In this document: piece by piece, positions 1-64,000 of the stretch
Numbering within the stretch: position 1 is the first letter of the stretch
How the letters are laid out: each line of letters starts with the position of its first letter
Assembly (NCBI GenBank): GCA_000169115.1
Contig: AAVV01000002.1
Coordinates: 248,001 to 312,000, forward strand
Direction of reading: 5' to 3'
From: a marine gamma proteobacterium HTCC2080
GTDB taxonomy: Bacteria; Pseudomonadota; Gammaproteobacteria; Pseudomonadales; Halieaceae
Length of the DNA stretch: 64,000 nt
Notes under the pieces: model-generated
The model's input: only the letters and a program-made list of their open reading frames with translations
Told to the model about the DNA's origin: nothing
The model's database searches: none
Made by a program: the position numbers and the translations under genes

Positions 1-207
1 GTTTTTGAATCATCTAAACAGTCCGCAGGCTTAGAACACACTTATACCCGAGTAAAAGTCGCTTTGATAGAACACTTAGATTTTGTCGGCGAGGCGACAC
101 TCTTTAGCATTTGTCAAAAACGCTGGGGACTTTTTTTACAGGCTAGGGGCTCTTTTTTTATTAGGCACGAACACCTCTTTAGATCTTTTTATTTAGGCCA
201 ACGGTAA
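1..207 (+). CDS. possible 3' end of an unidentified gene (partial at left edge)
   Basis: Frame 1 is open from the first base to a TAA at 205-207, giving 68 codons without a stop. The first two thirds (through the residues SICQKR) have an ordinary protein composition. The end is rich in Phe and Arg, and I recognise no family. An open frame of this length can arise by chance, so this is only a candidate C-terminus of a gene entering from the left. Confidence 0.2.
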   Translation, partial: VFESSKQSAGLEHTYTRVKVALIEHLDFVGEATLFSICQKRWGLFLQARGSFFIRHEHLFRSFYLGQR

Positions 208-515
208 CGTAGCGGCTTGGAAACGCCTCTCAGAAACCGGCTTACCGAAACCCCAAATTAAAACAAGGCTCCCAAATCTAAAGTGTACTTCAGAGGGGTA
301 GTTCAAACTTGAACAGCGTTGAGAGTTAACCCCCTCCCAAGTTACAAGTCTTACTCCCGCCGCTAGCCCTTGCCGCGTTGAATTTGTTCGTCCCAACTTG
401 ACGTGACTGTCGGCTCCTATGTAGCGTAGCCATTTCAACTCTTGATGCAGGCTGAGGCCTACTTACGACCCGCGTCGAAAATCAGGAAGTCCATTGAAGC
501 AATGAGGAGCGACTC
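208..515. other. intergenic region upstream of the Tat-type aminotransferase gene
   Basis: I see no convincing gene in this stretch. An antisense open frame at 193-438 has a composition unlike a real protein. The right end carries a strong Shine-Dalgarno sequence, GAGGAG at 504-509, six bases before the ATG at 516. No clear sigma-70 promoter was found. Confidence 0.5.
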
Positions 516-1619
516 ATGAAACGACGGCAGTTATTAGGTGGTTTAGGGGTCGCACTGCTGTCTCCTTTCAGCGGCTCAAGCTTGGGGCAATACGTATTAC
601 CCCCAGGGCAAGTCCGCTTGGTATTCAATGAAAATCCGTACGGGCCAAGCCCGAGAGCGATAGCAGCAGTTAATGACGTGGTTGCCCTTTCAGCCTATTA
701 CCCAGATTCCCCGACCGACTTTCCGATACTTGATGACCTCACGAAGGCTATAGCGCAAAGACACGGTTTAGCGTCTGAAAATTTACTGGTGTCTTCTGGT
801 TCAAATGAAGCCCTTCAAGCAGCGATTCTTGCTTATGGTGATAAAGGCAAAATCCTCGTGCCGGGTCTCACCTACGACGCACACCTACATTACGCGAAAC
901 AACTAGGCATCGACATCATTAGCGTGCCGCTCCGGAGTGACTTGCAAATCGACCTAGACGCTATGAGCGCGATCGTCGACGACACTGTTTCGCTGGTCTA
1001 TTTAGCTAACCCAAACAACCCTACGGGACTTCCGATTGACACGACGGCGCTAAGACAATTTTGCAGGAGAGTTGGTAAGAGGACACTAGTGATTGTCGAC
1101 GAAGCGTATAATGAGTTGGCAACAAGCCCCTCCGATCAAAGCATGGTTGATCTGGTACGCGACAACCAAAACGTACTGATCACTCGCACTTTCTCCAAAA
1201 TTTTTGGCATGGCGGGTATGCGAGTGGGATACGCGCTTGGTCAACCCGAGACCATTGCCAAGGTAAGTAACACCCTTATGGCGTGGCCCAATGGCATTGG
1301 CCTCACAGCGGCGTATCACAGCTACCTGGACGAAGAATTCATTGCCTTCTCGAGACAAAAAATACTTGAAGGACGCGCCATGGTTAATGCGACCTTACAA
1401 AGATCTGGCGTGACGCCTGTGCCCTCTCAGACCAATTTCGTATTCGCTGATATAGGCATAGAGTCGACCGAATTTGTCGCACGAATGGCCGATCGCAACG
1501 TGTTAATTCGAGGCGGCTATGCTGGTTACCCAACCCACATCCGAATCAGCATGGGAAAACTGGAAGACTTAAACATCTTCGATCGAGTTTTTTCAGAGGT
1601 CTATGCGGCAAGTCGCTAG
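516..1619 (+). CDS. exported (Tat-type) HisC-like PLP aminotransferase
   Basis: A 367-residue fold-type I aminotransferase of the histidinol-phosphate aminotransferase subgroup. The mature part begins with the family hallmark FNENPYGPSP (about 37-46). It then shows NPNNPTG (165-171), VDEAY (194-198) and the PLP Schiff-base lysine K228 in TFSKIFG, followed by the phosphate-binding Arg in MRVGYA. Unlike cytoplasmic HisC, it opens with MKRRQLLGGLG and a hydrophobic stretch to about residue 24, a twin-arginine-type signal. The ATG has GAGGAG six bases upstream. No his genes are nearby, so a role in histidine synthesis is doubtful. The fold is certain, export is likely, and the amino-acid substrate is unknown. 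Confidence 0.85.
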   Translation: MKRRQLLGGLGVALLSPFSGSSLGQYVLPPGQVRLVFNENPYGPSPRAIAAVNDVVALSAYYPDSPTDFPILDDLTKAIAQRHGLASENLLVSSGSNEALQAAILAYGDKGKILVPGLTYDAHLHYAKQLGIDIISVPLRSDLQIDLDAMSAIVDDTVSLVYLANPNNPTGLPIDTTALRQFCRRVGKRTLVIVDEAYNELATSPSDQSMVDLVRDNQNVLITRTFSKIFGMAGMRVGYALGQPETIAKVSNTLMAWPNGIGLTAAYHSYLDEEFIAFSRQKILEGRAMVNATLQRSGVTPVPSQTNFVFADIGIESTEFVARMADRNVLIRGGYAGYPTHIRISMGKLEDLNIFDRVFSEVYAASR

Positions 1620-1828
1620 CACAACTAACCGCGTCCTCTGAGGACCTTGCTGGCCAGTCAGACAATTTCTATACCCTTCAATCCAATCGTTGAACATGTA
1701 TTTAGCCATTGCATGTACATTAAGCGACGACTGTCCTGCACCTATCGCCGGCTCCTTAATCCACGCTTAGTTTGAGCAAATTCACTCTACTGAAACCGCC
1801 AAATTTGCATATTCAAAAGCCTGAAGCC

Positions 1829-4063
1829 TCAGTCCTCTGTTGGTACATTGGCATGCCCCAACTGCCAAAACAAAAAGCTATAGATGTCGGCATATTGAGC
1901 CAGCACTTGCTCTCGAGTAGAGCCAATACCGTGCCCCGCATCAAAGTCTACACGGAGTAAAGCCGGCGAATTATTTTTAGCCACGGCCTGCAAACGTGCG
2001 GCCATTTTACCCGACATCCAAGGATTGACTCTTGGATCATTAAAACCGTGGGTGAGTAACGCCGCTGGGTATTCCACCCCATCCTCGACATGGTGGTAAG
2101 CGCTCATCGCCAGCAGCCCCTCGAACCCCTTCGCGTCGGTGACGGTACCGAACTCCTTGATGTTGGGTACACCGTTAGTGGTGGTTTCAGCTCGGATCGC
2201 ATCAAGCATGCCAACCTGCATGACGACCGCACCGAAAAGATCCGGACGTTCGGTGATAGACCTACCCGCCAAAATCCCCCCGGCACTGCCACCCATGGGT
2301 GCCATATGACTTGCTGTGGTGTAACCCTTATCAATTAAATACTCGGCCGTAGCGATCACGTCCTTCCAGGTGTTGGGTTTGTTCTGCATCCGGCCCGCAT
2401 AGTGCCAAGCCTGCCCGTATTCCCCACCACCACGAACGTGGGCAATCGCAAATACTCCACCACGCTCAATCCATCCCAGGCGAATAGGGGAAAAAGATAC
2501 ATCCTGACTAATGCCATAGCTGCCATAGCCATAAACAATCGTTGGATTAGTACCATCCAAAACAAGGTCGGCTCGACGGAGAATTGATACTGGCACGTCG
2601 ATTCCATCATGAGAGGTCACCAGAACTTCCTCTGCAACATATCCCTCCAAATCATCGAATTTTCCTTTCGGAACCATCCCGGTGTCGGTAAAACCATCCT
2701 CAAAGGGGTCATAAGCATAGCGAATGCCCCCCTGAATCCAGGTTGACTCGTAGACAAGCACACCTGACACCTGTGGGGAGACAGACGAAATATAGGCCGC
2801 ACCATCGCGGGGCGTTTTAAGCGTGGTGACGTCGCCCTCACCAGATAAGCGCATCACTTTATTGACGCCATCTTGTTTAACGCTTAAGTAAATAGCATCC
2901 GCTGCAGCGGCAATACCCTCTACAACCAAATCACCGGCAGGAATTATTTCTCGAGCCTCGTTAAAGTTAGGCGCAGTGAGGGTTGTTTTTACGAGTTTGA
3001 AACGTGGGGCATCTTTCGCCGTGATCAGATAAATAGTATCGGCAACGACTGCGAAGTCGGCGACCAAATCAGACTCCCGGGCAATTTGAACCCAAGGCAC
3101 GGCACCTGTTAGCAAAGTCTCAACGGGTGCACTGAAAATTGAAATCTCATTATTATCACCATGCTTCACCTTCAGCACCGCATAGCGCGATCCCGGTGTG
3201 ATGACCACGCTGGGGAAATCGGTTTCTAACAGTGGCAAAAGATCTGAAACACCAAAAGCTGCTACGACAACGTCTGCTATTGGGTCAGTTCCTATAGCGT
3301 GGTAACGCACTTCCGTACGCTTGTAAATTTCGGTGTCAGGCGCATCAACGGGCAATTCTCTTCGACGAGAATAGTAAAACCCTTGACCATTTAATGACCA
3401 CTGTGGGCGGTTGTACGCTGTTTCGATGTTAGTCAAGGTGTCGGATAAAGTCTCTCCGGAGGTCAAATCAATCACGCCGTAGGTCGTCTCTTCGGAGCCA
3501 CCCTGTGCCACGCCGTAGACCAGGTACTGCCCCTCCCAAGAGGGCATGTAACCCTCAATTGAGGCGTGTGAGTCGGCATCATCAGCCAGAGCATCCGGAT
3601 CTAGCAGCAGCGTTGCCTCAACCGCACCTTTTGGTTGATGGTAGAGCTTCGCGAGACTTTCCCCAGCATTGCGACGCAGGAAGAAGATATCCCCATTTGC
3701 CAGTTGCCGAACCCCGTAGGTGCTATAAGGCGCTCCTTGATCGAGCTCTATAAGTCGTTCCAGAAGTTGCCCTCGAATGGGCAAAGCATTTAAGACCTGC
3801 TCAGTGAAGCCGCCCTGCTGCTCAAACCAGTGCAACACCTCCTGGCTATCTTGGTCCTCGAGCCATCGATAGGGATCTTCAACTTGAACTCCCCAGTGCG
3901 TGTCCACTACATTTTCGATTCGTGTGACGGGTGGCGCTAACGGAGTGGATTTTGATGATGACTGCATAAGGTCCTCTTTGGTTAGGTCTTCAGATTCGCA
4001 CGCTGTCACCAAAACACCGACCAGTGTGGCCATTAAAATTAGTTTCAAAGGATGTCCTGTCAT
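1829..4063 (-). CDS. prolyl oligopeptidase family serine peptidase (S9A), lipoprotein
   Basis: A 744-residue peptidase of the prolyl oligopeptidase family that cleaves short peptides, usually after proline. The N-terminus is a lipoprotein signal with lipobox LVTAC, the Cys being residue 22. DPYRWLED, typical of the start of the beta-propeller, follows at about 63. The C-terminal alpha/beta-hydrolase domain has the nucleophile S593 in GGSAGG, the acid D676 in FNDPRVNP and H711 in DAGHGIG, so the triad is complete. I chose the ATG at 4063 over an in-frame TTG three codons upstream. It stands alone, between the aminotransferase gene (convergent) and the SOUL gene (divergent). The lipobox suggests a periplasmic, membrane-anchored enzyme. 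Confidence 0.9.
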   Translation of the reverse strand: MTGHPLKLILMATLVGVLVTACESEDLTKEDLMQSSSKSTPLAPPVTRIENVVDTHWGVQVEDPYRWLEDQDSQEVLHWFEQQGGFTEQVLNALPIRGQLLERLIELDQGAPYSTYGVRQLANGDIFFLRRNAGESLAKLYHQPKGAVEATLLLDPDALADDADSHASIEGYMPSWEGQYLVYGVAQGGSEETTYGVIDLTSGETLSDTLTNIETAYNRPQWSLNGQGFYYSRRRELPVDAPDTEIYKRTEVRYHAIGTDPIADVVVAAFGVSDLLPLLETDFPSVVITPGSRYAVLKVKHGDNNEISIFSAPVETLLTGAVPWVQIARESDLVADFAVVADTIYLITAKDAPRFKLVKTTLTAPNFNEAREIIPAGDLVVEGIAAAADAIYLSVKQDGVNKVMRLSGEGDVTTLKTPRDGAAYISSVSPQVSGVLVYESTWIQGGIRYAYDPFEDGFTDTGMVPKGKFDDLEGYVAEEVLVTSHDGIDVPVSILRRADLVLDGTNPTIVYGYGSYGISQDVSFSPIRLGWIERGGVFAIAHVRGGGEYGQAWHYAGRMQNKPNTWKDVIATAEYLIDKGYTTASHMAPMGGSAGGILAGRSITERPDLFGAVVMQVGMLDAIRAETTTNGVPNIKEFGTVTDAKGFEGLLAMSAYHHVEDGVEYPAALLTHGFNDPRVNPWMSGKMAARLQAVAKNNSPALLRVDFDAGHGIGSTREQVLAQYADIYSFLFWQLGHANVPTED

Positions 4064-4200
4064 GAAGCTCAAATCCGACTATGTCTATGTGGCACTATTG
4101 TAAAGGTAAAACCCGCGGCACAACGATCTCTTTAGCGCTAATGATCCAACCCCGCGGGTGCGCGTAATACAACCTACAAACGCCGGAGTGTCATACGATT

Positions 4201-4806
4201 ATGAATTTGATCAAATCTACAATGGTCGCGTTACTGGGCCTTGCTGGAGTATTGCCTTTGACCGCCACCGCGATTGAGGAGCCGGTTTATAGCCTTGTCG
4301 AATCTTGGGACGAACCCGCAGTAGAGATAAGACATTACGAACCAAGAATATTAGCCCTCACCGAAATGGCCGCAGGAGAAAACTCGGGATTTCGCGTGCT
4401 CGCAGGGTACATTTTTGGAGGCAATGCGGAAGAGGAAGAGATCGCGATGACCGCCCCCGTGCAAAGAACCATGCCAGGAGTCGATGGCGCGCAGATGGCC
4501 TTCGTTTTGCCTGCAGAGTACGAAATAACCGAACTGCCAAAACCTGATGATTCACGAGTTAGATTTCAAGAAGAGCCGGCCTATCATGCCGCGGTTATTC
4601 GCTTCAGCGGTCGCGCTACGGACAGCCGCGTCGATGAACAATGGGAGTTATTGACCGCTTTTTTAGCGGCTCAGAATATATCGACGACTGGCAGGCCCAC
4701 CTTGAATCAGTACAATCCTCCTTGGACGTTGCCATTCATGCGGCGCAACGAGATTATCGTTCCCATTAATGTGTCCACCGTGACTAGTGGCGCCGTGGGT
4801 TTCTAG
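4201..4806 (+). CDS. SOUL family heme-binding protein, exported
   Basis: A 201-residue protein of the SOUL/HBP heme-binding family. It starts with a signal peptide ending about TATA-IEEP (residue 24). The mature start EEPVYSLVESWDEPAVEIRHY matches the family opening in which a protein 'sees itself' along a beta strand. EEEIAMTAPV (about 78-87) is the characteristic SOUL motif. WTLPFMRRNEI near the C-terminus also fits. Family members bind heme or tetrapyrroles, and the bacterial role is poorly defined. It is divergent from the prolyl oligopeptidase gene, and a GGAG lies upstream of the ATG. Confidence 0.85.
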   Translation: MNLIKSTMVALLGLAGVLPLTATAIEEPVYSLVESWDEPAVEIRHYEPRILALTEMAAGENSGFRVLAGYIFGGNAEEEEIAMTAPVQRTMPGVDGAQMAFVLPAEYEITELPKPDDSRVRFQEEPAYHAAVIRFSGRATDSRVDEQWELLTAFLAAQNISTTGRPTLNQYNPPWTLPFMRRNEIIVPINVSTVTSGAVGF

Positions 4807-4849
4807 GTCTACCACCACTCAAATGCCAGAGCAGCGAGGAATTATAAGT

Positions 4850-4951
4850 ATGGCAAGCCCCAACCCACCGATAGAGTCTATGCCCTGCCGAGGCTGTACC
4901 GAGTCCTGTAAAAACCGGGCTACCTGCCAAGGTCGACCCTGGAGCAAATAG
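4850..4951 (+). CDS. 33-residue cysteine-rich small protein
   Basis: A very short ORF with a good ribosome-binding site (GAGGA at about 4836-4840) nine bases before the ATG. It encodes 33 residues with four cysteines spaced C-x2-C-x3-C-x5-C (C13, C16, C20, C26), followed by GRPW near the end. The spacing and the Shine-Dalgarno sequence argue for a real miniature metal-binding (zinc-knuckle-like) peptide. I cannot assign a function. It lies 43 bases after the SOUL gene, on the same strand, and could be co-transcribed with it. Confidence 0.5.
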   Translation: MASPNPPIESMPCRGCTESCKNRATCQGRPWSK

Positions 4952-5213
4952 CACCCTGTAGGTCACTAGTGAAAAAGGGCTTATGTTGCCAAGACTGTGG
5001 TAGTTAACAGCAGCGCGAGTGCGGTGTTGCAACAAAGCAAAGCAAGCCGATATAACCGCTGGCGTCTAAGGGCATTGCAATGACAGCAGCGACGATGATC
5101 GGCACAGCCATCCGCTACACAATTCAATCAAATTCAGATAAGTTCACAGTGCTTAACGATCGCATAAACTAATAACATCAGCGTTTGTTGACTAACCGTG
5201 GAGGCAAGACGCG
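4952..5213. other. intergenic region before the PilZ gene
   Basis: No further gene seen. A GGAGG Shine-Dalgarno sequence sits about nine bases before the ATG at 5214. Confidence 0.5.
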
Positions 5214-5759
5214 ATGAGCACAGAGCGTCGAGATTACTTTCGTGTTGATACGTCCCTCGTAATGGGATGGCGTCTGGGGACAGCGACCCCTGAAGCCGAC
5301 GACCCTCTGACGGAAATCAACCATCAAATTAGTGCTGGAATTCATGACTGCGCGCCCGAGCACCCCACTTTGGCGCATCTGGTTACTCTTCTAAATAACA
5401 AGCTCGACGCAATCCGTGATGAACTGTCTCCCTCAGACCACAAGCGCAGAAAACGTAGGGTGAATATCAGTGGCTCTGGTATTTCATTTACGACAACTCG
5501 GGAGGCCAGCAAAAATAGTGAAGTAGAAATTTCACTGATATTACCCACCACAAATACCCCGGCGACTGTTCTTGCTCATGTGATTAGCTGCAAACGTATC
5601 CCAAAAGAACGTGAGGAGGACCAAGAGCAGTTCAGACTCAGAACACATTATCAGTCAGAGCAAGATGCCCTGACCGAACAGATCGTCCATTTCGTATCAA
5701 AAAAACAACAGGAAGTTTTGGCAGAGCGGCGTCACCTGACCCATCCCGACCTCCTTTGA
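5214..5759 (+). CDS. PilZ domain protein
   Basis: A 181-residue cytoplasmic protein without a signal peptide or membrane segment. It opens with ERRDYFRVD, common in PilZ-type proteins. In the middle it has RRKRRVNISGSGISF (about 82-96), resembling the RxxxR...(D/N)xSxxG c-di-GMP-binding signature, followed by VEISLILP, a typical PilZ beta strand. PilZ domains bind cyclic di-GMP and regulate motility or exopolysaccharide. The second motif here reads NISGSG rather than the usual D/NxSxxG with a second Gly, so ligand binding is likely but not certain. No partner gene is adjacent. Confidence 0.7.
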   Translation: MSTERRDYFRVDTSLVMGWRLGTATPEADDPLTEINHQISAGIHDCAPEHPTLAHLVTLLNNKLDAIRDELSPSDHKRRKRRVNISGSGISFTTTREASKNSEVEISLILPTTNTPATVLAHVISCKRIPKEREEDQEQFRLRTHYQSEQDALTEQIVHFVSKKQQEVLAERRHLTHPDLL

Positions 5760-5819
5760 CTCGACAACGCGCGCGCTTGCTTCATAAAAGTCATGTGCCA
5801 GGCTTTTGTCGAGCAAGGT

Positions 5820-7313
5820 TTACTCGCTTGGCAGCCAGCCCCAGTCATCAAGCGCGGTGTTGGCCGCTAGCCACGCAAAAACCAAATAGGCGGCAACGTT
5901 TTGATCCAGATCCTGAGGTGAGATCTTGTCGAGGGTGTCATCGGGCGTGTGATGTAGATCGAAATAATCACGGCCATCTTGAACAAACCGAAATGCTGGC
6001 ATTCCAGCCGACACTAACGGTGTTAAATCCGGGCCTGAACTCGCCACATCTGCAGGTCCCGGCGCAACTCCTAAAGGCTCCACCAACTGGCTTATAAGAT
6101 CTATAAGCGGCCGTGCGCGATCGTCAACCCTGCTTGTAACTTGCCAAATTTGACCCGCTCCAAAATCGCTTTCCGTGCCAATCACGTGATTCTTAAGCTC
6201 TTGCTTACGCGACTCAAGGTAGGCTCTACCACCCAAGAGGCCTACCTCTTCGGCTCCCCATAAAATAAGGCGAATAGTTCGTCGAGGCCGTTTGCCCGAT
6301 GAGAGGATGCGACGCGCAACTTCCATCGTAATGCCAACCCCAGCACCGTCGTCTATCGCACCAGTGCCAAGATCCCAAGAGTCGAGGTGGCCGCCAATAA
6401 TCACTATTTGCTCAGGGGCAACCGCTCCACGAATATCTGCGATCACATTTCCTGACGTTACCTCACCCAAAAAACGTGGAGTTAGCAGCAGCTTTACTCG
6501 GGGCACCTTCCCCCTGGCAGCCATACGTTCGATTTGATCAGCATCGGGATTAGACAGTGCGGCCGCAGCAATTTTAGGTTGGTCAGGACTGTAGGTCATA
6601 GCCCCGGTATGCGGCATACGATGGCTGTCAGTGCCAATAGATCGAATCAATAAAGCCTTCGCGCCTTTACTCGCCGCAATACTCGCCCCCTCACGGCGAA
6701 GCCGCCCAAAGTAGCCATAATGCGAACCATTTTGGGTACTACGCATAGCGTGTCCCACGTAAGCTATTTTTCCGTCAAGGCTGCCCGGGACCGCCGATTC
6801 AAGTGCTTGCAGGCTAGTAAAAATTACGAGGTCCCCCTCCACTCCCTCGTCTGGAGTAGCGACTGACCCGCCCAAAGACGTGAGGGTTAGTGGTTGAGGA
6901 TAGGGTGAGACAACATAGCCTGTCTCAAGCCCACGCTCCCACCCAGGCAACGGAAAAGACTCCACCCAAACACGATGGAATCCAAATTCTTTCAGCGCTT
7001 CGACTGCCCAGGCACGAGCGCTCGCCTCGGAGTCGGATCCTGCCAACCTTGGCCCCACCTCGGTCGTTAAATCTTCAACCCACTGAAATGCCTTTGTCCC
7101 TGTTAGTGCATCATCTCGCAGCGCTTTTGCTTCACTGACCGTCCGGTCATCCAACCCAGAATCTGTGGTTGGCGATGACTGCCCCAACATCGCGTAACAA
7201 AAGAGGCTGACACAGACAATAAAGCGCAGGGCAAAGGCCGCGGCAGAAGGTCCCCTCAATAATTGCTCTGAATACGTGTGTAATATGCGCATGGAAAACT
7301 CATTTTCACTCAT
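5820..7313 (-). CDS. M28 family zinc metallopeptidase, exported
   Basis: A 497-residue co-catalytic zinc aminopeptidase or carboxypeptidase of family M28. A signal-type hydrophobic segment runs from about 22 to 46. The segment before the catalytic domain resembles a PA-type insert. Metal ligands are visible: H309 in GGHLDSWD, D321 in GTGAIDDGAG, the catalytic pair E355/E356 in WGAEEVGLLGG, D383 in SDFGAG and H454/H455 in FDLHHTPDDTLD. It is probably periplasmic or secreted and removes amino acids from peptide ends. The start could also be the Met at residue 8. It converges with the PilZ gene and shares no operon. Confidence 0.88.
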   Translation of the reverse strand: MSENEFSMRILHTYSEQLLRGPSAAAFALRFIVCVSLFCYAMLGQSSPTTDSGLDDRTVSEAKALRDDALTGTKAFQWVEDLTTEVGPRLAGSDSEASARAWAVEALKEFGFHRVWVESFPLPGWERGLETGYVVSPYPQPLTLTSLGGSVATPDEGVEGDLVIFTSLQALESAVPGSLDGKIAYVGHAMRSTQNGSHYGYFGRLRREGASIAASKGAKALLIRSIGTDSHRMPHTGAMTYSPDQPKIAAAALSNPDADQIERMAARGKVPRVKLLLTPRFLGEVTSGNVIADIRGAVAPEQIVIIGGHLDSWDLGTGAIDDGAGVGITMEVARRILSSGKRPRRTIRLILWGAEEVGLLGGRAYLESRKQELKNHVIGTESDFGAGQIWQVTSRVDDRARPLIDLISQLVEPLGVAPGPADVASSGPDLTPLVSAGMPAFRFVQDGRDYFDLHHTPDDTLDKISPQDLDQNVAAYLVFAWLAANTALDDWGWLPSE

Positions 7314-7627
7314 TCTGTGGCATGGCTTGCTGCCCCAATCCGCGGATAAGACCTAAGACGAGGCTAAGCGCGGCGGCAATATAACACCGCAGCACGTATC
7401 GATAACACCGCAGCGCGTTTCCAATTTTCAAGGCTCATCATATTTTCATCAGCGCCACCGAACAACAGCAAGGCGTATGCTGCCTAAAACTCAGCAATAT
7501 TTACCTACAAACTGCGATTTAACTGGGAACTCTCATGATATTAAATGTTCCAAACGACCTTAAGCGGCTTAGGTGACACTAGTGCACCTGGCCTTTCTTG
7601 AATCAGTTACCTTCTGACGAGACCGAC
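7314..7627. other. intergenic region between divergent M28 peptidase and SIMPL genes
   Basis: It holds the two divergent promoters, which I could not place. It also has an imperfect 21-bp tandem duplication at 7381-7422, with core ATAACACCGCAGC at 7381-7393 and again at 7402-7414. No gene is supported. Confidence 0.5.
7381..7422. repeat. two-copy 21-bp tandem repeat
   Basis: The core ATAACACCGCAGC occurs at 7381 and 7402, and the remainder of each unit is similar. It lies between divergent promoters. It could be chance slippage or a paired protein-binding site. Confidence 0.5.
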
Positions 7628-8371
7628 ATGCAAAAAACTCGACACGTTCAGGGACATCGCTACCACCAACTTTTATGTGCTGTCACGGCATCTATTTTAC
7701 TGTGTATCGGCTTCAATGTGCCTGTAAAAGCGTCAGATGAATTGCATGTTATAAAACTAACGGGCACGGGAACCTTAAAATTAGTACCCGATACCGCGTT
7801 GATCACCTTGGGTATTAACGTCAGGGGAAACGATCTGTCAAAGCTACAGGCCGCTGCCGATTCAACGGTCAACAATATGCTGGCACAACTGAGAGCGCTT
7901 AGCATCGAAGATAAGGACCTTGCCGCTACAAATATCCGCATCGCGCCTCGTTATCGCTACGACAAAGGGCGACAGGAGTCCGTTACCAATGGCTATGAAG
8001 TGTCTCGAGATATCAACGTTACTGTACGTAACCTGACGTTGTTGAGCAGCGTTATGAGTGAAGCAGGCGATGCCGGCATCAACACCATAAGCGCCCCACA
8101 GCTATCCAGCTCTCAGTACGAGGAAAGTTATCTCAAAGCATTAGGGGCTGCGGTTCACCAAGCAAAGACGCGTGCTCAAGCACTTGCAGAGGCAGCAGAT
8201 GTGCGCCTCGGTCCCGTTATACACATGAGCACGCAGCAGCAGTCATATCATCCGCAGCCGCCCATGATGATGAGAACGATGGCATCAGATTCCCCAGAAA
8301 GTGCGACGTATCAGCCCGGAGAGCTTGTAGTCTCAGCGAGTGTAGACGTCACATTTGCTATTTCGCCCTGA
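7628..8371 (+). CDS. SIMPL domain (DUF541) periplasmic protein
   Basis: A 247-residue protein of the SIMPL/DUF541 family. A signal peptide ends about VKASDE (residue 36). The mature part starts with the family pattern 'ITLTGTGTLKLVPDTALITLGI', which is broken up here as LTGTGTLK...PDTALITLG. Further family features are LQAAADSTVNNMLAQL and YEVSRDINVTVRN. These proteins occur in the periplasm or outer membrane, and their biochemical role is unclear (E. coli YggE is linked to oxidative stress). I chose the ATG at 7628, which follows a GACGAG-type site, rather than an in-frame TTG ten codons upstream. Confidence 0.82.
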   Translation: MQKTRHVQGHRYHQLLCAVTASILLCIGFNVPVKASDELHVIKLTGTGTLKLVPDTALITLGINVRGNDLSKLQAAADSTVNNMLAQLRALSIEDKDLAATNIRIAPRYRYDKGRQESVTNGYEVSRDINVTVRNLTLLSSVMSEAGDAGINTISAPQLSSSQYEESYLKALGAAVHQAKTRAQALAEAADVRLGPVIHMSTQQQSYHPQPPMMMRTMASDSPESATYQPGELVVSASVDVTFAISP

Positions 8372-8465
8372 ATCAACCTAAGTTAGTAACACCACTTGGA
8401 ATTTGCTGTTCTGAACCCTATTATTAGCTATCTGAATTATCCTATTTCCCCAAAGGGAGTGTGAA

Positions 8466-9149
8466 ATGAGCGACAAGCCAGTCTTTTCATCTCAAGTAGA
8501 CGTGTTAGGGGCAGACAATGCCGTTAGCACGAATAAAGTTCTCAGAAATACATACATGCTTCTAGGTATGACCCTAGCCTTCAGTGCAGCCACCGCGGGG
8601 ACATCTATGGCCCTCGGTCTCTCACACATGGCGGGACTTGTGATGATGCTAGTGGGTTTTGGCCTGCTATTTGTTGTTAACCGCATGGCAGACACGGCTA
8701 AAGGTCTCCCCGCCATTTTTGCCTTCACTGGTGTAATGGGCGCGGCACTCGGCCCCATGCTTAATTATTACGTCGCGCTACCTGGGGGCCCTAGTATGGT
8801 CATGCAGGCCTTGGGCGGCACTGCGCTGGTCTTTTTCAGCTTGTCTGCGTACGCATTGAACAGCCGCAAAGATTTTAGTTACATGGGCGGGTTCCTGATG
8901 ACAGGACTCATCGTAGCAATCGTAGCGAGCATTGCGAATATTTTCCTCGGAATTCCAGCGCTGTCACTAACGATTTCCGCTGCGATAATTATGATTATGT
9001 CGGGCTTGATTTTATTTGATACCAGCCGAATTATTAACGGCGGCGAAACTAATTACATTCGCGCAACTGTATCGCTCTACCTCAACATTTATAACTTGTT
9101 TATCCACATGCTCCACCTCGTGGGTGCCTTTGGCGGCGGCGACGACTGA
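8466..9149 (+). CDS. yccA: Bax inhibitor-1/YccA family membrane protein
   Basis: A 227-residue integral inner-membrane protein with about seven hydrophobic segments after a short cytoplasmic N-terminus. It matches the BI-1/YccA family, including YMLLGMTLAFSAATAG near the start and LYLNIYNLFIHML near the end. In E. coli, YccA is a substrate and modulator of the FtsH protease. Its position just before the tus genes repeats the yccA-tus neighbourhood of gammaproteobacteria, which supports the assignment. AAAGGGAGTG precedes the ATG. A strong terminator follows at 9166-9194, so it is transcribed separately from tusD. Confidence 0.88.
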   Translation: MSDKPVFSSQVDVLGADNAVSTNKVLRNTYMLLGMTLAFSAATAGTSMALGLSHMAGLVMMLVGFGLLFVVNRMADTAKGLPAIFAFTGVMGAALGPMLNYYVALPGGPSMVMQALGGTALVFFSLSAYALNSRKDFSYMGGFLMTGLIVAIVASIANIFLGIPALSLTISAAIIMIMSGLILFDTSRIINGGETNYIRATVSLYLNIYNLFIHMLHLVGAFGGGDD

Positions 9150-9165
9150 AGCAAATGAAAGTCTC

Positions 9166-9194
9166 AAAACCCCGGTACCACCGGGGTTTTTTTA
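9166..9194 (+). terminator. rho-independent terminator after yccA
   Basis: The stem CCCCGGT (9170-9176) pairs with ACCGGGG (9180-9186) around a 3-base loop. It is extended by A/T pairs and followed by seven T residues. Confidence 0.9.
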
Positions 9195-9242
9195 TGCGGG
9201 TATTGCCTTAGACCGATGCATAATGACGACAAACAGAAAAGC

Positions 9243-9575
9243 ATGAAGTACGCGTTGGTTGTTTTAGCGGCTCCCGGATCGGGCCCCGGCAACGTGCGTG
9301 CGCAAAAATTCGCAAGAGCGCTCAAGAAAGCAAATATTGTCTTAACTCGCGTCTTTTTCTACGGTGAAGGCGTCCGCGCAGCATCTGCTGAAAACGCTGA
9401 TAGCATTCATAAGTGGTCTGAGATTGCTGCCACACAAGACTGTGATCTCGTACTCTGTAGTGCGTCTGCAGAGACTCATGGCGTCCTTACCCTTCCGACC
9501 TCCTTTACACTCATGGGCCTGGGCGCCCTTATGGAAGCCGGCCATGACTGCGATCGGGTCATTAGTTTTGACTGA
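9243..9575 (+). CDS. tusD: sulfurtransferase TusD
   Basis: A 110-residue DsrE-type subunit of the TusBCD complex, which passes sulfur from TusA to TusE for 2-thiolation of the wobble uridine in tRNA. The start MKYALVVLAAPGSGPG and the conserved Cys in CDLVLCSASAETHGV (the persulfide-carrying position) identify TusD. An earlier in-frame ATG at 9216 would add nine residues of no family likeness, so 9243 is preferred. It is the first gene of the run tusD-C-B-E-trmA-phhB. The tail overlaps tusC, which indicates translational coupling. Confidence 0.88.
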   Translation: MKYALVVLAAPGSGPGNVRAQKFARALKKANIVLTRVFFYGEGVRAASAENADSIHKWSEIAATQDCDLVLCSASAETHGVLTLPTSFTLMGLGALMEAGHDCDRVISFD

Positions 9576-9927
9576 TACTTCAACATGGCTAATACGTATC
9601 CACTCGGCACCCTACGTCAGCCCAAAGGCAGCCCTAGGCATTGATGCCACTCTCGCCTGCGGCGCTTTTGGGCAAAGCGTGATTTTCGTACTCGAAGACT
9701 CAGCTATCGATATCCTTAAGCCCCCTCAAGAGCCGGTAGAGGGGGGGCGAAATCTTTTCAAGCTGGTAACCTCACTACCACTTTATGACATCCATAAGGT
9801 GCATTTAGTCACAGACAACCCAGAGGAAATTCCGGCTACTCATTTTGACCAACTGCAGGTTAATATTGTCACTCGCGCAGGGCTCGCCAACTTAATCTCT
9901 AACAGTCAGCATGTACTGAGTTTTTGA
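9544..9927 (+). CDS. tusC: sulfurtransferase TusC
   Basis: The second subunit of the TusBCD heterohexamer (DsrF-like), 127 residues from this ATG. The core runs IRIHSAPYVSPKAALGIDA, FGQSVIFVLEDSAIDIL and LYDIHKVHLVTDNPEEI, and it ends in the typical short tail. The start at 9544 has GGAAG at about 9533-9537 six bases upstream and overlaps tusD by 32 bases. A TTG at 9568 would give exactly the usual 119 residues, so the start is uncertain. The stop codon overlaps the tusB start (TGATG). Confidence 0.82.
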   Translation: MTAIGSLVLTDTSTWLIRIHSAPYVSPKAALGIDATLACGAFGQSVIFVLEDSAIDILKPPQEPVEGGRNLFKLVTSLPLYDIHKVHLVTDNPEEIPATHFDQLQVNIVTRAGLANLISNSQHVLSF

Positions 9928-10202
9928 TGGCAATCCACGTACTTTATAACCCCCTTCGCTTCAAAGCACTCGTTGAGGCTTTCAGAGAAGGCGATGCGGT
10001 AATTATGTTCAATGAGGCGCTTGAGCATTGGGCTGATTTCAACTTATCCGCCGTAGCGCCGCTATCCGGTTCGGTTTACGCGCTCCACGAAGAGTTTCCA
10101 CAAAAACAATCGGACATCGATATCGTGGAGATTATAAGAATTGGCTACGCCGATTGGGTCGCGCTTACTATTCAGCACCCTCATCAGATTAACTGGACCT
10201 GA
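9927..10202 (+). CDS. tusB: sulfurtransferase complex subunit TusB
   Basis: A 91-residue DsrH-like protein, the third subunit of TusBCD. The start ATG shares one base with the tusC stop (TGATG). The chain opens with MAIHVLYNPLRFKALVEAF and continues GDAVIMFNEALEHW, following the DsrH pattern of a short Rossmann-like fold with GD(A)xxxxxxA. Similarity is weaker than for TusC, D or E, as is usual for this subunit, and the gene order carries much of the assignment. Confidence 0.78.
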   Translation: MAIHVLYNPLRFKALVEAFREGDAVIMFNEALEHWADFNLSAVAPLSGSVYALHEEFPQKQSDIDIVEIIRIGYADWVALTIQHPHQINWT

Positions 10203-10207
10203 GTGGC

Positions 10208-10534
10208 ATGGCTGAATTTGATCTAGATCAGCTGTGTGACTCGCGTGGATTTCTCATTGATTCTCAGGTTTGGAATGCAGAAATTGCCCAGGCATTGGCC
10301 GCGGAAGAAGGCATAAAATTGACCCCTGCACATTGGGAGGTGCTCGATTTACTCAGGTCTTTCTATCTGGAGTTTGGAGAGTCGCCGGCAAACCGTGCAC
10401 TCGTTAACTGGGTTAAACGCCATGAAGGGGCTGATAAAGGCAATTCAATTTACCTTATGCATCTTTTCCCCAGCAGTCCTGCTCGAATTGGCAGCCGTAT
10501 TGCAGGCCTTCCAAAGCCCAAAAACTGTTTATAG
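10208..10534 (+). CDS. tusE: TusE/DsrC family sulfur carrier
   Basis: A 108-residue sulfur acceptor that takes persulfide from TusD and delivers it to MnmA on tRNA. Typical features are GFLIDSQVWN, LTPAHWEVLDLLRSFY and the C-terminal tail GLPKPKNCL with the functional penultimate Cys107. The tail lacks the second cysteine of true dissimilatory DsrC proteins, so this is the tRNA-modification type. It begins five bases after tusB. The short gap and the order yccA-tusDCB-tusE support an operon. Confidence 0.9.
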   Translation: MAEFDLDQLCDSRGFLIDSQVWNAEIAQALAAEEGIKLTPAHWEVLDLLRSFYLEFGESPANRALVNWVKRHEGADKGNSIYLMHLFPSSPARIGSRIAGLPKPKNCL

Positions 10535-10545
10535 GCCAATTCCTT

Positions 10546-11646
10546 ATGCCCCTTAGCGCAATTAACCCTGACAACTACGAGCAGCTTCTGGCCTTGAAAA
10601 TTGCTCCACTAATAGATGCTTTTACAGAGCTAGGAGCACCAGCGCCTGTGGTTGTTAAATCACCCCCACTCGCGTTTAGGCTTCGGGCTGAATTTCGTAT
10701 CTGGCACGATGGGGATGACCTTTTCTACGCCATGTTTAGGCCGGGTTCTCCCAAAGATCCCGTTGCGGTAGAGCGCTTTCCCATCGCCTCTCAGGCAATT
10801 CAGCAACTTATGCCTGAGCTATTGCAAGGCCTGCGTAACAACACTCAGCTGCGCCAAAGACTCTTTCAGATCGAATTTCTCAGCACTTTAACCGGCGACA
10901 TGCTGGTGACTCTGATCTACCACAGGGCGCTAGATGATTCCTGGGAAATCGAAGCCAAAGAACTCGCCCAGCACTTAGGTATAAAACTGATAGGACGAAG
11001 CCGCAAACAAAAAAAGGTTCTTGAACTAGATAGCGTCCAAGAAACCCTGTGCATTAACGACAAACAATACCATTTTAAGCAGCCTGACCAAGCTTTTACG
11101 CAGCCTAACGGCCATGTCAATCAACGCATGATTGAATGGGCAGATCGCGCCTGTAAAGATTTATCTGCTGATCTGCTGGAACTTTATTGCGGCATTGGTA
11201 ACTTTAGCCTGCCACTGGCGCACCGCTTTAATCGGGTTCTCGCTACCGAGGTTTCTAAGGCGGCCATTGCAGCCGCAATTGAAAACCGCAAGCGTAATGC
11301 TATTAACAACGTCGAATTTATCAGGCTTTCGGCACAAGAAATGACAGAAGCGATGTCTGGAGCAAGGCCCTTTCGTAGGCTGGCCCACCTCCCCGTCCCC
11401 CTAACCGAATATCAGCTCGACACCTTGCTGGTAGATCCTCCAAGAGCGGGTCTCGATGACGCTACCCTCGCCCTCGCGAGTGGCTTCAGAAACATTTTAT
11501 ACATCTCCTGCAACCCTCACACATTGCTGGAAAATCTTAAGGCATTGGAACCAACCCATCAGATAACTCAACTCGCATTTTTCGATCAATTCCCCTACAC
11601 CCATCATCTTGAAAGCGGCGTCTTACTCACTAGGAGAACGCAATGA
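10546..11646 (+). CDS. trmA: tRNA (uracil-5-)-methyltransferase TrmA
   Basis: A 366-residue SAM-dependent enzyme that makes m5U54 (ribothymidine) in the T-loop of tRNA. The length equals that of the E. coli enzyme. Motifs are the SAM-binding [15 protein letters not shown] (211-225), [11 protein letters not shown] (294-304), the catalytic Cys322 in YISCNPHTL and the general base E356 in [11 protein letters not shown]. There is no TRAM domain or iron-sulfur cysteine set, which separates it from RlmC and RlmD. It follows tusE by 11 bases and overlaps phhB by four (ATGA), so it is part of the same run of tRNA-related genes. Confidence 0.95.
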
Positions 11647-11936
11647 CTGTACTGAGTGACACTGAAATCAGCGCGTGGCTGGCAGGCCAATCGGCTTGGA
11701 GACTACAAGACGGCAAACTGGCACTCAGCCTTCAGTTCCAGGACTTCAGCATGGCTTGGGGGTTTATGTCTCGAGTTGCCCTCTTAGCGGAGCAGCAGCA
11801 ACACCACCCAGAGTGGTTTAACGTCTACAACCGCGTTGAAATCGCGCTAGTCACTCATGATGCTGGCGGGCTCACTAAAAAAGACTTCAATCTGGCAGAT
11901 TCTATCAATGGGCTGCTGGGAGATTCAGGAACTTAA
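11643..11936 (+). CDS. phhB: pterin-4a-carbinolamine dehydratase
   Basis: A 97-residue dehydratase that recycles the tetrahydropterin cofactor of aromatic amino-acid hydroxylases. The family signature is complete: [19 protein letters not shown] with the catalytic histidines, then [15 protein letters not shown]. It is translationally coupled to trmA by an ATGA overlap. No phenylalanine hydroxylase gene lies in the window. The last 32 bases overlap, tail to tail, the alpha/beta-hydrolase gene on the other strand. Confidence 0.92.
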
Positions 11937-12777
11937 TTAGCGCCTCAGATACGCCATGCTCATCGAGCATCGGCGCATGCCCCACGTCAGAGACCTCCAG
12001 AAGCTGCATAGCGCCATGACGCCGATGCATCTCCGCCGCACACGCAGGGTCTAACAAGTCACTCAGAGCCCCTCTTATGAGTAATAGAGGCTTATCGCTC
12101 AATGTTGCAAACATCGCCCAAAGATCGTCAGCAGATACCTCGGAGTTATCGGCTGACAACGGCACGGTAATATTCGGATCGTAATCTAGCGCCACTTGGT
12201 TGAGTTGCTGAGAGCAGGCTCTTGCGGCAAATCTCAACCAATCTGCAGCACCATAATTGGGAAATGCCACCCCATTTACCCTAGCAAGGTGATCTGCAGC
12301 TGCGGTCCAATCAGGAAAAATCATCGCAGAACCAACCGAACTCTTAATCCGATCAAGCCCTCGGTTTGCAATCACCGGACCAATATCATTTATAACCACT
12401 CGAGAAAGCCGGCTTGGCGCTACCGCACTGATGCCCATAGCCATGAGCCCTCCCATCGAAGTCCCAACGATCGAGAAAGTATCTATCGTAAGTTCGTCGA
12501 GTAACCGCAGGGTGTCTAAAATATACGTTTGGGCGGTGTAGCGCTCGACTCGTGGATCTGCGTCGGAACGACCGCGGCCTCTTTGATCAGGGACAATCAC
12601 ACGATGGGATCTCTGAAGCAGCGGTGCTAGGTCTTCAAAATCTCGGCTGTTTCGCGATAACCCGTGCAAACACACAACGATGGGTGAATCTGACGCAGGG
12701 CCCGGATAATCTCTGGCATACAGCGTCAACCCATCGCCAGATCTAAAATAAATGTCTCGGAAATATGACCTAACCAT
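11905..12777 (-). CDS. alpha/beta hydrolase
   Basis: A 290-residue cytoplasmic alpha/beta-hydrolase. Visible are the oxyanion motif [13 protein letters not shown] (35-47), [10 protein letters not shown] (63-72), the nucleophile S107 in [10 protein letters not shown], an Asp in the ALSDLLDP region and the His in [10 protein letters not shown]. This layout is shared by haloperoxidase-like esterases and pimeloyl-type hydrolases, so the substrate cannot be named. It shares 32 bases with the end of phhB, and the dUTPase gene follows upstream on the same strand with a 29-base gap. Confidence 0.82.
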
Positions 12778-12806
12778 ACTTGCACCCTGCTTCCAATCGT
12801 AACGAA

Positions 12807-13436
12807 TTAACCGGGATATTTGGCTTTTAGCGCGTCGTATACATCTGTGGGGAAATCATTAGATTCGCTATCGAGGACCTCCATCAATTCAGATAAGTGC
12901 TCGTTATCTTCTCGGCCATTCCATTCCTTCTTATAGCTACCCTCTTTGTACCCATGATCCTGCCGGAAAAAATTAAGCACATTCTTGCCAACATAATGGC
13001 GATATAAGTCATCGAAAGATAAGTCGCAGGCATGCATCAATATTGCGAACTGAGCGACCGAAAAACTCTGAGATTGCAAACTATCCATGGCAAGGGCCTC
13101 AGTGGCTTCTCTGACTCCTAACACCTGATCACTCGCTGTTTGTAATTCAGAGGCTATATGCTCAGCAAGCTCTGGGATATCTGTAGTAGGAAGAAAAAGC
13201 GCGCTCAGGCCAAAATGCCAAATATCGATAACTTCCAGACGCACCTGGCTCATGTCAGGCTCTTGCTTTTTCCACCATTTATAGCCGAAGTGATCCATTA
13301 ATTCACCACACTCAATCCATATCGCGCGATACCATTCGAAATTTTGATTAATCCAGTCTTGATGTACTCGTGCGTTCATTCGGTGCTGCATAGACAGCAT
13401 GGTTTCGAGCGCCTGGTGCATAGCTTTTGTCTCCAA
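12807..13436 (-). CDS. dimeric dUTP diphosphatase (all-alpha, dUTPase_2 family)
   Basis: A 209-residue all-alpha NTP pyrophosphohydrolase of the dimeric dUTPase/MazG superfamily, which hydrolyses dUTP (and dUDP) to dUMP and keeps uracil out of DNA. The metal-binding pattern is visible as ECGELMDHFGYKWW followed by VRLEVIDIWHF, giving the ExxE...ExxD arrangement. The start MHQALETMLSMQHRMN is also typical. This non-trimeric type is known from phages, trypanosomatids and several marine gammaproteobacteria. The true start may be the internal Met at residue 6. Confidence 0.82.
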   Translation of the reverse strand: METKAMHQALETMLSMQHRMNARVHQDWINQNFEWYRAIWIECGELMDHFGYKWWKKQEPDMSQVRLEVIDIWHFGLSALFLPTTDIPELAEHIASELQTASDQVLGVREATEALAMDSLQSQSFSVAQFAILMHACDLSFDDLYRHYVGKNVLNFFRQDHGYKEGSYKKEWNGREDNEHLSELMEVLDSESNDFPTDVYDALKAKYPG

Positions 13437-13891
13437 AGATTGTTGTCGCGTAACGTTACTGGATTGTCACAATTTGGCACCCGCAATGATACCCACTTTT
13501 CGGCTACCGCAAGTCTGCAAATTCAAGTTGTGTCTATCTGGGGTTATAAAGTGACGCCTGAACGAGCCATACCTAAAACGCCACCAGTCCGTCCTATAGG
13601 CATCAGATATAGGCAACGCACTGACAGCGCATTAAACCTTACCGGCCACTTCATTTTTATCGATTAAGGGGCATCAACGTATGCCTAAGCATTTCAAAAG
13701 GTAGCCGATTAAAGGCTGACAACGAAACGTGAAAACAGTCGAAGAATGACCGGACTGCATGGTAGGGTGTGCGCCCCGGCCTAAGTCACAGCCCCTTCCA
13801 AGGCTCTATTTACGACTGGGAAGGCCTTGGGACCTCATTCCATTTGCTGCAACGACTCAAAGCTTCCACATTAAAAAAGAGTACCACTTCC
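13437..13891. other. intergenic region between dUTPase and hotdog thioesterase genes
   Basis: The two genes are divergent, so both promoters lie here, but I could not locate them. CCAAGGC near 13798 and GCCTTGG near 13823 form an inverted repeat with a 17-base spacer and no T-run. The open frame to the left of the thioesterase ATG shows no protein-like features. Confidence 0.45.
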
Positions 13892-14323
13892 ATGGCAAAT
13901 TCTTTCTCTGAAAATGACATCCTCGCCAAACTGAATAGTCACTCCCCTGGGTTTATTAAGCTACTAGGCGGACAAATTGTTGCCGCCGACTTGGAAGCGC
14001 GCTCTTGTACGTTTACCTTTTGTGTACCTCTAGACTTTTGCCACAGCGGCAATATCGTCCAAGGAGGCTTTGTTTCGGCGATGCTCGATGCCGCAATGTC
14101 CCATGCTGTCTTTAGCTGTGACCCAAGCGTTGAACGGCTATCAAGCCTAGAGATTACCACTCGCTATGAAAGCGTCACCCGTGGTGAGAACCTCTTAACC
14201 GTAACGGGCTGGGTCAGACGCATGACACGGACAATCGCATTTTTAGAAGCCGATATCAGAAGTGAATCAGCAGAGATTCTTGCTGTTGCACATTCCGTTG
14301 CAAAAATCGGCCGCAAAGCTTGA
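13892..14323 (+). CDS. PaaI-like hotdog-fold thioesterase
   Basis: A 143-residue hotdog protein of the PaaI/YbgC type, probably an acyl-CoA thioesterase. The conserved helix region reads CHSGNIVQGGFVSAMLDAAM: QGG stands where HGG is usual and D is the catalytic acid position. It is followed by TTRYESVTRGENLLTVTGWV, the expected second beta layer. I use the ATG at 13892 because the 41 codons upstream have no family similarity. It is isolated from neighbours. The substrate is unknown. Confidence 0.78.
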   Translation: MANSFSENDILAKLNSHSPGFIKLLGGQIVAADLEARSCTFTFCVPLDFCHSGNIVQGGFVSAMLDAAMSHAVFSCDPSVERLSSLEITTRYESVTRGENLLTVTGWVRRMTRTIAFLEADIRSESAEILAVAHSVAKIGRKA

Positions 14324-14495
14324 GCGCGCAATCGTCATGTGGGTTTACCTGTCGCAATAGACGCGCTCTTCCCTAAAGAAAAACTTGGCGCGGGTGGCAC
14401 CCATCAACAACAAGGCCTGAATATAAAAGTCATTTTTTATGGGCCAAACTTTAAAGGCCCGGAGATGAGCGCAAAAAAACAACCTCCGAAATGGG

Positions 14496-15311
14496 CTAGA
14501 TCAGCAAGTTCTGAATTTCTTTACGAAAATTTCTGCTAACTTTCAAAACACCGCCACCCACGATGAGTAGCTGCGCCTCTCCTTTCGGTAAGCCCTCTAC
14601 CACTTCTACCTTTGACAAGTTGACGATAGTTGACCTGTGGATTCGTACGAAGTTATCGGGCAGCCGCGCTACTAACTCTTTCATTGTTGAACGGAGAATA
14701 TGAGTCTGTCCGCTCGCGTGGACGCACATATAATCCCCCGCAGCATCGATCCACTCTATTTCATCCATCTGCAGCAAGGTCGTTTGCTGCCCATCTTTTA
14801 TAGCAAGCTTACCTACATCCATCGACGTAATTGTATTCGCGGCGTCTAAAACCCGACCACTTTGACCGCCCATAGCTGAAATCACTGCTCCTTTTTGTCG
14901 AGCGGTTCGGTCAGTAACATCAGGGCCATCTTCTGCGGAATCGACAGACAGTGCCATTAGTCGTGTGGCACATCGAGACAGTGTTTCGTAAACCCGCTCA
15001 GCTGAGAAAGGTTTCAATATGTAATCGACCGCATGCAAGTCAAATGCCTCAACCGCGAATTCGCTATGCGCAGTTGCAAAAACAACGAGCGGCATGGTGT
15101 CTGACTGAAGAGCCTGCACCACCTCAAAACCGCCCAAGCCAGGCATTTGTATATCGAGAAAAACAACATCAACCGGGTCTAACCTAAGACCCGTAATAGC
15201 CTCGCGACCATTTTTGTAACTTGCTGTCACCTCTATATCGCTGCTGCCATTGAGAATTTGAGTAAGAAATTCTCGGGCCAGTGGTTCGTCGTCAACAACG
15301 GCTACTTTCAC
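14496..15311 (-). CDS. LytTR family response regulator
   Basis: A 271-residue response regulator. The receiver domain (1-120) has the acidic pair D7/D8 (VVDDEP), the phospho-acceptor D53 in FLDIQMPG, a T in FATAHSEF and K in ILKPFS. The C-terminal domain (about 165-271) is LytTR, with WIDAAGDYMCVHASGQTHILRSTM split around the strand, then LPDNFVRIHRSTIVNL and NFRKEIQNLL. Regulators of this type (AlgR, LytR, BtsR/YpdB) bind DNA through a beta-fold. The start overlaps the upstream kinase gene by four bases, so the two form a coupled two-component system. The target genes are not apparent. Confidence 0.92.
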   Translation of the reverse strand: MKVAVVDDEPLAREFLTQILNGSSDIEVTASYKNGREAITGLRLDPVDVVFLDIQMPGLGGFEVVQALQSDTMPLVVFATAHSEFAVEAFDLHAVDYILKPFSAERVYETLSRCATRLMALSVDSAEDGPDVTDRTARQKGAVISAMGGQSGRVLDAANTITSMDVGKLAIKDGQQTTLLQMDEIEWIDAAGDYMCVHASGQTHILRSTMKELVARLPDNFVRIHRSTIVNLSKVEVVEGLPKGEAQLLIVGGGVLKVSRNFRKEIQNLLI

Positions 15312-16492
15312 ATTGACTCCTCTCTTATAGATTCAGTTGCCGGGATTGCGACACTAAAACATAAACCTCCCAAAGGAGAGTCCGTTACCAGCAATTCAAA
15401 ATCATTTGAAAAAAGATTTTTTAATCTTTCCCTAGTATTACGTAGACCTATACCCGCTCCCGATTCGGACAGCTCTAGGGTATCACTAGAAACTCCTAAG
15501 CGTTCTGAACCACTATCCTCAACCGATAACACAAGCCTGGAATCTTTTAGCTGGGCGGAGACTCTTATAGTCCCTCCCGATTCAGAGGGCGCTATCGCGT
15601 ACTTAATCGCGTTTTCAGCTAGCGGTTGCAGCAGCATATTTGGCACAAGCAGTGATTCTAGGTTAGCGGGCACATCGAGTTTCAAGGTCATACGATCTGA
15701 GAATCGGACCTGCTCGATCATTAAATACTGGCTGAGCGCCCAAAATTCTTTATCCAGAGGAATAAGCATATCTTCGCCAGCATCCAATGAATAACGTAAA
15801 AAGTCTCCAAGCCGACTCAGCATCGTTTTTGCGTCTTCCGTCCTCTCAGCACTGACAAGAGACGCCACCGAATTTAGGGTATTAAACAGGAAGTGTGGAT
15901 TTAATTGGTACCGTAACAATTGAAGCTGCGCATCTTTTACCTCAGCCTTTGCCCTTACCAGCTGCAATGCTCTCTGACGTTGCTGCGACTCAAGCACCAG
16001 CATTGCTTCACGTTGTTGTTGCAGCAACTGATAGTACTTAATGCCGTGGTAGAGCGCTGACCAAGTAAAGAACACAAATATTGAAGGAAAAACCCAGCCC
16101 CCGTAATCGGCCCAGAGATTTTGCTCTTGGGTCATGAGCATAAATAAAAGTAGGCGAAGTACCGCCCAAAGCATCGAGAAGAAAATGGTTGCAATCACGG
16201 CCAAGATAAAACGCTGCGCTACTGGCCAGCTCCATAGGCTCTTGAAGCACCATCTCAGCGGCAGAGTTAGCAAAAGACCGACTACTGATTGAGAGATGTT
16301 GTGCGCAAAGTAGCTCAGCTCAAATTGACTATAAGGAAGACTCAAACTGAAATATGTGAGCACGGATAATGCAACCCAACCGCTTGAATTCATAATCCAG
16401 AACAATCGACCAGACGACATATTTTGGGCCAGTGTAGCGTCCCGATTCTCGTCACGGTTGAGTTGAGTAACGCTACTATTATCTTGGTCCAT
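15308..16492 (-). CDS. LytS/AlgZ-like sensor histidine kinase
   Basis: A 394-residue membrane kinase of the His_kinase (LytS/YehU) type. About four hydrophobic segments lie between residues 31 and 145. A coiled region of Q- and R-rich residues follows (about 155-185), then the phospho-acceptor H200 in YQLNPHFLFNTLNS and an HATPase_c domain with N-box LQPLAENAIKYAI and GAGIGLRNTRERL. No periplasmic sensing domain of note is seen, so the signal may be sensed within the membrane. It is paired with the LytTR regulator by a four-base overlap. Confidence 0.9.
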   Translation of the reverse strand: MDQDNSSVTQLNRDENRDATLAQNMSSGRLFWIMNSSGWVALSVLTYFSLSLPYSQFELSYFAHNISQSVVGLLLTLPLRWCFKSLWSWPVAQRFILAVIATIFFSMLWAVLRLLLFMLMTQEQNLWADYGGWVFPSIFVFFTWSALYHGIKYYQLLQQQREAMLVLESQQRQRALQLVRAKAEVKDAQLQLLRYQLNPHFLFNTLNSVASLVSAERTEDAKTMLSRLGDFLRYSLDAGEDMLIPLDKEFWALSQYLMIEQVRFSDRMTLKLDVPANLESLLVPNMLLQPLAENAIKYAIAPSESGGTIRVSAQLKDSRLVLSVEDSGSERLGVSSDTLELSESGAGIGLRNTRERLKNLFSNDFELLVTDSPLGGLCFSVAIPATESIREESM

Positions 16493-16710
16493 ATTTGCCC
16501 AAAAACCCCTATCTGCCTTGCAGTTTATCGGCGGCTAAAATTAGATCCCGCTACATATCCGTATTGAGTATTCAGCCGCAGGTCATTCTGCGACAGCCAA
16601 TCGGCTCATTCTCTGCCAATAGTTTATCGACGATACCTAGGCTTGGCCGGCAATCGAGATAGCCCAACCCTATTAGGTATATTGATGCTCTTATACATAG
16701 TTTCAAATTG

Positions 16711-17106
16711 CTACCCGCCATCCAACTGCGGCAAGCCGTCCGACAAATTATAATAAGTCCCCTTGTCTGCAACATAGATATGCTTATCAACGGTTGCCGC
16801 GCCGACAGGTAAATCATCAAGTGTTCCAGAGCCAATTGAGGTCGTGCCCTCGCCATCCATTTGCCAAAATAACGATGAACCACAGCCGACACAGAATCCT
16901 CTCCGCGCCCGAGCACTGGAGCGAAACCACTTAAGTCCGCCATCCTTAACCAGCTTCAGATGCTTGCTAGCAACTTGGGTCGCCGCCCAATAATGACCAC
17001 TAGTTTTGCGACACTGAGTGCAGTGACAGGCAATTGTGGGGCGCAAAGGGCCTTTAACTGAGTAAGTCACTTCGCCACATTCACACGACCCTTTTAACTC
17101 ACTCAC
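16711..17106 (-). CDS. GFA (glutathione-dependent formaldehyde-activating/CENP-V) family protein
   Basis: A 131-residue zinc-binding protein of the Mss4-like GFA family. The metal and thiol cysteines are all there: CECGEVTY (8-15), CHCTQCRKTSG (about 28-38) and CVGCGSSLFWQ. Members were named for glutathione-dependent formaldehyde activation in Paracoccus, but most have no proven substrate. It is a single gene between the kinase and the lipoprotein hydrolase. No formaldehyde dehydrogenase gene is near. Confidence 0.85.
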   Translation of the reverse strand: MSELKGSCECGEVTYSVKGPLRPTIACHCTQCRKTSGHYWAATQVASKHLKLVKDGGLKWFRSSARARRGFCVGCGSSLFWQMDGEGTTSIGSGTLDDLPVGAATVDKHIYVADKGTYYNLSDGLPQLDGG

Positions 17107-17227
17107 ATTGAAGCCCCATTAAAACTCTACGATTCCTACTATAGAAACCCATCGACTAATAGCGTTTGAAAATGAGCTCCCTAAACTCTTCATCGGTGAT
17201 GCCCAGAAGGGACGCTTTATATTTTGA

Positions 17228-18439
17228 CTATTCTACAGCGAACAAAACGCGCTCAATCACCTCTGCAGCTGAGAAAAAGGGACGGTTTGGCAAAATATTC
17301 CAGCCCGTCACAACGATGACCATATCAAAATCCGGCAGAATAATTGGGCGCTGCCCCCCGAAACCTTTTCCTAAGTAGGCCACATAGTCGCCGCCATCGT
17401 GATCATAGGCCAGAGACCACCATTTGTAGCCATATCCCGCGCTAGCGTCATTATCGAGGGGAAAGGCGGGCTTCAATGAATCGATTACCCAGTCTTGTGG
17501 CACGACCTCACGATTATTCCACTGGCCATTTTGTAGAAAGAGTTGTGCAATTTTGGCAAGATCTCTCGCCGACAAAAACAGTCCCTCCTGAGTGTCCGCT
17601 ATGCCTGTGGGTGTACGCTTCCACTCATAGCGCTCAATGCCTAAAGGCTGGAAAAGATGCTCTTCAGCATAAACCTCGATGTCGATACCAGTAGCCTGAA
17701 GAAAGATCTGGCTCAAGATCAAGCTCGCACCGCTGTTGTAGTTGAATTCCGTACCGGGCTGACTCGCCATAGGTTGGTCTAAAGTGTACTGCACCCAGTC
17801 GGGTGATCGCGCCATGATCGTGAAAGTGTTTGTAGGATCTGAATAAGGCACACCCTCATCCCACTCTAATCCTGCAGACATCGTTAGCAAATCGCGGATG
17901 GTCATCGCCCGTTTTGTGTCATCAATATTTAACAGCTGAGTAGCGTCAAAAAAGGAGAGCACCGGAGTGTCAATATCGGGGAAGTCACCTCGGCCTACTG
18001 CGATTCCAATAACCGCTGAAACAATCGACTTAGTCACCGACTGCATTGAGTGTAGATCACTGCTTTTGTAATACGGATGCCAGAAGGCATTAAAGTAATT
18101 GTAGGGACCACTAAAGTTTTGCACGACTAAAGGGCCCGGAGTTCTAGATTCCTCACCGTAAATTTCGCCATAGTCGTGCTCGTAGTAACGTTCAAAAGCA
18201 ATACGGCCATTTCGGATAACTAAAAACGAGTCTATCCAACCATACTGCCCGTCGTTAATGTCAGCGTGGATCTTCAATAACTGCTGTTCAGATAGACCAA
18301 GCGAGGCCGGTTCGGCGATTGGCCAATGAGACACAGGATCGGACACTACAGCGTCAGCTTTAGTAGATAGCGAGTGCGAAGATTGTTCTGAGCAACCGAG
18401 CAGGCTAACTAGGCATAAGAATAGGAGAAGAAATCTCAT
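17228..18439 (-). CDS. beta-lactamase-fold serine hydrolase lipoprotein (class C/family VIII esterase type)
   Basis: A 403-residue serine hydrolase. It starts as a lipoprotein with lipobox LLGC (Cys16); the ATG at 18439 is chosen because the upstream 30 in-frame codons are Arg-rich and not signal-like. Catalytic motifs are S134-V-T-K137 in MQSVTKSIV and Y-x-N in NYNSGAS. G-x-G is likely at GKGFGGQ near the end in place of KTG. Such proteins act as esterases, D-aminopeptidases or penicillin-binding-like enzymes, and the substrate is open. The lipoprotein signal suggests it sits in the periplasm. Confidence 0.85.
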   Translation of the reverse strand: MRFLLLFLCLVSLLGCSEQSSHSLSTKADAVVSDPVSHWPIAEPASLGLSEQQLLKIHADINDGQYGWIDSFLVIRNGRIAFERYYEHDYGEIYGEESRTPGPLVVQNFSGPYNYFNAFWHPYYKSSDLHSMQSVTKSIVSAVIGIAVGRGDFPDIDTPVLSFFDATQLLNIDDTKRAMTIRDLLTMSAGLEWDEGVPYSDPTNTFTIMARSPDWVQYTLDQPMASQPGTEFNYNSGASLILSQIFLQATGIDIEVYAEEHLFQPLGIERYEWKRTPTGIADTQEGLFLSARDLAKIAQLFLQNGQWNNREVVPQDWVIDSLKPAFPLDNDASAGYGYKWWSLAYDHDGGDYVAYLGKGFGGQRPIILPDFDMVIVVTGWNILPNRPFFSAAEVIERVLFAVE

Positions 18440-18594
18440 AAGCGATTGCGCCTTTCCAAGGAAAATATCAATGTAACTGACTCGTGCTAACTGCGACGAA
18501 ACGCGTCTTCTGCGCGGCAATCCTGCCACGTCGTAATGCGTCTATACAGACACGGAGAAAGTCCCCTCTTCGACCCAGGGACCACTCCCTCGGG

Positions 18595-19020
18595 TCATTT
18601 CAAGATATAAGCTTGAACAACAAGGTCTCGCGTGAGCGGATTAAATTTAATGACGTCAAGATTCATGGTGCCGTTGTTAATATTGACCACATTGCGCATG
18701 ACAACTACGCCATCCTGAAGCTCCCAAAAACCTTGAAACCTCCCCGATGCGGCCCCGTCCTTTGTAAAGCCGCGCCCCTGCCCGTCGACGGTGCCGCCCG
18801 TTCGCGCAGTGTTATAGGTTAGGTCGTAGGTCACGTACACCTGACCATAACCCTCCATGCCACCCTCGGCGCTTATAGACGTCATTTCTTCTCCAAGTAC
18901 AACGGAGGTTACCGTCATGGGGGCGTCAGGCTGCCTCTTTTCTAAACCCAGCTCATCGTGTCCATCAGCCATTGTTAGTGACGCGAAACAGAATAAACCT
19001 GCAAAAACCAAATATTTCAT
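18595..19020 (-). CDS. secreted hypothetical protein
   Basis: A 141-residue protein with a clean signal peptide (cleavage about SLTMADG, residue 18) and a good AGGAG site six bases before the ATG. The mature part is rich in Gly, Thr and Val in alternating patterns (GQVYVTYDLTYNT, GRFQGFWEL), as in a small beta-barrel or lipocalin-like fold such as allene-oxide-cyclase-type proteins. I cannot name the family. It lies upstream of the serine hydrolase gene, on the same strand. Confidence 0.65.
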   Translation of the reverse strand: MKYLVFAGLFCFASLTMADGHDELGLEKRQPDAPMTVTSVVLGEEMTSISAEGGMEGYGQVYVTYDLTYNTARTGGTVDGQGRGFTKDGAASGRFQGFWELQDGVVVMRNVVNINNGTMNLDVIKFNPLTRDLVVQAYILK

Positions 19021-19338
19021 CAGCCGCTCCTATTACCGTTACAGTTTTAAATTTATTGTTCTTGGTAACTCGCTTAACTCATGAGCCCGTCTCAACCCTA
19101 CCTCATAATTTGCCAGCCCGATACCGCAGTCTTTAGCCAGAGAAAGGCGAAGCAAAGTCTGCGTGGTTGTGACAATAAAAATGACGGATGCATTATTGTG
19201 AACACTGGCTTTTGACTAGGGTTAAACTTTGCCCCATAACGCGGTAGAAGTAAGTTCAGCAACGCTGTGCATAGTGTTGCAAGCGTAGCCGCCACGAACT
19301 GTCGGCTCGCTCATTTAGAACCGCCATACTCATTAACT
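19021..19338. other. intergenic region between two secreted hypotheticals
   Basis: No gene is supported on either strand. The left end holds the promoter region of the 18595-19020 gene. A short open frame on the minus strand (19098-19295) has no start signal or conserved look. Confidence 0.45.
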
Positions 19339-19677
19339 TTAGCGCTTGCAGTAATAAGCCGGGCTCTTCTCGACATGAGTATCGCTAAAAATTGTGACCA
19401 GATTCCCAGTACCATCTGGACGAATTTTAAACGCTTGTTTGGGGCCGTAAACCCACACTCGATCACCGTTGGAATCGATAAGAGTTTCGACCTCCTGACG
19501 AGGCTTGTCCTCCATATCGATCCAGCCGCGGGTATCGGCCCTAACTTTCAGTGTTGTGGTATCAAAGATGGAATAGCACCTGAACTGCTCTGCTACCGCC
19601 TTAGTCGGCGTAATGAGTACAACAACCAGTAACAGCAATAATCGCAATATATAAGCCGCCTCGTCTCGTGGGCGCAT
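19339..19677 (-). CDS. exported hypothetical protein
   Basis: A 112-residue product from the ATG at 19677, with Arg residues followed by a strongly hydrophobic run (ILRLLLLLVVVLI) and cleavage likely after TKAVAEQ. The mature part holds EQFRCYSIF and PAYYCKR, two cysteines that could form a disulfide, plus beta-type segments such as RVWVYGPKQAFKI. I recognise no family. The upstream 22 in-frame codons lack signal features, so the longer start is less likely. Confidence 0.5.
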   Translation of the reverse strand: MRPRDEAAYILRLLLLLVVVLITPTKAVAEQFRCYSIFDTTTLKVRADTRGWIDMEDKPRQEVETLIDSNGDRVWVYGPKQAFKIRPDGTGNLVTIFSDTHVEKSPAYYCKR

Positions 19678-19813
19678 GACACCGATCAACTCATGTGAGC
19701 CAGCACTGTGGTTTCGTGCAATTTTTATCATATGCCAAACCATAAGGGGTCACATCGAAACCCTGAAGCAGCGATCGTCATCACATCCAAGCAAATTAAT
19801 CTCGCAGTAAACC

Positions 19814-20026
19814 TCACAACCGCGGCGGTTGGTCACTTTGATTTTTGGCGGGCAAAAAAATCAACCTGGCACCCATCCAAACCACCAACGGCCAAAAAAT
19901 CTTTATCACTTCATCTAGGCCCATGTAAGGACCGCGCTCATCCATGTAAACAAACAGAGCCCAGATAAACACAAAAATAAGCGTTCCTTTCCATCCATAG
20001 TGCATTGAACTATTGATTAACCGCAC
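19814..20026 (-). CDS. small two-helix membrane protein (70 aa), intact copy of a duplicated gene
   Basis: The GTG at 20026 is preceded by a perfect AGGAGG (20034-20039 on the complement) with a 7-base spacer. It encodes 70 residues with two hydrophobic helices (about GTLIFVFIWALFVYM and VIKIFWPLVVWMGARLIFL) joined by the charged loop DERGPYMGLDE. The C-terminus is polar. The function is unknown. A decayed paralogue with an immediate stop sits at 29780-29993, in the same orientation relative to the repeat. Conservation of the DERGPYM loop between the copies suggests the protein was once under selection. Confidence 0.65.
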   Translation of the reverse strand: MRLINSSMHYGWKGTLIFVFIWALFVYMDERGPYMGLDEVIKIFWPLVVWMGARLIFLPAKNQSDQPPRL

Positions 20027-20635
20027 TGGATTGCCTCCTAATTTTATGAACTCAACATTAGCAGATTGGCTAAGACGATGTGTCGATTGCAGCTCCGGTC
20101 TAGCTGAAGTTAAAACGACAGCCACTCGCCTCAATGCAGAAGGTTACGCAACCTAAACCTGTCAACCAAGGACTTGAACCAAAGGATTAAGCTGGGTGCG
20201 AACCGATGTCACCCGAGAGTCAATAATGGCTAATTTGGCTACGGAGATTTCGCCATCTTCTGGGCGCACTTTACCGGCGATTTTTTTTCTAGGTCCAAGT
20301 GAGCAGTCGCTAAAACTGGCCTGGATGCTATGCCCGGCGGGGTCAACGCAGCAAGCAGTGAAGCACTGATCTTTACACTGGTAATGGACGGAGAGCTAGC
20401 GACAGTGAAGTCTCAGCCCGGAATTAGAGTGAGGATTCTTACACCCTATTAATTTGGCGAGTGAGGTCCTGGCACAACTGCAATTTTGAATGCCTCTTTA
20501 AAATTGCCCTTACGTTGGTTTGGTTAAAAACTGCTCGCGCAGCACCGACTTTTGAATTTTAGTGGCGGACATTGGCCACTCGTTTAGGAACCTAACGACT
20601 CTTGGCACTTTGAATGACGCGATTTGCCCCTCGCA
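19827..20635. repeat. segmental repeat, copy 1 (intact)
   Basis: About 0.8 kb here matches 29789-30575 in direct orientation, over most of its length and with many point differences and small indels. The copy spans the small membrane-protein gene, the 480-base non-coding stretch to 20509, and the 3' end of the acyl-CoA ligase gene. Shared anchors include CAAACAGAGCCCAGATAAAC, TTAGCAGATTGG and GAATGCCTCTT. Confidence 0.9.
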
Positions 20636-22123
20636 ATAATCGATAACTTCTTTGTCACTTAAGGTGGCGCCAGGCCTCAACTGTATAAATGCTGCAACAA
20701 CTTCGTCGAGTCTTGCATCAGGGACCCCAACGACCTGAGCCACCATGACATCAGGATGCGTTGATAACCATGCTTCTATCTCCAGAGGCGATACGTTTTC
20801 ACCGCCCACTTTGAGCACGTCTTTAATGCGCCCGTGGAAGCGAATTCTGCCTTCGGTATCCAGCGAGCCTAAATCACCCGTGTGAAACCAACCTTGATCA
20901 TCAATTGCTTTTGCAGTCTCATCGGGCTGCTTGTAATAGCCCTCAAACACCAAGAACCCCCGAACGTATAGCTCTCCCTGCTCGTCGGCCTTACAGATCC
21001 TACCTGTGTCCGGTTCAACCACTTGAACCTCAACACCCTCATAGGGCTTGCCACAGGTCTCAGCACGGATCTGAGGAGAATCGGCGGGGTCAGTGTGACT
21101 GCCAATGCCGCTAAGCTCAGTCATTCCAAACGCGCTGATGTGTGTCGCAGAAGGCCAAACACGCATATTTTCTCTGAGGGCCTGAGCCGATCCCACGTTA
21201 TTAATAAGTCGAACGTAATCTATTTCATCCAGCTTCAAATCCGGATGATTAACCAGCTCTGCCATGATGGCGGGAAAGGCCGGGTATAGAAAGGTCGCGC
21301 GGTGCTTTTGAATTTGCTCCACCGCACGATCAATATCGACCTTGTCGTCGGTCAAACATGAACCACCATCGTGGAAAAGGCTGAGAAGTGGCAAAATTGA
21401 CGCCATGTGAAACATGGGTAAGGGGTCCCACATGCAATCTTTTATCGTTAAGCTCAATCGATTTCTCATGGCCAACGACGTCCTGAATACCGACTCCTGC
21501 GTCAGCATGCAGCCTTTCGGCAAAGAGGTTGTACCTGATGTAAACATAATCAACGCGAGCTCACTCGCAACCACCTCTTGACGCCGAGCATCTAACTGCT
21601 CAGGAGTTGCCAAGTTCTCTTCAGCTAAAAAATCAGTGAATGCTAAAAAACCAGGACTTTCAAAAACGTCCAGAGCCACTGCGCATTCGAGGTTGGGCGC
21701 GGCGGGTACAGCAAGAGGCTGGCCAGGGGGGGCGTCAGCTAGGGTTGGGTATGCCTCTAAGTAACGAGCAGCATGAGGCACCCCCTCATTTTGGCCGACA
21801 AATATCCACTTAAGGTCGCAGTGTGTCGTTGCGTGGCGCAACTCCTGAACACGGAAACGCGCATTGAGCAGAACAGCGACAGTGCCGCAGAACATACAAG
21901 CGAATAAAAGTGCGATATATTCAGGCCGATTTATCGCTAAAACTCCGACATGCTCACCACGCTTCAAACCATGCCCAATCATTGCTCGTGCGTAGCTTTG
22001 GCTTAAAGCTGCAAGCTCCGAGTAAGAGAGCTGGGAATCAGGGAAAATCAGTGCTTGACGATCGGGATATTTCTCCGCCGCGTTGAGGAGCAAATTCGAC
22101 AATAAATAGTCAGTATCAGGCAC
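20510..22123 (-). CDS. AMP-dependent acyl-CoA ligase (ANL superfamily)
   Basis: A 537-residue adenylate-forming enzyme that activates a carboxylic acid to its CoA thioester. Motifs are the P-loop MFTSGTTSLPKG (193-204), A5-type SAFGMTELSG, GWFHTGDLG, the hinge KDVLKVGGENVSPLEIE and the catalytic lysine K522 in MSATKIQK. The sequence is of the fatty-acid/cyclohexanecarboxylate ligase type. It is divergent from the MaoC pair across a 470-base region with a hairpin and the shared AT-rich element. With the hydratase, SDR and receptors nearby, it probably starts breakdown of an imported acid. The substrate is unknown. Confidence 0.9.
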   Translation of the reverse strand: MPDTDYLLSNLLLNAAEKYPDRQALIFPDSQLSYSELAALSQSYARAMIGHGLKRGEHVGVLAINRPEYIALLFACMFCGTVAVLLNARFRVQELRHATTHCDLKWIFVGQNEGVPHAARYLEAYPTLADAPPGQPLAVPAAPNLECAVALDVFESPGFLAFTDFLAEENLATPEQLDARRQEVVASELALIMFTSGTTSLPKGCMLTQESVFRTSLAMRNRLSLTIKDCMWDPLPMFHMASILPLLSLFHDGGSCLTDDKVDIDRAVEQIQKHRATFLYPAFPAIMAELVNHPDLKLDEIDYVRLINNVGSAQALRENMRVWPSATHISAFGMTELSGIGSHTDPADSPQIRAETCGKPYEGVEVQVVEPDTGRICKADEQGELYVRGFLVFEGYYKQPDETAKAIDDQGWFHTGDLGSLDTEGRIRFHGRIKDVLKVGGENVSPLEIEAWLSTHPDVMVAQVVGVPDARLDEVVAAFIQLRPGATLSDKEVIDYCEGQIASFKVPRVVRFLNEWPMSATKIQKSVLREQFLTKPT

Positions 22124-22268
22124 ATTAATATTCCATGATCAAACAGTTTGATAAGCTACGCAGCCAAGGTAGCACTCCAAGCCTTCTTGCTAAAAACACG
22201 TTTTAAACATTTGTTTTTAGTATCGTATAATCTGCTAACACGCGAAGAAATTCTGCGTCTCGCATCCT

Positions 22269-22302
22269 GTCCAAAGCAACATACTCTTACGTTGCTTTGG
22301 AC
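22269..22302. promoter_or_regulatory. perfect 12-bp inverted repeat (hairpin or operator)
   Basis: GTCCAAAGCAAC at 22269-22280 and GTTGCTTTGGAC at 22291-22302 are exact reverse complements around a 10-base loop. There is no T-run, so it is not a simple terminator. It lies 145 bases upstream of the ligase start and could be an operator or an RNA stem. Confidence 0.55.
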
Positions 22303-22350
22303 GGCCACGCATTAACCATGACTACAACCACAGTGAAAACTCCGTCAGAC

Positions 22351-22402
22351 AAAGAGTCAATTTGTTAATTTTTATGTGCGTTAAAAAAATACAATTTGAA
22401 TA
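22351..22402. promoter_or_regulatory. shared AT-rich promoter element, copy A
   Basis: A ~50-base segment starting AAAGAGTCAATTTG and including TTAATTTTTA, a GC-containing centre and TTAAAAAAATACAATTTGAA. The arms are imperfectly self-complementary. Similar segments occur at 26661-26706 and 30765-30814, before the two TonB-receptor genes. It may be an operator of the TetR-type regulator at 35100, which is an inference. Confidence 0.55.
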
Positions 22403-22591
22403 CGCAATCATCAATGATTACGGTCTTACTCACGGAAGCTTTGCAGACAAGCTGACCGCAGACGCCTATGGTTAGGCACTGGCTAAAAAACGAGGCGCGC
22501 CACTTGATACAGGACGCGCCAGCCTCGATGAAAGGGCCTCTTACTTTAGGTTCTATCATCACAAAACACCATATTATTGGATAGAGAGATC

Positions 22592-23050
22592 GTGCCCATT
22601 TCAATTACTACATCCAAGCCAATCGACCGGAAAGCACTTATTGGAAAAGTACTTCGCACCGCAAACTATCGAGTGTCCACCGAAGATGTGCAGGATTTTA
22701 TGGGTGTGATGCCCCAGCCCTCAGGCTCGACAGAGAAGGCCCCGCAAATCGCACCGCCTACTTTTGCACCACTGGTCGCCGTTCTAGGCTTATTGAGAAC
22801 ATTCGATTGGAGTGCCGATTTTGAGTTTGACTACAGAGATGGGACGGCCATGTTTGGGGAGCAGTTTATTGAGTTCCATAGGCCACTTTACGTCAATGAA
22901 GAAGTAGAGATTAGTGCAATGATTAACGACGTTTATGAAAAATCAGGCAGGCAGAAATTTGATGTCGTCCAGTTAGCATTTAAAATAAAGGGGGATCGAG
23001 ATGGCCAGCTTGTCATGACTGGAAAGCAATCCTACATTCTCTTCAAATGA
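22592..23050 (+). CDS. MaoC-like hydratase, N-terminal (FAS1-like dehydratase) subunit
   Basis: About 152 residues of the MaoC_dehydrat_N type, a hotdog fold that usually lacks the catalytic Asp/His and pairs with an active MaoC subunit. Family-like parts are GKVLRTANYRVSTEDVQDF, APPTFAPLVAVLG and FGEQFIEFHRPLYVNEEV. The GTG at 22592 with GAGAGA just upstream looks like the start, and an in-frame TTG five codons earlier is the alternative. It overlaps the next gene by four bases. The pair resembles the ChsH1-ChsH2 steroid enoyl-CoA hydratase of mycobacteria, suggesting a bulky CoA substrate. Confidence 0.78.
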   Translation: MPISITTSKPIDRKALIGKVLRTANYRVSTEDVQDFMGVMPQPSGSTEKAPQIAPPTFAPLVAVLGLLRTFDWSADFEFDYRDGTAMFGEQFIEFHRPLYVNEEVEISAMINDVYEKSGRQKFDVVQLAFKIKGDRDGQLVMTGKQSYILFK

Positions 23051-23493
23051 CTATCGCACCCAACAAGCCATACGCTGAGGATTTAACCATTGGCATGGCC
23101 TTACCAACCGTTAAATTCGGCCCTATGGATCGCTTTGATTACATTCCGATCGCACTTATCTTACGGGATACCAACCCACTGCATCTCGATCGCGTTTACG
23201 CGCAGGAGCGAGGTTTACCCGACACAGTACAGCAAGGCCCACTGAATCAAGCGTACCTTTACGAGTTCTTTACCAACTGGCTCCATCAACCCTGGGACCT
23301 AGCTAGTACAGAAATTCGATTTTCGGCTAATGTGTTTCCTGAAGATATTCTCCACTGTGGCGGAGAGATCGAAGGTCTCGAAGTTGGCGAGGAATACGAC
23401 ATTGTGCACTGTCGTCTTTGGCAAAAGAACGATGAAGGCATCAGCATTCTCACGGGCAAAGCCTCAGGTAGATTACCCAAGCACCCCAAATAG
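23047..23493 (+). CDS. MaoC-like enoyl-CoA hydratase, catalytic subunit
   Basis: A 148-residue hotdog protein with the R-hydratase active-site pattern D41-x-N43-x2-H46 in RDTNPLHLD, then VQQGPLNQAYLYEF and VFPEDILHCGGEI. It should add water to an enoyl-CoA to give an (R)-3-hydroxyacyl-CoA when joined with the subunit encoded just upstream (ATGA overlap). The two-gene form of this enzyme is typical of steroid and other polycyclic side-chain degradation. The following SDR could oxidise the product. Confidence 0.82.
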   Translation: MTIAPNKPYAEDLTIGMALPTVKFGPMDRFDYIPIALILRDTNPLHLDRVYAQERGLPDTVQQGPLNQAYLYEFFTNWLHQPWDLASTEIRFSANVFPEDILHCGGEIEGLEVGEEYDIVHCRLWQKNDEGISILTGKASGRLPKHPK

Positions 23494-24087
23494 ACCTGTC
23501 ATCCTATAAGGGTTGCGATTACTTCGCGAGGATAGCCATCTAATTACCCTTAACAATTAAGGCAAGCCCTTGCTGCTAGCGTATGTCTGCCATTGAGAGC
23601 GCTTTAGCGCGACTCTATTCTATAGGGGCTTTACTTCGGTTATGAAGTAGTTATGGGTTCCAACGCCTACGAGATCATCGGCCAATATCTCGCTAATCTG
23701 CGACAGCTGCTGGCCCCTCGCCCTGCCCTTCCATCAGCCCTAATTCAGCGCTTACAACGAACGGCAGTCAGCTGGTCAACAGGCCCATTTATCCAATGGA
23801 CCTTTATCTGTACCCCGTAGTGGCTGCAAGAGCAGGTCAGCACCGAAGCATCTACGCTCAGCTAACCTTTACGCTCTAACAATCAGCTCTAAGCGATTCT
23901 TTGTTATGGCAACGCGAGTCATTGGGCTGCTCTTTGTCTGACCGCAGCTTTCACCCTAGATATCAGGGAACTACCGACCAGTGCGTCTGCTCAAACGTAC
24001 TTAGATGTGTTGGAGGCAGCAGGGGAAATTTGTAGAACGCACTCTGACATCGTTTGACGCCATCCAATTTTTGACATTAGCAGACAC
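23494..24087. other. non-coding or decayed region with one short unassigned ORF
   Basis: About 600 bases without a recognisable gene. A 55-codon open frame at 23653-23820 starts MGSNAYEIIGQYLANLRQLL and ends at TAG. It has a protein-like start but no clear Shine-Dalgarno site and no family I recognise, so it may be a gene relic. GAGAGCGCTTTAGCGCGACTC around 23595-23615 forms a short hairpin. Confidence 0.4.
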
Positions 24088-24123
24088 AAAAAAACCCATT
24101 GAGATCACCTCAACGGGTTTAAA
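24088..24123 (-). terminator. rho-independent terminator of the first TonB receptor
   Basis: On the minus strand AAACCCGTTGAGG pairs with CTCAATGGGTTT around a short loop (one mismatch) and runs into seven T residues. It begins about 20 bases after the receptor stop codon. It may work in both directions. Confidence 0.8.
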
Positions 24124-24142
24124 CGAGCTCCGGTCAAGAGTT

Positions 24143-26599
24143 CTAAAAATTAACCATTACTTCTACACCGTATGTTCGGCCCTTCGACTGTTGGCCGTAA
24201 GTAATAAGCGTACTAGTCGTTCGACTCACCCAGTTGGTATTGTCTTCAATATTGTTGACGAAGGCAGCAATTTTATACCTGTCACGATCGTAAGCGATCG
24301 ATAGGTTGGTCTTTCCATAAGACTCTACCAGCGACACTGGGTCGTTATCTTCTTGAGTATAAAAATCATCCGTCCATGAGTACGTCAAATCAGTAAGAAT
24401 CAAGCCGCCAAATGCGCTAGCCGTATGGCTAGCGGTAACACCCAACGTTAGATCTGGAGCCTGCTTCGGCGTGAGATAGCTATTGTCGACCGGGTTACCA
24501 CCTTGAGTGGAAGACAAGTCAGCGTCAAAGGACTTGTACTTAGCATCCAAGATACCTATTGCACCACTAATGGTAAACGCGTCAGTAATACGTGCCTGCC
24601 CCTCAATTTCGAGGCCCTGGTATTCAACTTCACCCACGTTAAAGGGTACCGAGACCGCTGTGCCATCGTCCGCTGGCAGTGTTGTAATAGCCTGCAGAGC
24701 TTCAACATTGCTGCTGAACGCTGCGACGTTCAAGCGCACCCGATTGTTTAGAAAATCCATCTTTGCGCCCATTTCTAGGCTTTCAATTTCTTCAGGCTCG
24801 TAGGTGATCGCGTAATCTACCAACCTTTGGTTCTTTCCATAAAAGCCGCCACTGTGGAAGCCCGTCGCGTAAGAACCATAAACCATAATGTCATCAGTTA
24901 GACGGTAAGAGAGGCCCGCTTTGCCGGTCGTCTTACTCCAGCTTTCGTCCCAGTTACCGGTTTTTTCGTCATCGGAGTACTGGGCCCCGTGAACGCAGGT
25001 ATCCCAATTTTGAAGATGTCGGTCAGCATCGGCTTTGATACAGAACTGTCGGGCAAAAAAGTCTTTCTCATCTTTGGAGTAACGCAAGCCAAGTGAAATT
25101 TCAAGCCGCTCTGTTATATCGTAGTCGAACTGGCCAAATACCGCCTGACTCTTGGCATCCTGAGACTGGTAAATATTCTGGCCAAAATCATTGCCCAATC
25201 GATCGACCTGCTCAGGTGTGGCTCCATAAAGTGAAACCAATAGCTCAGGCGTCCTCACAAGTTCCCAAAAATCGTAAGTAAACCAATCTTGTGAGTAAGA
25301 GTTTTCCATTTGGTAAACACCAACAACCAGGTCATAGTTATCTGACGAGGTAGCCCAGCGAAGTTCGTGACTCTCCTGATCATTTTCATTGATATTGTCG
25401 ACAGTGATAAAGTCACAAGCGCTGCCTGAATATGGCCAAACCGCATACTCTTCTGTATCGCGATAGCCATAAATATAGGTTGCCGTAGACCCGTTACTGA
25501 ACTCATAGTCCATTTGCAACGTGATCGCGTCAGTTTGCATGTCACCAATATTTTCTTTAGATGCACTGGTCGTGCTATCCGTTGAACCCGGATCGTTCTC
25601 AAGCAAGCAACCATCCCCACGAATATCGGGGTAAGACGCATTGTCGTTGTAAGCCGCAACGCGCCAAGGCGTCGCATTTTCACTAGTCAATGCGACGATC
25701 GCTGGTGAATAGGGCTGCCAGCCTCCTGAGTACCCGTCTTGAAGTGCGATCTTCCGATCCCCTCCCAGGCCCGTAAGGTTGCGGAAGGCACCGTTGTCAC
25801 TTTGGTCGTCGATTTTTTCAACCGTGAGCTTTGCACTGAAGTTCTCGCTAGGCGTCCATAAAAACTTCGCACCGTAGTTGAGATAGTCTTGCTTCGACAC
25901 ATCCTTGTCTAGCGTGACGTTGTATATGTAGCCATCGTCTTGCAGGCTCGCGGCGAAAAATTTAGCCGCTAACACATCCTTGATAACTGGCACGTTAACT
26001 ACAGCTTTAACATCAGTACGCCCGAAGTTACCTAAGGTGCCCGATATGGAACCTCCCAGCTCGCCTGTTGGGTCAGTTCGAGTTAACGAAATTACGCCAG
26101 CGATTGTATTTTTCCCAAACAGAGTGCCCTGTGGCCCCCGCATGACTTCGATGGCCTCAATGTCAAAGTTATCAATGAGAGCCCCAGAGTTAGTTGTTAG
26201 CGCAACGCCGTCGTAGACAACACCCACCGCCGGATCGAAACTTTTTTCGTCATTGCTATAACCAATACCTCTGATAGATATCGCGTGACCGGCTGTACGT
26301 CCCATGGACTGGCGAATCTGCACGTTAGGCGCCAACCCCTCGATATCTCTCAGGTTTCTAATTGCGGGATTTTCCAGCTGGCTAGTGATAGAGGTAACCG
26401 CAATCGGTACATCTTGAATCGATTCCGCGCGCTTTCGCGACGTGACTATGACTTCCTCAATCGCGAGAGCACTGGGCTCTTCATTTTGCGCCATTCCAAT
26501 CTGTGTGCCGGTCGCAGCTACGACCATCCCACACGCAAGGGCTAATTTTTTATGCAGCTTTGCAGAGAAAAACTCAAAGTTGGTTGCTACCTTCTTCAT
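24143..26599 (-). CDS. TonB-dependent outer-membrane receptor
   Basis: An 818-residue ligand-gated porin that imports substrates through the outer membrane with TonB-ExbBD energy. A signal peptide runs to about AQNEEP. A TonB box (IEEVIVTSRKR) and a plug domain with IRGIGYSNDEK and VMRGPQGTLFGKNTIAG follow, then a beta-barrel ending YGVEVMVNF with a terminal Phe. The ATG at 26599 is preceded by GGAG at a suitable distance, whereas twelve further codons upstream lack one. It resembles the large CirA/FecA-like group used for catabolic substrates, and neighbouring genes suggest an organic acid or terpenoid. The 3' end has a relic copy at 34790-34960. Confidence 0.92.
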   Translation of the reverse strand: MKKVATNFEFFSAKLHKKLALACGMVVAATGTQIGMAQNEEPSALAIEEVIVTSRKRAESIQDVPIAVTSITSQLENPAIRNLRDIEGLAPNVQIRQSMGRTAGHAISIRGIGYSNDEKSFDPAVGVVYDGVALTTNSGALIDNFDIEAIEVMRGPQGTLFGKNTIAGVISLTRTDPTGELGGSISGTLGNFGRTDVKAVVNVPVIKDVLAAKFFAASLQDDGYIYNVTLDKDVSKQDYLNYGAKFLWTPSENFSAKLTVEKIDDQSDNGAFRNLTGLGGDRKIALQDGYSGGWQPYSPAIVALTSENATPWRVAAYNDNASYPDIRGDGCLLENDPGSTDSTTSASKENIGDMQTDAITLQMDYEFSNGSTATYIYGYRDTEEYAVWPYSGSACDFITVDNINENDQESHELRWATSSDNYDLVVGVYQMENSYSQDWFTYDFWELVRTPELLVSLYGATPEQVDRLGNDFGQNIYQSQDAKSQAVFGQFDYDITERLEISLGLRYSKDEKDFFARQFCIKADADRHLQNWDTCVHGAQYSDDEKTGNWDESWSKTTGKAGLSYRLTDDIMVYGSYATGFHSGGFYGKNQRLVDYAITYEPEEIESLEMGAKMDFLNNRVRLNVAAFSSNVEALQAITTLPADDGTAVSVPFNVGEVEYQGLEIEGQARITDAFTISGAIGILDAKYKSFDADLSSTQGGNPVDNSYLTPKQAPDLTLGVTASHTASAFGGLILTDLTYSWTDDFYTQEDNDPVSLVESYGKTNLSIAYDRDRYKIAAFVNNIEDNTNWVSRTTSTLITYGQQSKGRTYGVEVMVNF

Positions 26600-27024
26600 C
26601 TCATGGCTCCGTTTAATTTTTTGACTTATTAGCAATCAGTGAAAGCTCAGACTCACATTTAGTCAATTTGTAAATTTTTACGGGAGTTAAAAAATTAGAT
26701 TTGAATGCCGCAATCTGCATGAGTAACTTCTTTGCAGGTTGACTGTGACAGCCGCAAATTTTCTGCTGGCAGCCACCTGACATGCTTTCGGCTTTGAACA
26801 CCAACGACCGACTACTGCGTTCAAAAAAAGGACTCAAATCAGGGGGCAAGTTGGATCAATCAATGTCAGTGATGCCCTATCAGGGCGACTTATCAGTAAT
26901 CTGGTGCAGACGTTCGTTAAATTAATATGCAAGTATGGGTCTATCAATGGTTATCTACACAGACAGATTTTTGCCCTGTTGACCAATGCAACTACGATTA
27001 AGATGGCTGCTACAAGGAAAAGTT
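26600..27024. promoter_or_regulatory. divergent promoter region, TonB receptor / SDR
   Basis: It holds copy B of the AT-rich element (26661-26706), about 60 bases upstream of the receptor start. AAGGAA at 27013-27018 is the ribosome-binding site of the SDR. A 24-codon frame beginning at 26928 is too short to claim. Confidence 0.5.
26661..26706. promoter_or_regulatory. shared AT-rich promoter element, copy B
   Basis: AGTCAATTTGTAAATTTTTA, then CGGGAG, then TTAAAAAATTAGATTTGAA. The two AT-rich arms around the GC centre are imperfect inverted repeats. It is closest of the three copies to a start codon and matches copies A and C over about 45 bases. Confidence 0.6.
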
Positions 27025-27861
27025 ATGAGTAAGAGACTGGAAGGCAAGGTAGCTGTCATCACCGGCGCTGCGAGTGGCATCGGTGCGGCTACAGCACAGC
27101 GGTTCAAAGATGAAGGGTGCTTGCTAGTTCTCGCCGACATTCAATCGGAGCTCGGGCTTGATTTCGCTAAGCAACTTGGTGATCACGTCTATTTTGAGGC
27201 CTGCGACGTTAGTATTGAAACTGATGTAGAGAGAGTCGTTAATCGTGCCATTTTAGAATTTGGCAAGCTAGACATCATGTTCAATAACGCCGGTATCGTA
27301 GGCGCCAAAGGACCTATTGACCTGACACCCGCCGACGAGTGGCGTGCGACAACCGACATACTCATTAATGGCGTTTTTTACGGCGTAAAGCACGCTGCAG
27401 CCATCATGAAAAAACAGCGCTCAGGATCAATTATCAACATGTCTAGTGTCGCTGGCGTCATGGGTGGCCTTGCGCCGCATGCTTATACTACGGCCAAGCA
27501 TGCAGTGGTCGGATTAACCACGAGTGCCAGCGCAGAACTCTGCACGCATAACATCAGGGTTAATGCTATCGCGCCCTTCTCTATGGCAACGCCCATGGTG
27601 GCCGATGCGCATCTGAAAAATCATCTGGCAACTGACGAGGTAGAAAAAACACTCGCAGCAAATTCTCCGTTACCCGGACGTGCCGGTACGGCACTGGATG
27701 TTGCTAATGCCGCACTCTGGCTAGGCAGTGATGAATCCGGCTATACCAGTGGGTTAACTCTAACAACCGATGCAGGTGTTACAACAGGGTCAATGGTGAG
27801 AAGGCCCAACTACGAAGACTATGTACCCATGCAAAGAGAAGCTGGCAGTCAAGGGCTCTAG
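27025..27861 (+). CDS. short-chain dehydrogenase/reductase
   Basis: A 278-residue classical SDR (NAD(P)-dependent oxidoreductase). It has the cofactor motif TGAASGIG (about 12-19), an acidic residue after beta 2 (ADIQ, hinting at NAD), NNAG, an active-site Ser in MSSVAGVMGG and Y-T-T-A-K in HAYTTAKHA. The ATG at 27025 has AAGGAA seven bases upstream. It follows the divergent receptor and precedes the MFS gene by 76 bases. In this setting it probably oxidises a hydroxyl group of the imported or CoA-bound substrate. Confidence 0.88.
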   Translation: MSKRLEGKVAVITGAASGIGAATAQRFKDEGCLLVLADIQSELGLDFAKQLGDHVYFEACDVSIETDVERVVNRAILEFGKLDIMFNNAGIVGAKGPIDLTPADEWRATTDILINGVFYGVKHAAAIMKKQRSGSIINMSSVAGVMGGLAPHAYTTAKHAVVGLTTSASAELCTHNIRVNAIAPFSMATPMVADAHLKNHLATDEVEKTLAANSPLPGRAGTALDVANAALWLGSDESGYTSGLTLTTDAGVTTGSMVRRPNYEDYVPMQREAGSQGL

Positions 27862-27937
27862 AAACCCAGTACCTACGAAAGCAGTCATTAAAAAAACAGC
27901 AAACTGCTCTAGCCCCTAATTATGAGACCCCAAAAAT

Positions 27938-29590
27938 ATGCCGCCAGATAATAACGATACAGCGCCTCACGCTTCACCCCACTTTCACATCGGACGCTAT
28001 TCGGTGGGTGGACCCTATGCCAAATATGTTCTCTTTCTTCTAATACTTGTCTACGCAATGAACCTGCTCGATCGCCAAATTCTGGCCATACTGGCCGGTG
28101 AGATCCAGGCAGATCTCGGGATCAGCGACTCGCAAATGGGATTTTTGTATGGGACATCATTTGCCGTCTTCTACGCCATCTTTGGTTTGCCACTGGGCCG
28201 ACTGGCTGACCTATGGGTACGTAAAACACTCATCGCCTGTGGACTTTTTACTTGGAGCATAATGACCATGCTCTGTGGAATGGCTGGAGGTGCAGCCAGC
28301 CTGACTTTCTTTAGGTTCGGCGTAGGTATTGGCGAAGCCACTGCGACGCCCTCTGCCTACTCCTTGCTGTCAGACTGGTTCGAGCCCAAAGATCGTGCTT
28401 CGGTCATCGCCATTTACTCGACCGGTGCTTACATCGGCATGGGCCTCAGTATGTTTATCGGTGGTTGGATAGTTGATTGGTGGAACTTGAGCTACCCCGA
28501 TATTGCCAACGCCCCACTCGGACTTAAAGGGTGGCAGGTGACCTTTATAATTGTTGGTGCGCCGGGCATTTTGTTAGCAGCATTATTCCAGACACTTAAA
28601 GAGCCTGTGCGCGGATACAGTGAAAATGTAACGAGCGTACAAAATCATCCCCACCCATTTAAAGAATGCTTGCGAGAGCTTGCGAGTATTATTCCTCCGT
28701 TTTCAATGATCAGCCTGTATCGTCAAGTGGGCTTTACCTCACCATTAATCGTTAATATTGTTGCAGCAATGTCGATTTTCGCTGTGGCAGGTATCGTGAG
28801 CCATCTGACTGGGCGCGTAACACAGTGGGTTGTTCTCGGCGTGGGTATCTATGCAATGTTTAGCTGGGCAAAGTCACTTGCAATTAGAGATCCCGCGACT
28901 TACGCCATGCTCTTTCGCTGTAAGTCGATGATCTATGCAAATCTCGCCTTTCCAATCATTACATTTATTACCTATGGCTTTGCCTTGTGGTTGGCACAGT
29001 ACTTATTGAGAAAATTTGACACCGATTTATCTGAGCTTGGCATGGTGCTAGGGCTGACGACCGCCATTTGTGGCGGTTTAGGGGTGGCTGCAGGAGGTAT
29101 CATTGCAGATCTGTTGAAGCGTTATGTTCGAGACGACGCCCATGTCTTCATGGGCCTTATCTCGGGGGTGTTAACCACCATTGCCGCTTTTTTTGTGCTT
29201 AACGCAGAAACTCTGGAAAGCGCCTACATAGCAAACGCGGCACTTCAGTTTGTCGGCGTGCTTTGGACCGGCGCCGGTGGTGGCATTATTACGACTTTGG
29301 TACTTCCCAGAATGCGCGCCACCGCCTCCGCCTTTTATCTGGCCATGGGTACTTTTCTAGGTCTCGCTATGGGCCCATTTACCATAGGGTATCTTAGCGA
29401 TACGTTTCAGGCAGCAGGAAACAGCCCCTCTGACGCTCTAGGCCTGAGTTTGAAGCTTGCGCTGCTTGTTTTTATTATTGTGGCGGTATTTACCCTCTTG
29501 TTATTTCGCCATTATCGAGCCGACTTCAATAGTCGAGAACAACGCGCAGTGGCCGCCGGGGAGCCTGCTCAAAATTTGGCCTACCCATAA
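27938..29590 (+). CDS. MFS transporter, spinster-like
   Basis: A 550-residue major-facilitator protein with about 12 membrane segments and a long central loop region. Recognisable are YAMNLLDRQILAILAGEIQ in the first helix, GRLADLWVRK in loop 2-3 and GIGEATATPSAYSLL in helix 4-5. The LDRQ first-helix motif is shared with the spinster-like carriers of proteobacteria that accompany TonB receptors. It probably moves the imported substrate across the inner membrane. It follows the SDR on the same strand. A related carrier, also next to a receptor, lies at 33346. Confidence 0.88.
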   Translation: MPPDNNDTAPHASPHFHIGRYSVGGPYAKYVLFLLILVYAMNLLDRQILAILAGEIQADLGISDSQMGFLYGTSFAVFYAIFGLPLGRLADLWVRKTLIACGLFTWSIMTMLCGMAGGAASLTFFRFGVGIGEATATPSAYSLLSDWFEPKDRASVIAIYSTGAYIGMGLSMFIGGWIVDWWNLSYPDIANAPLGLKGWQVTFIIVGAPGILLAALFQTLKEPVRGYSENVTSVQNHPHPFKECLRELASIIPPFSMISLYRQVGFTSPLIVNIVAAMSIFAVAGIVSHLTGRVTQWVVLGVGIYAMFSWAKSLAIRDPATYAMLFRCKSMIYANLAFPIITFITYGFALWLAQYLLRKFDTDLSELGMVLGLTTAICGGLGVAAGGIIADLLKRYVRDDAHVFMGLISGVLTTIAAFFVLNAETLESAYIANAALQFVGVLWTGAGGGIITTLVLPRMRATASAFYLAMGTFLGLAMGPFTIGYLSDTFQAAGNSPSDALGLSLKLALLVFIIVAVFTLLLFRHYRADFNSREQRAVAAGEPAQNLAYP

Positions 29591-29705
29591 GTTCACGCTG
29601 AAAGATATGTCCTTCTCACCGCATTCTTGTCATCATTCGAATGCTGGACCACCCAGCCCCCCGACTTTAACCCATGACCAAGGCCAACGACTTTTCCCTC
29701 CATGC

Positions 29706-29753
29706 GCGGGTGAGCTGTTGGGGGCATAAGCGGGTGAGCTGTTGGGGGCATAA
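29706..29753. repeat. two-copy 24-bp tandem repeat
   Basis: Two identical adjacent 24-base units, each beginning GCGGGTGAGCTG and ending GGGGGCATAA. It sits just before the left edge of the decayed duplicate and could mark a recombination or slippage site. Confidence 0.9.
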
Positions 29754-29779
29754 AAAGTACAAGCGTAAGCGGCTGTTAA

Positions 29780-29993
29780 GCTTCACATCGGTGGCGGCTC
29801 GTCTTTGATTTTTGGCCGGTAAAAAAATCAACCTGGCGCCCATCCAAAACACTAACGGCTAAAGAATCTCTATCACCTCATCTGGGTCCATGTAAGGGCC
29901 GCGCTCATCCACGTAAACAAACAGAGCCCAGATAAACACAAAAATAAGGGCCCCTTTTCCTCCAAGGTGTATTGAACTATTGATTTACCGCAC
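29780..29993 (-). pseudogene. decayed copy of the small two-helix membrane protein gene
   Basis: Equivalent to the intact gene at 19814-20026. The GTG start and upstream GGAGG are still present. The second codon after the start is now TAA (29985-29987), the internal Met is ATA, and a Trp codon has become TAG after VIEIL. Parts such as FVFIWALFVYVDERGPYM still read in frame, so decay is recent compared with the surrounding non-coding changes. Confidence 0.8.
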
Positions 29994-30575
29994 CGGGTTA
30001 CCTCCTAATTGTATTGACTCAACGTTAGCAGATTGGTTATGACGATGTGTCGACTGCAACTCGCCTCAATGCAGCACGTTACGCAACCTAAACCTACCCA
30101 CCAAGGAATTGAACCAAAGGATTAAGCTGAGTGCGAAGCGATGTCGCCCGAGAGTAAATAACTGCTGAATTGGCTAAGGAAATTTCGCCATCTTCTGGGG
30201 CACTTTACCCGCGGATTTTTTGCCTAGCCCAGGTGAGAAATCGCCAAAACTGGCCTAGATGCACTGCCCCTGAGGCCAATTTAGCCGGCAGTGAAGCACT
30301 AACATTTACGCCGGAGATAGGCGGTTAACTAGCAACCATTAAGTCACGGCCGGGAATTAAGGTGAGACTTCTTACAGCCTAGTAACTCGGCAAGTGAAGC
30401 GCTAGAGCAGCTGCAACCTTGAATGCCTCTTCAAAACTGCCGTTACGCTGGTTTGGTTAGAAACTGCTCGCGCAACACCGACTTTTGAATTTTGGTGGTA
30501 GAAATTGGCCATTCATTTCGTAACCTAACGACTCGCGGCACTTTAGAGGGCGCAATTCAAAGGACGCAATTTGAG
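29789..30575. repeat. segmental repeat, copy 2 (decayed)
   Basis: A direct repeat of 19827-20635. Identity is high enough to follow by eye throughout, with point changes and small indels in both coding and non-coding parts. It ends inside the ligase-derived segment, about 125 bases past the ligase stop codon. Confidence 0.9.
30443..30575 (-). pseudogene. 3' fragment of an acyl-CoA ligase gene
   Basis: About 34 codons match the C-terminus of the ligase at 20510-22123, reading KVPRVVRLRNEWPISTT and then KIQKSVLREQF to a TAA at 30443. The catalytic Lys is still encoded. A 14-base insertion breaks the frame just upstream and homology then ends. There is no start codon or N-terminal domain, so this is a remnant of duplication. 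Confidence 0.85.
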
Positions 30576-30764
30576 ACCCCTTGGTCGAGCAGCCCGAAAC
30601 GTCACACAATAGATTCGGTACCTAAGGGAAGGCTATAAGGTCTTGTTACGATATGTAGTTTTTTAGCCATAACCTTTAAAAAGCAATCTTGCACCCAATG
30701 CACCACTTGTTTTCGCCTAAATTAGCTGCCCGTTACCGACAACTCAGCGAAAGCTTCCCTCACC

Positions 30765-30814
30765 AAAGAGTCAAATTCTAAATTTTTACGGGTGTTCAAA
30801 AAATACAATTTGGA
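30765..30814. promoter_or_regulatory. shared AT-rich promoter element, copy C
   Basis: AAAGAGTCAAATTCTAAATT, then TTTACGGGTGTTCAAAAAAT and ACAATTTGG. The left flank AAAGAGTCAA matches copy A and the ACGGG centre matches copy B. It lies about 150-200 bases upstream of the second receptor gene. Confidence 0.55.
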
Positions 30815-30964
30815 TGAATGGGCTTTCTCATGCGTTACTCATTTTTGCGATTACATGATCCTTCATCAAAGGATTAGATGTATCGGGCAGGTAGCACGCG
30901 CTGCAGTGCCGAAAAATACTAAGAAATAAAAGCGACAATCAAGCAATAACAAAAATGGAGTTCA

Positions 30965-33241
30965 ATGATGCGAATTGAGTGTAAACGGAAATTACCTCTA
31001 CTAATGTCACTAGCGTTTCTTTCTTTTGGCCAAAATATTTCGGCTGCACCCATCGAAGAAATAATTGTTATTTCAAGTAAGCAGGCCGCAGGAATTTCGA
31101 CTCAGGAGTTAGCAGGTTCAGTAGTTACATTTAACGAAGCCGCGTTAAAGCAGTCCTTCACCGTCGATTTGGTCGATATTGGCAAAATGGTGGCAAACGC
31201 CGAGCTCAACAATGTGGGTACTTATGCGAGTTATCCCAATTTCTTCATTAGAGGAATGGGCGTCAATGGTTCGACTCGGACAAATGATCCCAAAGTGGGT
31301 GTTTTTGTCGATGGTATTTATGTCGGCTACAACGCCGGTGCGCTCTCGAGCACCTTTGATTTAGAAGCAGTAGAAGTCTTACGCGGTCCACAAGGCACAC
31401 TACTCGGTAGAAATGTGACCGGTGGTGCGGTGTTGGTGAAATCGAAGAGGCCCGGTAATGAATTTGGATTTAATGCCGAAGTGTCGGTGGGTAATTATGG
31501 CACCACCGAGTTCAACGCAAGCGTTGAAGGACCTCTTGGGAAAAACGTATTCGGAAAAGTCGCCTTTGTTAAGATGGATCGAGATGGCTATTTCGAAGAC
31601 AACAACGGCGGTAGCATCGACCTTAATATTTATCCCGATGGTATGCCCGATACCGATACAGGCGATAAGGTGGGGATGGACCTGACGATCGTCAGGCCAA
31701 TGCTCCGATTTGAATTCTCTGACAACTTTGAAGCCACTGTCATCGCAGAGTTCTTAAAGAACGATGCGGGAAGTGCCAACTCTCAAAATGTTGCGCACAA
31801 CTGCGTGCCTATCCCTGGCGTCGATAACCGTAATATCGTCTGTGGCGAGGGTAGCCAGTTTCTCGCTCAGAACCGGTGGGGTTATACGCCACCGGACGAT
31901 AAATATGAGATCAATCATGATCTGATCGGATACACCGAGCTAGAAACTAACTCGATCGTCTTAGATGCAACCTGGGATCTAGGACACGGAATTGTCACCA
32001 CCATCGCGGGTTATCGCGATGTCGAATACAACTCAAGCACGGACTTTGATGGTACGCCATTCACCATTTTCCACTTCAACGACAACAAAGAAGAGCAAGA
32101 TCAGACGAGCATTGAGGTGAGATATTCTTCGACTTTCTCCGATCGCTTTAACTTTGTCGTCGGCGTAAATCAGTTTCAGCAAAACTATTCCATTGGTGAG
32201 CGGAGAAACTTTTTTATAGCATTGAACTCGGCGACTTACTCAGAAACAGAACACGACACCTTTGGCATATTCGGCGAGATCAATTTTAACGTTACCGATG
32301 CACTGTCGCTGACCGCAGGCGGCAGGTGGACAAAGGAAGAAAAGAGCATCGATATTGGCATTTTAGGGTCCTGTGAGTTGGATTTCTCTTCGTGTACCAA
32401 TAATGCCTCGAATGAGAAAGATTGGTCTAACTTCTCACCAAAAGTAGCTGCGCAGTATCAGTTTACTGACGATATGATGGCTTATGCTAGCTGGACCCGA
32501 GGGTTTGCGAGCGGCGTATTCAACGCCAGAGCGGCAACACTCGACGCTGTTGGCCCTACCGACCCCGAGTCTGTTGACTCTATCGAAGTGGGCTTTAAAA
32601 CCAGCTTCCTAGATGGTCGCGGTATTTTCAATATCGCATACTTCCAAGCTGACTACGAAGACCTAATCCTCTTTGTAAATAATCCCTGCGATAATTGTGG
32701 CGCCAGCTTGATTAATTTCAATGCGGGAGAGGCCGAAATCAGTGGTTTTGAGGCCGAAGTGCAGTTCCAGCCTGTTGAGGGACTGAGACTAGAAGCATCT
32801 GTCGGCACGGTGGATCCTGAATTTACCAGCATCAAATACTTCGATGCGAATGCTGATGGCGTGGTGGATTCCAAAGATAATGCGCTGGCCCGGACATGGG
32901 ATTTCCAGAAAGTTGCAGAGTTGAGCTATAACGTCGCAGGCACGTATACGATGAATATGGCACAGGGAGGCTCGTTAATGACACGAGCGGCCTACTCATG
33001 GCGTGATGACTATATGACCGATCTTTACAACAAGCCGTGGTTGCAACAAAAGTCGTTCGGGCTTTTAGACGCGAGTCTTACTTATACTTCGCCAAACCAG
33101 TCCGTTCGCGTATCCGTGTACGGTAAAAATCTGACTGACGAGGAGTACTTTGATTACGCTGCAGATGTTGGCACGCTTGACTCTGCGCGTTGGGGTGGTG
33201 CCCCAAGAACGTATGGCGTGCGAGTGTCTTATCAATATTGA
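30965..33241 (+). CDS. TonB-dependent outer-membrane receptor
   Basis: A 758-residue receptor of the same broad class as the first but clearly different in sequence. The signal peptide ends about SAAP, followed by the TonB box IEEIIVISSKQ, the plug with FFIRGMGVNGSTRTND and VLRGPQGTLLGRNVTGG, and a barrel ending YGVRVSYQY. Two ATG codons lie in tandem at 30965 and 30968, with TGGAG just upstream. It is followed by a terminator and then the second MFS carrier. It may import a substrate related to that of the first receptor, since both share the AT-rich upstream element. Confidence 0.92.
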   Translation: MMRIECKRKLPLLMSLAFLSFGQNISAAPIEEIIVISSKQAAGISTQELAGSVVTFNEAALKQSFTVDLVDIGKMVANAELNNVGTYASYPNFFIRGMGVNGSTRTNDPKVGVFVDGIYVGYNAGALSSTFDLEAVEVLRGPQGTLLGRNVTGGAVLVKSKRPGNEFGFNAEVSVGNYGTTEFNASVEGPLGKNVFGKVAFVKMDRDGYFEDNNGGSIDLNIYPDGMPDTDTGDKVGMDLTIVRPMLRFEFSDNFEATVIAEFLKNDAGSANSQNVAHNCVPIPGVDNRNIVCGEGSQFLAQNRWGYTPPDDKYEINHDLIGYTELETNSIVLDATWDLGHGIVTTIAGYRDVEYNSSTDFDGTPFTIFHFNDNKEEQDQTSIEVRYSSTFSDRFNFVVGVNQFQQNYSIGERRNFFIALNSATYSETEHDTFGIFGEINFNVTDALSLTAGGRWTKEEKSIDIGILGSCELDFSSCTNNASNEKDWSNFSPKVAAQYQFTDDMMAYASWTRGFASGVFNARAATLDAVGPTDPESVDSIEVGFKTSFLDGRGIFNIAYFQADYEDLILFVNNPCDNCGASLINFNAGEAEISGFEAEVQFQPVEGLRLEASVGTVDPEFTSIKYFDANADGVVDSKDNALARTWDFQKVAELSYNVAGTYTMNMAQGGSLMTRAAYSWRDDYMTDLYNKPWLQQKSFGLLDASLTYTSPNQSVRVSVYGKNLTDEEYFDYAADVGTLDSARWGGAPRTYGVRVSYQY

Positions 33242-33270
33242 AGACTTAAATTAAACAACTCACTGTATAA

Positions 33271-33298
33271 GAGGGGGCGTAAGCCCCTTTTTTATTTT
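33271..33298 (+). terminator. rho-independent terminator after the second TonB receptor
   Basis: GGGGC (33274-33278), loop GTAA, GCCCC (33283-33287), then TTTTTTATTTT. It begins about 30 bases after the receptor stop. Confidence 0.88.
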
Positions 33299-33345
33299 AC
33301 GATTCAGTCCGTCAAAGTTGTTGAAAAGCAAGCTAGGAATTTTAT

Positions 33346-34665
33346 ATGACGTCATCGATGGATAAGCGAGCAAGTAGTCATGCTTGGTGGGCACTGGCGT
33401 TATTAACAGCCACCTATACGTTTTCTTTCGTCGATCGACAAATTGTTAATCTCTTAGTGGACCCGATTCGCACTGATCTTGAACTTTCAGATTCACAGGT
33501 CAGTTTTCTTCAAGGGCTGGCCTTTGCACTACCTTATGTTCTGTTAAGTATACCGGTAGGCAGAATCGTGGATCGTGCTAATCGCATTCGTGTACTAATT
33601 ATCGGCATTCTCATATGGACCATAAGCTGCATGATGTGTGGCACGGCGAACAGCTTCTGGCAGCTTGGTATCGCCCGAATGGGTATTGGCGGAGGCGAGG
33701 CGAGCGTGACCCCGGCCTCTTGGTCGCTATTGGCCGACTACTTCCCTCCAGAGCAACGTGCATTACCGATTAGCATTTTTTTGATGGGTCCTTATCTTGG
33801 CGCTGGCTTATCGCTCCTATTGGGCGCAGAAGTCATTAGCTGGGCTAGCGGTCTCGGGCAGATCGAACTCCCAATAGTAGGCGTTATTGCGCCATGGCAG
33901 CTGACGTTTATGCTCGTGGCCCTACCAGGGGTCGTGATCGCACTACTATTACCGCTGCTAAAAGAGCCTGTTAGACAAGAACGGCTTGGTACCGACGCTC
34001 AGGCGATGACTTGGAAGAAGGTGGGCCAATATATATGGCCAAGAAGACAACTGTTTGGTGCGTACCTATTAGGTTCGCCTTTCCTTGTGTTGGTACTGTA
34101 TGCCCTTCAAGCATGGATCCCCAGTTTATTAGTGCGCGTACATGAGCTCGACATTGTCCAAGCGGGCCGCTATTACGGAACCATCGCATTGATTGCAGGT
34201 TCCGCGGGGGTATTAAGTGGGCCAGTTTTTGCGCGCTGGTTGTCTCACAGAGTCAACGCTGAGCGAGCGCCATTGATCGTAATTTTCATCAGCATACTTG
34301 TGCTCATCCCATTCGTTATCGCCGCAGGTCTAGCGACCTCACTGACCGCAGCACTGATTTTTATATCGTTTGCGAGCTATTGGGTGACCTTTCCGTTGGC
34401 ACTCTTTGCTACTGGACTACAAAATGCATCGCCAAACGAGCTTCGTGGGCTAATGGCAGGTTGCTACGTTTTAGCAACTAATCTTATCGGGTTGGCATTA
34501 GGACCATCGAGCGTGGCTTTAGTCAGTGATTATGTGTTTCAAAGTGATACTGCAGTAGGTAAGTCATTAGCATTGATTGCGGCTATTTTTCTACCGCTGG
34601 CCGCGTTATTAGTCTGGCGAGGGCTCCGTGCGATGAGGAAGATAGAGGCTCAAGAGGCATCATAG
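33346..34665 (+). CDS. MFS transporter, spinster-like
   Basis: A 439-residue MFS carrier with about 12 membrane segments. FSFVDRQIVNLLVDPIRTDL in helix 1, GRIVDRANRIRV in loop 2-3 and GIGGGEASVTPASWSLL in helix 4-5 place it in the same subgroup as the carrier at 27938, though it is over 100 residues shorter because the central insertion is missing. It begins 105 bases after the receptor, beyond a terminator, so it may have its own promoter or depend on read-through. The likely role is inner-membrane transport of the receptor's ligand. Confidence 0.88.
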   Translation: MTSSMDKRASSHAWWALALLTATYTFSFVDRQIVNLLVDPIRTDLELSDSQVSFLQGLAFALPYVLLSIPVGRIVDRANRIRVLIIGILIWTISCMMCGTANSFWQLGIARMGIGGGEASVTPASWSLLADYFPPEQRALPISIFLMGPYLGAGLSLLLGAEVISWASGLGQIELPIVGVIAPWQLTFMLVALPGVVIALLLPLLKEPVRQERLGTDAQAMTWKKVGQYIWPRRQLFGAYLLGSPFLVLVLYALQAWIPSLLVRVHELDIVQAGRYYGTIALIAGSAGVLSGPVFARWLSHRVNAERAPLIVIFISILVLIPFVIAAGLATSLTAALIFISFASYWVTFPLALFATGLQNASPNELRGLMAGCYVLATNLIGLALGPSSVALVSDYVFQSDTAVGKSLALIAAIFLPLAALLVWRGLRAMRKIEAQEAS

Positions 34666-34740
34666 AACGTACCGAAATCTACACAAAGACATGGGACTAA
34701 CTATGTGTCTTAGCTTGCCGCGCTACTGGATGTGGCAAAC

Positions 34741-34772
34741 AAAAAACCATGGGATTAACTCAATGGTTTTTC
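34741..34772. terminator. bidirectional terminator-like hairpin
   Basis: AAAACCAT (34743-34750) pairs with ATGGTTTT (34763-34770), with A- and T-runs on the two sides. It lies between the MFS stop and the receptor relic on the opposite strand, where the intact receptor has its own terminator. Confidence 0.6.
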
Positions 34773-34789
34773 GACATACCAATCAAGCG

Positions 34790-34960
34790 CTAGAAATTTA
34801 CGAACAACTCATTACCAAGCGTTCAACCTTCAGACTGCTGACCGCAAGTCACGAACGTACTAGTCGCTCGACTCAAACAGTTTGTGTTGTCTTCCATATT
34901 TTTGACGAAAGCCGCTGTTTTGTAAGCATCACGATCGTAAGAAATCGAAAGAGTCGGCTC
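34790..34960 (-). pseudogene. 3' fragment of a TonB receptor gene
   Basis: About 56 codons match the last part of the receptor at 24143-26599. The relic reads TLSISYDRDAYKTAAFVKN, MEDNTNCLSRATSTFVTCG and QQSEG, then a TGA replaces an Arg codon. TLGNELFVNF and the natural stop at 34790-34792 follow in the same frame. Homology ends abruptly upstream. It belongs to a gene otherwise deleted and supports a past duplication of the receptor region. Confidence 0.85.
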
Positions 34961-35099
34961 GTTTCGTATCGGAAAAATCACTACAAAATAATTTTGGAAT
35001 AACATGCTCAACACGGTATTGTTAAGCAGGATCTCCTGATTACCCGCTGTTATTAGGTAGGTAACAGGCGACCGTTCAGCGGCCAGTACGGAATGCGCA

Positions 35100-35687
35100 A
35101 TGCAGATATATAAGCCGAACAAGCCAAAAGGCGCCAAGCGCAGAGAGAGTATTATCAAAGGGTTTGTTTCTGCACTTGAGAAACAGGGCTTCTCTAATAC
35201 CTCAATGGCTGGGGTAGCCCATGAAGCGGGTATTGCTCCTAGTCACGTGTTCTATTATTTCAAATCTACCACAGACATTTTGCGCGAAGTATTTAAACAC
35301 CGCTGCGAAGCCATCGTTGAAGGTATGGAGGCACTAAAAGAACAAGACTTTGAATCCAAAATCAATTATCTATCTGACTTTTTCTATACCGAAAATAAAT
35401 CGGTAAACCATCTCACCACCGGCGTCATGTATGAGGCTATTGGTGCGTCCGTAACCGACCCTACTTTGGCAGTGCACAAAGAGGAAATGGATCGGTGCTG
35501 CATTGAACTCCTCGCAGGGGTATTTAAAAACGGCAGTATGGACGATGAAGAACGCACTGAGCGCGCTGAAATTTTATATTCCTGTATCGCAGGATCTAAG
35601 CTCAATGGATATTTTAGTCAAGATGCAGATTTAACGCATGGCCGATCTCTCTTTATAAAAGCCGCTTACTTACTAGCCAAAGATTAA
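35100..35687 (+). CDS. TetR family transcriptional regulator
   Basis: A 195-residue repressor-type protein. The N-terminal helix-turn-helix (about 14-60) reads RRESIIKGFVSALEKQGF, SNTSMAGVAHEAGIAPSHV and FYYFKSTTDILREVF, which is the canonical TetR pattern. The C-terminal part is helical with a TetR_C-like ligand pocket. It is the only regulator in the receptor/ligase island and lies at its right end, so it probably controls the island. The AT-rich element in three promoters is a candidate binding site. Confidence 0.85.
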   Translation: MQIYKPNKPKGAKRRESIIKGFVSALEKQGFSNTSMAGVAHEAGIAPSHVFYYFKSTTDILREVFKHRCEAIVEGMEALKEQDFESKINYLSDFFYTENKSVNHLTTGVMYEAIGASVTDPTLAVHKEEMDRCCIELLAGVFKNGSMDDEERTERAEILYSCIAGSKLNGYFSQDADLTHGRSLFIKAAYLLAKD

Positions 35688-36125
35688 AGCAACCACACTG
35701 CACCTGGACAGTAAGTCGTTATCCCCGTGGCTTCTCCATCGACTTGCTAATTTATTCGGCCAAGCGGCGACCGCAGATGAGCCTAGTAAGGCTTTGATAA
35801 AATTCTCCTGCCAAGCAAAGGCGCTCAACTGGTAAGTGCGTTGCTGGCCCTTATCCGTCAACGCCTAGAGTTTCATGCTTGCCGTAAAGCCCCAAATTTA
35901 TTGCTAGTGAACCACTGTCAATTTGCTTCTTCACGTGATGTTTCCAGATGAAAGGGATGCCGATAGCTCTTGGAGCTCTTTTTTAAACACGTATTATGAG
36001 AGCATTCGAGGTGTGGCGATCTGTCTGGTGCGTTAATATTTTTGCGTATCCAACAGCGAATGAGCCGCTGGTAAACCCCTTCGCCGCTGTGCACACAGCA
36101 GTCTAGAGAATGATGGAGCGCATTG
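35688..36125. other. intergenic region after the TetR gene
   Basis: About 440 bases with no supported gene. A weak terminator-like stem AGCTC/GAGCT with six T residues lies at 35965-35984. The right end carries GGAG at about 36115, eight bases before the ATG at 36126. Confidence 0.45.
35965..35984 (+). terminator. weak terminator-like hairpin
   Basis: A 5-bp stem AGCTC-TTG-GAGCT is followed by C and six T residues. The stem is short and lies 280 bases after the TetR gene, so its role is uncertain. Confidence 0.35.
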
Positions 36126-36362
36126 ATGAAAAAAGGGCTGAGTACCGCACTGGCTTGGTGGGCATTTTTACATTTAGTACTGATCGCATTCACCCTTATC
36201 TTGCTCGAAGTTGCTGGAGTGCCACAGCGGGAATTTCCCTGGCTGTTTGAACTCTACTTTGACCAGGTGCTTAGGGGTGAGCGGGTCATCATTTTTGGCC
36301 TTCCCATCGTCATTTGGATAGCGCTGTGGTCTACGACGGGAAAACCCCGAGTCTTCCCCTAA
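36126..36362 (+). CDS. small two-helix membrane protein
   Basis: A 78-residue hydrophobic protein from the ATG at 36126 (GGAG eight bases upstream). Helix 1 covers ALAWWAFLHLVLIAFTLILL and helix 2 FGLPIVIWIALWS. Between them is a polar loop with PQREFPWLFELYFDQ. No family is recognised. It precedes the MddA-like gene by 110 bases on the same strand and may be co-transcribed with it. Confidence 0.6.
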   Translation: MKKGLSTALAWWAFLHLVLIAFTLILLEVAGVPQREFPWLFELYFDQVLRGERVIIFGLPIVIWIALWSTTGKPRVFP

Positions 36363-36472
36363 AAGGCATAAAATAATTTGCGCTATGCCAGTACACAGGA
36401 CCAGCAACTACTCGTTTCGTTCATGAGATGCTATGTTGCGGAAGTTTACGCTATGAAGTGTGGAGATAAGTA

Positions 36473-37207
36473 ATGGGAAAAGCTTCGCGTCTTTTATTTG
36501 GCCTGCTGGCATATGTCTTTTTCTTTGCCATGTTTTTATATCTGATAGCTTTTGTATCAAATCAAGTAGTACCCCGCAGCATTTCGATCGGCCCCTCTAA
36601 CGCCCCTCTCAAAGCACTGCTTATTGATCTGTTTTTGGTCAGCCTCTTTGCTATCCAGCACAGCATTATGGCGCGGCCCTGGTTTAAAGCCGCCCTCAAA
36701 AAGTACTGGCCACCGGCGATTGAAAGAAGTCTTTATGTCGTCATGAGTTCGTTGGCGCTCTACTTACTTTTTGTCTTCTGGCATCCAATTCCAACCACTG
36801 TCTGGCAGATTGAAAACAACACGCTTCGGGCACTTGTTTGGGGCACAGCAGGCTTAGGCTGGATTAGCGTTTTGATCTCGACCTTTTTAATCGACCATTT
36901 TGAACTATTTGGGCTGCGACAAATATGGTCTGACTGGAAAGACGAACCCATGCCAAACCAAGCGTTCCGCCAACCCCTCTTCTACAAACTGGTTCGCCAT
37001 CCAATTTACACGGGGTTTCTAATCGCTTTTTGGGCGTCACCCGATATGACTGCAGGCCACCTTGTGTTCTCTACTGCCATGACCGTTTACATCTTTATTG
37101 GTATTCGGTACGAAGAAAAAGACCTGCGTTCAAGCTTGGGAGACGTTTACAAGGATTATTCTCGACGGGTGGGGAAAGTAGTACCTGGCATTGGAAAAAT
37201 CAATTGA
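36473..37207 (+). CDS. mddA: methanethiol S-methyltransferase-like membrane protein (MddA/NnrU type)
   Basis: A 244-residue membrane protein with about six hydrophobic segments, of the isoprenylcysteine methyltransferase-like/NnrU superfamily. It matches MddA better than NnrU in IQHSIMARPWFK, ERSLYVVMSSLALYLLFVFW, STFLIDHFELFGLRQIW and LVRHPIYTGFLIAFW...MTAGHLVFSTAMT. MddA methylates methanethiol with SAM to give dimethyl sulfide. The C-terminal RYEEKDL motif is the family's SAM-side signature. A GC-rich hairpin at 37209-37235 follows. No other sulfur-volatile genes are adjacent. Confidence 0.7.
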   Translation: MGKASRLLFGLLAYVFFFAMFLYLIAFVSNQVVPRSISIGPSNAPLKALLIDLFLVSLFAIQHSIMARPWFKAALKKYWPPAIERSLYVVMSSLALYLLFVFWHPIPTTVWQIENNTLRALVWGTAGLGWISVLISTFLIDHFELFGLRQIWSDWKDEPMPNQAFRQPLFYKLVRHPIYTGFLIAFWASPDMTAGHLVFSTAMTVYIFIGIRYEEKDLRSSLGDVYKDYSRRVGKVVPGIGKIN

Positions 37208-37319
37208 AGGTGCCGGGGGCCCAGCTACCGGCGCCATATTATTAGCGCGCCAGTCCCCAAGCTAATACTCGCCAAACTTCAGCAGATAAATGTGCAGGCT
37301 TTAGGACTTCGCGCGCTGC

Positions 37320-37772
37320 TTAGGCCTGCTCTTGTACCCTGTGAAGCATAAGCTGCAGTGCATCAACGCTTTTCTCATCGTGAGCCGTCTCCAGGGCATC
37401 CTGAAGGACCTCTTGAATGTTTTCAGCGTCTACAAGCTCCATATCCCAACTGGGAAAGATACGCTCGCGAACCTCCTCATCGGTGCTTAATGTCACCATC
37501 ATTTCATGCCGACGGTCAGCTTCGATGAGCTTCACCAAGTCCATCACCTCAGCTTTGGGTCCCTCGATCCATTGGAAAAACACCCCACTACCAAAAACCA
37601 AAATTCCGGTAATTCCGAGCGCGGCATTCCGACGTCGCGAGCTTGCAATAATCGCGTCGACATCGGAACCATCAACCCCCTCACTGACTTGGCTGCAATA
37701 GACAAGATTAAAGATGAGATGCTCTTTGAAAGCATCCTCAGGATCATTGTATTGGGCTGGCTGTTTATTCAT
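37320..37772 (-). CDS. BLUF domain blue-light photoreceptor
   Basis: A 150-residue protein that is almost entirely a BLUF (FAD-binding) domain with a short helical tail. The key residues are seen: Tyr25 in LVYCSQ, Asn49 in SRRRNAALGITG, Gln67 and Trp68 in GVFFQWIEGP, and RH in EADRRHEMM. GVFFQW is very close to the AppA photoreceptor. It has no output domain, so it should act through a partner protein. The ATG at 37772 is chosen because the 18 codons upstream look unlike protein. It lies about 2.3 kb from the photolyase-associated regulator module. Confidence 0.88.
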   Translation of the reverse strand: MNKQPAQYNDPEDAFKEHLIFNLVYCSQVSEGVDGSDVDAIIASSRRRNAALGITGILVFGSGVFFQWIEGPKAEVMDLVKLIEADRRHEMMVTLSTDEEVRERIFPSWDMELVDAENIQEVLQDALETAHDEKSVDALQLMLHRVQEQA

Positions 37773-37983
37773 GGCGCAAGAATAGCGGGGAAAACAATGG
37801 AAACATAGTGAAATTGCACGTGACACATACTGAGGTGTGTCTGTTTTCTCCAGAATGCAGCGACAATGCGGAACATTAGCGGTGGCATACTTTACCGTGA
37901 CTCGCTCAGCGAATTATCAAGTAGGGATCGTCTGATGCTACTCAATTAACTGCACAAAGACATCCAGTGGCTGAGTAAAATTA

Positions 37984-38071
37984 TGGTGCCCGGAGCCGGA
38001 CTTGAACCGGCACGATCGCAATGATCGGGGGATTTTAAGTCCCCTGTGTCTACCAATTTCACCACCCGGGC
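37984..38071 (-). tRNA. tRNA-Leu (anticodon UAA)
   Basis: A class II tRNA with its 5' end at 38071 and encoded CCA at 37984-37986. The acceptor GCCCGGG pairs with TCCGGGC. The anticodon stem GGGGA/TCCCC encloses CTTAAAA, giving anticodon UAA. The long variable arm and T-arm GCCGG-TTCAAGT-CCGGC are complete. It reads UUA codons. Confidence 0.95.
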
Positions 38072-38182
38072 AGTGAGGAGGCGCGAGGATAACACGGTAT
38101 TTACGTAAGGGGGATCTGCAATGCATCTTACGTAGTGGTAAAGTCGCGCTTTACATAAAAATAACGTTTTGAGAGGCAATAG

Positions 38183-39532
38183 GTGACGGCAAATCGTGGT
38201 CAATTTGGTTCCCGTCTGGGGTTTATATTTGCCGCAGCAGGCTCCGCAGTCGGCTTGGGCAATATCTGGGGCTTTCCTACCCAGGCAGCAAGCAACGGCG
38301 GCGCCGCCTTTCTCCTGGTATATCTCATACTCGCCTTTGCACTCGCCTATCCCGTTCTGATGGCGGAACTGATTTTAGGCCGTTACACCCACGGTAATTC
38401 TGTTGCGGCGCTGTCGGGCATTTCTAGGGGACCAGTAACCAAAGCTATCGGTACCAGTACAGGTCTGTTGGGAATTTTGGTCGCCAGTATGATTTTAAGC
38501 TTTTATGGCATTGTGGCGGGCTGGATGCTGGGATACACCATCGCCTACCCACTGGAGGTTGTTGGTGCGAGCGATGCGGCTAATTGGTTAACCGGCTTCA
38601 CGATTCCCAGAAATCTTATTTTAATGGGTGTATTCATGCTCATGACCATCGCCATCATCATGGGGGGGGTCAAAGAAGGGATTGAGCGTTGGTCGTCGCG
38701 ACTAATGCCAACACTAATTATTACTTTGATCGCACTTGCCGCCTACGTTCTCACCCTGGAAGGCGCCATGACTGGACTACGGGTCTATCTGATTCCCGAC
38801 TTCAGCAAGATACTGTCCTCGCAACTCATTTTGTCAGCCTTGGGCTCAGCATTTTTCTCTTTATCTCTCGGCGTAGGCACCATGCTGGTCTATGGCTCCT
38901 ATATCTCTGACAAAGAACATCTGCCGTCAATTGGGGCTCAAGTCGCGCTCATTGACGTAGGCATTGCCGTGCTGGCGGGCTTTTTGATCTTACCCGTTAT
39001 GTACGTTGCGGCAGAACGCGGCGTAGAGATCTTTAGTGCCAGCGGCGCTCTACTGTCAGAGGACACACTCATACTGACCGTATTACCCGAGCTATTTGCA
39101 ACCATGGGCACGGTGGGCATTGCCCTCGCAACCGCGTTCTTCTTTCTAATGACCATCGCCGCATTAACTTCATCGATATCTATTTTAGAAGTGCCAGTCG
39201 CCTTTATCGTCGAGCGTTTCGACTGGTCTCGCAAGCGAGCGGCAATAGTGGCAGGAGGGCTAATTGCGGGGCTAAGCAGCCTAATTATTTTAGACTTCGA
39301 AAATTTATTTGGCGCGGTCATTGCGTTGAGTACCCGCTACGGACAGCCCTTGCTGGGGCTTTTACTCTGTCTTTTTGTCGGGTGGGTATGGCAACGCGAC
39401 ACTGTGCTGGCGGAGTTGCAAAAAAACGATCCTCAAGTAGCAGAAGGCGTTTTTTGGCGTATTTGGCCTGTCTACGTGCGGTTTGTTTGCCCCATCATCA
39501 TTGCAATCATTTTTTATCGATCACTTGTCTGA
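38183..39532 (+). CDS. sodium-dependent transporter, neurotransmitter:sodium symporter (NSS) family
   Basis: A 449-residue inner-membrane symporter with about 11-12 helices, homologous to LeuT. The family start is GSRLGFIFAAAGSAVGLGNIWGFPTQAASNGGAAFLL, here from residue 9 on, in which GLGNIWGFP is the unwound TM1 site for Na+ and substrate. The GTG at 38183 is preceded by GAGAGG. Family members take up amino acids or related small molecules, and the exact substrate is unknown. The stop codon overlaps the end of a small gene on the other strand by 12 bases. Confidence 0.9.
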   Translation: MTANRGQFGSRLGFIFAAAGSAVGLGNIWGFPTQAASNGGAAFLLVYLILAFALAYPVLMAELILGRYTHGNSVAALSGISRGPVTKAIGTSTGLLGILVASMILSFYGIVAGWMLGYTIAYPLEVVGASDAANWLTGFTIPRNLILMGVFMLMTIAIIMGGVKEGIERWSSRLMPTLIITLIALAAYVLTLEGAMTGLRVYLIPDFSKILSSQLILSALGSAFFSLSLGVGTMLVYGSYISDKEHLPSIGAQVALIDVGIAVLAGFLILPVMYVAAERGVEIFSASGALLSEDTLILTVLPELFATMGTVGIALATAFFFLMTIAALTSSISILEVPVAFIVERFDWSRKRAAIVAGGLIAGLSSLIILDFENLFGAVIALSTRYGQPLLGLLLCLFVGWVWQRDTVLAELQKNDPQVAEGVFWRIWPVYVRFVCPIIIAIIFYRSLV

Positions 39533-39697
39533 AGAGTTGCGACCCAAACCCGTTGCAACTTTACCGCTCGCAAATAGAAGGCCGTAAGCACCGCTGCCAA
39601 CCATGAACACGAGCGCGACCCAATCGCCCGTTTGGCTGTACATCCAGCCACTAAAAGCAAACATAACTGCGCTAATGATCATTGCTAAGTACTGCAT
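39521..39697 (-). CDS. small membrane protein (58 aa)
   Basis: A 58-codon frame that reads MQYLAMIISAVMFAFSGWMY, then SQTGDWVALVFMVGSGAYGL and a polar tail. Two short hydrophobic helices are separated by SQTGDW, and GASGK-like polar residues end it. The composition is convincing for a small inner-membrane protein even though no strong Shine-Dalgarno sequence is seen. It converges with the NSS transporter gene, overlapping its last 12 bases. The function is unknown. Confidence 0.6.
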   Translation of the reverse strand: MQYLAMIISAVMFAFSGWMYSQTGDWVALVFMVGSGAYGLLFASGKVATGLGRNSSDK

Positions 39698-40040
39698 ATT
39701 TACACGCTGCCTAACCGGCTGGAGAAAGAATTAGGATACAACATCCTTATGATTGTCACCGGCTGTCTAGGGCCTGTCATCGTCTTCCGCCTCCCAGCGA
39801 TGGGGCCTTTGAACCTCACCACCCAAACGTTTTGTTAGCGAATTCCAGCACGGGTTACCCGGGAGGTCCCCTTGTTACCCCATCGAGAAGCCGCGCTGTA
39901 AGCGAGGCCTCTTGTAGTGTGTTAACTGTGCTGCCGTGGGTATGACTGTAAAAGACATCTACCTATCGCCGCGCCGTAATTGCATCGCGTTGACACAGCG
40001 TTTGTGTCTTACACTAGGGTGTCTGGGTGGATTTCTATGA
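39698..40040. other. intergenic region before the light/stress module
   Basis: No gene is supported. TTGACA lies near 39990 with TACACT 14 bases further on, a spacing too short for a normal sigma-70 promoter, and no gene follows on that strand. Confidence 0.45.
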
Positions 40041-41048
40041 TCAACTCGACAGTTCGCGCAATAGCGAGTGATATTCCATACCCCGTTCGTCCAGCACGCC
40101 TTTGAGCGCCTTCTCCATTAAAAAACGCGCTTGGTTTGTGTAGGCATACATACACGAGTGAACAGCGGCATCCGTCCAGTTATCAACCGCGCACTCTGTC
40201 GTGTACTGCTCGAAATGATTGAGCATAGTAACCAACTCGACGATATGATTTGGGCATTCGCAATTGACTAGCCGCTTCAACTGGGCCGCCGCCGCAAGCT
40301 CGCTATCTGAATACATGCGAGCCTTTGGCTTTACCAAATCCCCCAGATCAAATTCACCCTGGCGGGTATCAGTCTCGACAGCAATTCGACCCATCTCATA
40401 TGCGAGACGTGCAGGCTCCATCGGGAAGGCAATAGCTTCAGCCCCATGACGATTTAGCTCCGAAATCCAGCGGTCATTTGCCATGCGGTAAGTCACGATA
40501 ACGTTAGGTGACCCTAGTCTCGCTCTTAGCTGTTGCACCAATTGAATTTGGGCTAACGACACCGCAGGACAGTCCAACACCAACAGCGCAATGTCTTCCC
40601 CTCCGACCTCTAACGTATCCGCAATTTCTGCAAGGGGTTGCCGGGCTAACAATGCGCTCACACCAGATATGCAGCCTTGGTGACCATCTAGCCAACTACA
40701 CAACTCTGCCCCAACAAATACGACTCTTGGTTTCGCCGCGGGTACCGCACGCTCAAGGTGCTTGCCCCGACCTTTGATAAGCAGTTCTAACGTCTTCCTT
40801 TCAGAAGACGCTACCTCTCCTATCCTCGCGCCGTCGTTAACCAACGCCGCAATTAATTGCAAATGCTCAAGATCGGCTTGGGTGTATTGCCGTCGCCCCG
40901 ATGCAGATTTGAAACTTGCTCCCAGCCCATAGCGCCGCTCCCAGACCCGAAGCGTGTCGGGTTTCAGCCCCGTTAGCCTGGCCACGGTGCCAATACCATA
41001 AAGGGGTCGAGGTTCTAGCTGACTTACTGCAGTTGCGGGGGCATTCAT
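40041..41048 (-). CDS. MerR family regulator with a flavodoxin/B12-binding-like domain and a C-terminal helical domain
   Basis: A 335-residue regulator. Residues 15-85 are a MerR helix-turn-helix (YGIGTVARLTGLKPDTLRVWERRYGL, here from 17). Residues 108-210 resemble the Rossmann-type domain of B12-dependent MerR regulators, opening KPRVVFVGAELCSW. The last 100 residues are helical, with CECPNHIVELVTMLNHFEQY and AYTNQARFLMEKALKGVLDERG. Compared with CarH/LitR, the four-helix cobalamin domain before the Rossmann fold is missing, and DxHxxG is not intact (DGHQGC). It is divergent from the sigma factor and probably controls the photolyase module. It may sense light by another cofactor, or none. 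Confidence 0.75.
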   Translation of the reverse strand: MNAPATAVSQLEPRPLYGIGTVARLTGLKPDTLRVWERRYGLGASFKSASGRRQYTQADLEHLQLIAALVNDGARIGEVASSERKTLELLIKGRGKHLERAVPAAKPRVVFVGAELCSWLDGHQGCISGVSALLARQPLAEIADTLEVGGEDIALLVLDCPAVSLAQIQLVQQLRARLGSPNVIVTYRMANDRWISELNRHGAEAIAFPMEPARLAYEMGRIAVETDTRQGEFDLGDLVKPKARMYSDSELAAAAQLKRLVNCECPNHIVELVTMLNHFEQYTTECAVDNWTDAAVHSCMYAYTNQARFLMEKALKGVLDERGMEYHSLLRELSS

Positions 41049-41076
41049 AGCACAACACTCCGATTATCTTTGTCTG

Positions 41077-41186
41077 GTTTTGTCCAAGGTTACGCTGTTC
41101 ACCCACCAACAGATCTGCTTTTCCTGGACAATAACATTCTTTGAGCGCTATTTGTTCATATTATGTCCATAAACAGCATGGACAAA
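41077..41186. promoter_or_regulatory. divergent regulator/sigma promoter region with four TTGTCCA-type half-sites
   Basis: Half-sites are TTGTCCA at 41080-41086, TGGACAA at 41125-41131, ATGTCCAT at 41163-41170 and ATGGACAA at 41178-41185. The last two form an inverted repeat with a 7-base spacer. The first two are also inverted but 38 bases apart. This is probably where the MerR-type regulator binds; MerR proteins typically bind palindromes between promoter boxes. Confidence 0.55.
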
Positions 41187-41255
41187 CTGACCCTCAGAGG
41201 GATCTTTGTACGACTTAGTCCCCGTATAGTTAGCATCAAAAGGGGGAACAAGCAC

Positions 41256-42548
41256 ATGAAAGCAACTGACCAAGCTGATGATCGCGATCTCGAGTTAATG
41301 TTTGCTGAGGCTAGGCGTTACGCCCTGCTCACCGCTGAAGAAGAACGTGAGATTGACGGGCGCAAATGGCACGCCGTCTGGACACTCCAAGAGCTATTCG
41401 CCGATGTGCCTGAACTGACACAGTACACGGCGGTTTTTCTTCAGCAGTGTGGGGCGAATCCACCAAAAATCGGGCGATTTTCCAACCGAGAACAGCACTT
41501 TGTACTGCGGCGAGAGCTTACTGATTACTTTGCAGATGGGAAGTCCCATGAATTGGCGACCGTTGCGGCGCGAAAATTGCGCACCTTGAAAACCACTCAA
41601 GCCCGACTGCCTCATCTCTCTCGCCTCAACCTTCCCGCGAGTCTTACAGTGGGTATGTCGGTTGCCATGCTGCGCCGTGCTGGCGGACAGTTTCCTGACA
41701 GTGTGGCCGATGCCATCGCCAACTGGGAGCGTCAGTGGCAACCGCCGATCAGCGGGCACGTCCTAGAGCGCGAGACGATGAAAGCTTTGCGTCGGGAATT
41801 GCGCATCTACACCGAGGCTAGGGATAAACTGGTCATGCACAACCTTCGCCTCGTTTACTCGATCGCTGGGCGGTATAAGGGGCGTGGGGTCTCCTACCTT
41901 GATCTAGTCCAAGAGGGCACGCTGGGGCTCATCCGCGCGGCGGAAAAATTTGAGTTCGAAAAGGGCTTCAGATTTAGCACCTACTGCTTTAACTGGATAA
42001 CACAGGCAGTACGTCGGTATGTGGGGGATGTGGGCACCCTAATTCGTCTTCCCACACACGTACAGGAGCAAATGGGGAGGCTGTATAAAGAGAAAGCCAT
42101 TGAACAACTGCGCACTGGGGTGGAACCCGATGAAGAAACTTTGGCCGCGAAATTAGGAATGGATATTGAGAAGACGCGTCAGCTGCTTCAGATGCGAAAT
42201 CTGGGGGTGTCGCTAGATGCGCCACGATTCGACGACGACGAAGGTACCCTTCTCGACACACTTTCTGGCGAGCCTTATGGTGGTACAGAGGATTCAGCTG
42301 AACAGGCGTCATTGCACAAATTTTTGGGCGGGGCCGTGGACGCGTTAGAGCCATCTGAACAGCGTGTTGTAGTAGCTCGGTGGGGACTGCACGATGGTCC
42401 GCCTCTAAGCCGTGCTGAAGTTGCAGACAGTTTGGGCGTCAGCCGCGAGTGGGTGAGACAGTTGGAGCGCTCAGCCTTACGAAAGCTAAAAGCCCAAGAC
42501 TCGGTAAAAGCAGCCTTTGCGGATTATAGCGAAGCCAGCAATTACTGA
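41256..42548 (+). CDS. sigma-70 family RNA polymerase sigma factor, group 2-like
   Basis: A 430-residue sigma factor with regions 2 to 4. Region 2 is NLRLVYSIAGRYKGRGVSYLDLVQEGTLGLIRAAEKFEFEKGFRFSTYCFNWITQAVRRYV (around 200-258). Region 3 includes RLPTHVQEQM. Region 4 is LEPSEQRVVVARWGL and SRAEVADSLGVSREWVRQLE. About 180 residues precede region 2 and begin with a region 1.2-like helix (LLTAEEEREIDGR); the remainder is unusual. The ATG at 41256 follows AGGGGG at a good distance. It is divergent from the MerR-type gene. Such pairs drive light- or stress-induced photolyase genes in related bacteria. Confidence 0.88.
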   Translation: MKATDQADDRDLELMFAEARRYALLTAEEEREIDGRKWHAVWTLQELFADVPELTQYTAVFLQQCGANPPKIGRFSNREQHFVLRRELTDYFADGKSHELATVAARKLRTLKTTQARLPHLSRLNLPASLTVGMSVAMLRRAGGQFPDSVADAIANWERQWQPPISGHVLERETMKALRRELRIYTEARDKLVMHNLRLVYSIAGRYKGRGVSYLDLVQEGTLGLIRAAEKFEFEKGFRFSTYCFNWITQAVRRYVGDVGTLIRLPTHVQEQMGRLYKEKAIEQLRTGVEPDEETLAAKLGMDIEKTRQLLQMRNLGVSLDAPRFDDDEGTLLDTLSGEPYGGTEDSAEQASLHKFLGGAVDALEPSEQRVVVARWGLHDGPPLSRAEVADSLGVSREWVRQLERSALRKLKAQDSVKAAFADYSEASNY

Positions 42549-42591
42549 AATTTTAGACAACCACCCCGCTGGCGCTCTCATCGAGGGCGCT

Positions 42592-43482
42592 TCAGCGCTT
42601 GCTTCTAGCCAAGATGTCGATCAGGGCGCTATCAAGACTCGAAAAACGGAAATCAAAACCGGCATCCAGCAGGCGGTGAGGGGTGACCCGCTGGCCCTTG
42701 AGCAGCAGTTCATCTGCCATTTCCCCCAGGGCCACACGCATAATGGGCGCGGGGAGACCCAGGCTGAGCAAAGTCGGTCTGCGTGCGCTCAAAACACGGC
42801 AGAACTCCCGGTGCGTGACCGGTCTGGGGGCCACAAGGTTATAAGCACCCTTGGCGCCTGCATCGGCGCAAAGATGGAGAATAGCGCGCACAACATCGGT
42901 GCGATGCACCCAGCTAAGCCACTGATTACCGTCACCCATCCAAGTGCCAATACCCAATTTGAAGGAACGCATCATCTCAGTGAGCGCCCCTCCGTTGCGG
43001 TCAAACACCACTCCCAAGCGCAAAGAAATGACGCGAGTCATATCATCCTCAACAACGCTGGCCGCACTCTCCCATGCCTGGCAGAGTTGTGCAGAAAAGC
43101 CAGATCCAGCAGGCGAAGTCTCGTCAAAAAACTGGTCACGACTACACCCGTAAAAGCCTACGGCGCTTCCCGATATCAAAACGCCAGGGGGGGTCGACTG
43201 AGCACGCATCCATCGCACCAAAGTCTCGGTGAACCCGGCGCGACTCGCCACCATTTCAGCCTTATAACTATCACTCCATCTTCGACCTGCCAAAGACGCA
43301 CCCGCGAGATTAACAACGACATCAACTGGAGATCGCACTGCGTCTAATGACTGTACAAATGACACACCGGCTCGTAGGGGCTGCTCCGAGCGCGTTAACA
43401 CTGTCACGGAAAACCCGTGTTTCAGAAGCTCAGGCACCAGTGCCGAACCGATAAATCCAGTGCCCCCCGTTACCAGTATGTG
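42592..43482 (-). CDS. TIGR01777-type epimerase/SDR (SDR39U1/YfcH family)
   Basis: A 296-residue extended SDR. The cofactor motif TGGTGFIGSALVPEL is at residues 6-20. VDVVVNLAGASLAGRRW and the region SWVHRTDVVRAILHL are family features. The C-terminal half is the typical YfcH-type RAPxxLLRxxLGEMA-like segment, seen as APIMRVALGEMADELLLKGQRV. The ATG at 43482 has GGAG nine bases upstream. It converges with the sigma gene (43 bases apart) and is divergent from sir2. These proteins recur in light-regulated clusters, but the reaction is unknown. Confidence 0.82.
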   Translation of the reverse strand, partial: HILVTGGTGFIGSALVPELLKHGFSVTVLTRSEQPLRAGVSFVQSLDAVRSPVDVVVNLAGASLAGRRWSDSYKAEMVASRAGFTETLVRWMRAQSTPPGVLISGSAVGFYGCSRDQFFDETSPAGSGFSAQLCQAWESAASVVEDDMTRVISLRLGVVFDRNGGALTEMMRSFKLGIGTWMGDGNQWLSWVHRTDVVRAILHLCADAGAKGAYNLVAPRPVTHREFCRVLSARRPTLLSLGLPAPIMRVALGEMADELLLKGQRVTPHRLLDAGFDFRFSSLDSALIDILARSKR

Positions 43483-43551
43483 CATAGCTTTTTCTCCAAA
43501 GTCTCGTGGTAGTGGCTGGCACTCACCACACTCAACCAGCGTAGGTTTATC

Positions 43552-43563
43552 CACGTATACGTG
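43552..43563. promoter_or_regulatory. perfect 12-bp palindrome in the SDR/sir2 divergent promoter
   Basis: CACGTATACGTG is exactly self-complementary and lies two bases before the sir2 start codon. Its position suggests an operator or a translation-affecting stem. No equal copy was noticed elsewhere in the window. Confidence 0.45.
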
Positions 43564-43565
43564 TC

Positions 43566-44432
43566 ATGGATAAAATAACGTCACAACTCGCTGAGTTTTT
43601 TTCGCTGTACCCCAACTGGTTAGTGCTGACCGGTGCGGGCATTAGCGCCGACTCCGGCATACCCACCTACCGTGATACCAGTGGCACATGGCTCCGCAAT
43701 CGACCCATACAACATCAGGAGTTCGTCCAACAGCGCGAATCTAGGCAACGCTACTGGGGACGCTCAATGATCGGCTGGCCCAACGTCAGGGACGCACGCT
43801 GTAATGCCAACCACAGTGCACTGGTAGATTTTGAACAATCCGGCCGATCGACCTTGGTGATTACTCAAAATGTTGATCGATTGCATCAAGCGGCTGGCAG
43901 CCAAAACGTTATCGACCTTCACGGCCGCCTTGATCGCGTCGTTTGCTTAGACTGCGGGGCGGGCTACGAGCGCGATCGTGTTCAGCAGGAACTTGAGGAA
44001 CTTAACCCCCAACACCGTGGCTTTGAGGCAATGGCCCGCCCCGACGGCGATGCTGATTTGTCCGCCGAACAGGTCCGTGATGTCAATATCTGGGACTGCG
44101 AAGTTTGTGGGGGCATGCTTAAGCCCGATGTTGTGTTTTTCGGAGGCACGATTCCAAGAGAACGCGTGACCCGCTGCCAGGAAGCTCTCACCGCAGCAGA
44201 CGGCCTGCTAGTTATAGGCAGCTCTCTACAGGTTTTTTCGGGCTTCCGATTTTGTCGGCAGGCCGTCGAACAGCGCAAGCCTCTCGTTATACTCAACGAA
44301 GGCACAACTCGCGCTGATGAAATGGCCACCCTCAAAATAAACGCTCACGCCCTTTCCCTATTTCGAGAAGTCACTTCATCCCTAGCACCTCTCATGCAAA
44401 GTCGACCTCCCCAAGGAATTAACCATGGCTAA
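43566..44432 (+). CDS. Sir2 family NAD-dependent protein deacetylase
   Basis: A 288-residue sirtuin. NAD-binding GAGISADSGIPTYRD (23-37), TQNVD (100-104) and the catalytic H119 in LHGRLD are all there. Zinc cysteines are C127/C130 (CLDC) and C178/C181 (CEVC). It removes acetyl or longer acyl groups from lysines, using NAD. The gene overlaps the photolyase start by eight bases, so translation is coupled. This is a rare neighbour for a photolyase and suggests a stress- or DNA-repair-linked role in this module. Confidence 0.9.
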   Translation: MDKITSQLAEFFSLYPNWLVLTGAGISADSGIPTYRDTSGTWLRNRPIQHQEFVQQRESRQRYWGRSMIGWPNVRDARCNANHSALVDFEQSGRSTLVITQNVDRLHQAAGSQNVIDLHGRLDRVVCLDCGAGYERDRVQQELEELNPQHRGFEAMARPDGDADLSAEQVRDVNIWDCEVCGGMLKPDVVFFGGTIPRERVTRCQEALTAADGLLVIGSSLQVFSGFRFCRQAVEQRKPLVILNEGTTRADEMATLKINAHALSLFREVTSSLAPLMQSRPPQGINHG

Positions 44433-45870
44433 TGCTTCACTGTACTGGTTTAGACACGACCTTCGTCTTGCCGACCTACCCGGCTTAATCGCCGCTGCCA
44501 AAGCGGGAACGGTTATTCCTGTTTTCGTTTGGGATGAAGCCCTAGGCGGCGATTGGAGTCTGGGGGGTGCAAGCCAATGGTGGCTGCATCACAGCCTCCA
44601 GTCGTTGGCCGCAGACCTAAACGGGCTTGGCAGCCGGCTAATATTACGTCGTGGGGAGACAAGCAAGGTTATAGCTAAGCTTCTTGAGGAAACAGGGGCG
44701 CAGAATGTTTTCGCCAGTCGTCAATACCAACCATGGGCGGCCGACACTGAAAATGCAGTCAAAGCGGTAACGGAGTCAGCGGGTGGGGACTTTAAGCGAT
44801 ACCCCGGCACCCTGCTATTCGAGCCAGAAAATATAAGAACCGGTGGCGGCACGCCCTTCAAAGTTTTTACCCCTTTTTGGCGGGCCGCGCTAAAACAGCC
44901 TGCGCCACCGCAACCTCAACCCGTTCCTTTGCTTACTAGCCCCGATGAATGGCCTCAATCAGATGCACTTAACACTTGGCAGCTGTGCCCCAAAACACCC
45001 AACTGGGCTACAGGATGGGAAGAACTTTGGAGCCCCGGAGAAGCGGGTGCAAGCGGTGCCCTACGTACATTTTTAGACAGCCATGTAGACAGTTACGGTA
45101 ATGGTCGAGACTTTCCGGCCCAACCCAATACATCGCGACTATCTCCCTATCTAAAGTTTGGAGAAATTTCTCCGCGCCAGATTTGGTGGACGGCTCAAAA
45201 TACAAAACAAAGCAACCCTGACGAAGGGAGTTCAATCGACAAATTTTTATCCGAAATTGGCTGGCGCGAATTCTGTAATCATCTGGTAGCGCAGTTTCCG
45301 GCGATGCCAGATAAAGCATGGAATCCTAAGTTTGAGTATTTCCCCTGGCAGAGCCACCAAAGGAACCTCAGCGCGTGGCAACAAGGCAACACCGGCTACC
45401 CTATTATTGACGCCGGCATGCGCGAGCTATGGCAAACAGGTTTTATGCATAACCGTGTCCGCATGGTAGTGGCATCATTTCTAACTAAACACTTACTCAT
45501 GCATTGGCGCGTCGGTGAACAGTGGTTTTGGGACTGTTTGCTCGATGCCGACCTTGCAAGCAACGCCTGCAGCTGGCAATGGGTTGGTGGCTCAGGCGCA
45601 GACGCGTCACCGTACTTCCGAATTTTTAATCCCATTGCTCAAGGAGAAAAATTTGATAAAGCCGGCATGTACACCCGTCGCTGGGTCCCTGAGCTAGCCG
45701 AACTGCCTGACAAATACCTTTATAAGCCTTGGGAGGCACCTGAACTGACGCTAAAGGCCGCAGGCGTAGAGCTGGGGACCACGTATCCGAACCCGATCGT
45801 TGACCATCGTACCGCTAGGGAAAGCGCCCTCGAAGCTTATGCGACATTGAAAAATATCGACGCGGCTTAA
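44425..45870 (+). CDS. phr: class I deoxyribodipyrimidine photolyase
   Basis: A 481-residue photolyase/cryptochrome-family enzyme, the light-driven repair of cyclobutane pyrimidine dimers with FADH-. The N-terminal antenna domain begins LYWFRHDLRLADLP (6-19). The C-terminal FAD domain shows TSRLSPYLKFGEISPRQ, LSEIGWREFCNH, GYPIIDAGMRELWQTGFMHNRVRM and DADLASNACSWQWVGGSGADASPYFRIFNP. The tryptophans of the electron chain are plausibly there. The start lies inside the last codons of sir2. It ends four bases into the cyclase gene on the opposite strand. Confidence 0.93.
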   Translation: MANASLYWFRHDLRLADLPGLIAAAKAGTVIPVFVWDEALGGDWSLGGASQWWLHHSLQSLAADLNGLGSRLILRRGETSKVIAKLLEETGAQNVFASRQYQPWAADTENAVKAVTESAGGDFKRYPGTLLFEPENIRTGGGTPFKVFTPFWRAALKQPAPPQPQPVPLLTSPDEWPQSDALNTWQLCPKTPNWATGWEELWSPGEAGASGALRTFLDSHVDSYGNGRDFPAQPNTSRLSPYLKFGEISPRQIWWTAQNTKQSNPDEGSSIDKFLSEIGWREFCNHLVAQFPAMPDKAWNPKFEYFPWQSHQRNLSAWQQGNTGYPIIDAGMRELWQTGFMHNRVRMVVASFLTKHLLMHWRVGEQWFWDCLLDADLASNACSWQWVGGSGADASPYFRIFNPIAQGEKFDKAGMYTRRWVPELAELPDKYLYKPWEAPELTLKAAGVELGTTYPNPIVDHRTARESALEAYATLKNIDAA

Positions 45871-46670
45871 TCGCTCTGCTCGCTTTCATCGTCAATGATA
45901 GCAACGGCGCGGGTCCAGCCTGCGGATCCGCCTCGCACCTTGTGTGGAAAACAGCTGACTGTAAATCCTCGAGTGGGCAAGGCCTCTAAGTTATGAAGCT
46001 TTTCGAGGTGGCAATAGCCCACATCACGGCCGGCTTTATGGCCTTCCCAAATAATGCTGGCGTCTTTGTCATCAGCATATCGCTCAGCCGTATAACTAAA
46101 CGGGGCATCCCAACTCCAGGCATCTGTGCCGGTAACGCGAATACCACGGTCCAGCAAATACATGGTCGCTTCATAACCCATACCGCACCCTTTACTAACA
46201 TAATCGGGCTGCCCATAAGCCTCACCAGCGGCCGTATTGATTAGCACAATCTCCAGGGGCTTAAGGGTGTGGTCGATACGCGCAAGCTCGGCTTCCACGT
46301 CTGCCGCAGTCACGACATAACCATCGGCCTTGTCACGAAAATCCAGTTTCACGCCAGATTGAAAGCACCACTCAAGTGGCACCTCATCGATGGTAATGGC
46401 ACGCTCGGGATTACCATCCTTGCCATTCATTGTGCTGTGGTAATGATAAGGCGCATCCAAGTGCGTACCGTTGTGAGTGCACAGTTGAACAAACTCAACT
46501 GCCCAGCCCTCGGAATCAGGTAATTCATGACTTTCCAAGCCGTCAAAAAATAGCTTCACCTGCTCAGCACCCGCATCGTGCGTCACATACTCGATCTTTG
46601 GCTGCATCATCGGGGGGTCACTGATAACGTCGTTCTCAAGATATATTGAAAGATCAATGAAGCGTCGCAT
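45867..46670 (-). CDS. cyclase family protein (kynurenine formamidase-like hydrolase)
   Basis: A 267-residue metal-dependent hydrolase of the cyclase/KynB family. The metal-binding motif HxGTHxDxPxH is intact as H66-N-G-T-H70-L-D72-A-P-Y-H76. Another family element is GTDAWSWDAP. Bacterial relatives include kynurenine formamidase, isatin hydrolase and similar amide-bond enzymes. No tryptophan catabolic genes are close, so the substrate is open. It shares four bases tail-to-tail with the photolyase gene and is divergent from the patatin gene. Confidence 0.85.
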   Translation of the reverse strand: MRRFIDLSIYLENDVISDPPMMQPKIEYVTHDAGAEQVKLFFDGLESHELPDSEGWAVEFVQLCTHNGTHLDAPYHYHSTMNGKDGNPERAITIDEVPLEWCFQSGVKLDFRDKADGYVVTAADVEAELARIDHTLKPLEIVLINTAAGEAYGQPDYVSKGCGMGYEATMYLLDRGIRVTGTDAWSWDAPFSYTAERYADDKDASIIWEGHKAGRDVGYCHLEKLHNLEALPTRGFTVSCFPHKVRGGSAGWTRAVAIIDDESEQSD

Positions 46671-46737
46671 GGCTAAGTCTCGTATAGTTCGGTTTATCAG
46701 AGATTAACTGCTGTTAGGCATTTCGGCGAGTAGATTC

Positions 46738-47997
46738 ATGGCTGTTAAAACAGGTCTTATCCTAGCGGGCGGTGGTGCCCGTGCCGCCTATCAGGTGGGA
46801 GTGCTGCGCGGCGTCGCGGCTTTACTGCCACCGGATATCCAGCAGCCCTTCCCCATCATCACGGGGACATCAGCCGGCGCTATAAATGCATTAGGGCTGG
46901 CGGGCAGATCCGGTTCTTTTCGCAGTAGAACAAGAGCCCTAGCCGCTGTTTGGGCTTCCTTGGACAGCGATGCCGTATACCGAACCGACGCACGAGGTGT
47001 TATTCGTAATGCCATTCGTATGCTTTGGGCTTTATTGCGTAGCACGCACGCAAGTAGGAAACCCCTAGCGTTGCTCGACAACAGTCCCTTGAGGCAGCTG
47101 CTTAACGACATCGTCGAATTTGAGCGCGTAGACAAGGCATTGGCCAAGGGCGAGCTCGAGGGCCTTGGTATCACGGCCATGAACTATACCAACGGGTATT
47201 CCACCACGTTTTATCAAGCCCAGGATCACATAGCGCCTTGGGCCCGCGCTCACCGTCGCAGTGTCCCCTGTAAACTAAATGTCGACCATCTGCTGGCATC
47301 CTCAGCCTTACCAACGCTATTTCCGGCCGTACAACTCGATAAACACTTTTTTGGTGACGGTGCCCTACGACAATCTCGACCACTAAGCCCAGCTATCCGA
47401 CTAGGGGCCGAACGCCTCTTCATTATTGGCGTCAGTGAGAGCGGTGATGATTTTGAAAAAGACCCACACCCCGAGGTTGCGCCAACAATTCCTCAAGTAT
47501 TGGGGCAGATGCTAAATTCTGTTTTTTTAGATTCGATACAAACCGATCTCGAGTCTCTGCAAAGGATTAACGCGCTCGTCGAGCCACTTAGCTCAAAACA
47601 ACTGCAAAAGACTGGGCTAGAAGCTATGCGGGTGATTGATACGCTCGTGATCTCACCTTCTCGCTCTCTCAGCGAGCTGGCTCGAGAACATATCAGCGAA
47701 CTGCCTCGCTCTATGCGCTGGTTCCTTCAGAAAACCGGATCGATCAAAACCACAGGGTCAGGAGGCGCCCTATCCTACATTCTGTTCGAACCCGGATACT
47801 GCCAGCGGCTCATGCAATTGGGATACGACGACACCATGGCTCAGGCAGAGGCTGTTCGAGCATTTTTCAACGTCGCGCCCCCCGTAACAGAGCAGCATAA
47901 AACCACTCAGACCCACCGTAGGAGTATTATGAGCAGCCACAGCGGCCTAACTCAGCGCTGGCTACAGCTGATTGGCAGAAGGCGTACAAAGGTTTAG
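46738..47997 (+). CDS. patatin-like phospholipase
   Basis: A 419-residue cytoplasmic or peripheral patatin-type lipase. The oxyanion loop is LAGGGARAAYQVG (9-21), the nucleophile S45 lies in GTSAGAINAL, and the catalytic acid D207 is in FFGDGALRQ. The C-terminal 150 residues are extra, with a possible interfacial helix region, and resemble the Pseudomonas patatin-like proteins of the DUF3336-free type. It should release fatty acids from phospholipids or other esters. It is followed after 35 bases by the amidohydrolase pair on the same strand. Confidence 0.87.
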   Translation: MAVKTGLILAGGGARAAYQVGVLRGVAALLPPDIQQPFPIITGTSAGAINALGLAGRSGSFRSRTRALAAVWASLDSDAVYRTDARGVIRNAIRMLWALLRSTHASRKPLALLDNSPLRQLLNDIVEFERVDKALAKGELEGLGITAMNYTNGYSTTFYQAQDHIAPWARAHRRSVPCKLNVDHLLASSALPTLFPAVQLDKHFFGDGALRQSRPLSPAIRLGAERLFIIGVSESGDDFEKDPHPEVAPTIPQVLGQMLNSVFLDSIQTDLESLQRINALVEPLSSKQLQKTGLEAMRVIDTLVISPSRSLSELAREHISELPRSMRWFLQKTGSIKTTGSGGALSYILFEPGYCQRLMQLGYDDTMAQAEAVRAFFNVAPPVTEQHKTTQTHRRSIMSSHSGLTQRWLQLIGRRRTKV

Positions 47998-48032
47998 AGT
48001 CACGTCTCCAAAAAGCCTTTTCGGGACAAACA

Positions 48033-49427
48033 ATGCGCTCAATTTTTGCGATTATTTTGTCAGTCTTTACAACGACTGTTTCTGCCACACCCTTCCCCTC
48101 GACCTATCAGCCATTACCCGGGTCTCCGACGCTAATTACTAATGCGACCATTTTGACCGGAGATGGTCGGCGCCTTGACGAGGCGGATATGTATATCTCT
48201 GACGGGAAGGTTATTTGGGTGGGTGAAGGCGCTGTGCCAACCGAGGGCGTTACTACGATTGATGCCTCGGGAAAATGGCTAACACCGGGCATTATTGATG
48301 TGCATTCGCATCTGGGTGTTTATCCTAGCCCGGGAGTTTCTGCCCATTCAGATGGCAATGAGGCTACCGCCCCAGTCACCGCTGAGGTGTGGGCAGAGCA
48401 CAGCGTGTGGCCACAAGACCCGGGATTTTCTAGGGCTATGGCAGGAGGCATTACTACGCTGCAAATATTGCCAGGGTCTGCAAATCTATTTGGCGGCCGC
48501 AGTGTTACTTTAAAAAATATTCCCCAGAACACCTATCAAGGCATGAAGTTTCCGGGAGCGCCTTATGGTTTGAAAATGGCCTGCGGTGAAAATCCCAAGC
48601 GCGTTTATGGGGGCAGAAATCAAGCTCCCTCCACTCGCATGGGAAATGTCGCAGCCTATCGCGCCTCTTGGATCCGCGCTCAGCGTTACATTCGAGATTG
48701 GCAACAGTATGAACAAAAGATGGCAAAGCAAACGTCAGGCGCCGAGACCGACAGTAACAGCGCCCTCGCGGCAGCACTCATAAAGCCCCCAAAGCGAGAC
48801 CTCGAGCTCGAAACCCTTGCGGGCGTTTTAAAAGGTGAGATTTTGGTACATATGCATTGTTATAGAGCCGATGAAATGATGACCATCCTCGATATGGCCG
48901 ACGAATTTGGCTACCAATTAGGCACCTTTCACCACGGTGTCGAGGCCTACAAAATTGCGGATGAGCTCGCCAAGAATAACGTTTGCGGCGCTCTCTGGGC
49001 AGACTGGTGGGGGTTCAAGATGGAAGCCTACGACGGCATTCAGGAAAATATCGCCATTGTCGATAGACCCGAGAATAGCTGCGCTATTGTTCACTCAGAT
49101 TCAGAAGAAGGTATACAGCGCCTTAATCAGGAGGCCGCCAAAGCCATGAGCAAGGGCCAAGCTGCTGGCTTGGACATACCACCGGAGCGAGCCATACGTT
49201 GGATCACCTCAAACGCGGCCAAGTCTCTAGGCATCGCAGAACAAACCGGCACCCTCGCTCCAGGCAAAATGGCTGATGTTGTGATCTGGAATCAGAATCC
49301 CTTCAGCGTTTATGCCAAAGCCGAACAGGTATTTATTGACGGCGCCATGGTATTCGATCGCAATGACCAGACGCTGCAACCGGTCTCGGATTTTGAACTA
49401 GGACAACTGCTGGAGGCAGCACCATGA
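48033..49427 (+). CDS. exported amidohydrolase, metal-binding partner of a pair
   Basis: A 464-residue imidazolonepropionase-like amidohydrolase with a signal peptide (cleavage about VSATPF). It carries the metal ligands H91-S-H93 in GIIDVHSHLG, further histidines in VHMHCYRADE and FHHGVEAYK, and an Asp in VHSDSEEG. NAAKSLGIAEQTGTLAPGKMADVVIW is the typical C-terminal segment. Substrates of such enzymes are cyclic amides or dipeptides. The next gene, a related but metal-motif-lacking protein, overlaps it by four bases, so the two probably form a complex in the periplasm. Confidence 0.85.
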   Translation: MRSIFAIILSVFTTTVSATPFPSTYQPLPGSPTLITNATILTGDGRRLDEADMYISDGKVIWVGEGAVPTEGVTTIDASGKWLTPGIIDVHSHLGVYPSPGVSAHSDGNEATAPVTAEVWAEHSVWPQDPGFSRAMAGGITTLQILPGSANLFGGRSVTLKNIPQNTYQGMKFPGAPYGLKMACGENPKRVYGGRNQAPSTRMGNVAAYRASWIRAQRYIRDWQQYEQKMAKQTSGAETDSNSALAAALIKPPKRDLELETLAGVLKGEILVHMHCYRADEMMTILDMADEFGYQLGTFHHGVEAYKIADELAKNNVCGALWADWWGFKMEAYDGIQENIAIVDRPENSCAIVHSDSEEGIQRLNQEAAKAMSKGQAAGLDIPPERAIRWITSNAAKSLGIAEQTGTLAPGKMADVVIWNQNPFSVYAKAEQVFIDGAMVFDRNDQTLQPVSDFELGQLLEAAP

Positions 49428-50659
49428 AGCGCCAGTTTTTTACTTTACTACTGACCCTCGCTTGCCCAATCGCCTTTGCACAAGATCTTCTTATTACAGG
49501 GGCAAATCTACATACCCAAAGCGCCGCGGGGATAATTGAAAATACCGATATTCTGATCAAAGACGGTCACATTGAAAGAATTGCACCAAGAATCCCTACT
49601 AACAAAATGATCAGAGTCATTGATGCTGGCGGCCGACCTGTGACACCGGCTTTGTTCGCAGGGGTTACCGTATCGGGTCTAAGCGAGGTAGACGCCGTGA
49701 GTGAGGCCGTGGACAGTAGCTATCGCGAGCTGTACACCGAATTGATGCATCCTGAGTTTGACGTTCGTATGGTCTACAACCCCCACTCTAGTGTCATACC
49801 AATCACACGTATCGAGGGCTTTGGTTTTACACTATTAGCCGCACGGGGAGGCGATAAGACACTGAGTGGACAAGGTGGCTTGGTGCGATTTGATGGCGGT
49901 TACTCAAGTTTCGAAGGTAAGCCCGTGATATACATTCAAACCTCAGGTCGATCCGCAGGCTCCGTAGGAGGATCTAGAGTGGCACATTGGATGCTACTCA
50001 ATCAGGTCTTTGACGAGGCTATGACCGATGAGGAGCTAACTCTCATAACTCCTCAGGGCGCAACGGCTTTAAAAACAGCCACGGACGAAGGCATATTTTT
50101 ATTTAACGCCGACCGAGCAGCTGACATTATGCGGGTGCTCGCTTTCGCTGAGGAGAGAGAGTTATCAGCCGTTATTCACGGAGGCAGTGAAGCTTGGATG
50201 GTCGCAGAATCACTCGCGGCAGCAAACGTGGCCGTGATCCTGAATCCGTTGAAAAATCTGCCAGAAAACTTTGAGTCTTTAGGCGCCCGACTCGATAACG
50301 CCGCCATCTTGCACAAAGCCAATGTACGAGTGATTTTCAGTAGCGGCGAGACCCACAACGCTCGCAAGGTCCGCCAACTGGCAGGTAATGCCGCAGCTAA
50401 CGGGCTACCCCACAGCGCGGCCCTTGCGGCCATCAGTTCAACACCCGCAGCGGTTTTTGGCGGAGAGCCTCGCAGTCTTAGTCAAGGCGCTCGAGCAGAC
50501 TTGGTTATCTGGAGCGGTGACCCCCTCGAGGTCACTACGCAAGCTGAGCACGTTATTCTGAGTGGAGTGCCTGACACAATGGTGAGTCGGCAAACGCTAC
50601 TCCGCGATCGTTATCTTGATGAGGCCACCGACATGCCCCGAGCCTATACAAAGCCCTAG
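49424..50659 (+). CDS. amidohydrolase-like protein lacking the HxH metal motif (probable pseudoenzyme partner)
   Basis: A 411-residue exported homologue of the preceding gene product (signal peptide ends about AFAQDL). It keeps the overall amidohydrolase frame: LLITGANLHTQ, IIENTDILIKDGHIERIAP, then a TIM-barrel-like middle and ARADLVIWSGDPLEV at the end. Where PGLIDxHxH is expected it reads TPALFAGVTVSGL, so the metal site's first histidines are gone. The start overlaps the stop of the active-looking gene (ATGA), which suggests obligate partnership rather than independent catalysis. Confidence 0.8.
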   Translation: MKRQFFTLLLTLACPIAFAQDLLITGANLHTQSAAGIIENTDILIKDGHIERIAPRIPTNKMIRVIDAGGRPVTPALFAGVTVSGLSEVDAVSEAVDSSYRELYTELMHPEFDVRMVYNPHSSVIPITRIEGFGFTLLAARGGDKTLSGQGGLVRFDGGYSSFEGKPVIYIQTSGRSAGSVGGSRVAHWMLLNQVFDEAMTDEELTLITPQGATALKTATDEGIFLFNADRAADIMRVLAFAEERELSAVIHGGSEAWMVAESLAAANVAVILNPLKNLPENFESLGARLDNAAILHKANVRVIFSSGETHNARKVRQLAGNAAANGLPHSAALAAISSTPAAVFGGEPRSLSQGARADLVIWSGDPLEVTTQAEHVILSGVPDTMVSRQTLLRDRYLDEATDMPRAYTKP

Positions 50660-50820
50660 TGGAAGCTCACTCCGAAGGGTTTAACTCAGCAGGCCAGGGT
50701 GGGCTCAGGCCGCGTTGAACTTCGGGTCAGGGGCAGAAGGTCTGGCACGCTAATCGTATCGATATAGCTGTCACACAGCCTGTTAGCCGTCCGGAGCCAA
50801 TAGGCGCCGGCATTTCGGTC

Positions 50821-52248
50821 TTACCGCTGCAAGGCCTCGATCAACGTTGTAGTTGAAAAGCCCTCCACAAAACTCAGCACCTCTACTTGCCCGCCGTTCG
50901 CCAGAACGGCATCGGCCCCAGCAATCTCCTCTGGCCGATAATCCCCGCCCTTCACCAATACATCTGGGGCGATGGCAGTAATTAAGTCTGCTGGGGTCTC
51001 ACTCGAAAACGAAACCACCCAATCGACGCATCGCAAGGCCGCGAGTAGCTCCATCCGCGCCTCCAAGGGGTTCACAGGACGCGTCGGTCCCTTCAGAGCT
51101 GCCACAGAGGCGTCGTCATTTACCGCGACTATCAGTCGATGTCCTAGGGCTCGAGCCCGACTTAAATAATCAATATGGCCACGGTGGAGGATATCGAAGC
51201 AGCCGTTGGTCATAATCACTTTCTCACCTGAGGCCTTGGCCGTAGCAACCTTCGACACCAAGTCTTCCTCACTGAAAATACGATTTTTAGACAAAAACGG
51301 GGAAAGAGAATCTGCTGATAGCCCCGCAATAATTTCATCACGAGATACCGTTGCGGTGCCTAATTTACCGACCACCAAACCCGCCGCCACGTTAGCGAGC
51401 CGAGTACTACTCTCTAAACTCTCACCTGAAGAAAGTGCGGCTGCAAGCACCGCAATCACGGTGTCCCCCGCGCCCGTTACATCGAAAACTTCTCTCGCCT
51501 TCGCCGGCAAGTGCAATGGTGCCCGCCCGCTCTGCAATAAGGTCATACCGCGCTCGCTGCGGGTAATTAACAGGGCCTCTAACATCAAGTCGTCAAGCAG
51601 CGCTGTACCACGATCAATTATTTCAGTTTCAGTTGCACAGTGCCCCACAGCCGCTTCAAATTCGGCCAAATTAGGCGTTAGCAGCGTTGCACCGCGGTAG
51701 CGAGCCAGGTCACTACCTTTGGGATCTATTAAAATTTTCTTACCCTGAGATTTAGCTCGCTCAATTAAACCCTGAACCTGGGCCAAGGTGCCCTTGGCGT
51801 AATCACTGAAGATTATCGTGTCGACAGCATCCATCTGAGCTTTAACCAAAGCACTAAACAGATCATCGGCATAAGGCGCCATCGAAGATTCAAAATCCAT
51901 GCGCAATAGCTGCTGGTTCCGACTCATGACCCGCAATTTCACAATGGTTTCAGGGGCTGATGGGCACACCGCCCAGGTCACACCCGCCGCCTCTATAACA
52001 TTGCGCAAGAGATTTGCGGCTTCATCTTCACCACAAAGTCCACTAAGCGTCGCCTGTCCGCCGAGTGCAGCAATATTAACCGCTACGTTACCTGCTCCTC
52101 CGGCCCGGCAGGAATTGTCGTTAACCCGCACGACAGGAACGGGAGCTTCTGGGCTAACCCGGTCAGTGCCACCGGTCCAAAAGCGATCAAGCATGACGTC
52201 GCCCACAACCAACACTGAAGCCGCACTAAACTCAGGACACATAGTCAT
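50821..52248 (-). CDS. hldE: bifunctional heptose 7-phosphate kinase / heptose 1-phosphate adenylyltransferase
   Basis: A 475-residue fusion enzyme in ADP-L-glycero-beta-D-manno-heptose synthesis for the inner core of lipopolysaccharide. The N-terminal PfkB-type kinase has VVGDVMLDRFWTGGTDRVSPEAPVPVV from residue 14 and the catalytic DVTGAGDTVIA. The C-terminal nucleotidyltransferase begins TNGCFDILHRGHIDYLSRARALG, with the HxGH motif. The length matches E. coli HldE (477). It is the last gene of a gmhA-gmhB-hldE run, with a 92-base gap to gmhB. Confidence 0.95.
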   Translation of the reverse strand: MTMCPEFSAASVLVVGDVMLDRFWTGGTDRVSPEAPVPVVRVNDNSCRAGGAGNVAVNIAALGGQATLSGLCGEDEAANLLRNVIEAAGVTWAVCPSAPETIVKLRVMSRNQQLLRMDFESSMAPYADDLFSALVKAQMDAVDTIIFSDYAKGTLAQVQGLIERAKSQGKKILIDPKGSDLARYRGATLLTPNLAEFEAAVGHCATETEIIDRGTALLDDLMLEALLITRSERGMTLLQSGRAPLHLPAKAREVFDVTGAGDTVIAVLAAALSSGESLESSTRLANVAAGLVVGKLGTATVSRDEIIAGLSADSLSPFLSKNRIFSEEDLVSKVATAKASGEKVIMTNGCFDILHRGHIDYLSRARALGHRLIVAVNDDASVAALKGPTRPVNPLEARMELLAALRCVDWVVSFSSETPADLITAIAPDVLVKGGDYRPEEIAGADAVLANGGQVEVLSFVEGFSTTTLIEALQR

Positions 52249-52340
52249 TGCAATAAGAACCTTGGCTGAACCATAAACTAGGAGTGTAACCCGAGCTGGC
52301 TGTGCAATTCGCGTAGCGACCTGTATTACTCATCATTGGG

Positions 52341-52916
52341 TCAATGCTCTTTGACGATCTGTGCATCATTTATCGCCGTCAAATACTCTACGACCTCAGG
52401 CAGGCCAGTGACAGCGGTTACTCCATCATGTTCAGCCGTCTTATCGACGCGAAACAGGTGGCCAATGCCTGCGCCCTGCCCAGCTTCAATATCTGAGAGC
52501 CTATCTCCCACCAAAGCACAGACTTCAGGCTCGAGCTGCCAATCGTTGATGCCTCTTATAATCATGCCGGGCCGCGGCTTGCGGCAATCACAATCTCTTT
52601 TGTAACCACCAAGAGCCTCTGTGGGATGGTGTGGACAATGATAGATCGCGGTAAGTGCGATGTTGTGATCTGCCAAAAAATCGATCAACTGCGTGCTCAG
52701 CGCAGCAAATTCGCCTTCAGTGTAATAACCACGACCAATGCCCGATTGATTAGTCACAATAATCAGCCGATAGCCTAGCGCTTGTAACTGGGCCATGGCC
52801 GTAACCACCCCAGGCAAGAACTCAAATTGAGACCACTGTGAAACATATCCTCGATCGCTGTTTATCACGCCGTCGCGGTCGAGGAAGACTGCCTTATGAT
52901 TTTTTGATCCGGCCAC
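52341..52916 (-). CDS. gmhB: D-glycero-beta-D-manno-heptose-1,7-bisphosphate 7-phosphatase
   Basis: A HAD-superfamily phosphatase of about 191 residues. The catalytic motif I is KAVFLDRDGVINSDRGYV, with D the nucleophile. The ITNQSGIGRGYY motif II and the zinc loop CPHHPTEALGGYKRDCDCRKP follow, then GDRLSDIEAG. It removes the 7-phosphate between the kinase and adenylyl steps. I take the GTG at 52916 (giving the E. coli length), five bases after the gmhA stop. An ATG at 52955 within gmhA is the alternative. Confidence 0.92.
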   Translation of the reverse strand: MAGSKNHKAVFLDRDGVINSDRGYVSQWSQFEFLPGVVTAMAQLQALGYRLIIVTNQSGIGRGYYTEGEFAALSTQLIDFLADHNIALTAIYHCPHHPTEALGGYKRDCDCRKPRPGMIIRGINDWQLEPEVCALVGDRLSDIEAGQGAGIGHLFRVDKTAEHDGVTAVTGLPEVVEYLTAINDAQIVKEH

Positions 52917-52920
52917 CCGG

Positions 52921-53490
52921 TTACACCAACTCCAACCCGCGCTCGATACCATCACACAACAGATGGCCGATAACGATATGGCACTCTTGAATATGTGCAG
53001 TCACCTCGGAGGGTACCACCAGCGCAAGATCGACCAACGGCGCCAAGACACCGCCGCCTTTACCCGTTAATGCCATCGTATGCATTCCGAGTGCCGTCGC
53101 TGCCCGGCTGGCCTCAGTGATACTCTCAGAGTTTCCCGATGTGGAGATACTCAAAAGCACATCTCCCGCACGACCAAGCCCCTCAACTTGACGCGAAAAT
53201 ACAGCGTCATAACCGTAGTCGTTTGCAATTGCCGTGAGGGCTGAAGTATCTGTGGTCAAAGCCACAGCCGGCAATGCGCGGCGATCACCCACAAAGCGTC
53301 CGATCAGCTCCGCAGCAATATGCTGCGCATCTGCCGCCGATCCGCCGTTACCGCAGATCATAATTTTGTTGCCCTCTCCCAAGCGCTGAATACAAAGCTC
53401 AATCATTGAGGTAATTGTCGCCACCTCGGCTGACAATGCCTCAATGACAGACGTGTGTTCACGAAGATAATGTTGTATTCGCTGGCTCAA
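52921..53490 (-). CDS. gmhA: sedoheptulose 7-phosphate isomerase
   Basis: A 189-residue SIS-domain protein that starts heptose synthesis by converting sedoheptulose 7-phosphate to D-glycero-D-manno-heptose 7-phosphate. The phosphate-binding motif is CGNGGSAADAQHIAAELIGRF (about 47-67), followed by SISTSGNSESI and EVTAHIQECHIVIGHLLCD, with the zinc- or substrate-binding His region. DiaA is a close paralogue, and the gmhB and hldE neighbours decide for GmhA. It is the promoter-proximal gene of the heptose run. Confidence 0.88.
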   Translation of the reverse strand: MSQRIQHYLREHTSVIEALSAEVATITSMIELCIQRLGEGNKIMICGNGGSAADAQHIAAELIGRFVGDRRALPAVALTTDTSALTAIANDYGYDAVFSRQVEGLGRAGDVLLSISTSGNSESITEASRAATALGMHTMALTGKGGGVLAPLVDLALVVPSEVTAHIQECHIVIGHLLCDGIERGLELV

Positions 53491-53838
53491 AGTAACCTCG
53501 GCTTCGGTTTTCCAGTGTTGCCTGTGCTGCCAGTGCTTCAGTAACAGCAGTAGGAATGCTCACAGGGCATCCCATGATAACAGCGAGACCGATTAGATGT
53601 GGATGCCTTACAAGGCCTCGTTAATAGCGGCCCCTTTATTTGTAATAAGCAGCCCCTGGATCGAGTTTAGATCTGCGATGCCAGCAGTGCCAAACCGTTT
53701 AAGCAAAGGCCTCGCAGAAGCCACCCGCCGCAATCGCTTTGCTTTAGCCTGTAGGTTAGATGAGTTTCGGCGCGCCTTCCTCGCCAAAAAAGCTCAACCG
53801 AAAACGCACCCGCCTTATGTTCAGCGTCGTTAATCGCG
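53491..53838. other. intergenic region before the heptose operon
   Basis: It should contain the gmhA promoter, which I could not locate. A plus-strand frame at 53597-53833 is Arg- and Ala-rich with no signal for translation. No other feature was seen. Confidence 0.45.
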
Positions 53839-55176
53839 CTATTTAGAAACTACGATAGCGCCACCTTTCATCACAAAATCAGGCGATTCAAGGCTGGTAA
53901 TATCCGCGAAGGGATCGCGTCGAACGGCGACTAGATCCGCATAATAATCCGGCGCTATTTGCCCGAGCTCATCCTCCATCCGTAACAGCGTTGCCGCATT
54001 AATAGTTGCGGCACGTAACGCCTCAATCACTGGCATACCGACCTCAACCATAAAGCGAAACTCACGACCGTTTTTGCCATGAGGTGAAACGCCGGCATCG
54101 GTACCGAAAGCGATCGGCACCCCCTGTCGCCAGGCTTCTGCAAATGTGCTCTGAATTTGAGGGCCTACAGCAGCGGCCTTAGGCCTCACCACGGCGGGAA
54201 GTTTCCCCTCTTGCTCTGACAGATCTGCGACCCATTTACCCGCAGAAATGGTGGGCACATACCAAGTATTGTGGGCCTTCATCAGAGCCATGGCTTCTCC
54301 ATCCATGTAAGTGCCATGCTCGACAGAATGCACACCCGCTCTGATAGCGCGCTTCATGCCTTCAGCACCGTGAGCGTGCACGGCAACAACAAAACCATAG
54401 TCGTCGGCAGCGGCAACGACAGCCTCGAGCTCTTCACTCGTGAACTGCGGGTTATCGCCGCTTTTAGCCAATGACAGCACTCCGCCGGTGACCGTCAGCT
54501 TCACCACATCGCTCCCGTCCTTGTACCGCTGTCGTACCGCCTTATAAGCGTCACTAGGGCCATTAATTACACCCTCCTTCGGCCCAGGATCGCCCCGAAG
54601 GTCTTCTCGCAGGCCATTGGTTGGATCGGCATGTCCCCCTGTCGTTGCAATAGATTTACCTGCTGCAAAGATACGGGGCCCCGACACAACACCTTTATTA
54701 ATAGCGTCCCTAAGTGCAAATAGTGCGTCTTTATCTCTCGCACCCAGGTCTCGTACCGTCGTGAAACCAGCCTCAAGGGTTCTCCGGGCATAAACTGTGG
54801 CCCGTAGAGCGATATCGGCGGAGTTCATGTAAAACCCCTCGGAATAACTGCCCGGCGGATCAAGCTCCTGCCCCAAGTGCACGTGCATGTCCATAAATCC
54901 CGGCATCACGGTGGCATCGCGAAGATCTACGACTTCGAAACCCGCCTCCGTTACGTATCCAGGGATAACAGCAACAATACGATCGCCCTCGACCCGGATG
55001 GTTTGTTCCACGAGCACCTGACTGTTGGCGACATCAACCAATTGTCCCGCGTGAATCATCGTGCTGGCCTGTGCGCTAGCACAGCACAATGCAACGACTA
55101 CAAGGCTAAGCAGCCGTATTCCAACAGCCTTCATGGTTCTGTGTATTGAGTTGACGTTGTTGAGAGTTCTTATCAT
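53839..55176 (-). CDS. exported amidohydrolase (imidazolonepropionase-like; Xaa-Pro/aryl dipeptidase type)
   Basis: A 445-residue amidohydrolase with an N-terminal signal (cleavage about CCASAQAS). Metal ligands are complete: HVHLG in [10 protein letters not shown], the carboxylated Lys in [28 protein letters not shown] and the Asp in [11 protein letters not shown]. Such proteins hydrolyse dipeptides, N-acyl amides or cyclic ureides. The gene starts four bases after the cupin gene. GGGAAAG precedes the ATG at 55176, while a second Met 14 residues on would give a shorter signal. Confidence 0.88.
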
Positions 55177-55179
55177 TGG

Positions 55180-55521
55180 TTACTTTCCCATTGCCGCGGG
55201 GGGCGTTTTATTAATGGGCTGAGTCAAAGTATCAGGCCTCTGTTCAAACCCAATAATAGCGGAGTAACCCGTGCTTTCTTCACGGTGAACCACACCCGCA
55301 GCCGCGTTAATTTTAGTACCGCGACCGCAAGTCACAGGACCATCCATTCCCTCCACGGTCAACATCAACTCGCCCTTGGTAACGTAAACAACAGCGTCAA
55401 AATCGTGCCAGTGAAAATCATTGGATTCCGCCGGTATATCGAGTGTCACCGCGTGCCAATTTTTACCTTCAATCTGAGCAAAGGCCTCTGCCTCATCCGT
55501 AAAAGATTCAACGTTGTTCAT
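55180..55521 (-). CDS. cupin domain protein
   Basis: A 113-residue single-domain cupin (beta-barrel), probably metal-binding, with the histidines in FHWHDFDAVVYVTKGELMLTVEG (about 36-58) and the second motif RGTKINAAAGVVHREES. AGGAG lies just before the ATG. It is directly upstream of the amidohydrolase and probably in one operon with it. The role, whether enzyme or sensor, is not evident. Confidence 0.75.
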   Translation of the reverse strand: MNNVESFTDEAEAFAQIEGKNWHAVTLDIPAESNDFHWHDFDAVVYVTKGELMLTVEGMDGPVTCGRGTKINAAAGVVHREESTGYSAIIGFEQRPDTLTQPINKTPPAAMGK

Positions 55522-55678
55522 CAGTCGCTCCTAATTATTGGTGACCGCGCCGTATTGCGCAGAGAGTCGTAAAATGTAAATGCGTCCTTGGTTAATATTA
55601 ATCCTGACAGACCAAAGTACAAAGCCTCAACCCACTAACGCACTACATGCCCTTTTTGTTAACGAGAAGCATGGGAGG

Positions 55679-57412
55679 TCAATTCAAGGCGCTACGCAAC
55701 GAATCTGCGAGTTGAGTCTTTATATTTTGAACAATGGCCTCATTGTCCAAGTACGGATTCATCACCACCATTCTTACTACCGTCAGCTGATCGCTGTCGA
55801 GGACACCATCCCAACCAGCCACCGTACGGGTTACTAGCTGCCCATAATTTTCTACGGTTAGACCTGTTCGTGTTGCCGATAACTCAGAACTCTCTCGGAA
55901 GTGCGCAATAACGACGTCAGTTTTTCGATTGGCTTCCCTTAGAGAATCCCCCTCTGCTGCTATTGCAAAACACATAACATTCGTATCGCTTGAATCTAGC
56001 ATGCGAATATTAGGAGAGACTCTGGAAATCACATCGTAGAGCATGTGCGTAATCGACAAGCTTTTATTCAGGAACCAGCCATGTCCTTGGCTATCGAGTG
56101 GCATTATTTTTGCGCTCAGCCACACCGCACTAGGCCCTGTGGCGGCCCTTGACCCTTCTAACGTTGTGGACCAACTGGGAAACTTCGCATCGGCTATTTC
56201 CTCAAGGTAAGGCGCGTGGATGTTGGAAACGAGGTAAGCATTGGCATCAGGGACTAAAAAAGCCCCACAGGCATAAGGCACAAACCCAAGTTTATGGGGG
56301 TCTAAGGTCAAAGAACTGGCCCTAGGAAACGCGCGCAATGCCGCCTCACTCGCTGCTGATAGCGAGCTGGCATCCCCTTTTAAAACGCTACAAAAATAAC
56401 CCCCATAGGCGGCGTCAATATGATGCCAAATATGAAGGCCGCGATGCTCGCAAAGCTCATCAAGGAGATCAGCTACCTTATCCACTGGATCAATCATGCC
56501 CAGCTCAGTTGTTCCAGCAACCGATACCACCATCATGATTGGGCGCCCGTCCACCTCGGCTCGCCCAATCTGGGCCTTGAGCGCATCAGGACTTAGCCTG
56601 CCTTTTTCATCGAGATCACAGGACCAAACGGCTTCACGGCCCAAACCAAATATATTGGCTGCCTTGGGCCAGGAATAATGCTTGTTTCCAGGCACCAATA
56701 ACACGGGCTCGGGCCACTCTTCTTCGAAATGCTCACGCGCGAATCTAGACATCGCGAGAGCCCCCATGACCACACTGCTGTAAGGCAGGAGGTCAGGCTC
56801 TGAGAGGTCATGACATTTCATCTGCTCATGGTAAACAGACCAGCCACAATGCGCCCAATCAAACAGTGGGGCATTACTATGCCCATTAACTTTTAACCAA
56901 ACACCTAAAGCTAACCAATGATCTAGCCTATAGCGCGCCCGCCATACCGCCTCAAAATTCGCGAGGGTTCCCCCGGATGTAAAATGCCCCCTTGCCGGCT
57001 TGGGATCGAGCCCCACCATGTGTGCCAGAAGGTTTATGGCCTCAGTCTCAAGGGCAGAACCCACAACCGCAGCCTCTCTAGAGGCAAGGTTTGCGTTTTC
57101 AAACAACATCGCCATATGGCCCAACAGGGCCGGAATCGATACGTCTGACACCATGTGCCCTAAGTATCGTGGGCTAAAAGTAGGGATTTCCTCCCGTAAT
57201 AAACCAAGCAACTCCTCCAAAGCCGATAAAACCGTCGCCTGATCACTATCATGAGCCGTGGTAGCTAACGGGTGCCATTCGGAATCGTTGGCAAACCGTT
57301 GCGATCTGCGTTGCATGGTCACCGAAAACAGGTGATCCCAGAGCGACGAAAAAATCCGACCCTGCTCGCCTTTAGGCCCTATAAATAACGTCGATTTGCT
57401 GCCATCCGTCAT
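55679..57412 (-). CDS. PLP-dependent group II amino-acid decarboxylase
   Basis: A 577-residue fold-type I decarboxylase of the pyridoxal_deC family, longer than aromatic amino-acid decarboxylases because of C-terminal and internal additions. GHFTSGGTLANFEAVWRAR (about 142-160) binds the cofactor phosphate, HIDAAYGG (331-338) contains the Asp that pairs with the PLP ring, and K374 in LDPHKLGFVPYACG is the Schiff-base lysine. Family members decarboxylate Asp, Glu, Tyr, Trp or DOPA, and I cannot choose. It is on the same strand as the cupin and amidohydrolase, with a 157-base gap before them. Confidence 0.88.
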   Translation of the reverse strand: MTDGSKSTLFIGPKGEQGRIFSSLWDHLFSVTMQRRSQRFANDSEWHPLATTAHDSDQATVLSALEELLGLLREEIPTFSPRYLGHMVSDVSIPALLGHMAMLFENANLASREAAVVGSALETEAINLLAHMVGLDPKPARGHFTSGGTLANFEAVWRARYRLDHWLALGVWLKVNGHSNAPLFDWAHCGWSVYHEQMKCHDLSEPDLLPYSSVVMGALAMSRFAREHFEEEWPEPVLLVPGNKHYSWPKAANIFGLGREAVWSCDLDEKGRLSPDALKAQIGRAEVDGRPIMMVVSVAGTTELGMIDPVDKVADLLDELCEHRGLHIWHHIDAAYGGYFCSVLKGDASSLSAASEAALRAFPRASSLTLDPHKLGFVPYACGAFLVPDANAYLVSNIHAPYLEEIADAKFPSWSTTLEGSRAATGPSAVWLSAKIMPLDSQGHGWFLNKSLSITHMLYDVISRVSPNIRMLDSSDTNVMCFAIAAEGDSLREANRKTDVVIAHFRESSELSATRTGLTVENYGQLVTRTVAGWDGVLDSDQLTVVRMVVMNPYLDNEAIVQNIKTQLADSLRSALN

Positions 57413-57749
57413 GGCGATCTATACCCTGAATTTTGATGTGAGAACCTAAACCATACCATTGATGAAGGCTTGGTAAGATGCGCAATAAAAGTACATTTAC
57501 CCTTATCTGATGCGTTGACTGCGGCAAGAGAGGCAAAGCGCGCCCCTAAACCTAAATCTAAGTTTATTACGGCGCTAAAAACACGCCTATCGCTAATGAT
57601 TAGCAGACGGACACCAGTGCCCAGACAAGAGAAAAAGATGCGCGCGCTCGGTCATCAAAACGTGACCAATTTTCATTTAAGGGCTTTTAAACTCGAGCTT
57701 TTAGGCGTACTTTTAAACGCTTAACACACTCTACTGTAAGGATTTAACG
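57413..57749. other. intergenic region between decarboxylase and small secreted protein genes
   Basis: The genes are divergent. A plus-strand open frame (57470-57724) has TTG as its first codon, strong Lys/Arg bias and no family likeness, so I do not call it. AAGGA at about 57735 serves the ATG at 57750. Confidence 0.45.
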
Positions 57750-58010
57750 ATGAAATCAGCTACTGTCACTCGTGCTACCGCATGCGCATTTGCCGTACTC
57801 TTGCAAGCCTCAACAGTCTCTGCGGCTGATGCAGCAAGCGAACTGATGGCCGCATTAAAAACCTGCAAAGCAGATGCTAGCGTGATGAAAGCCGCTGACG
57901 CCATGATCAAAAAAAATAAAGGCAAGCCCTCAGATGACGCCGTGGACGACTTTATTGACGAATTAGAGAGCGACAAGCTGATTGACTGCATTGATGACAA
58001 TCTCGACTGA
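57750..58010 (+). CDS. small secreted acidic protein (86 aa)
   Basis: An 86-residue product with a signal peptide (cleavage about VSAADA, residue 26) and a good AAGGA site ten bases before the ATG. The mature part is about 60 residues, helical and acidic, with two cysteines (LKTCKADA and IDCIDDN) that could form a disulfide bond, and Asp-rich segments DDAVDDFIDELESD. No family is recognised. It is a single gene with nothing near it of clear related function. Confidence 0.7.
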   Translation: MKSATVTRATACAFAVLLQASTVSAADAASELMAALKTCKADASVMKAADAMIKKNKGKPSDDAVDDFIDELESDKLIDCIDDNLD

Positions 58011-58388
58011 AAGAAAACATTCAGATCGGCTGTAGTAATTGGCCTCGGCCTAAAAAAAGATAACATCGCTCGGTGCTAGGCGCGCGTGACGGAAGTAACA
58101 TACGCGCCTATTATCCTGTGCTCCGTGATTGCGCTGCACAAACCCTTAAGGCTTATCAGCCAAATCTATCGTAAGACTCCATAACTAGTAGTTCCACTCT
58201 ATAAGCAGCCCCACTTTGCAAACGAGTTGCTCAGGCTCGCCACATAACAGCAACTATGACGCACTACGCCCACGTGTTTCCGCAGCGCAAGACGGTATAA
58301 CCACGTCTGTAGAGTACAATGTAACCCCTGCACTACTAACGAACCTGCGGGCCCTCAGGTGTTGCGCTGTAAAAGGAATGTTTGTTTC
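58011..58388. other. intergenic region with an inverted repeat
   Basis: An inverted repeat TAGGCGCG (58077-58084) and CGCGCCTA (58103-58110) with an 18-base loop lies about 70 bases after the small secreted protein gene, and could end its transcript though no T-run follows. The right end has AAAAGGA before the ATG at 58389. No gene is supported. Confidence 0.45.
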
Positions 58389-59024
58389 ATGAATGTACTG
58401 TTAGCGGGCGGAACCGGCCTTGTAGGTCGAGCCTTCATCACACTAGCCAATGAGCACGCCATAAGCCTAACGACTGTAGGCCGCCGCGTGACCGGTAGCG
58501 CTTCTAATGAGTTGATCGTTGATTTTACCGCACTACCTGCCTTACCTGCTGCAGAAGTTGCCGTCTGCACACTCGGCACAACCATTGCTGATGCCGGTTC
58601 CAAGGCGGCGTTCAGGGCCATTGATTTCGATGCAGTGCTCGCCTTTGCCAGTGCGGCCAAGGAAGCGGGGGTAAGGCACTTTCTGATCGTCACGGCGATC
58701 GGAGCCGATGCCAGGGCCAGTGCTTTTTATGCCCGAATCAAGGGTGCAGTAGAGATCGAGCTAGCTGACTTGGGGTTCGCAAGACTGGATATTTTACAAC
58801 CCGGCCTTTTACTGGGTGAACGCAAAGTTCGACGGCCCGTAGAACAACTGTTACAGCGGTTAGCGCCAGCAATAGCCCTTCTCACCCGAGGGCCATGGGA
58901 CCGATATGCAAGCATCTCAGCAACGCGACTAGCCAGTGCGCTGTTAACCCTTTGCCATGAGAAATCTCCCGGTGTTTTTTACCACCAAAGCCCTGAGCTA
59001 CAGCATTTGGGCAATAAAGGTTAG
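58389..59024 (+). CDS. NAD(P)-binding protein, atypical SDR (HTATIP2/NmrA-like)
   Basis: A 211-residue Rossmann protein opening LLAGGTGLVGRAFITLA (4-20), followed by VAVCTLGTTIADAGSKAAFRAIDFDAVLAFASAAKEAGVRHFLIVTAIGADA (about 57-108), here typical of the HTATIP2/YwnB group. YARIKGAVEIELADLGF gives the YxxxK pair. These proteins act as reductases or redox sensors. The ATG at 58389 is preferred over a GTG ten codons upstream because of its AGGA site. Neighbours give no clue to the function. Confidence 0.82.
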   Translation: MNVLLAGGTGLVGRAFITLANEHAISLTTVGRRVTGSASNELIVDFTALPALPAAEVAVCTLGTTIADAGSKAAFRAIDFDAVLAFASAAKEAGVRHFLIVTAIGADARASAFYARIKGAVEIELADLGFARLDILQPGLLLGERKVRRPVEQLLQRLAPAIALLTRGPWDRYASISATRLASALLTLCHEKSPGVFYHQSPELQHLGNKG

Positions 59025-59041
59025 TAGGCAGGCGTTTCGTA

Positions 59042-59067
59042 GTCGTTGGTCGTTGGTCGTTGGTCGG
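59042..59067. repeat. short tandem repeat of GTCGTTG
   Basis: Three perfect 7-base units followed by a partial fourth, just after the HTATIP2-like gene. It is probably polymerase slippage. It is too short to be a CRISPR or integron element. Confidence 0.6.
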
Positions 59068-59302
59068 CGCATCTTGCCATCCGTACCCGCGGCGCAGCTG
59101 ATAAATATCTCACGTAAACTTACGCCGTGTGATCAGATCTTCCCTCTGAATAAGACCATCGCTGGCCCCAGCTCCCTGCAGCTCAGCAACCTGAAAACGC
59201 CTTTTTAAAACTATGAAGCGTCAGTTAAGTAATAAGTAGCTCTAAAGGGCATAATGAGTGGGCAAATCCACCATCAATTTCTCTCCGCCTTGGAGTTTCA
59301 AT

Positions 59303-61189
59303 ATGCAGCGCAACATTCTGCGACCCACAATGATTAGACTCTTTCTAACATTGAGCTTATGGCTAACCCTTAGTGCCAATGTCAGCGGCGCTGAAATTGA
59401 AACCCCTCAGGTGTTTCTTCGAGGCATTGATTACAACATCACTGTCACAGGAGACGACGCTCATACCGCAGTGCTGATTACTGCGCTTAATACCTACCGC
59501 GCAGAACCTGACGGTGATGGCTGGGCATTTCGAAATGTACGGTCCGACGATGGGCGCGCCTTAGAGCTCACACTGCAGAGTAACAATCAAGCAACCAGCG
59601 AAACCATACCCGTTATAGCGGCTTGGATCTCAGTACTCCCGCCGATACTGGCCATAGCGATAGCCCTCCTTATCCGCAGCGTGCTCCCCGCGCTAATGCT
59701 GGGCCTTTGGTTAGGAGCGTGGGCGTTGCAAGGCATGTCACTCAAAGGCTTGTTCCTCGGCCTGTTTACTAGCTTTGAGGTTTATGTCGCCAATGCAGTA
59801 GTTAATCGTGATCACGTTACCATCATGCTTTTTACTTTTATGATCGCGGGCATGGTGGGTATCGTGTCTCGCAATGGTGGCATGCGCGGAATTGTCGAAC
59901 TCATTATTAAAGGTGCAAGCAGTGCCAAGAGAGGCCAGCTGGCGGTCTGGTCGCTTGGCCTTGTTATTTTCTTTGATGATTACTCCAACACGTTAGTTGT
60001 TGGAAACTCGAGCCGATCCATCACCGACCGCCTCCGGATATCCCGGGAAAAACTTGCCTACATTGTAGACTCAACAGCAGCACCTATTGCTACCATTGCA
60101 TTGGTCACTACCTGGATTGGCTATCAGGTCAGTCTTATCGGCGACGCCATTGCAAAAATCGATGGTCTCACAATGAGCGCCTACAGCCTTTTCTTAAACT
60201 CTATTCTCTATAGCTTTTATCCTTTTATGGCTATGTTTTTAGTGGTGCTCATTATTACCACCGGACGCGAATTTGGCCCAATGTTAAAAGCCGAGCGTCG
60301 TGCACGAACTACCGGAGTTACGGCGCCACCCATTAAATCAACGGTCGGAGCAGACGATGAAGCCGCCTTGGCCATGAAGCCAGGATTGCCGCCTCGAGCT
60401 ATTAACGCCTTGCTACCTGTGGCTGTTATGGCATGCAGCATTCTTGCAGGTCTCTACATCACCGGTGAAGGTGATACCGTAAGCGATATCGTTGGTACTG
60501 CAGATTCGTACAGGGCCTTGATGTGGGCGTCACTGTTATCGGCTTTCACCGCAGTAGTTATGAGTAGTTTGCAACGACTGCTATCTCTGGAAGAAATTGT
60601 TGACGCGTGGATTTCTGGTGCTCGATTTACGTTCGTCGCCATGATTATCTTAGTGCTTGCCTGGTCTATGTCTGAAATCAGCAGCGAGCTACACACAGCA
60701 GACTATTTGATCGCAAGCCTAGGAGATAATCTACCGGTTACAATGCTGCCGGCTACAGTTTTCGTGCTTGCCGCATTTACTGCGTTTTCTACCGGCAGTA
60801 GCTGGGGCGCTATGGGTATTTTACTCCCACTTGTGATGCCCCTAGCCTGGGCGGTCATGGGCGCCAATGGACAAGCTGACCCAGAACATTATTACCTTCT
60901 CTATTCGTCAGTATCTGGCGTCCTGGCAGGCGCTGTGTGGGGGGACCACTGCTCCCCCATATCGGACACGACCGTCATGTCATCGCTGTCCGCAGGGTGC
61001 GATCATATAGAGCACGTGCGCACACAATTACCCTATGCCCTGCTAGCGGGCGGAGCTGCTTTGCTGGTAGGGACGGTACCCACAAGCTTTGGATTGCCGT
61101 GGTGGGCCGGAATGCTTGGTGCCGCAGCGGTTACCGCGATTAGCCTACGTATTTTGGGGGAAAAGGTCGAAAACTATTACGCTGATTAG
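59303..61189 (+). CDS. NhaC-type Na+/H+ antiporter with extra N-terminal exported domain
   Basis: A 628-residue transporter of the NhaC family, which exchanges sodium for protons (or related organic substrates such as malate-lactate). The core has about 11 helices from residue 105 on, and it includes FFDDYSNTLVVGNS, AVWGDHCSPISDTTVMSS and the DHIEHVRTQLPYA segment near the end. The N-terminus is unusual: a signal-type segment (to about residue 29) and 70 soluble residues come before the first membrane helix. GGAG lies eight bases before the ATG at 59303. Confidence 0.88.
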   Translation: MQRNILRPTMIRLFLTLSLWLTLSANVSGAEIETPQVFLRGIDYNITVTGDDAHTAVLITALNTYRAEPDGDGWAFRNVRSDDGRALELTLQSNNQATSETIPVIAAWISVLPPILAIAIALLIRSVLPALMLGLWLGAWALQGMSLKGLFLGLFTSFEVYVANAVVNRDHVTIMLFTFMIAGMVGIVSRNGGMRGIVELIIKGASSAKRGQLAVWSLGLVIFFDDYSNTLVVGNSSRSITDRLRISREKLAYIVDSTAAPIATIALVTTWIGYQVSLIGDAIAKIDGLTMSAYSLFLNSILYSFYPFMAMFLVVLIITTGREFGPMLKAERRARTTGVTAPPIKSTVGADDEAALAMKPGLPPRAINALLPVAVMACSILAGLYITGEGDTVSDIVGTADSYRALMWASLLSAFTAVVMSSLQRLLSLEEIVDAWISGARFTFVAMIILVLAWSMSEISSELHTADYLIASLGDNLPVTMLPATVFVLAAFTAFSTGSSWGAMGILLPLVMPLAWAVMGANGQADPEHYYLLYSSVSGVLAGAVWGDHCSPISDTTVMSSLSAGCDHIEHVRTQLPYALLAGGAALLVGTVPTSFGLPWWAGMLGAAAVTAISLRILGEKVENYYAD

Positions 61190-61514
61190 AGCAAGTTTTC
61201 AAAGACGTTATATCAGCAAAGCGTTTAGCGACCTAGGCTAGAGCTGCCGTGTAACACGCATAGGAACTCAGACATATGCGAATACCGGATAATGATGGGG
61301 GCGGAAAATTAGAGGTGATAATGACTTTACGATGGGCCTGAGAGACCCTGAACGTAGACTTGGGTGTAGGCATAAAATACGGATCAACCCATGGGCCAGC
61401 GATTCATGCGAATAGCCTCTAGAGGCTCCATAAAATTACAATTTTGTTTATCATCCAAGACTCTTATACTCCGCTACTCCAGCCACCTCAGCACAAGCAG
61501 GCACCATTAATATT
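61190..61514. other. intergenic region before the desaturase
   Basis: No gene is supported. A 21-codon frame at about 61275 has AGGA upstream but is too short to claim. Confidence 0.4.
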
Positions 61515-62537
61515 ATGAATACCTGGACCTTCAAATCGGTAAAAGGCGCACGGTGGCACAGCAGCGCCCTACTCTACGCACTAACCGCTTATGCGGCGGG
61601 CTGGTGGTTACTGTTTGAAGGCGGCGGGATCGGATTTGTACCCGGCGTGTTGCTTCTGGGCCACGGAATGATAATCGCGGCTTACTTTGTCCACGAGTGC
61701 GCGCACAATACGGTTTTTACTACCAACAAACATAATGGGCAGCTGGCTAATCTGTTGGGCTGGATTTGTGGGTCCTGTTACGGCACCTTCAAAGATATCC
61801 GAACGAAGCACCTACGGCACCATGTCGAAAACGACGATGTTATGTGGTTCGATTACGAGGCGTTTTTTCGACAACACCCGCGGGTTTATAAACTCACTAC
61901 CTTCCTCGAGTGGTTCTATATTCCGGCCCACGACATTCTTATGCACAGCATCATGGTATTCACCGCTTTTATTATTCCTGAGCGTCGTAACCAGCTGACG
62001 CGCAATGTGGTGATCATTTGTATTCGTGGCACGCTATTAGCCGCTGTAGCCATGCTCAACCCCTTTGCCCTACTGGGCTACATGATTGCTTATATGATCA
62101 TGATTATTGTGCTGCGGTTTGTGGACGGCCTAGAACACGACTACCCCTATAACACCAACCTATTTGGCGGCCCAATTTCTGAGCACAAAGGCGACCTCGC
62201 CTGGGAACAAGCTCATACGTTTAGCCCTATCTTGTCCTGGCGTTACGAGTGTGTGAACTGGCTCATATTGAATTTTGGCTATCACAATGCCCACCACGCC
62301 AAGCCCACCGCGCCCTGGTATGAATTGCCCACGCTCCATAGAGAGTTATTTGGCGAAGACCCACAAACCGTTATCCGACTATGGCCACAGCTTCTGATGT
62401 ACCACCGATATCGAACCTACCGGATTTTTCACGACGCACCAGGCGTTCGGTCGGTGAGTGGGCCCGCTTTTCTCAAAGCGGCCCAATCAGCACAACTCAC
62501 AGGTGGCAATGCGGCTTCCTTTTTAACGGCGTTTTAG
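61515..62537 (+). CDS. membrane fatty-acid desaturase family protein
   Basis: A 340-residue diiron membrane enzyme with about four to six helices. The three His boxes are present: H60-ECA-H64 in FVHECAHNT, H99-LR-HH in KHLRHHVEND and HNAHH in FGYHNAHHAKP. The last segment resembles acyl-lipid desaturases and beta-carotene hydroxylases. It should introduce a double bond or hydroxyl group with O2. It is followed after three bases by a TIM-barrel protein gene, which suggests a joint pathway, perhaps for an unusual lipid or carotenoid. Confidence 0.87.
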   Translation: MNTWTFKSVKGARWHSSALLYALTAYAAGWWLLFEGGGIGFVPGVLLLGHGMIIAAYFVHECAHNTVFTTNKHNGQLANLLGWICGSCYGTFKDIRTKHLRHHVENDDVMWFDYEAFFRQHPRVYKLTTFLEWFYIPAHDILMHSIMVFTAFIIPERRNQLTRNVVIICIRGTLLAAVAMLNPFALLGYMIAYMIMIIVLRFVDGLEHDYPYNTNLFGGPISEHKGDLAWEQAHTFSPILSWRYECVNWLILNFGYHNAHHAKPTAPWYELPTLHRELFGEDPQTVIRLWPQLLMYHRYRTYRIFHDAPGVRSVSGPAFLKAAQSAQLTGGNAASFLTAF

Positions 62538-62540
62538 ACC

Positions 62541-63386
62541 GTGCCCCAACAGCTTGAAATATACCAATCCCTCTGGGCTATGGAGCAACGCATTCCCGGC
62601 CAAGCCGAGGGCACACCAGAGACCCACCTTAAGACCATTGCCAGCGCGGGGTACCATGGTGCCTGCGTCGACCCGAATGTCGCGGAAATTCCCGAGAGTT
62701 TGGCCCTAGCACCTTACTTTGAAGATCTAGGTCTTAAATGTATGGTCAATGCCTTCCCCCACAGCGAAGACAGCTTAGAGCCCCTACTGGACATGGCAGC
62801 CACCCTCAAGGCCACACAGCTCAATATTATTGCTCAAGTCATGCCACGATCCCCTGAGGCCGCTGTACCCATTGTGGAGCGCTGGCTCGACCTAGCCAAG
62901 CAATACCCGTTTCCAGTGCTCATGGAGACCCACCGGAACAGTACGTTAAATGACTTATTTTATACCCTGGACGTTCTCGAAAAAGTACCGCAGTTGCGCC
63001 TATGCGCTGACCTCTCCCATTTCGTTGTTGATAGAGAGTTATCGCTGCCTCTTAGCGCCATTGATCATCAATATTTTAATGACATTATCCACCGCTCCGA
63101 TTCTTTTCAGGGCAGAATCTCCAGTAACCAACAAGTTCAAATTGCGATTGAATTCGAGCAGCATGCCCCTTGGGTCACTCAATATTTAACATGGTGGGAA
63201 GACGGTTTCCGCGCTTGGTCTGAACGCAGCGAGGCCAATGACACCCTGCGATTTCTTGTAGAGCTGGGCCCACCCCCCTATGCCATTACCAACGAACACC
63301 AGCGGGAATTATCTGATCGATGGGCCGAAGGCCTGCTTATTAGGGAATGGGTACAATCTTTGTGGCTCAAAGCCACCGCAAGCTAA
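62541..63386 (+). CDS. TIM-barrel sugar phosphate isomerase/epimerase-like protein
   Basis: A 281-residue xylose isomerase-like TIM-barrel protein. The start GTG at 62541 is three bases after the desaturase stop. Features are IASAGYHGACVDPNV, FPVLMETHRNS (with a Glu and His likely to be metal ligands), LRLCADLSHFVVDRE and IIHRSDSFQGRIS, typical of this fold. It should isomerise or epimerise a sugar-like or hydroxy-ketone substrate. It is tightly linked to the desaturase, an uncommon pairing. Confidence 0.75.
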   Translation: MPQQLEIYQSLWAMEQRIPGQAEGTPETHLKTIASAGYHGACVDPNVAEIPESLALAPYFEDLGLKCMVNAFPHSEDSLEPLLDMAATLKATQLNIIAQVMPRSPEAAVPIVERWLDLAKQYPFPVLMETHRNSTLNDLFYTLDVLEKVPQLRLCADLSHFVVDRELSLPLSAIDHQYFNDIIHRSDSFQGRISSNQQVQIAIEFEQHAPWVTQYLTWWEDGFRAWSERSEANDTLRFLVELGPPPYAITNEHQRELSDRWAEGLLIREWVQSLWLKATAS

Positions 63387-63544
63387 TACTCAAACACCGC
63401 TTGGTACCTGCGCATAATCCTGATGCCTAAGTCCTATGCACTTTTCGCCAACTGAACCACTGAACTTAGTTGCAATGGAGCAAATGGGGCTTGGCAATCA
63501 AATAAAAATAAAGAGCCGGCTGGTTCAATGTTTTCCGATCAACG

Positions 63545-64000
63545 CTAACATTTAATCCGCGTCATGCCGGGGTCAAACATAGGACGTAGGGACGCATCCG
63601 CTGCATACAACGTGCCGGCGATATCGATCTCCCAGCGATCTTCCAAAACATGCTGGGATGTTATGGGCTCGACTGACTCAATAAAACCCAAACCCACAGC
63701 GGCCCCAAGACTAAAACCATAGGCTCCGGCCCGCATGTAACCTGCCACCTCACCATTGCGGTATATCGCTTCCGCGTGGTGCAGCAGTGGATCTGGGCTT
63801 CTCAGTTTAAATTGCAGCAGCCGCCGAGTCGGCGTACCCGCCAATTTCAGCTCTGCCAGTGCGTCTCGCCCAATAAAACCATCAGCTTTATCAAGCTTTA
63901 CTGCGAAGCCCAAGCCTGCCTCCAGGGGTGTATCCATATTATCGATATCGTGACCATAATCACGATAGCCTTTCTCCAATCTCAGGCTATTGAGGGCTTG
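63545..64000 (-). CDS. C-terminal part of a GcvT/dimethylglycine dehydrogenase-type gene (partial at right edge)
   Basis: An open frame from the right edge to TAA at 63545, 151 residues. The first residues in the window read LNSLRLEKGYRDYGHDID, then DTPLEAGLGFAVKLDKADGFIGRDAL and AGYMRAGAYGFSLGAAVGLGFIE, which is the C-terminal folate-binding GcvT domain. This level of detail (LRLEKGYR, hDi..DTPLEAG) fits dimethylglycine or sarcosine dehydrogenase-like FAD enzymes rather than free aminomethyltransferase. The N-terminal part lies beyond the window. Confidence 0.82.
   Translation of the reverse strand, partial: QALNSLRLEKGYRDYGHDIDNMDTPLEAGLGFAVKLDKADGFIGRDALAELKLAGTPTRRLLQFKLRSPDPLLHHAEAIYRNGEVAGYMRAGAYGFSLGAAVGLGFIESVEPITSQHVLEDRWEIDIAGTLYAADASLRPMFDPGMTRIKC

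Follow-up and report, generated by a model that had tools for sequence, protein, structure and literature searches.

The marine gammaproteobacterium HTCC2080 encodes a block of five genes that we interpret, at a probability of roughly 0.58, as a photorepair and photo-oxidative stress island of the Halieaceae, in which the gene for a LitR-like MerR-family regulator is divergent from that for a dedicated sigma factor, with an SDR gene and a divergent sir2-phr pair mostly following. The block is probably a switch for protection against sunlight damage, presumably under the control of light or singlet oxygen. It is not due to chance, because the same gene order recurs across the family, whose cultured members include Luminiphilus, Haliea, Chromatocurvus, Pseudohaliea, Kineobactrum, and Halioglobus. 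All coordinates are positions in the window, the whole 64,000-nt stretch of HTCC2080 contig AAVV01000002.1 that was analyzed.

Organization of the block

An initial annotation had proposed a light or stress regulon consisting of MerR-type regulator, sigma factor, SDR, Sir2, and photolyase genes, and all five were confirmed where it had placed them. The regulator gene (40041 to 41048, minus strand) codes for a protein with an N-terminal MerR-type helix-turn-helix (HTH; MerR_1, PF13411, 57.3 bits), a receiver-like middle, and a C-terminal helical domain. The sigma-70-family factor is encoded on the plus strand within an open reading frame listed as 41163 to 42548, and its true start is likely at 41256, because alignments with the closest relatives mostly begin at residues 26 to 35 (a few start earlier, two of these across stops). 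We note that the listed start falls within a putative operator-like dyad at 41163 to 41185. The SDR oxidoreductase is of the TIGR01777 family (42592 to 43485, minus strand; 302.6 bits against a cut-off of 207.35); its reading frame is listed to 43554, and the likely start is at 43485, since the profile match begins at residue 26. The gene for a Sir2-family NAD-dependent deacetylase (43566 to 44432, plus strand; NF003738, 375.9 bits, cut-off of 305) overlaps by 8 bases the photolyase gene (44425 to 45870, plus strand), whose product has DNA_photolyase and FAD_binding_7 domains and scores below all five listed NCBIfam photolyase/cryptochrome cut-offs, so that it is assigned to the DNA photolyase/cryptochrome family and not to a subclass.

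Conservation in the Halieaceae

Among 100 Halieaceae genomes, 54 code for both the regulator and the sigma factor, 8 for the regulator only, 8 for the sigma factor only, and 30 for neither (Fisher P = 5e-11, a value that ignores the relatedness of the genomes); the corresponding counts for the 75 more complete genomes are 46, 8, 8, and 13. The two genes are divergent neighbors in 46 of the 61 loci examined. The pair is visible in 64 of 80 named loci, 49 of which also have the SDR, Sir2, and Phr genes, and 6 of the 16 loci without a visible pair end within 650 bases of the regulator start. Sir2 is encoded within 6 kb of the sigma gene at 37 of 59 sigma loci, and nine paired loci have the regulator and sigma genes without any of the five repair-type neighbors. 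The initial annotation had named a lack of co-occurrence in other genomes as a refuting condition; this was checked, and the block survived. The early view of a single block with its own sigma factor and a sirtuin is thus borne out, with the arrangement conserved across Halieaceae loci, the sigma factor a conserved partner of the regulator, and Sir2 a regular member.

Among 228 other genomes of the class, the regulator profile has matches in 13 (at most nine first-look candidates scored per genome) and the sigma profile in none at an E value of 1e-75 (at most seven first-look candidates scored per genome). The 13 loci around these outside regulators contain no gene matching the sigma factor of the window (E value of 1e-6), and DPRP photolyase-type genes adjoin the regulator in both loci scanned, L238 and L246.

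The sigma factor and its divergent regulator

The sigma factor forms a clade of its own and has Sigma70_r2, Sigma70_r3, and Sigma70_r4 domains (Pfam) together with a long N-terminal part. Judged by NCBIfam equivalog cut-offs, it is a member of no curated sigma family, as it misses those for RpoD (206 of 555 and 204.3 of 354 bits), RpoS (179 of 378.7 bits), and RpoH (120.8 of 323.1 bits). Its region 3 sets it apart from an ECF factor such as LitS, which has regions 2 and 4 only. A literature search confined to open-licence papers found none on this sigma factor.

The regulator is LitR-like, and CarH-type B12 photosensing is not supported, because no B12-binding domain is detected in the protein (Pfam, E value of 0.01). 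The CarH model reaches 38.4 of the 400 bits required, with the match confined to the HTH. The B12-binding motif is DxHxxG, and it is not seen in the receiver-like middle domain on inspection by eye. A Foldseek comparison of the regulator model has CarH (5c8f) as its best match (E value of 1.3e-6, TM of 0.24), with sequence similarity in the HTH alone. The light or stress regulon first proposed therefore stands in part: the block and the sigma partner are upheld, and promoter boxes link some of it to sigmaE/ChrR (see below), but the placement of the regulator in the B12 (LitR/CarH) class is not.

Other LitR classes dispense with B12. Class II proteins (PplR/PmlR) are recognized by a four-helix bundle only after the HTH, a cognate short LOV protein, and a TRTACA-N12-TGTAYA operator, and a class III LitR is described as having a light-dependent absorption change without B12 (PMC9758184). 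The C-terminal helical domain of the window's regulator carries a C263/C265/H268/C286/H297 set, which we infer to be the best candidate for its sensor site. Judged from the helix positions, C263 to H268 are at one end of a helix and C286/H297 at the other, an arrangement that argues against one site within a single chain.

Promoter boxes and the sigmaE/ChrR response

The promoter consensus given for the singlet-oxygen sigmaE/ChrR (ECF11) system is TGATCC-N16-CGTA (PMC5507510). An ECF11-like box precedes the MerR gene in 55 of 61 loci at a -35 match of at least 4/6, 53 of these with the N16 spacing, compared with 7.0% of shuffles; at a match of at least 5/6 the count is 26 of 61, and the window's own box (AGATCT-N16-CGTAAC; 41089 to 41116, minus strand) matches at just 4/6. 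Degenerate ECF11-like boxes are found at 34 of 59 sigma, 27 of 44 SDR, and 21 of 45 Sir2 loci, although several of the SDR matches in Luminiphilus run into the beginning of the Sir2 coding sequence. In the window, possible promoters of this kind precede the sigma gene (GGATCT-N17-CGTATA; 41200 to 41228, plus strand) and sir2-phr (TCAACC-N16-CGTATACG; 43532 to 43561, plus strand), the latter with a -10 element just 6 bases ahead of the sir2 ATG. Neighbors not expected in the regulon do not have the box (SNF-type transporter, 0 of 38; cyclase, 0 of 12), and it is rare or absent at other repair genes (RudS, 2 of 12; DPRP, 0 of 3). These patterns support a tie between part of the block and the singlet-oxygen sigmaE/ChrR response.

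ChrR itself scores above its cut-off in 85 of 100 genomes, including HTCC2080, where it is encoded next to an ECF sigma factor (G000:C12:35800-36429; 179.8 bits, cut-off of 124.5). The box of rpoE's own promoter is missing in all six Luminiphilus loci and present in all 14 others. The exact pattern TGATCY-N16-CGTA, which does not catch the AGATCT box of the window's MerR gene, shows hardly any enrichment in the HTCC2080 genome (8 sites versus 5 in the control), and a genome-wide regulon defined by it was dropped. One of these eight sites (G000:C12:34985-35010) precedes a gene that is divergent from rpoE and, judged by eye, looks amine oxidase-like.

The intergenic dyad of the window is ATGTCCA-N9-TGGACAA. 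Its general form, TTGTYCA-N9-TGGACAA, is found between the regulator and sigma genes at 22 of 46 paired loci (with 12 or more of the 14 positions matching) and at 0 of 15 unpaired loci, the half-site having been picked by eye from the very loci then counted. It is found in 0 of 920 shuffles, and each of the other spacings tried, 4 to 15, occurs in at most 3 of 46 loci. Its confinement to paired loci suggests specific control of the sigma gene. Across the HTCC2080 genome the dyad shows no excess over the control (38 sites in each), and it was likewise dropped as the definition of a regulon.

Alternative explanations

The boxes could also mean that sigmaE/ChrR alone drives the block and that the sigma factor, whether a member of the block or a passenger in it, serves other genes, for instance by standing in for RpoS under stress. 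We consider this unlikely, although it would fit the presence of MerR, SDR, and Sir2 boxes at loci without a neighboring sigma gene (L078, L080, L101, and L102) and the lack of an RpoS over the cut-off in 13 of 18 Luminiphilus genomes, HTCC2080 included. RpoS and the sigma factor are unassociated in their presence across 100 genomes (44/28/18/10; P = 0.82), which led us to reject a replacement role, and the dyad, too, argues against a passenger. An improbable alternative is a direct switch by light through a separate flavin photoreceptor (BLUF, or LOV as in Pseudomonas) that releases the MerR repressor. It has a precedent in PmlR2, a class II LitR described as released by a short LOV protein (PMC9758184), and a gene for a BLUF protein, absent from the initial annotation, lies 2.2 kb away from the MerR gene (37320 to 37826, minus strand), with BLUF present in 15 of 18 Luminiphilus genomes, again including HTCC2080. 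However, none of the 80 named loci has BLUF next to the block (51 of them long enough to show it), and just 35 of the 100 genomes in the family encode it at all, so that it was rejected as a conserved partner; none is listed for the nine genus g27 genomes with both regulator and sigma genes.

That the neighborhood is conserved by descent with no joint function is very improbable. The genomes are related, and the SNF-type transporter gene is equally syntenic (47 of 64 paired loci) while having no ECF11 box. Yet where the sigma gene has relocated away from the regulator, it remains near DPRP, RudS, SDR, or Sir2 genes at 7 of 14 loci, with no repair gene within 6 kb at 7 of the 14, and the shared boxes and dyad and the regulator-sigma co-occurrence also speak for function.

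Proposed mechanism and comparison with known systems

In the photorepair island that we favor, light or singlet oxygen would free the ECF11 factor sigmaE from ChrR, and sigmaE, to judge from the boxes, would transcribe the MerR gene. By analogy with LitR, the MerR protein may bind the N9 dyad and gate the sigma gene, probably holding it repressed until the regulator receives its own signal, with the C-terminal Cys/His set, in place of a B12 site, as the candidate sensing part. The sigma factor, alone or with sigmaE, could then transcribe repair genes. Its own operon would be among them, and perhaps also the SDR gene and sir2-phr, through CGTATA-type -10 elements. In a bolder and decidedly tentative version, the sigma factor would be specific to the family, would recognize -10 elements in an altered way, and would have been inserted between sigmaE and the repair genes; the LitR-type regulator gating it would sense light or redox through a Cys/His-bound cofactor instead of B12. 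If so, the same residue set would explain how related regulators from beyond the family sense without B12. If the island is as we propose, the sunlight response of a widespread marine family depends on a sigma subfamily for which no curated model exists, and light sensing by B12-free LitR proteins becomes testable through five named residues.

The block appears analogous to both LitR-LitS and sigmaE-RpoHII but uses another type of sigma factor. As described for Streptomyces coelicolor LitR-LitS (PMC12705666), a MerR-type regulator adjoins a dedicated sigma factor, which it controls there and which transcribes protective genes; in contrast to that B12-using LitR, ECF-type LitS, and carotenoid targets, no B12 domain is detected in the regulator here, the sigma factor combines regions 2, 3, and 4 with a long N-terminal part, and the neighbors are repair genes. 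The Rhodobacter sphaeroides cascade (PMC6852236) similarly places a second, alternative sigma factor below a singlet-oxygen sigmaE (ECF11)-ChrR system, as proposed here, but that factor is an RpoH homologue, whereas ours is below the RpoH cut-off and paired with a MerR regulator. In Vibrio cholerae, a MerR-like gene (VCA0056) is also associated with a photolyase gene and acts with ChrR in the blue-light response; the account consulted (PMC5241685) mentions no dedicated sigma factor, unlike the arrangement here. The Pseudomonas class II LitR proteins PplR1 and PmlR2 are reported as B12 independent and as regulating phrB, SDR, and RudS-type genes (PMC9758184), but with the N12 site and short LOV partner noted above instead of the N9 dyad. 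Burkholderia and Caballeronia plasmid MerR genes have 27 to 28% full-length similarity and are beside folE, SDR, ECF sigma, and, in one, photolyase genes; the sigma factors there are short (about 210 to 235 aa) and are not divergent neighbors of the MerR gene. Our proposal, if true, would add a second sigma cascade below sigmaE, comparable with that of Rhodobacter, and a third architecture beside LitR-LitS and sigmaE-RpoHII.

A conserved regulator-sigma factor pair

All five genes of the initial annotation are confirmed, with families clear by Pfam and NCBIfam: a LitR-like MerR regulator (40041 to 41048, minus strand), a sigma factor (41163 to 42548, plus), SDR (42592 to 43554, minus), Sir2 (43566 to 44432, plus), and a photolyase/cryptochrome family protein (Phr; 44425 to 45870, plus). 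The proposed B12 link of the regulator is unsupported. With an 8-base overlap, sir2 and phr are probably one operon. We note a CGTATA element (within 43554 to 43566) only 6 bases 5' of the sir2 ATG; if this is the -10 element, the sir2 transcript would be leaderless or nearly so. The sigma ORF is annotated from 41163, and the gene likely starts instead at 41256, because alignments of the closest relatives mostly begin at residues 26 to 35, a purine-rich stretch lies 5' of the ATG at 41256, and 41163 falls within the dyad between MerR and sigma.

The sigma factor has regions 2, 3, and 4 (Pfam), with an N-terminal part some 170 residues long. It falls far short of the NCBIfam RpoD, RpoS, and RpoH cut-offs; among the 25 NCBIfam families listed, it passes only that of the sigma-70 superfamily model. 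When 29 members are placed in a tree with RpoD, four RpoS, and two other HTCC2080 sigma factors, they are monophyletic (support 0.94). The AlphaFold model of the factor is all-helical (pLDDT 78.6), with RpoD chains as the best Foldseek matches. Region 2.4 reads FNWITQAVRR, versus TWWIRQAITR in the HTCC2080 RpoD, altering residues with which E. coli RpoD contacts the -10 element. HTCC2080 has no RpoS above the curated cut-off, as is the case for 13 of 18 Luminiphilus genomes, its own included.

The closest named relatives are Luminiphilus MAGs (MerR identity 97% in locus L104), and the best 80 loci are named Luminiphilus, Haliea, other Halieaceae, or unclassified gammaproteobacterial, with one labelled Alteromonadaceae and one Proteobacteria. 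MerR relatives with similarity beyond the HTH are present in 62 of 100 family genomes (three entries being fragments or cut at contig ends), and the sigma factor is also in 62; both are present in 54, either alone in 8 each, and neither in 30 (Fisher p 5e-11, kinship ignored). Restricting the set to the 75 more complete genomes gives 46, 8, 8, and 13. Outside the family, the sigma profile finds no member in 228 class genomes (E 1e-75; at most 7 candidates scored per genome), and MerR relatives occur in 13. A DPRP gene lies next to the MerR relative or one divergent gene away in two loci (L238 and L246; Pfam), Phr or RudS matches lie near it in some others, and Burkholderiaceae plasmids carry full-length relatives near folE, SDR, and a short sigma-70 gene, with a photolyase in one.

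Gene order

The genes are usually ordered SNF transporter, MerR, sigma, SDR, Sir2, Phr, and MerR and sigma are divergent and adjoining in 46 of 61 loci (60 fetched plus the window). The pair is likewise divergent in 64 of the 80 named loci, which partly coincide with the family genomes surveyed; 49 of these 64 have SDR, Sir2, and Phr, 58 have at least one of the three, and 47 have the SNF gene. Among the 16 unpaired loci, the sequence of six ends less than 650 bases upstream of MerR; in six others a RudS-type gene (tRNA 4-thiouridine desulfidase) replaces sigma (L134, L165, L168, L172, L178, and L181), and four have neither. RudS also follows sigma in three paired loci (L153, L159, and L160).

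Viewed from the sigma gene, MerR lies within 6 kb in 45 of 59 loci; Phr, DPRP, or RudS is present in 37 of the 59, and one or more of SDR, Sir2, Phr, DPRP, and RudS in 43. Seven of the 14 loci without MerR adjoin DPRP, RudS, SDR, or Sir2, and the other seven have none of these within 6 kb. One sigma locus also codes for a small PAS/LOV-like protein (L269, 5791 to 6189), in which the usual LOV cysteine is missing by eye.

Promoter boxes and a candidate operator

The ECF11 consensus is given as TGATCC-N16-CGTA (PMC5507510), and boxes reported in Shewanella include those of ybgA-phrB and a DPRP gene (PMC4336711). When CGTA must be exact, the spacing N15-17, and no fewer than 4 of the 6 positions at -35 matched, boxes precede MerR in 55 of 61 loci (N16 in 53; shuffles 7.0%), sigma in 34/59 (5.6%), SDR in 27/44 (7.9%), Sir2 in 21/45 (8.9%), Phr in 10/37 (5.3%), and RudS in 2/12 (7.8%); there are none upstream of DPRP (0/3), SNF (0/38), or cyclase (0/12). 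At 5 of 6, 26 MerR, 6 sigma, 14 SDR, and 7 Sir2 loci are retained. The SDR matches include some Luminiphilus ones (TCAACC) that fall within the start of Sir2 and are possibly spurious. ChrR is above cut-off in 85 of 100 family genomes; in rpoE loci hand-picked from the ChrR list, rpoE has its own box (5 or 6 of 6) in 14/14 outside Luminiphilus and lacks one in 6/6 from Luminiphilus.

Of the 46 paired loci, 22 match the dyad TTGTYCA-N9-TGGACAA between MerR and sigma at 12 or more of its 14 positions; 0 of 920 shuffles reach this score (mean best 11.3 in the loci, 8.2 in shuffles). As the half-site was read by eye from the very loci scored, the stronger evidence is that other spacings from 4 to 15 reach at most 3 of 46 loci, and that none of the 15 loci without a sigma neighbor scores 12 or more (L060 scores 11). 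The dyad is unenriched in the HTCC2080 genome, suggesting a local switch, for which it is a candidate operator.

Light and known systems

A BLUF photoreceptor-domain protein (37320 to 37826, minus strand, 92 bits) is one of 4 BLUF matches listed for the genome (at most four full ones plus a partial one), and its gene is not conserved beside the block in the 80 named loci, 51 of which reach far enough. A tRNA-Leu (anticodon taa; 37984 to 38071, minus) separates it from the SNF transporter, and the methanethiol S-methyltransferase MddA is encoded at 36473 to 37207 (plus; 301.6 bits, cut-off 270). The genome has three photolyase/cryptochrome FAD-domain genes (G000:C24, C22, and C25). For L. syltensis, blue light is reported to repress the synthesis of pigments, and in C. 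litoralis a BLUF protein has been suspected (PMC3666943); these findings concern pigments and not this gene block.

The finding is both real and of interest. Sequence comparison shows that the regulator and sigma form a conserved pair, that ECF11-like boxes occur chiefly at the MerR gene, and that the dyad is specific to the pair. A light link of the block is plausible. Singlet oxygen or light would induce the block, MerR would gate sigma, and sigma would transcribe the repair genes. LitR-LitS (PMC12705666) and sigmaE-RpoHII (PMC6852236) are analogous systems.
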